16,867 bases of DNA, from the NCBI GenBank assembly GCA_022704885.1, contig JAKJFO010000078.1, positions 1 to 16,867 on the forward strand, written 5' to 3'. Under the pieces are notes generated by a model. It ran no database searches. It saw only the letters and a program-made list of their open reading frames with translations, and was not told the origin of the DNA. The translations under genes and the position numbers were made by a program. Shown in pieces: positions 1 to 16,867 of this stretch; position 1 is the first letter of the stretch; each line of letters begins with the position of its first letter. The stretch is from Candidatus Rifleibacteriota bacterium (GTDB lineage Bacteria; Riflebacteria; Ozemobacteria; Ozemobacterales; Ozemobacteraceae).

Positions 1-540
1 GGTGATGTCGGCAAGGCCGGGCGAGGGATATTCGCCTGACTGACTGCCGAGAGTCGTTATTCTGCCTTCGTTGCCGGGCTTAACGAACCCTGAAAGCAGA
101 GAATACGGGCCCATGACCGATGGCAGAAAGCCATTGCCGGTAGAAATGCCCATTTCGCGCTCAAATGCTTCCTGGACACTGCCGCGATTGCCACTGACCG
201 AGAAAAAATCAGCCATTGACTGTATCGGGAAGTAGCCGTAGCCATCAGTTCCTGCTTCGTTGGCGATACCGGCTTTGGTGCACCATTCGTATTTATCGGT
301 TTTGAGGCCGCTGCCGGTGTTGTGCGCGGCTGGATCCCAGACTACTTTGAAAGATGCGCGGGCGCCTTGCGGAACCAGGTAGAAAAACTTGTTACTTCCG
401 TCATCTACCAGCTTCATACCACTGCTTGTCGAATTTATCGGAACTATGGCAGCGCAGGGTTCAGCCGGAAGGCTGCAGGCCATCAGGCCAGGTAAAGTTA
501 AGACAAAGGCCAGGAGCAGGGCATAATATCGCGTAGTCAT
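1..540 (-). CDS. Exported protein or lipoprotein, last visible gene of the minor-pilin operon (3' end beyond window)
   Basis: Open reading frame of 180 codons running off the left edge without a stop. It starts with ATG at 540, 5 nt after a strong AGGAGG (546-551), and begins 17 bp after the PilX-like gene stops, so it is the fourth gene of that operon. The N-terminus (MTTRYYALLLAFVLTLPGLM...) is a clear signal peptide. Residues 19-22 (LMAC) form an acceptable lipobox, so Cys22 could be lipidated, but a type I cleavage near CAA further on is also possible. The visible mature part is Gly/Ser/Asp-rich with no motif I recognise. In many bacteria the gene after pilV-pilW-pilX encodes the tip adhesin PilY1; position alone makes that possible here, but the PilY1 beta-propeller would lie outside the window and the visible residues do not show a PilY1 signature. 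Function unassigned; the gene itself is well supported. Confidence 0.85.
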   Translation of the reverse strand, partial: MTTRYYALLLAFVLTLPGLMACSLPAEPCAAIVPINSTSSGMKLVDDGSNKFFYLVPQGARASFKVVWDPAAHNTGSGLKTDKYEWCTKAGIANEAGTDGYGYFPIQSMADFFSVSGNRGSVQEAFEREMGISTGNGFLPSVMGPYSLLSGFVKPGNEGRITTLGSQSGEYPSPGLADIT

Positions 541-545
541 GAGTT

Positions 546-551
546 CCTCCT
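546..551 (-). promoter_or_regulatory. Shine-Dalgarno of the left-edge exported protein
   Basis: AGGAGG on the minus strand, 5 nt before the ATG at 540. It fixes the start of the truncated gene at the left edge. Confidence 0.8.
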
Positions 552-557
552 CAAAGA

Positions 558-1121
558 CTAATTTTCTCTGGTCAGTTTGACCGTCTTGATCATTTCTTCC
601 TTGCGCAGTCCCATGCCGCCTCGCTGCATGGTAGCTTCGCCGATTGTCGTAATCTGAGCCGAAATAATTAGCTGGCGCTCGCCCGGGTTGGTGTAAGCGC
701 TGATTACCTTAAAATCTGTCGCCGAAAACTTCCAGTCGTCGGCGGCAATGCCCGGCACTTTCCAGGGAAAGGCGGCGCTGTTGCAGTCTGAATAAAAATC
801 GACAAGACCCTGCTGGTTGGCTCCTGCCACCGGATTGAGGTTAGATCCTGCAATGATGCCTCTGAACGGGCAATAACCGAGTGAAAGTACGCCAGCGTCG
901 CAGGCCTCCTGCGGAAAGGCGCTGAGCTTGAGCAGCATCATCTGGACTGCCGACTGAGCCAGAAAATTCGCCTGCAGGAAATGGATATTGGTGATGTTCT
1001 GCTGCTTCGATTCTTTGCGAAAAAATACCAGTGATGCGGTAAACACCATGATGCACACGGCAAAAACCAGCACCAGCGGCAGGGCGATACCCTTTCTGGA
1101 AAAGGCGCTATTCTTTGTCAA
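558..1121 (-). CDS. PilX/GspK-like minor pseudopilin, TTG start
   Basis: A 187-residue prepilin-like protein. The chosen start is TTG at 1121: GGAGGG (1128-1133) lies 6 nt upstream, and the start overlaps the end of the preceding PilV-like gene by 14 nt. An ATG at 1253 in the same frame would overlap that gene by about 146 nt and add residues unlike a prepilin leader. The N-terminus reads ...FSRKG|IALPLVLVF..., a short basic leader with Gly at -1 of the prepilin peptidase site (after residue 11), followed by a hydrophobic helix to about residue 34. Position +5 is Leu, not the usual Glu; absence of Glu+5 is typical of the GspK-type tip pseudopilin. The rest is a small periplasmic domain with three Cys (residues in CDAG, GYCP, SDCN). 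Likely part of the priming tip of a type IV pilus or type II secretion pseudopilus. Whether PilX or GspK cannot be decided here. Confidence 0.8.
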   Translation of the reverse strand: MTKNSAFSRKGIALPLVLVFAVCIMVFTASLVFFRKESKQQNITNIHFLQANFLAQSAVQMMLLKLSAFPQEACDAGVLSLGYCPFRGIIAGSNLNPVAGANQQGLVDFYSDCNSAAFPWKVPGIAADDWKFSATDFKVISAYTNPGERQLIISAQITTIGEATMQRGGMGLRKEEMIKTVKLTREN

Positions 1122-1671
1122 CGAATGCCCTCCTTGCCAGCAGCTCGAACTGATTTGTATCGTTATACTCACCACCTGGAACATGCCATCTGACCACCAG
1201 CCTGATATCGGCCAGGCGGCAGAGCCCGGCAGTGTCAGGATAAACTTCTGCAATGCTCATCGAGTCTGGCGGACCTAAAGTCCCGCCAGGGTTGCCTTCA
1301 ACCCCTGAAGAACAATTCATCGGGTCATGAAAAACGAATTTGGGTATGGCAAAGTTCAGTTCTGCACTTGTGAACGGATAGACCGTATACTCACCCGAAA
1401 ACTTGTTGCCCTTTACATCATGGTCAGCGCCAAAAGACCAGGGTTGCGCGGCGCCAGCGCCCGAGAGAAGGTTGTCGCGGCTGATGACATACATCAGTCG
1501 GTTCATCTCTTCTTTGGCCAGATTGGCAGCGATTCCTTCGGCGTCCTGTTCGCGGGTTCCCCGGTTGGTGTATTGCAGCAGTCCGAAAACAGGCAAGATT
1601 ACGAAGGCGAGTATGCCAACTGCAATCATCAGTTCGGTCAGCGTAACCCCTGTTCTTGATTTTCTGGTCAT
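1108..1671 (-). CDS. PilV/GspI-like prepilin-type pseudopilin
   Basis: A 187-residue type IV prepilin-like protein. The leader MTRKSRTG is followed by VTLTELMIAVGILAFVI: Gly at -1, a hydrophobic residue at +1 and Glu at +5, the canonical class III signal cut and N-methylated by prepilin peptidase PilD/GspO. Residues 9-30 form the transmembrane and assembly helix; the remainder is a periplasmic head. Size, hydrophobic N-terminus and neighbours fit PilV or GspI minor pilins. The ATG at 1671 lies 1 nt after the TGA of the PilW-like gene, and its SD (AGGTGA, 1673-1678) contains that stop, which points to translational coupling. It overlaps the next gene by 14 nt. The N-terminal motif is certain; the PilV versus GspI assignment is inferred from operon position and length. 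Confidence 0.88.
   Translation of the reverse strand: MTRKSRTGVTLTELMIAVGILAFVILPVFGLLQYTNRGTREQDAEGIAANLAKEEMNRLMYVISRDNLLSGAGAAQPWSFGADHDVKGNKFSGEYTVYPFTSAELNFAIPKFVFHDPMNCSSGVEGNPGGTLGPPDSMSIAEVYPDTAGLCRLADIRLVVRWHVPGGEYNDTNQFELLARRAFVDKE
1128..1133 (-). promoter_or_regulatory. Shine-Dalgarno that selects a TTG start
   Basis: GGAGGG lies 6 nt before TTG (1119-1121) inside the 3' end of the PilV-like gene. It is the reason for preferring the TTG over the far upstream ATG for the PilX/GspK-like protein. Confidence 0.75.
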
Positions 1672-1672
1672 A

Positions 1673-2314
1673 TCACCTGTTTACTTTGACCTCGACTTTG
1701 GCGCCGGTCTCGGCGATGACGTGAGCGAATTCATAAGCCACTTTGTCAGGGTGTTCGACTCTGGCTTCAAGGGTTACCAGCGTGCCGGCCGAAATGTTGT
1801 CGGGGTCGAAAGGATCGACCCTGATTTTGAGGCTCGCTACGTCAGATATGACTTTATAATTGCTGTATGTCTGCTCTTTGTTAAGGGGGTCGGAGCCGTC
1901 AATTGTTTTGGTATACAGAATTGTACCGTTCTCGAGCTTCAGTTCGCAGCGAAACTTAGCACCAGGACTGTCTGGATCGCCGGTCACATAGGGAAGGCAG
2001 ATATACCAGTTGGCAATTTCGCCGTCGCCGGTCAATTCATCGGCCGCAGTTAGATTGAACTCAAAGCCGGCTTCAGTGATATCGGTGCCGCCCAGGCTGA
2101 CAGTAGTCAGAGGTGTAGCTTTCTGCATTTCTTCGCGGATAAAAGTCAGAGCATTGCGCAGTTTGTTCTGGGTTGTCAAAGACCAGTTGCCCTTTTGAAA
2201 GGACTTGGAAAAGCTGACGAACACCCGATAGCCGATCAACAACAGAATAGAGAGGACTGCCGCTGCTATCAGCATTTCTAACAGGGTGAACCCGGACTTT
2301 CTGGCACATTTCAT
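1673..2314 (-). CDS. PilW/GspJ-like prepilin-type pseudopilin, first gene of the operon
   Basis: A 213-residue prepilin: leader MKCARKSG, then FTLLEMLIAAAVLSILLLI with Phe+1 and Glu+5, the textbook N-methylation motif. The helix runs to about residue 30, followed by SFSKSFQ and a long periplasmic domain including a segment like those of PilW/GspJ (RNALTFIREEMQKA). It is probably a minor pilin priming assembly of a type IV pilus or pseudopilus together with the two downstream pseudopilins. The ATG at 2314 has no convincing Shine-Dalgarno; an extended -10 element ends about 10 nt upstream, so the message may be nearly leaderless. The gene is followed with 1-nt spacing by the PilV-like gene, so the order here is W-V-X rather than the V-W-X common in Pseudomonas. 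Confidence 0.88.
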   Translation of the reverse strand: MKCARKSGFTLLEMLIAAAVLSILLLIGYRVFVSFSKSFQKGNWSLTTQNKLRNALTFIREEMQKATPLTTVSLGGTDITEAGFEFNLTAADELTGDGEIANWYICLPYVTGDPDSPGAKFRCELKLENGTILYTKTIDGSDPLNKEQTYSNYKVISDVASLKIRVDPFDPDNISAGTLVTLEARVEHPDKVAYEFAHVIAETGAKVEVKVNR

Positions 2315-2323
2315 ATACTCTAT

Positions 2324-2332
2324 ATGATAGCA
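2324..2332 (-). promoter_or_regulatory. Candidate extended -10 promoter of the minor-pilin operon
   Basis: The minus strand reads TGCTATCAT: a TGn extension plus TATCAT (5 of 6 matches to TATAAT). No good -35 lies at the usual distance, as often with extended -10 promoters. Transcription would begin near 2316-2317, only 2-3 nt before the ATG at 2314. This is pattern matching in an AT-rich stretch. Confidence 0.45.
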
Positions 2333-2388
2333 TACCTCTATACCAAATACTATCTACATATACGCATGATCAGGTACATTCTGTTACA

Positions 2389-2401
2389 TCTGACAGTCAG
2401 A
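2389..2401. repeat. 13-bp palindrome in the pilin-operon upstream region
   Basis: TCTGACAGTCAGA has two perfect 6-bp arms around a central A. It lies about 60 bp upstream of the candidate -10 of the pilin operon and 52 bp past the stop of the TPR/HEAT gene. It could be a dimeric repressor or activator operator; no T-run follows, so it is not an intrinsic terminator. Confidence 0.4.
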
Positions 2402-2452
2402 AATATTGAAAATATGCTTTTGCTGCCCTGAAAAATTCGAGAGATCTTTACT

Positions 2453-3892
2453 TCAGCTTCTGCTGATAATATCCTCGACGCTCTCGCCGGTGAGAATGCT
2501 GATCACTTCTGCTATCGGTCTTTTGTCCGGACCCTGTGCCGCTTTGATCATGGTGTCGAGCACCGTGATGCCATTTTCGCCGTAGGCTTTGAATGTTCTG
2601 ATGATCTGATTCTTTCTGATTGCCAGCTTCTCGATCTGGTACAGGTTGAAGAGTTTTGGAACAACCTTTTCGGCCTGCATGGGCATGCGACCGAAAGACT
2701 GTATGGCCCGGAAAGATACTCGGATATCATCATGGTTGAGCAGGCGGTAGAGGTCGGCGACGCACGCCTCGGCACCTGGAAGGCCGATTTTATCGAGCGC
2801 TTCGAGGGTGGCGTAAATCGTTTCTATGCTGCCCTTGTTCATCAGACTGGAAAATTTATCCATGACTTCGGGGAAGGGTTGTCTGATTACGCCAATTCGC
2901 CAGAGAATGCTGTGTTTCTTTTCTTCATCAGTCTCTTTATCGTATTCACTGATCAGCTTCGCGACTTTTGCCCGAGCTTCGACGATTTCAAGAGGTTCGC
3001 CGGAATTACTGGCTGCATAGGTCTGCTGCGTTTCAAACACTGGTTCATCGATGGCGACTACATATGGCTGTCCTTCGCCTGCTGCTGCCGGTGTTGCGCT
3101 GGCTGTCGCAGTTTCTGTCTGCCCGGAGCGGCTTTTCTCGGCTTCGGCGGCAGCCGCTGCAGCGGCTTCGGTTGCTTCGGCGGCTTTTGCCTGGGCCACG
3201 ATATCGCGGCATTCCTGCAACATGCTTCTGGCAGTATCAACATTGGTGCCTTCAGGATATTCTCTGATATAGTCAGACAGCATATCATCGGCTTTCTGAT
3301 AGGCCCCCGCATAAAAATTGTATGCGCCGAGGTAAAACTGATGTTCAGGCTGATTGGCGTTTTCGTTAAAATAATTGAGGCCATTGTTGATGAAGCCGTA
3401 ATCACGGGCAAGAATGCTGCGATCTAGTTCTACTGCCTGAATGAAGAGCTGGTAGGCTTCCAGATAATCTTTGAATGAATGCTTGTATCTTGCATTGATC
3501 AGCAGGTTGCGGGCTTTGCCCTGTGCATCGGCATCGTCGCTGCCGACAACCTTTTTTGGCTGCGATTTTGCCAGTTCCTGAAGACGGTTGATACGGGTGG
3601 CCAGACCTTCTATGCCTGTCTGCAACTCGCTGGCGCGCATAAAGGCTTTGAGAGCCTGTTCGTAATCAGCGTCAGCTTCGTAAACATAGCCCAATGCCAG
3701 CCAGAGCTTATATGAGTTACGGTCAATCTTGAGACGTTGTGCCAGAATTCCTTTGGCCGCCGCATAGTCTTTCTGCTTTATCAGTTCCTGGACCTGAGTC
3801 AATACGGCGGCATTGTCAGCCGCCATTGCCAGGCCTGCCGAAAGAACAAAAACAGACAAAATCATTACAGCAAAAAATCTGTTTGCTCTCAT
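2453..3892 (-). CDS. Exported TPR and HEAT-like repeat protein
   Basis: A 479-residue exported scaffold-type protein. The start is the ATG at 3892 with AAGGA 7 nt upstream. An upstream ATG at 3970 would read through the neighbouring tRNA-Gly gene and is rejected. Residues 1-24 form a signal peptide (cleavage after LAMA). Residues 27-95 and about 127-215 hold TPR-like helices (for example LWLALGYVYEADADYEQALK). Residues 235-275 are a low-complexity Ala/Glu then Ser/Thr/Ala linker. Residues 300-465 contain HEAT/armadillo-like helices (SILWRIGVI, IETIYATLEALDKIG, RVSFRAIQSFG, QIIRTFKAYG). Such repeats normally bind proteins; no catalytic motif is visible. The gene lies 51 bp downstream of tRNA-Gly in the same direction with no clear terminator or promoter between, so it may be expressed by read-through from the tRNA promoter. 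The family is not one I can name. Confidence 0.87.
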   Translation of the reverse strand: MRANRFFAVMILSVFVLSAGLAMAADNAAVLTQVQELIKQKDYAAAKGILAQRLKIDRNSYKLWLALGYVYEADADYEQALKAFMRASELQTGIEGLATRINRLQELAKSQPKKVVGSDDADAQGKARNLLINARYKHSFKDYLEAYQLFIQAVELDRSILARDYGFINNGLNYFNENANQPEHQFYLGAYNFYAGAYQKADDMLSDYIREYPEGTNVDTARSMLQECRDIVAQAKAAEATEAAAAAAAEAEKSRSGQTETATASATPAAAGEGQPYVVAIDEPVFETQQTYAASNSGEPLEIVEARAKVAKLISEYDKETDEEKKHSILWRIGVIRQPFPEVMDKFSSLMNKGSIETIYATLEALDKIGLPGAEACVADLYRLLNHDDIRVSFRAIQSFGRMPMQAEKVVPKLFNLYQIEKLAIRKNQIIRTFKAYGENGITVLDTMIKAAQGPDKRPIAEVISILTGESVEDIISRS

Positions 3893-3943
3893 TTTTCTAT
3901 CCTTCTCGCGTTCTTCAAAGAGGAATAATCCGGGCAAAAACAA

Positions 3944-4015
3944 AGCGGGAGACGGGATTCGAACCCGCAACCACCTGCTTGGAAGGCAGGGACTCTACCA
4001 TTGAGTTACTCCCGC
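3944..4015 (-). tRNA. tRNA-Gly (anticodon UCC)
   Basis: Full cloverleaf on the minus strand. The acceptor stem GCGGGAG pairs perfectly with CTCCCGC. The anticodon stem CCTGC/GCAGG encloses loop CTTCCAA with anticodon TCC. The T arm is GCGGG-TTCGAAT-CCCGT, with discriminator T. CCA is not encoded. It lies 24 bp downstream of tRNA-Leu in the same orientation and is probably processed from the same transcript. Confidence 0.96.
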
Positions 4016-4039
4016 AAAAACACCCTTGATCTGGAGGAT

Positions 4040-4121
4040 TGCGAAGGGCGGGACTTGAACCCGCACGGTGTTAACCACCAGATCCTAAGTCTGGCGCGTC
4101 TGCCAGTTTCGCCACCCTCGC
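4040..4121 (-). tRNA. tRNA-Leu (anticodon UAG)
   Basis: Class II tRNA on the minus strand. Acceptor GCGAGGG pairs with CCTTCGC (one G-U pair). The D arm contains CTGGCAGA. The anticodon stem CCAGA/TCTGG encloses CTTAGGA, giving anticodon TAG (reads CUN Leu codons). A long variable arm (TGGTTAACACCG) and T arm GCGGG-TTCAAGT-CCCGC follow. The discriminator A is as expected for Leu; CCA is not encoded. It is the first gene after the promoter at 4142-4170. Confidence 0.96.
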
Positions 4122-4141
4122 TTAAGGGTCACAACAGCGAT

Positions 4142-4170
4142 ATTCTAGCAGAAACAGGTGCTCAAGGCAA
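4142..4170 (-). promoter_or_regulatory. Strong promoter of the tRNA-Leu/tRNA-Gly unit
   Basis: On the minus strand, TTGCCT (4165-4170), a 17-bp spacer and TAGAAT (4142-4147), preceded by TGC (extended -10). An A-tract (minus strand, 4173-4179) just upstream of the -35 could act as an UP-like element. Predicted start is near 4135, about 14 nt before tRNA-Leu. Confidence 0.75.
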
Positions 4171-4177
4171 TATTTTT

Positions 4178-4205
4178 TTGCATTGTGCTGATTATCTGCT
4201 AATAT
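4178..4205 (+). promoter_or_regulatory. Divergent promoter of the metallopeptidase gene
   Basis: TTGCAT (4178-4183), a 16-bp spacer and TAATAT (4200-4205), with TGC directly before the -10. The predicted start (about 4212) coincides with the A of the ATG, implying a leaderless mRNA; no Shine-Dalgarno precedes that ATG and an in-frame stop (4200-4202) rules out an upstream start. Confidence 0.6.
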
Positions 4206-4211
4206 GTTGGC

Positions 4212-4721
4212 ATGAAACTCGATGATCCCGAAATGCGCGCTTCCATGCTCAGTTTCGACCAGTTCGACAAGCTGTTCAGAGATGCGTTGGCCGAAATCCC
4301 GGAGCATTTTCGCGAAGGTGTTTCGCAGTTCATTATCGAAGAGAGCGTACATAACTACAGTGATTATATGCGCGGCCTCTACGTTTTGGGGCATTACCTG
4401 CCGCATGGCCATATCGGTAACCCGGTTGTGATTCTGTATTTCGGCTCCTTTATCAAGGCTTTTCCGCATTATCGCATGCCTGATTTCCGGCGTGAAATCA
4501 CGAAAACCCTGACTCACGAACTCCTTCACCACTGGGAAAACCGCGCTGGTATCGACAACCTGGGTGAAGAAGATCGTCGGCAGCTTCTTGAATGGAAGAT
4601 CAACAGCAACTATCGGCCAGACTCACCCTCCACCGGCAAGAACTACATAGAGGCGGCTTTCTTCGTTTATCTTGTTTTCGTTTTCGTCGGGCTTCTTGCC
4701 CGCTGGATGGGCTTGCGCTGA
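4212..4721 (+). CDS. Zincin-type metallopeptidase (COG3824 / DUF1025-like) with C-terminal membrane anchor
   Basis: A 169-residue protein of the minimal zincin family (Zincin_1). Residues 14-36 (SFDQFDKLFRDALAEIPEHF) match the family's start, 54-58 (RGLYV) the conserved GlY segment, and 102-109 (HELLHHWE) the zinc-binding HExxH helix, with Glu103 the presumed catalytic base. The following RAGIDNLGEED resembles the HHxExxAGxxDLxxED pattern of family members and may supply further acidic ligands. Residues 145-163 are a hydrophobic helix followed by ARWMGLR, so the enzyme is probably tethered to the inner membrane with the catalytic part in the cytoplasm; such a tail is not usual for this short family. 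Substrate unknown. The gene stands alone, divergent from the tRNA unit, with its own promoter. Confidence 0.82.
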   Translation: MKLDDPEMRASMLSFDQFDKLFRDALAEIPEHFREGVSQFIIEESVHNYSDYMRGLYVLGHYLPHGHIGNPVVILYFGSFIKAFPHYRMPDFRREITKTLTHELLHHWENRAGIDNLGEEDRRQLLEWKINSNYRPDSPSTGKNYIEAAFFVYLVFVFVGLLARWMGLR

Positions 4722-4738
4722 TACTCTTCGATACTCAC

Positions 4739-4767
4739 TGGACTTGTCGCCGCCGACAAATTATAAT
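4739..4767 (+). promoter_or_regulatory. Promoter of cinA-thpR
   Basis: A perfect TATAAT (4762-4767) with TGGACT (4739-4744, 4 of 6 matches to TTGACA) at 17-bp spacing. The predicted start, around 4774, is about 3 nt from the cinA ATG at 4777, and no Shine-Dalgarno is present, so the transcript appears nearly leaderless. Confidence 0.6.
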
Positions 4768-4776
4768 CGGGACATT

Positions 4777-6021
4777 ATGAGTAAAACTCTTGTAGCTGAA
4801 ATCATCAGTGTGGGCACCGAACTGCTGCTGGGCGAGATCATCGACACCAATGCGGCTTATCTTGCCGGGAAGATGCGCGACCGTGGCATTTTCGTCTATC
4901 GCAAATCGACGGTTGGCGATAACATGGCACGCCTTACTGCTGCATTAAAAGAGGCTTTGCTACGTGCCGATCTCGTTGTTCTCGGTGGCGGCCTTGGTCC
5001 GACCGACGACGACATGACGCGAGAAGCCATCGCAGAGGTAGCCGGAGCCGAACCTTATCTCGATGAAGCTCTTCTCGACAATCTGCGCCGGATGTTTGCA
5101 GCCCGGGGTCGGCCAATGCCTGAGAGTAACCATAAGCAGGCCTGGCTGATCAAAGATGCCATTGCCCTGGCAAATCCAGTTGGTACAGCTGCCGGCTGGT
5201 ATGTCAGTTTTGGTGAAAAAGTTATAGTAGCTCTGCCCGGCCCGCCACACGAGCTCAAAAAAATGTGGCAGGAACAGGTTGAGCCCCGTCTGCCGGTGTC
5301 AGACCAGCAGATCTATCATCGCACCATCCATACTTCCGGTATTGGCGAATCAGATCTCGCGGCAAGAATCAGCCAGTTTACCCGTCTCGAAAGCCCAGGC
5401 ATCGGTACCTATGCGCGAAACAGCGGGGTCGATGTGCGGGTGGCCGCAGTCGCACCAACCATGGCGCAGGCGCGGGCAATTGCCGAACCGGTAATCATGG
5501 AAATCGAAGCGATACTCTCGCCGTGGATATTCGGCTATGACGACGAAACACTGATTTCTGCGATCATGAAGCTGCTGCTGGCGGCAGGGCAGACTTTTTC
5601 CTGCATGGAATCAGTAACCGGCGGTGGTCTTGCTGCCGAAATAACCGATTGTCCAGGGATAAGTGCCTGCTTTGTCGGCTCGCTGACGGCTTATAACAAT
5701 AGTGTAAAAATTCAGGCCGGAGTTGCCGAAGAGCTGATCAGAGAGCATGGTGCCGTATCAGAACAGGTCGCGCAGGCCATGGCGCAGGCTGCCCGAAAAA
5801 TGTTCAAAACCGACTGGGGTCTTGCGACAACCGGCGTTGCCGGCCCTGATCCGCTCGAAGGCAAGGCACCGGGAACGGCCTGGATAGCAATTTCTGGCCC
5901 GACTCTCGAATGGACGCAACTGGTCGACTGGCCGGGAACGCGAACGATGGTAAAAAATCGTATAGGTCGAAGTATTTTTCAGAGTTTCTTTAAACTGCTC
6001 AAGGAAGATAAGGCAAGATGA
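4777..6021 (+). CDS. cinA: CinA: competence/damage-inducible family protein with NMN amidohydrolase domain
   Basis: A 414-residue full-length CinA. The N-terminal MoaB-like/COG1058 domain (residues 5-170), linked in this family to ADP-ribose pyrophosphatase activity, shows VGTELLLGEIIDTN, GGLGPTDDDMTREA (70-83) and LPGPPHEL (153-160). The C-terminal PncC domain (about 255-410) deamidates nicotinamide mononucleotide to nicotinate mononucleotide in the pyridine nucleotide cycle. It shows the nucleophile motif ESVTGGG with Ser279, then TAYNNSVK (Tyr306, Lys311), and TGVAGPDP (352-359). Cytoplasmic. The ATG at 4777 is chosen because the protein then begins at the family's usual place and a TATAAT box lies just upstream; the longer frame from 4672 would cover the promoter. 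It overlaps thpR by ATGA. In some bacteria cinA accompanies recA; no recA is visible here. Confidence 0.95.
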   Translation: MSKTLVAEIISVGTELLLGEIIDTNAAYLAGKMRDRGIFVYRKSTVGDNMARLTAALKEALLRADLVVLGGGLGPTDDDMTREAIAEVAGAEPYLDEALLDNLRRMFAARGRPMPESNHKQAWLIKDAIALANPVGTAAGWYVSFGEKVIVALPGPPHELKKMWQEQVEPRLPVSDQQIYHRTIHTSGIGESDLAARISQFTRLESPGIGTYARNSGVDVRVAAVAPTMAQARAIAEPVIMEIEAILSPWIFGYDDETLISAIMKLLLAAGQTFSCMESVTGGGLAAEITDCPGISACFVGSLTAYNNSVKIQAGVAEELIREHGAVSEQVAQAMAQAARKMFKTDWGLATTGVAGPDPLEGKAPGTAWIAISGPTLEWTQLVDWPGTRTMVKNRIGRSIFQSFFKLLKEDKAR

Positions 6022-6554
6022 ACGACACACTCAGACTCTTTTTCGCAATCGAAGTGCCGGAAGAAACCCGAAGCGAAATCGCCAGGTTTGGCGAAACACT
6101 CGATCGCAGCTGGAAACCTTCGCGTTCACACCAGCTTCATATCACCCTGGCCTTCATGGGTGAAGTTATTCCTGATGTTCTGGAAAAGGTTATTGCAGCC
6201 GGTAACGAGGCAGCCTCGACAGTGCCTGCTTTCAATGTTTCTATCTCTGATACTGCGGTTTTTCCTGAAACGGGCGAACCACGTGTGCTTTATGCCCAGG
6301 TTGATGGCGGGCAGCTTTTTTACGATCTGGCAGGCAGCCTCAGGCAGAAACTGGGCGATCTTGCTGATAATAAAAAGGTTAAGCCGCATCTGACTCTAGC
6401 CAGAGCCCGCGGCGACCGACCTGCCCGCAAGGTTTTGCGCAAGTTCAAGGGCAGCTGGCCGGTTGCCGACTTTGTGCTTTTTAAAAGCACCCTCACGCCA
6501 GAAGGCGCCAGACACGAGGTCGTGCAAAAATTCAACCTCAAACCAGCCACCTGA
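6018..6554 (+). CDS. thpR: RNA 2',3'-cyclic phosphodiesterase (LigT/ThpR, 2H superfamily)
   Basis: A 178-residue two-histidine phosphoesterase. The two HxTx motifs are H41-I-T-L and H124-L-T-L, spaced as in the family, and the start (LRLFFAIEVPEE) is typical. The enzyme opens 2',3'-cyclic phosphate ends of RNA and was first described as a reversible 2'-5' RNA ligase acting on tRNA halves; its physiological role is uncertain. Length is normal. Its ATG overlaps the cinA stop (ATGA at 6018-6021), with a purine-rich SD-like stretch (AAGG) inside the cinA tail, so the two are translationally coupled. cinA-thpR(ligT)-recA clusters are known in several phyla, which supports the pairing. A strong hairpin follows at 6649-6681. 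Confidence 0.94.
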   Translation: MNDTLRLFFAIEVPEETRSEIARFGETLDRSWKPSRSHQLHITLAFMGEVIPDVLEKVIAAGNEAASTVPAFNVSISDTAVFPETGEPRVLYAQVDGGQLFYDLAGSLRQKLGDLADNKKVKPHLTLARARGDRPARKVLRKFKGSWPVADFVLFKSTLTPEGARHEVVQKFNLKPAT

Positions 6555-6648
6555 TCTCAGATCACGCCGAGAGTCCGACGAAAGCAGTATATACTAAATT
6601 GAATTCTTGAACTCTTGTGTGACAGAGAACCAGCTTATTTGAAAATAA

Positions 6649-6681
6649 AACACCCCGTTACCGGGCTGGTAACGGGGTGTT
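6649..6681. terminator. Bidirectional intrinsic terminator between thpR and the coiled-coil gene
   Basis: A perfect 14-bp stem (AACACCCCGTTACC and its complement) with loop GGGCT. Read on the minus strand it is followed by TTATTTTC, a usable U-tract for the gene ending at 6694. On the plus strand the following TCTAATTTAACTTTT is weaker but could end cinA-thpR. It is placed exactly between two convergent units. Confidence 0.9.
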
Positions 6682-6693
6682 CTAATTTAACTT

Positions 6694-8028
6694 TTACTTG
6701 TTGAAGTTGGCGTCATGCATGGCTTTGATGCGGTCGAGTGACTTTTTGACTTCGGCGACCTTGCGCTTGTAAGGAGCAATATATTCTTCGATGATTCTGG
6801 TGCGGTTGGCAAGCAGGTTGTCGTAGTCATCACGGGCCGTGCGGACTTCATGTTCGTAAGGTCTGAGGTAGTCTCTGATGATGCGGTCACGGTTGCGTCT
6901 GATATCCTGCAGTTCACGGTTGGCATTTTCGAGGTTGCGTCTGGCGCGTTCGATTTCTTCGGGCGGAGTGGTAGTGACTTTGCTGAGTTCATTGAGGCGA
7001 TCCTGAGCACGTTTTACGTTATGCTCGGCATTGCGCAGGCGGTTTTCGTAGTCGCGGTCAGCATCGTGACGTGCCCGGCGCAGACTGTCTTCTGCTCTCT
7101 CGATTTCGTCTCTGGCGCGGCGCACACGATCTTCAAAGTTGCGTTCGGCTGCTTCTCTCTGGCGGTCGAGGATCTCGAGCGCGACGCGATAGTCGTTCTG
7201 ATGGCGCTCGACGATTGAAAAACTGACGAGTTGCGGAGTTTCGTTGAGATCCTGTGAAAGCAGATCGACTGCCTTGCGATAGTCTTTGCTGGCCTGCAGA
7301 AAATTGCTGTCGTAGGCGTCGATAGCCTTGGTCAGGTAGACATCGGAAAGGCGCTTGAAAAAGTCGGGGTAGTCCTGCGGACGCTGTGGATAATTGTATT
7401 GTTCGATAAGGTCGAGGGCAGCGAGTTCAGCTGAATTGCCAGACCAGGGAGCCAGGATTTCAAAGAGCCAGTAGACGGCTTCGCGCATGCTGCCATCGAG
7501 TTTGTAGCAGTCGACGACTTCGAGCAGGTTGTTGTCGGTGCGACTCATTTCGAGCAGCCACTTGATCGCCTGGTGATAATCTTTCTTGGCTTTGAAGCAC
7601 GAAGCTATGCGGGCCCGCACTTCGTCAGTGCGATTTTCGACCTTGAGGTAATATTCGATGGCCTTGTCGTAGTTTCCACGCTTTTCGAAAGCGTAAGCGA
7701 CATCAAAAACCATCTTCTGCACCTGCTGGGCAGTCGACTTCATTTCACTGTATTTCTCGCTGACCAGTGCTTCATTTTTTTCGATTTCGCTGTCGAGAGC
7801 CTTCTTTTTGCTGCCCTGAAACCAGCCGCTGGCACCATCGTATTTCGAACGTTCCTGCTGCAGTTTGTCGAGCCTGAGTTCAGGTTCGAGCAGCTGCGTT
7901 TCAACGCTGATCAGCTTTTTTTCGAGTTCTTCGATGTCCTTTTCTTCAGCTGCACCTGCCATGAAAGGATTGATCGCCATGGTTACCGAAAAGATACCTG
8001 TTAAAATCAAATTCTTATTGATATTCAT
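6694..8028 (-). CDS. Exported coiled-coil/TPR protein with 29-residue repeats
   Basis: A 444-residue protein of unknown function. The start is the ATG at 8028 with GGGAG 8 nt upstream; an ATG at 8046 lacks such a site. Residues 1-27 form a signal peptide (cleavage after MAGA). A first coiled coil spans about 30-90 (EELEKKLISVETQL...). TPR-like helices follow at about 108-270 (YAFEKRGNYDKAIEYYLKVE, KKDYHQAIKWLLEM). From about 285 to 440 there is a very charged Arg/Glu/Asp-rich helix with an internal period of 29 residues: FEDRVRRA (298) recurs as YENRLRNA (327), and NRDRIIRDYLRPY (379) as NRTRIIEEYIAPY (408). It is probably a periplasmic structural or tethering protein. It forms an operon with the upstream exported protein gene (22-bp gap) and ends at the hairpin terminator. 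No family recognised. Confidence 0.85.
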   Translation of the reverse strand: MNINKNLILTGIFSVTMAINPFMAGAAEEKDIEELEKKLISVETQLLEPELRLDKLQQERSKYDGASGWFQGSKKKALDSEIEKNEALVSEKYSEMKSTAQQVQKMVFDVAYAFEKRGNYDKAIEYYLKVENRTDEVRARIASCFKAKKDYHQAIKWLLEMSRTDNNLLEVVDCYKLDGSMREAVYWLFEILAPWSGNSAELAALDLIEQYNYPQRPQDYPDFFKRLSDVYLTKAIDAYDSNFLQASKDYRKAVDLLSQDLNETPQLVSFSIVERHQNDYRVALEILDRQREAAERNFEDRVRRARDEIERAEDSLRRARHDADRDYENRLRNAEHNVKRAQDRLNELSKVTTTPPEEIERARRNLENANRELQDIRRNRDRIIRDYLRPYEHEVRTARDDYDNLLANRTRIIEEYIAPYKRKVAEVKKSLDRIKAMHDANFNK

Positions 8029-8050
8029 GTGGTTTTCTCCCTTCATTTCT

Positions 8051-9064
8051 TCAGCGGGCGTCTACGTATACATCGCCAAGGTCGATCTTGCTGAAGTATA
8101 CGGCATTGCGCTGGCTGCCATTTTTCGACATTACCCAGATTTCGGCGAGAGCGTTTTTAAGCTGCAGTTTCTTTTCGCCGGCTACGTTCTCGAGCGAACC
8201 GAGAGTAGCAAGTTCTTTGTAGTGGTTGTCGGCAAGGTATCTGGTCGGATCTTTTTCGACGACTGATTTATACCAGGAAAGCTCGCCCATTACGCTGTTG
8301 CCGGAAGCCGGTGCGATTTTGAAATCGACCGATTTTTTGCCAGACCAGAAACCACCGGTGGTGAGTCTGACCACGGCTTTCATATCGTTCTGCACGAGAT
8401 CGCCGCCGAAGTGACCGAGAATGGCATCGACTACGAATTTGCGACCTGAGAAATAGAAGGTGTGAGTCAGGCCGTTGCTGTCGTCACTGTTGTCTGAGAG
8501 GATGCGGCAGTTATGGCGCGAAAAGATGTTCTTAAGGTTGTCGAGACGTCGGTTCTTGTCGGTATCGGTGAAAGAGATGACCGCTTCGACTACAGGAATT
8601 TCGATCATTACCAGGCGGCGCTGGCGTTTGTTCATCAACACTTCAGGATTGGCAGCGGCGCGGCCACTGGTGCTCAGGTTGATTTCGGGAGCGATTGCGG
8701 CGCTACCCGAGATGAAACCGGCTCTCTGTTGCAGGAGTTTTTCAACTACCGCTACTGTGTGGGCATTAAGGTCACTGCCGGCGGCAAAGGCTGCGAGTGT
8801 GTTCTGTGCTGTTTCAAAATCCCGGGTTGATTCAATTTTACTGATGATGTCGCGAATCGATCTTTCGGCCTTGTCGGCGCGGTCGGCGGCACCTTCGAAT
8901 GCCTGCTTCTCAGCGCTGCCAGCCTTTTCGCTGGCGAGGTAGGCGGCCTGAGAAATTGCTTCGGCATAATTCCCGAGACAATTGTTAAAATCAGCCTGAT
9001 CAAAAGCGAAGGCTGAGAGAGAAACGAGAGTTAAGAACAGAACCAGAGCGGTCTTTCGCAACAT
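8051..9064 (-). CDS. Exported protein of unknown function
   Basis: A 337-residue protein. The start is the ATG at 9064 with AGGAAGG 9 nt upstream; a longer reading frame to 9166 has no SD and would bury the signal peptide. Residues 1-20 form a signal peptide (cleavage after AFA). Residues 22-125 look all-helical and Ala-rich (EKQAFEGAADRADKAERS). A mixed alpha/beta region of about 145-260 has two strand-helix-strand stretches (RLVMIEIPVVEAVISF, THTFYFSGRKFVVDAIL), followed by a helical tail with a final KIDLGDVYVDAR. I recognise no catalytic motif. It is first of a two-gene operon with the coiled-coil/TPR protein, both exported, so they may act together in the envelope. Confidence 0.83.
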   Translation of the reverse strand: MLRKTALVLFLTLVSLSAFAFDQADFNNCLGNYAEAISQAAYLASEKAGSAEKQAFEGAADRADKAERSIRDIISKIESTRDFETAQNTLAAFAAGSDLNAHTVAVVEKLLQQRAGFISGSAAIAPEINLSTSGRAAANPEVLMNKRQRRLVMIEIPVVEAVISFTDTDKNRRLDNLKNIFSRHNCRILSDNSDDSNGLTHTFYFSGRKFVVDAILGHFGGDLVQNDMKAVVRLTTGGFWSGKKSVDFKIAPASGNSVMGELSWYKSVVEKDPTRYLADNHYKELATLGSLENVAGEKKLQLKNALAEIWVMSKNGSQRNAVYFSKIDLGDVYVDAR

Positions 9065-9227
9065 ATCCAGTTTCCTTCCTCTAAAAAGTTTAAGGATGTG
9101 GTGTTTTGAGCAATTTTTGTACCACTGTATAGAAAGCCTGATATAGCCAATTCTGTGATTTTGCACTCAAATCTGCCTAATTTCCGGCAGCTGACCGGCT
9201 TATTTTTCAGCAGCATCTTCGGCATTA

Positions 9228-9257
9228 GTTCTCGTTTTCGTGCTCGTAATCGTAATC
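9228..9257. repeat. Degenerate GTNNTC hexamer array
   Basis: Five consecutive hexamers on the plus strand, GTTCTC GTTTTC GTGCTC GTAATC GTAATC, all fit GTNNTC (minus strand GANNAC). It lies in the divergent intergenic region 9065-9360, about 40 bp upstream of the TPR-gene promoter and 165 bp from the opposite start. Repeats of this kind can be relics of low-complexity sequence or protein-binding arrays. Confidence 0.6.
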
Positions 9258-9294
9258 GATTCTCGCTCAAAGACACGGCATGTTTGAGGCAGGG

Positions 9295-9323
9295 TTGCAA
9301 ATCAAGAGGGGAAGCGATATATT
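9295..9323 (+). promoter_or_regulatory. Promoter of the TPR protein gene at 9361
   Basis: TTGCAA (9295-9300), a 17-bp spacer and TATATT (9318-9323). Predicted start is near 9330, giving a leader of about 30 nt that contains AAGGA (9346-9350), 10 nt before the ATG. Confidence 0.7.
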
Positions 9324-9360
9324 ACGCCATGTAAACGTAACTCAAAAGGAAACTGAAAAT

Positions 9361-10404
9361 ATGATCAACAAATATCTGCCAGTCTGCCTGGCTGCAGCGA
9401 TGCTGGTTGGCAACATCCTGGTCGCGCAGACAGCCGGTTCAACAACCAAACCAGCAAGCAGCAAAGCTCCTGCCAAACAGGGTGAGCTTGCCAACCCCAC
9501 TGCCAAATCGGTAAAACCAGTACCAGCAGTGAAGAAAACTGCCAGCGGAACGGTCGATGTCAGCAAGATCGATCCGGTCAAGCTGAATAACCAGATGATG
9601 ATGGTTTTCATGGAAAGAATGAAAGCCGGCAACTTTGCTGAAGCCCGTGAAATAGCTGATCAGATGATTTTCGGCCATGAAAATTTCAGGGCAACCGAGA
9701 GCAAGGAATACAAAAGCTTCCATTCCATCATGGAAAAGGAACTTTATCATCTGCTCGAAGGTCGCCAGGGCAGCAAAAAAGAAGTAGTCTGGGTCGAACA
9801 GCCGATTTCTGACGGATTTTACCTGCTGGCAATGCTCGACTTTCAGGAAGGCAAGCACGAAGACGCGCTGGCCAACATGCAGCGGGCCGTGTACTGGAAC
9901 CCGGTGCGCTCGGCATTTTATTGTGAACGCGGCTACATGCTGCTCAGGAATAATACCAATCCGAATCCGCTGATGGCCCAGGTCGCTTACAGCAAAGCCC
10001 TCGAACTGGCCGACAACCCGGAAGATTTTGCCGGCGCCCTGCGTGGTCTCGCTTTTATTCTGCTCGAACGCCGCCAGCCCGATGTGGCTCTGGCCTGTCT
10101 GCTCGTTGCCAGAGAATTCACTCCCGGCGAAAACGATGTCGAAGAAGAGCTTTTCTTCATCAGCCGTAATTTCCCGACGCTCTACGCCGGCATGGATACC
10201 GCCGGCGCGCGCCAGATTCTCAAAAAGAACCGCATTCTCGACGATTACGCACCTGAGCACGTGCAGGTTCTGCTGCGACTGGCCGACAAATTCAAAGACC
10301 CGCAAGATGCGCCGCGCGTCGTCAGTCTGCTGCATCGTGCCAGAGAAATGGCACCCAAAAATCAGGAAGTCAACCGCCGCATTCAGCTTCTCGAAAAGAA
10401 ATAA
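9361..10404 (+). CDS. Exported TPR protein
   Basis: A 347-residue protein. The ATG at 9361 has AAGGA 10 nt upstream and a good promoter; an ATG at 9280 lies upstream of that promoter. Residues 1-23 form a signal peptide (ends ILVAQ). Residues 24-65 are a Lys/Pro/Ala/Ser-rich disordered linker, perhaps a cell-wall or periplasm-spanning segment. TPR-like pairs follow: 82-107 (MERMKAGNFAEAREIADQMI), 151-185 (DGFYLLAMLDFQEGKHEDAL then AVYWNPVRSAF), 187-216, 222-256, and 298-335 (VLLRLADKF, VVSLLHRAREMAPKN). No enzymatic motif; a protein-interaction role in the periplasm is inferred. The stop (TAA) directly abuts the stop of the convergent lipoprotein gene. Confidence 0.87.
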   Translation: MINKYLPVCLAAAMLVGNILVAQTAGSTTKPASSKAPAKQGELANPTAKSVKPVPAVKKTASGTVDVSKIDPVKLNNQMMMVFMERMKAGNFAEAREIADQMIFGHENFRATESKEYKSFHSIMEKELYHLLEGRQGSKKEVVWVEQPISDGFYLLAMLDFQEGKHEDALANMQRAVYWNPVRSAFYCERGYMLLRNNTNPNPLMAQVAYSKALELADNPEDFAGALRGLAFILLERRQPDVALACLLVAREFTPGENDVEEELFFISRNFPTLYAGMDTAGARQILKKNRILDDYAPEHVQVLLRLADKFKDPQDAPRVVSLLHRAREMAPKNQEVNRRIQLLEKK

Positions 10405-11862
10405 TTATTCGATGCTGGTCGGGTGGGTGAAGCGGTAGGGCAGGTTACGCCAGATCTTCCAGACGCCGTTTTCGCGGCGCCACTCGACTGCTGCCTTGAT
10501 CGAGCCAGAATCGATGTCTACCCCGGGTATCAGGCTGATAACCCGAACCTGGGCAGTGCATTTGACTCTGGCTTTGTCAGTTTCGTAAAAACTGATCGAG
10601 TCTACCGAATAGTTGGCGAGCTTCACATCCATGGCATTGAAGCGTAGCTGGGTGCAGCTGGCAAGGTCTGTGTAGGTGCTGTTTACATCCCAGTCGTTGC
10701 CGAAATTCTGAGATATCCGGCTCATCACGACGTCGAGTTTTTCAGTGGCCAGGGCCGCCTGCAGTTCGCGGTGGGCATCGGCGATTTCTCCCCACTGACT
10801 GTCAGCATGCACTTCAGTCGGGTGAGTGTCGCGGTAGGGCATGTTGCGATACACCTTCCAGAAATTGCCTTCTTTACGCCAGATGGCGTCGAACAGGTAG
10901 GTCTTTTCGCGCACGATCTCTTCAGTGCGCAGGCTTTTGAGCGTGATTTTCGCTTCGGTGCGAACTCTGACCTTATCTTCGGGCAGAAATTCGCTGTCTT
11001 TGATCTGCCAGGCGACTTCGGTGAAGGTAAAATCCTTGAACAGGTCGGTAAAGTGCGTGATTACGTCATTCCAGTTCGATGTCGTATCCCAGTCGTTCAA
11101 AAATGCTGGCGAAATATAGACTTTGAGGAGCTCGACGTCGCCACGCAAAAGAATATGACGCAGAACGCTGTTGGCTTCTCTGATCATGATTTCGCGTTCG
11201 AGAATCTGACTGGCTGCCGAACTTGCCGCATTTTTCACGGCTGCCAGTTCGAGAACCGTTTCAGGAACTGCCGTTTTGGGAAGCTGCAGGCAAAGCTTGA
11301 GAGCGGTCACAACTTCGCCGACCAGCGATTCGTATTCGCGTGCCCTGATGTCGGCAGCTGTAAGGTTCTTGTTGATCTGTAAACCCTGCTGCCAGACCAG
11401 CGCTTCGGCAGTCAGCTGCAGATTTATCTCAAGTTTGCTGAGGTCGCTGTAGTAAAGATCATCAGGCGAAACTCGGCGCAGCAGTGCAATTTTGCCGGCT
11501 TCGGCACGTATCACCAGATCTTCTGAGAATGGCACCCGCCTGAGCGAGTAGTTTCCTGATTTATCCGGCCGGGAAGTGACGCCGCCGGCAGAAACAGTGA
11601 ATTTTGTAAAGTCAGTGATGGAGGTGAGGGCATTGCGCAAAGAGCCTGCCAGATCGGTTTCAACGATTTCCGGCAGCTTGATCTGGCCGGTCAGCGTAAA
11701 GTGATCACCATCGGGAAGAGGACTGAAGCGCATGTCACCCTTGCCGGTGCAGCCGTTGAAGAGAAAGATCATGGCCAGCAGAACCAGCGAATAGAAGCTA
11801 TTGCCGTATTGTCTGCCAGGTTTGAATTTCTTCGGTTTTTTTACGTTCTCGGCTGTCATCAT
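10405..11862 (-). CDS. Probable lipoprotein with two tandem NTF2-like domains
   Basis: A 485-residue protein. A basic N-terminus (KKPKKFKPGRQ) precedes a hydrophobic helix (24-36) ending in FNGC, an imperfect lipobox with Cys38, so it is probably a lipoprotein. Residues 86-125 (SAGGVTSRPDKSGNYSL...) resemble a carboxypeptidase-regulatory-like beta domain. Residues about 232-349 and 366-485 are two copies of one domain. The first ends WRKEGNFWKVYRNMPYRDTH and the second WRRENGVWKIWRNLPYRFTH; each begins with a helix and an NDWD motif (FLNDWD, FGNDWD). The pattern fits SnoaL/DUF4440/NTF2-like cone folds, often ligand-binding or simply structural. Start at 11862 (or 11859): no close Shine-Dalgarno, but a short upstream reading frame ends in an ATGA overlap with it. 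Function unknown. Confidence 0.85.
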   Translation of the reverse strand: MMTAENVKKPKKFKPGRQYGNSFYSLVLLAMIFLFNGCTGKGDMRFSPLPDGDHFTLTGQIKLPEIVETDLAGSLRNALTSITDFTKFTVSAGGVTSRPDKSGNYSLRRVPFSEDLVIRAEAGKIALLRRVSPDDLYYSDLSKLEINLQLTAEALVWQQGLQINKNLTAADIRAREYESLVGEVVTALKLCLQLPKTAVPETVLELAAVKNAASSAASQILEREIMIREANSVLRHILLRGDVELLKVYISPAFLNDWDTTSNWNDVITHFTDLFKDFTFTEVAWQIKDSEFLPEDKVRVRTEAKITLKSLRTEEIVREKTYLFDAIWRKEGNFWKVYRNMPYRDTHPTEVHADSQWGEIADAHRELQAALATEKLDVVMSRISQNFGNDWDVNSTYTDLASCTQLRFNAMDVKLANYSVDSISFYETDKARVKCTAQVRVISLIPGVDIDSGSIKAAVEWRRENGVWKIWRNLPYRFTHPTSIE

Positions 11863-11941
11863 AAATATATTTCGTCAGTTTCACTCCAAGTCATGAGAAC
11901 CAAAATCACCTGCTGGCTACTGTTGATTTTGCGGGCAAAAT

Positions 11942-11970
11942 TTTACGGGAGGAGTTATTTGTGTTATGGT
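11942..11970 (+). promoter_or_regulatory. Candidate promoter of the AsmA-STAS unit
   Basis: TTTACG (11942-11947), a 17-bp spacer and TATGGT (11965-11970) preceded by TGT, an extended -10. Predicted start is near 11977, giving a leader of about 53 nt that includes GGAGG at 12019-12023. Both hexamers are only 4 of 6 matches. Confidence 0.4.
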
Positions 11971-12018
11971 AAGGCGATAAATAGAACGCGGCAGAACAAT
12001 GTCCGCTCGGGTTCGCAT

Positions 12019-12023
12019 GGAGG
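12019..12023 (+). promoter_or_regulatory. Shine-Dalgarno of the AsmA-family gene
   Basis: GGAGG, 6 nt before the ATG at 12030. It fixes the start of the long envelope protein. Confidence 0.8.
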
Positions 12024-12029
12024 CATACA

Positions 12030-15000
12030 ATGGAAGAAAACGAAGTAAAGACCGTCAAAAAATCGCGCGGGGTAATGTTCTATCTCAAGATTTTTCTGGT
12101 TTTCATACTGCTTCTGGGCGCATCGATGGCAATCGGTGTGTACTACGTTTATCATCGCCTGACTACAGACAGCCAGCTCGAGAAGATTGTCGGCGAGAAA
12201 ATCAGTTCAGCTATCAGCATGGAAGTGAAATTTGCGGGAATCGAAGTATCGTTTCCCAATATCACTATCAAAGATATCAGAGTGGCTACCGATTCGCCCG
12301 AACTCAAGCTGGATGCCAATATTTCGTTGCTCAGCGTAACTCCAGACTTTTTTGCCGCTCTTCAGGGTGAGCTTGTGCTTGACTCGGTCAACATCGCTTC
12401 CGGCGTGACCAGAGTCGAGATGGTATCTTCGCATGCTGCTTCAGCAGCTCCAGATGCCGGTGTCGAAAAGAAGCCTCTCGATCTTTCTACCATTAAGCTG
12501 CCATTCAGAAATGTTGGCATGAGCAATCTCAGGTTCAGCGTCAAGACGGCAGATGTTGAAAAACCGCATGAACTGCTGCTTAAAAATGCCAGTATCTCGA
12601 GGTCGATGCTGTCGAGTACACTGCCGTTCAATATTGATGTCGATGTGATATCTCTCGCTGCCGCGCAGATCGAAGGCAGAATCGTCTGGCCTGACAGTGT
12701 CAGCGCCTCGCTCAAGGTTTCGGCTGAAAATATTGAAGAACTCAAAAAGCTGATACCGGCGGAGCATCAGAAACATCTGACCTTTATCAAGTCAGCCAGT
12801 ACACAGGCCGAAGTTGTATATAACCTCAAAAATGGTTCAATCAAGGTAAGCGGCGCTCAGATTATTGTTGAACCAGGCATCAAGGCCGATATCGGCGTAG
12901 ACGTTGCCAGTGTTTCGCCGCTCAATGCTACTGCCACTTTCAAGCTGTCGCCGCTGCAGGTCGACATGCTGTGGCCGCTGGTCAAAGGTTTTGTGCCGGC
13001 CGAACACGGTCTGCTCGTCAAAAATGGTTCGGTTCAGGCTGAAGGTTCGGTTGCGCTGATCGACGCCGTTCCGGCAGCAATTGACGTGAAGATTATTCCT
13101 GAGAAGATAACGGTAACCGCAAAGGCTTTGCCAGAACCGGTTCAGCTCGAACGTGGACAGATTATTTATAAAGATGAAAAAATCGGTTTTTCTGGTTTTT
13201 CCGCTAAAATCGCAGACTCGCAGATTCAGCTGGTCAGCGGAAGTCTGAAAATCGAGCCGCTCGCCTTCAGCGGCGAAATCAGCGCCGATGCCAATTTTGA
13301 CAGTATCTGGAAGCTGCTGTCGCATTATCTGAGTGATGATGCAAAAAGAGTGACGCCTTCCGGCAAGGCTTCTTTCAAGGGAAAGATCGCTTACGACAGC
13401 AAGGGCCCGAGAATTGACGGGGCATTTGCCTCAGATCGTATTACTCTTAAAGAAAAGCAGACTTCAACCCAGGCTACGATCGAAAAGGTCAAGGTGCGTC
13501 TTGAAGAGGTTGGCGATGCCAAAGGAAAAATACACGTAGAGAGCCTCGAAGCGAAGGGTGTCGGCGCTCTGGTTAAACTCAAGGGTGTTCTGACCAACGC
13601 AACCGATATCGGTCTCGACTTTTCGGCCGATGGTAACGTCAATATAGATGAATTCGCCAGGCTCGGTGCCAGCCTGTTTAAGCTGCCGATAAAACCCGGG
13701 CAGTTCAAGGGTGAGATGATACTGGCCATGCAGGTCGGTGGTAAACTCAGCGATATCAGGCCAAAGGGCCGTCTTGAACTGAAAAATGTTTTTGCCGACC
13801 TGTCTGAGCGCGGTTTGGTTCTGGCAAACCTCAACGGTGCCGCCAGCGCCGATCTCGACAAACTCGTTCTCGACAAGGTAGCTGCCGAGATTCTCGGGGG
13901 CAAAGTCGCTATCAGCGGGACTCTGAAAGATTTCAAAAAACCGGTTGTAGATGCCAGTCTTGGTATCAGCGGCGCCGATCTGGGTCAAATCAGGGCGATG
14001 GTTGCCAAAAACTATCCGGAAATGCCGGCAGAGCTTGAAATTAGCGGCAAGTCAGACCTTAATGTCAATGTCAGAGGAACTGTCGAAAAACCTGACGTCA
14101 ACGGAGAGGCTACGCTGAAAGGAATCAGATTTTTTCATCCGGCAGTATTCAGACCGGTTGAAAACATCAGCGGGCCGATCAAAATCAGCAATAAAGGTCT
14201 TACTACCAGTGGGCTGACGGCAGGCTGGGGAACTTCGAAAGCCAATGTCACGGGTGAACTCACTGACTGGGGAAAACTGGTCAGCAACTTCAAATTTATT
14301 GTCAGCCCGCTTGACGCAACCGATGCCGCTGGCTTTTTTCTCAAAGATACCGGCTATGTCTTTGACGGCAAAGGTACCGGCAGCGGTGCTATTACCGGTC
14401 CGCTCGAGAAGATCAAGGTTGCCGGAGTGGCTTCTGTTCCTGCCGGACTGGTAACAGCTCAGGTTGCAGAAAAGGGCGAAGCTTTCAAATTTCCGTTTCA
14501 GAAGCTGTCTGCCAGCTTTGCTTATACCGAATCGGTGTTCTCGATTCCAGCAGCGGAATTCGATATTTTCAGCGGTAAGGTTAAGGGCAACGGCAAGGTT
14601 TTTCTCGCTTCTGAGCCGATCAAATTTGAATTCAACAGTAACATCGATAATCTGATGACCCAGGAATTTCTCAAGCAGAACACAAAATACCCGAACATTC
14701 TGACCGGCGCGCTCAATGGAAGTTTTGCCGGCCGTGGCAACACTCTTGGCCTGGCTGAACTCAACGGCGACGCAAAACTTGCCATGCCGAAGGGAACTTA
14801 CAACTCTCCGCCTTTTCTCAAGCAGATTGCCGACAAGTTGAATGCCCCGCAACTCGCTTCAGGAACCATTGATAATGCTGCCGGCGACTATAAGATTTCG
14901 GGTGGCCGGATAAGTTCAAACAATGTGCTTGCCAAAGCAGGTGAAGACAGAGTAACTTTTGTAGGGTCGGTAGGTCTCGATACCACCCTCGACGGTGAAG

Positions 15001-15398
15001 CGCGTTTTCAATTGAATCGCCAGACGGCTCTGAAGAGCAACATTCTGAAGGAACTGATCGGCGATGAAGCATCAGTTGAAATACCGGTGACCATAAAGGG
15101 TTCGTTTATGTCACCTTCGATAGGTATTCCGCTGGATCGAATGCTCAAGGAAGCGGCTGAACGCCGGGCGAAGTCGACGATCAAGAAAGAGGCCGGCAAG
15201 GTTCTCGATCGTCTGTTCGGTGGTAAGAAGCAGCCAGCAGCTCAGACTGCAACTGCATCGGCCCCGGTTGCTCCAGCACCGGCACCTGCTACTGCTTCTT
15301 CGACGGTGCAACCGGCTCCGAAGCCGTCGCCGCAGAAGCAGATCGAAAACAAGATCAAGGATCTTGGCAAAGATCTGAAAAATATTTTTCGCCGATAA
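12030..15398 (+). CDS. AsmA/YhdP/TamB-type intermembrane protein
   Basis: A 1122-residue protein. A short basic cytoplasmic start (KTVKKSRG) is followed by one membrane helix (about 15-38), then a very long periplasmic region of alternating short strands. Early residues (LEKIVGEKISSAISMEVKFAGIEVSFPN-ITIKDI) match the AsmA N-terminal pattern. Repeated phrases such as SLLSVTPDFFAALQGEL, GQFKGEMILAMQVGGKLSDIRPKG, and near the end VEIPVTIKGSFMSPSIGIPL (about 1015-1035) are typical of the AsmA C-terminal domain (AsmA_2-like). Residues 1065-1095 are an Ala/Pro-rich linker, and the last 20 are a basic helix. Family members (AsmA, YhdP, TamB, YdbH) form a hydrophobic groove bridging inner and outer membranes and move phospholipids. 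That role is inferred here. It is followed after 12 bp by a STAS gene. Its presence implies an outer membrane. Confidence 0.88.
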   Translation: MEENEVKTVKKSRGVMFYLKIFLVFILLLGASMAIGVYYVYHRLTTDSQLEKIVGEKISSAISMEVKFAGIEVSFPNITIKDIRVATDSPELKLDANISLLSVTPDFFAALQGELVLDSVNIASGVTRVEMVSSHAASAAPDAGVEKKPLDLSTIKLPFRNVGMSNLRFSVKTADVEKPHELLLKNASISRSMLSSTLPFNIDVDVISLAAAQIEGRIVWPDSVSASLKVSAENIEELKKLIPAEHQKHLTFIKSASTQAEVVYNLKNGSIKVSGAQIIVEPGIKADIGVDVASVSPLNATATFKLSPLQVDMLWPLVKGFVPAEHGLLVKNGSVQAEGSVALIDAVPAAIDVKIIPEKITVTAKALPEPVQLERGQIIYKDEKIGFSGFSAKIADSQIQLVSGSLKIEPLAFSGEISADANFDSIWKLLSHYLSDDAKRVTPSGKASFKGKIAYDSKGPRIDGAFASDRITLKEKQTSTQATIEKVKVRLEEVGDAKGKIHVESLEAKGVGALVKLKGVLTNATDIGLDFSADGNVNIDEFARLGASLFKLPIKPGQFKGEMILAMQVGGKLSDIRPKGRLELKNVFADLSERGLVLANLNGAASADLDKLVLDKVAAEILGGKVAISGTLKDFKKPVVDASLGISGADLGQIRAMVAKNYPEMPAELEISGKSDLNVNVRGTVEKPDVNGEATLKGIRFFHPAVFRPVENISGPIKISNKGLTTSGLTAGWGTSKANVTGELTDWGKLVSNFKFIVSPLDATDAAGFFLKDTGYVFDGKGTGSGAITGPLEKIKVAGVASVPAGLVTAQVAEKGEAFKFPFQKLSASFAYTESVFSIPAAEFDIFSGKVKGNGKVFLASEPIKFEFNSNIDNLMTQEFLKQNTKYPNILTGALNGSFAGRGNTLGLAELNGDAKLAMPKGTYNSPPFLKQIADKLNAPQLASGTIDNAAGDYKISGGRISSNNVLAKAGEDRVTFVGSVGLDTTLDGEARFQLNRQTALKSNILKELIGDEASVEIPVTIKGSFMSPSIGIPLDRMLKEAAERRAKSTIKKEAGKVLDRLFGGKKQPAAQTATASAPVAPAPAPATASSTVQPAPKPSPQKQIENKIKDLGKDLKNIFRR

Positions 15399-15400
15399 TC

Positions 15401-15406
15401 AGGAGG
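15401..15406 (+). promoter_or_regulatory. Shine-Dalgarno selecting the TTG start of the STAS gene
   Basis: AGGAGG, 4 nt before TTG (15411-15413). An in-frame TGA (15408-15410) immediately upstream and the lack of an early ATG, GTG or other start make the TTG the only plausible initiation codon. Confidence 0.75.
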
Positions 15407-15410
15407 CTGA

Positions 15411-15767
15411 TTGGATAACAAGAATTTTTCCCTCAACTTCAAGAATTCGGGCAAAATAACGATAGTTGAGTTCACCGGATATCTTGCTGCTGGAGTGACC
15501 GAAGCTCTGGTGCCAAGAATTGAGGAACTTCTGGTCGAGGGCTGTCGCGATTTTCTGTTCGATTTTTCAGGCGTAACGATGCTTGAGAGCGCTGCCGTTG
15601 CCGGTATTCTTGCCACTACCGAAAAGATTGTCGATGACCGTCAGGGCAACCTCGCTTTCTGTAAACTCAACGATGTGTCGCGGCGGGTTCTCGAGATGGT
15701 CGGCGTTTTTCTTTATGCCGGCTGTTTTGATACGTCTGAACAGGCAATCGCTGAAATGTCTGACTGA
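15411..15767 (+). CDS. STAS-domain protein (anti-anti-sigma factor or MlaB type)
   Basis: A 118-residue single STAS domain starting with TTG. Strand-helix order is visible: ITIVEFTGYL, then a helix TEALVPRIEELL, then FLFDFSGVTMLESAAVAGIL, the STAS signature in which Ser60 sits where SpoIIAA-type proteins carry the phosphorylated Ser. LEMVGVFLY and FDTSEQAIAEM close the fold. The usual DSxG motif is changed to ESAA. STAS proteins either switch partner-binding with an anti-sigma kinase or, as MlaB does, belong to a phospholipid-transport complex. No kinase or sigma factor lies nearby, while the gene is 12 bp downstream of an AsmA-type lipid-bridge gene and surely cotranscribed, so a link with lipid transport is at least as likely as sigma-factor control. 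The STAS assignment is strong; the role is inference. Confidence 0.86.
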   Translation: MDNKNFSLNFKNSGKITIVEFTGYLAAGVTEALVPRIEELLVEGCRDFLFDFSGVTMLESAAVAGILATTEKIVDDRQGNLAFCKLNDVSRRVLEMVGVFLYAGCFDTSEQAIAEMSD

Positions 15768-15819
15768 GCTACGAGCCGCGATCATTGCGCTAAAATGACT
15801 CTGTTCAGCATCGCGGTGG

Positions 15820-15839
15820 ATTCTCGCTTTCGCGGGAAT
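15820..15839. repeat. Dispersed palindromic repeat (ATTCCCGC-type)
   Basis: ATTCTCGCTTTCGCGGGAAT is an imperfect inverted repeat (8-bp arms, one T-G wobble, 4-nt loop). With its flanks (GTGGATTCTCGC... and ...GGGAATGA) it matches the widespread bacterial intergenic element whose spurious translation reads like VIPAKAGIQ; the minus strand here gives IIPAKARIHRDAE. It lies 52 bp after the STAS gene and may serve as a weak hairpin, but no T-run follows directly. Confidence 0.65.
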
Positions 15840-15987
15840 GATACGGTTATTTTCGCCATTTCGGGAGTAGACACAGGCAACAATCAGCAAAGGTAGAAAC
15901 GACGATTAATTTTAGGCAGACAGCTGCTGAATTTTTGCATATATCGGGCGCGGTTTTTCTGTAACTCGCTTTAATACCGATGTTTTG

Positions 15988-16015
15988 TTGTGGTACACGT
16001 TTTGCGTTGTAATAC
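15988..16015 (+). promoter_or_regulatory. Candidate promoter of the secreted repeat protein
   Basis: TTGTGG (15988-15993), a 16-bp spacer and TAATAC (16010-16015). Predicted start is near 16022, giving a leader of about 44 nt that is almost pure A/U (16020-16047) until GGAGGG. It is one of several possible matches in this AT-rich stretch. Confidence 0.4.
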
Positions 16016-16050
16016 AGCGTTCTAATTTTATTATTTTTTATTATTCATCC

Positions 16051-16056
16051 GGAGGG
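16051..16056 (+). promoter_or_regulatory. Shine-Dalgarno of the secreted repeat protein
   Basis: GGAGGG, 9 nt before the ATG at 16066, following an A/T-only stretch that should leave the site unstructured and well exposed to ribosomes. Confidence 0.75.
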
Positions 16057-16065
16057 AGCGACTGT

Positions 16066-16867
16066 ATGTCTAAGAACTGGGCAAGACTGATAGCTCTTGT
16101 AACTATCTTCTGTATGTTGTTCTCGGCTGAAGTGTTTGCAGGCAAGGGTTATGGTAACTCTGGCTGCCACCACAAACCAGGTTTCTTCAGCAAGATTGGC
16201 AAATGCATCAAGAAAGCCACTCAGAAGGTTGCCAAAGCAGTTAAAACAGCTGCCAAGAAGACCGGGCAGGCAATCAAGACTGCTGCCAAGAAAACTGGCC
16301 AGGCCATCAAGAACGCAGCTGTAAAAACCGGCAAGGCCATCAAAGTGGCTGGAGCCAAGATCAACAACGCTTTCAAAGACACCGGCGTAGCAATCAAATA
16401 CAAGCTTACCGGCTGCAAACATCGCGTGTGGGTTGTTGGTCACTACGACAAGAACGGCAAATGGATCAAAGGTCACTGGCGCAAACATGACCAGATCGTA
16501 GTTAAACCAGGTTGGGGCAACAATCCTGGACAGGGTAATAACCCCGGTCAGGGCAATAACCCCGGTCAGGGCGGCGAACCTCTTCCTCCGATCGACAACG
16601 AACCGGGTCAGGGCAATGAACCTGGTCAGGGTGGCGAAACTGCACCGATCCCCGAAGAGCCGACTCCGGCCCCCGCAGATCCAGTCCTTCCCGAACTTCC
16701 TGAAAATGGCGACAACGGCGTGCCCGGTGACTCTTCCGAAGCTACTCCCGAAACACCGGCTCCCGAAACACCGGCTCCCGAAGATCCGGTTCTCCCCGAA
16801 CTTCCTGGTGAAGAACAGCCTGGCGATGCAACTGAAGGTAATGCCGGCGAAGAACAACCCGGCGATG
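16066..16867 (+). CDS. Secreted modular repeat protein: basic hendecads, WxxGxW-like motif, acidic Pro-rich tail (3' end beyond window)
   Basis: 267 codons are visible, with no stop before the right edge. ATG at 16066 with GGAGGG 9 nt upstream. Residues 1-25 form a signal peptide (...FSAEVFA). Residues 26-48 are Gly/His/Cys-containing. Residues 49-110 are six 11-residue units, K-x-A-x-x-K-x-x-x-A-I (KTAAKKTGQAI twice in perfect succession at 60-70 and 71-81), a Lys/Ala-rich amphipathic helix recalling histone-H1-like tails or LEA-type hendecads but lacking acids. Residues 119-139 (HRVWVVGHYDKNGKWIKGHW) match the YXWxxGxW/WXXGXW repeat type. Residues 152-189 are NNPGQG and NEPGQG repeats. Residues 190-267 are acidic, Pro/Glu-rich, with PVLPELP twice (206, 241) and PETPA units. 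It is probably a surface or matrix protein with a positively charged front and a negatively charged tail. No function can be assigned. Confidence 0.85.
   Translation, partial: MSKNWARLIALVTIFCMLFSAEVFAGKGYGNSGCHHKPGFFSKIGKCIKKATQKVAKAVKTAAKKTGQAIKTAAKKTGQAIKNAAVKTGKAIKVAGAKINNAFKDTGVAIKYKLTGCKHRVWVVGHYDKNGKWIKGHWRKHDQIVVKPGWGNNPGQGNNPGQGNNPGQGGEPLPPIDNEPGQGNEPGQGGETAPIPEEPTPAPADPVLPELPENGDNGVPGDSSEATPETPAPETPAPEDPVLPELPGEEQPGDATEGNAGEEQPGD

What the first reader, a model, noticed from the sequence alone, without database searches (positions are those of the whole stretch)
16066..16867. Secreted diblock protein: basic 11-residue helical repeats joined to a WxxGxW motif and an acidic Pro/Gly tail
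One exported chain combines a Lys/Ala hendecad array (residues 49-110, two units identical), an aromatic HRVWVVGHY...KGHW element, NNPGQG repeats and a long acidic Pro/Glu tail. The basic part could bind nucleic acid, teichoic-like polymers or membranes; the acidic tail could fold back on it or bind cations. I know no characterised protein with this order. The strong SD after an A/U-only leader suggests high expression. Possible roles: extracellular matrix or eDNA binding, desiccation protection, envelope compaction.
Basis: partly seen in the sequence, partly recalled or inferred. Interest (0 to 1): 0.72.

Follow-up and report, generated by a model that had tools for sequence, protein, structure and literature searches.

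The report
Exported eleven-residue-repeat helix envelope protein
A little-studied bacterial phylum makes an uncharacterised exported protein whose positively charged helix grows in exact steps of eleven residues, as lipid-coating helices do, and whose folded end domain lies just past the edge of the window; its gene appears to be switched on by the alternative sigma factor 54.

Summary
The parts described are there, but the anatomy is cut short. Window 16066-16866 encodes the first 267 of roughly 430-450 residues of an exported protein of Candidatus Riflebacteria. The "acidic tail" is a linker: in relatives it leads to a conserved helical C-terminal domain (predicted, pLDDT 92) with no named family or clear fold match.

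The Lys/Ala array is a 3-11 amphipathic helix. Its moment peaks at 98 degrees, and the GFF-to-Asp spacing is 22, 55, 66, 77 or 88 residues in 57 of 61 distinct members (59 in four); linker lengths follow no such rule. Short exported paralogues share the helix and hairpin.

A sigma-54-type promoter precedes 18 of 25 long-form loci, 11 of 11 "type C" paralogues and a second exported gene in this window, usually with a shared operator; types A and B lack it.

Best reading: a sigma-54-induced envelope protein whose cationic helix lies on an anionic membrane or LPS surface, while a Pro/Glu linker carries the C-terminal domain away from it; perilipin-like in design, not descent. Surface binding is inferred, not shown.

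The parts
15908..15936 (+). inverted repeat AATTTTAGGCAG-N4-CTGCTGAATTTTT: candidate enhancer-binding-protein operator for the sigma-54 promoter
   Evidence: half-site TGCYGAAAWTT with at most 1 mismatch upstream of 14 of 18 long-form sigma-54 promoters, against 4 of 41 other sigma-54-like sites
15991..16005 (+). sigma-54 (-24/-12) type promoter TGGTAC-N3-TTTTGC, i.e. TGGTAC-N5-TTGC (GG 15992-15993, GC 16004-16005)
   Evidence: both blocks identical in 8 of 8 aligned loci; 18 of 25 long-form loci score 10-11 of 11
16051..16056 (+). Shine-Dalgarno GGAGGG, 9 nt before the ATG
16066..16867 (+). 5' part (267 codons) of the long-form gene; runs off the window
16066..16140 (+). signal-peptide-like segment, residues 1-25, AEVFA|GKG
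   Evidence: sequence reading; helix 3-24 in the model; no signal-peptide program available
16180..16410 (+). cationic 3-11 amphipathic helix in hendecads, residues 39-115 (GFF start to KLT)
16426..16482 (+). VWVVGHYDKNGKWIKGHWR hairpin, residues 121-139
   Evidence: strands 120-123 and 137-140 in the model of L001's protein
16515..16572 (+). NNPGQG repeats (three, residues 152-169)
16573..16867 (+). acidic Pro/Glu/Gln linker (first part), mostly low confidence in the model
   Evidence: 69-213 residues between fixed points in relatives
16678..16701 (+). linker motif DPVLPELP, copy 1 (residues 205-212)
   Evidence: DP[VAI][LIM]P in 40 of 44 long forms with spacing over 22, 0 of 18 with spacing 22
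16783..16806 (+). linker motif DPVLPELP, copy 2 (residues 240-247)
9110..9124 (-). second perfect TGGYAC-N5-TTGC match, 60 nt before the start (9064) of an exported-type gene; likely the same regulon
8051..9064 (-). exported-type protein with no Pfam match, candidate co-regulated gene
12030..15398 (+). AsmA/YhdP/TamB-like gene (sub-threshold family hits), conserved upstream neighbour
15411..15767 (+). STAS-domain gene, upstream neighbour

Best explanation
It is the N-terminal 60% or so of an exported cell-envelope protein found here only in Candidatus Riflebacteria and in a few records probably mis-binned from them. After export and removal of the signal peptide (inferred), the GFF-led, lysine-rich 3-11 helix lies flat on an anionic surface, most likely a membrane leaflet or LPS, with Ala/Thr/Ile/Val towards the lipid and lysines at the edge (inferred from the periodicity). 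Adding whole hendecads lengthens the contact without turning the two ends of the helix relative to each other (the spacing rule is shown). The GHY...GHW hairpin caps the helix (inferred). The NPGQG and Pro/Glu linker (mostly disordered in the model) then carries a folded all-helical C-terminal domain (seen in relatives; fold predicted) away from the surface, to engage an unknown partner in the periplasm or outside. Transcription depends on sigma-54 and an enhancer-binding protein that also controls a short helix-hairpin paralogue and other exported proteins (promoter and operator conservation shown; binding not tested).
For: Exact 11-residue quantisation: 57 of 61 distinct members have GFF-to-Asp spacing 22, 55, 66, 77 or 88, the other four 59 (55+4); one of the 57, L071, lacks the anchor letters. 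Control: of 59 linker lengths 2 are divisible by 11. Moment at 98.18 degrees: in 59 of 60 distinct helices at most 5 of 500 shuffles reach it; peaks 95.5-99.5 degrees. Of 39 short-paralogue helices 33 reach the 1% level, peaks 95.5-99.5 degrees. Helix net charge in long forms +1 to +24. Perilipins likewise combine an 11-mer 3-11 helix with a C-terminal four-helix bundle, and such helices fold on contact with lipid (PMC5889406, passages). The C-terminal domain alone is confidently helical (pLDDT 91.8, pTM 0.82); in G001 it also occurs behind a Gly-zipper-like segment (L019). Gene order: AsmA-like upstream in 15 of 24 and 5'-nucleotidase-type downstream in 17 of 24 fetched long-form loci (some contigs end before). 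Sigma-54-type promoter in 18 of 25 long-form loci, window included, and in 11 of 11 type C paralogues at 9-11 of 11 positions, 8 of them at 10 or more. Operator half-site in 14 of 18, 9 of 11, and 3 of 3 for the gene at window 8051-9064 and its two orthologues. Sigma-54 is linked to control of the bacterial exterior (PMC3162934, abstract).
Against: No experiment and no solved structure. Helix pLDDT is only 53-69 in the full model. Whole-hendecad steps could partly reflect slippage of a 33-nt unit rather than selection. The deep members have a short helix of charge +1 to +7, so strong electrostatic docking cannot be common to all. The same periodicity suits a hendecad coiled coil. Three related loci (L052-L054) lack the promoter although rpoN is found in their genomes, while four genomes whose long form has the promoter (G002, G003, G012, G020) show no rpoN, perhaps because they are incomplete. 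Second copies L066, L067, L070 and divergent L071 lack the promoter. The operator pattern was read from the sequences it was then counted in. 16 of 39 genomes of the phylum lack any match. No fold search gives a functional hint.
Confidence: 0.5

Rival explanations
1. The cationic helix binds an extracellular or periplasmic polyanion (eDNA, acidic polysaccharide, LPS core) and condenses or cross-links it; the C-terminal domain is an adhesive or polymerising head.
For: Helix net charge up to +24 in long forms and +6 to +18 in the short paralogues; no acidic residue in residues 49-104 of the window protein.
Against: The sharp 98-degree moment and register-keeping spacing are not needed for a plain polycation, and the deep members have little charge but keep the moment.
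Confidence: 0.22
2. The hendecads form a right-handed coiled coil or a rigid single-helix spacer (TolA-like), so the array sets a distance and not a contact area.
For: The hydrophobic positions of the unit (I, A, A, T/V/I in the layout) can be read as the a, d, e, h core of a hendecad coiled coil (pattern recalled); the model draws long helices 40-75 and 79-115; register is kept.
Against: About +20 over 77 residues with almost no acidic partners disfavours self-association; the core is Ala/Thr/Gly-rich; helix confidence is low. Oligomer prediction was not run.
Confidence: 0.15
3. A charge-balanced polyampholyte: basic block and acidic linker pair within or between chains.
For: Mean N-module charge +17.7 against mean linker charge -20.6; raw Spearman rho -0.78, n 58. 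After tree correction a weak trend may remain (rank -0.22, p 0.09; regression t -1.9).
Against: The plain tree-corrected correlation is r -0.14, p 0.29, 59 contrasts: much of the raw signal is the split between hendecad-rich and deep members. The folded C-terminal domain is not explained. No LEA match for the window protein.
Confidence: 0.08

Closest known systems
Perilipins, alpha-synuclein, apolipoproteins: 11-mer 3-11 amphipathic helices
   Same: 11-residue repeats with amphipathicity at 11/3 periodicity, weakly hydrophobic face, variable unit number; perilipins also end in a predicted four-helix bundle (PMC5889406, passages)
   Different: Exported-type bacterial protein; helix nearly purely cationic; GHY hairpin, NPGQG and Pro/Glu linker; no family match (only ApoLp-III far below its cut-off, E 0.1 and 1.5)
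Phasins (PF05597), granule-coat proteins
   Same: Weak profile hits in 4 of 33 members, best E 0.021; for L001 the hit lies on the helix
   Different: Below the curated cut-off (14.8 against 28.8 bits for L001); phasins are cytoplasmic granule proteins (recalled)
WXXGXW repeat proteins (PF12779)
   Same: W-V-x-G-H...G-H-W look of the hairpin
   Different: 0 of 8 Riflebacteria genomes have a match over the cut-off, and the weak matches listed are not in this gene
TolA / TonB type envelope spacers
   Same: Lys/Ala helix (TolA) or Pro/Glu linker (TonB), then a C-terminal domain (recalled)
   Different: No Pfam match to either as listed; the C-terminal domain is all-helical; the signal peptide looks cleavable (reading)
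Group 3 LEA proteins (11-mer)
   Same: 11-mer repeats (recalled)
   Different: No LEA match for the window protein; LEA 11-mers mix Lys and Glu (recalled), these carry no acidic residue

Membership tests
Pfam WXXGXW (PF12779) | match over the curated cut-off (18 bits) | tested here: not met
   0 of 8 genomes over the cut-off; best 14.8 bits, not in this gene
Phasin (PF05597) | match over the curated cut-off | tested here: not met
   14.8 against 28.8 bits for L001; 4 of 33 members match at E up to 1, best E 0.021
Perilipin / synuclein / apolipoprotein families | sequence family match | tested here: not met
   none for the window protein or the relatives scanned except ApoLp-III E 1.5; ApoLp-III E 0.1 in 1 of 33 members (first 25 of 33 families shown)
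11-mer lipid-surface helices (functional kind) | 11/3 amphipathic periodicity, register kept when units are added | tested here: met
11-mer lipid-surface helices (functional kind) | folds on, and binds, a lipid surface | not testable with these tools
   needs a liposome or LPS binding assay
Group 3 LEA | LEA family match | tested here: not met
   no LEA family among the three listed for the window protein at E up to 1; one search shows the first 25 of 33 families, none LEA
Any PDB family for the C-terminal domain | sequence match | tested here: not met
   best E 0.02, over 42 positions, unrelated chain
Any PDB fold for the C-terminal domain | clear structural match | tested here: inconclusive
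Sigma-54-dependent genes | conserved -24 GG / -12 GC promoter | tested here: met
   18 of 25 long-form loci score 10-11 of 11; consensus recalled
Sigma-54-dependent genes | genome encodes RpoN | tested here: inconclusive
   34 of 39 genomes; of the 17 genomes with a promoter-bearing long form 13 have it, 4 do not (G002, G003, G012, G020); the window's own genome is not held

The most novel reading that the evidence does not exclude
Riflebacteria have an inducible extracytoplasmic surface coat built like a perilipin or synuclein coat. A sigma-54 regulon makes the long form together with short helix-hairpin subunits; the helices tile one membrane face in hendecad register, and DPxLP tails (in the long-form linker and at the ends of type A paralogues) dock on the C-terminal domain in cis or in trans, tying the coat together.
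Probability: 0.12. Interest if true: 0.82.

Novelty: new variant of a known kind. Interest (0 to 1): 0.58.

Why it matters
Long 11-mer lipid-coating helices are best known from animal cells (recalled; see also PMC5889406). An exported bacterial family with the same periodicity, naturally sampled at 3 to 9 hendecads with register kept, would give a ready series for asking how helix length sets surface binding. The shared promoter and operator give the family a candidate regulon, and so a route to its function, in a phylum that the literature searched barely treats (40 papers name Riflebacteria; in none of the 30 listed is it in the title or abstract). The C-terminal domain is a confidently predicted fold with no named family found.

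Tried and rejected
Own genome: none held. Phage origin: no tblastn match in 50,697 phage records; PHROGs hits are weak and, for the long form, on or around the helix. Full-model fold search gave only common helical arrangements. Charge co-evolution: not shown after tree correction. WXXGXW family: not met. Pfam hits to glutenin and extensin I take as low-complexity matches in the Gly/Pro/Gln-rich linker. A genome scan with the strict sigma-54 pattern is noisy (22 hits against 14 for the reversed pattern in G001, 17 against 8 in G021, 14 against 5 in G005), so single hits elsewhere are not claimed. Left out before counting: six of 44 loci gave no hit by the pattern (L028, L107, L125, L126, L130, L131); L028 was caught by a looser pattern, the other five were never classed. 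In one search three of 43 rows (L017 293 aa, L021 and L027 211 aa) are unrelated frames. L024 gave no row. P0036 and P0044 (no N-terminal module) were left out.

Full report
What is in the window. The frame 16066-16866 is open to the end of the window and gives 267 residues: a signal-like segment (1-25), a basic helix beginning GFF (39-115), VWVVGHYDKNGKWIKGHWR (121-139), three NNPGQG (from 152), and an acidic Pro/Glu stretch with two DPVLPELP motifs (205-212, 240-247). Two units of the array are identical; self-identity at lag 11 is 0.47; the hydrophobic moment of residues 39-115 peaks at 98.0 degrees, and 0 of 5000 shuffles reach it.

What the window hides. A search of 5.8 billion proteins gave 37 relatives; a profile search gave 47, the same 37 and 10 more. 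Where a source names the organism it is Riflebacteria, Ozemobacteraceae or Rifleibacteriota, except one 'Erysipelotrichia bacterium' and one 'bacterium'; locus L005 is titled Methylomirabilis. I take the odd names as mis-binned; for L005 the gene order supports that (its contig, fetched again as L055, carries the same gene block). The closest named relative, Candidatus Rifleibacterium amylolyticum (L001; best segment 85% identical), has a complete 454-residue protein with a stop. In it and in the 31 other rows of alignment A1 besides the window protein, the linker is followed by a C-terminal domain of about 125-130 residues (some database proteins outside A1 are fragments). AlphaFold2 on L001's protein draws helices 40-75 and 79-115, a hairpin 120-123/137-140, a linker mostly under pLDDT 57 except residues 251-270 (82), and a C-terminal domain at 89 or more in each ten-residue block from 331; the domain alone gives pLDDT 91.8 and pTM 0.82. 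No Pfam, NCBIfam or PDB sequence family fits, and fold searches give nothing above the background for helical models.

The hendecad rule. From the G of GFF to a fixed D (L001 G39 and D105) the residue count is 22, 55, 66, 77 or 88 in 65 of 69 rows and in 57 of 61 after merging rows with the same N-module; the other four are 59, that is 55 plus a 4-residue stutter. One row, L071, lacks the anchor letters (56 of 60 without it). The linkers of the same proteins show no such rule (2 of 59 lengths divisible by 11). The moment at 98.18 degrees is reached by at most 5 of 500 shuffles in 59 of 60 distinct helices. So the array is a 3-11 helix whose length changes by whole hendecads (three turns each) while its ends keep register. 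The members with spacing 22 have only three hendecads and no Lys/Ala expansion. I call them deep from their divergence (28-38% identity of the C-terminal domain to L001 for most of those loci, 24-25% for the lowest) and take the expansion as derived, which is an inference.

A family, not one protein. In 39 genomes of the phylum, 23 have a match to the full profile and 21 to the C-terminal domain. Of the two that differ, G014's copy runs off a contig end and G007 shows only short proteins. Short exported-type paralogues (about 115-227 residues as called) share the helix and a [WF]VxGHYxK...xGHxR-like hairpin: type A ends in a DPxLP-like tail, type B is minimal, type C has GQ-rich repeats before the helix. 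Their helices behave alike (33 of 39 at the 1% level). In G001 one further gene (L019) couples a Gly-zipper-like segment (Pfam YMGG hit below its cut-off) through a Pro/Glu linker to the same C-terminal domain; seven database proteins resemble it, one named glycine zipper family protein of Rifleibacteriota.

Gene neighbourhood. Of 24 fetched long-form loci, an AsmA-like gene lies upstream in 15 and a 5'-nucleotidase-type gene downstream in 17 (Pfam 5_nucleotid_C for L001's copy), often followed by genes that in L001 have GAF/HD (HD-GYP-like) and HAMP/HEAT domains and by TPR and PrmA-like genes (by reading). Several contigs end too early to show both sides. L066, L067, L070 and L071 show neither; the first three are second copies in their genomes.

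Regulation. In eight aligned upstream regions TGGTAC and TTTTGC, three bases apart, are identical in all eight; this is the sigma-54 -24/-12 pattern TGGYAC-N5-TTGC (consensus recalled). Over 25 loci, 18 match 10-11 of 11 scored positions about 62-87 nt before the start, a score reached by 0-2 of 100 shuffles of the same region. The seven without it are L052-L054, whose genomes do have rpoN, and L066, L067, L070 and L071. rpoN is found in 34 of 39 genomes; four genomes whose long form has the promoter (G002, G003, G012, G020) are among the five without it, perhaps because they are incomplete. Type C paralogues have the promoter in 11 of 11 (scores 9-11, 8 of them 10 or more); type A in 0 of 18 rows and type B/other in 0 of 14 rows at 10 or more, three of the 14 being unrelated frames; two B rows score 9 but 248-259 nt upstream. 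The window holds a second perfect TGGYAC-N5-TTGC site at 9110-9124 (-), 60 nt before an exported-type gene; at one mismatch the window has 8 matches against 2.3 expected. L019's gene has TGGCAC-N5-TTGC too. Within 140 nt upstream of the promoter, a half-site TGCYGAAAWTT (one mismatch allowed) occurs in 14 of 18 long-form, 9 of 11 type C and 3 of 3 loci of the second window gene, against 0 of 5 Hsp20/ClpB sites, 0 of 1 for L019 and 4 of 41 other sigma-54-like sites; group means in shuffles are 0.01-0.08 per sequence. The half-site was chosen by eye from these sequences, so one search is partly circular and the comparison with the other sigma-54-like sites carries the weight.

Mechanism. Shown: 3-11 periodicity, register rule, gene-order conservation, promoter and operator conservation; by reading, an export-type N-terminus; by prediction, a mostly disordered linker and a folded end domain. 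Inferred: docking of the helix on an anionic membrane or LPS face; the hairpin as a cap; the C-terminal domain as a displayed binding head; envelope stress or surface remodelling as the trigger. Sigma-54 has been tied to the bacterial exterior by comparative genomics (PMC3162934, abstract). The nearest design is that of perilipins (PMC5889406, passages), by analogy and not by descent.

Against the reading. Helix confidence is low; hendecad steps may arise by slippage; the spacing-22 members are weakly charged; a hendecad coiled coil is not excluded; charge balance between helix and linker is not shown once the tree is taken into account; the promoter is missing in three loci of one group, and rpoN was not found in four genomes that have it.

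Novelty. I found no paper on this family: searches for Riflebacteria (40 papers, 30 listings seen), Ozemobacteraceae (3), Rifleibacterium (0), Riflebacteria with outer membrane and amphipathic (0) and WXXGXW (1) showed no title or abstract start on it. These cover open-licence papers only, and only listings were seen. I rate it a new variant of a known kind (11-mer surface helices) with an unnamed C-terminal domain.

Noticed in passing
window 9110-9124 (-) and 8051-9064 (-): A second perfect sigma-54-type site with operator half-sites precedes an exported-type protein without Pfam match, followed by a TPR-like protein (6694-8046); relatives in G001 and G021 keep the site (L140, L168).
   Followed up: partly
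L017, L018, L020-L029, L100-L129: Three classes of short, very basic exported-type paralogues (types A, B, C); only type C carries the sigma-54-type promoter.
   Followed up: partly
L019:3373-4407: Gly-zipper-like segment joined by a Pro/Glu linker to the same C-terminal domain, behind TGGCACGCCTTTTGCG.
   Followed up: partly
L138, L146, L162, L178, L184: Hsp20 and ClpB-type genes (Pfam for L138 and L146; the others by BLAST) also sit behind sigma-54-like sites, with a different upstream sequence by eye, suggesting another enhancer-binding protein.
   Followed up: no
L157, L163: An exported-type VIT/VWA protein (Pfam for L157) behind a sigma-54-like site, with a relative behind one in G021; L157 has two operator half-sites.
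   Followed up: no
window 1108-2314 (-): Two prepilin-like genes with N_methyl motifs.
   Followed up: no
L001:19598-20500 (-): Exported-type protein with a long glycine-rich hydrophobic stretch at the far end of the same gene block, matched in L053, L054, L055 and L065.
   Followed up: no
L005: Locus titled Candidatus Methylomirabilis carries the riflebacterial gene block; probably a mis-binned contig.
   Followed up: no
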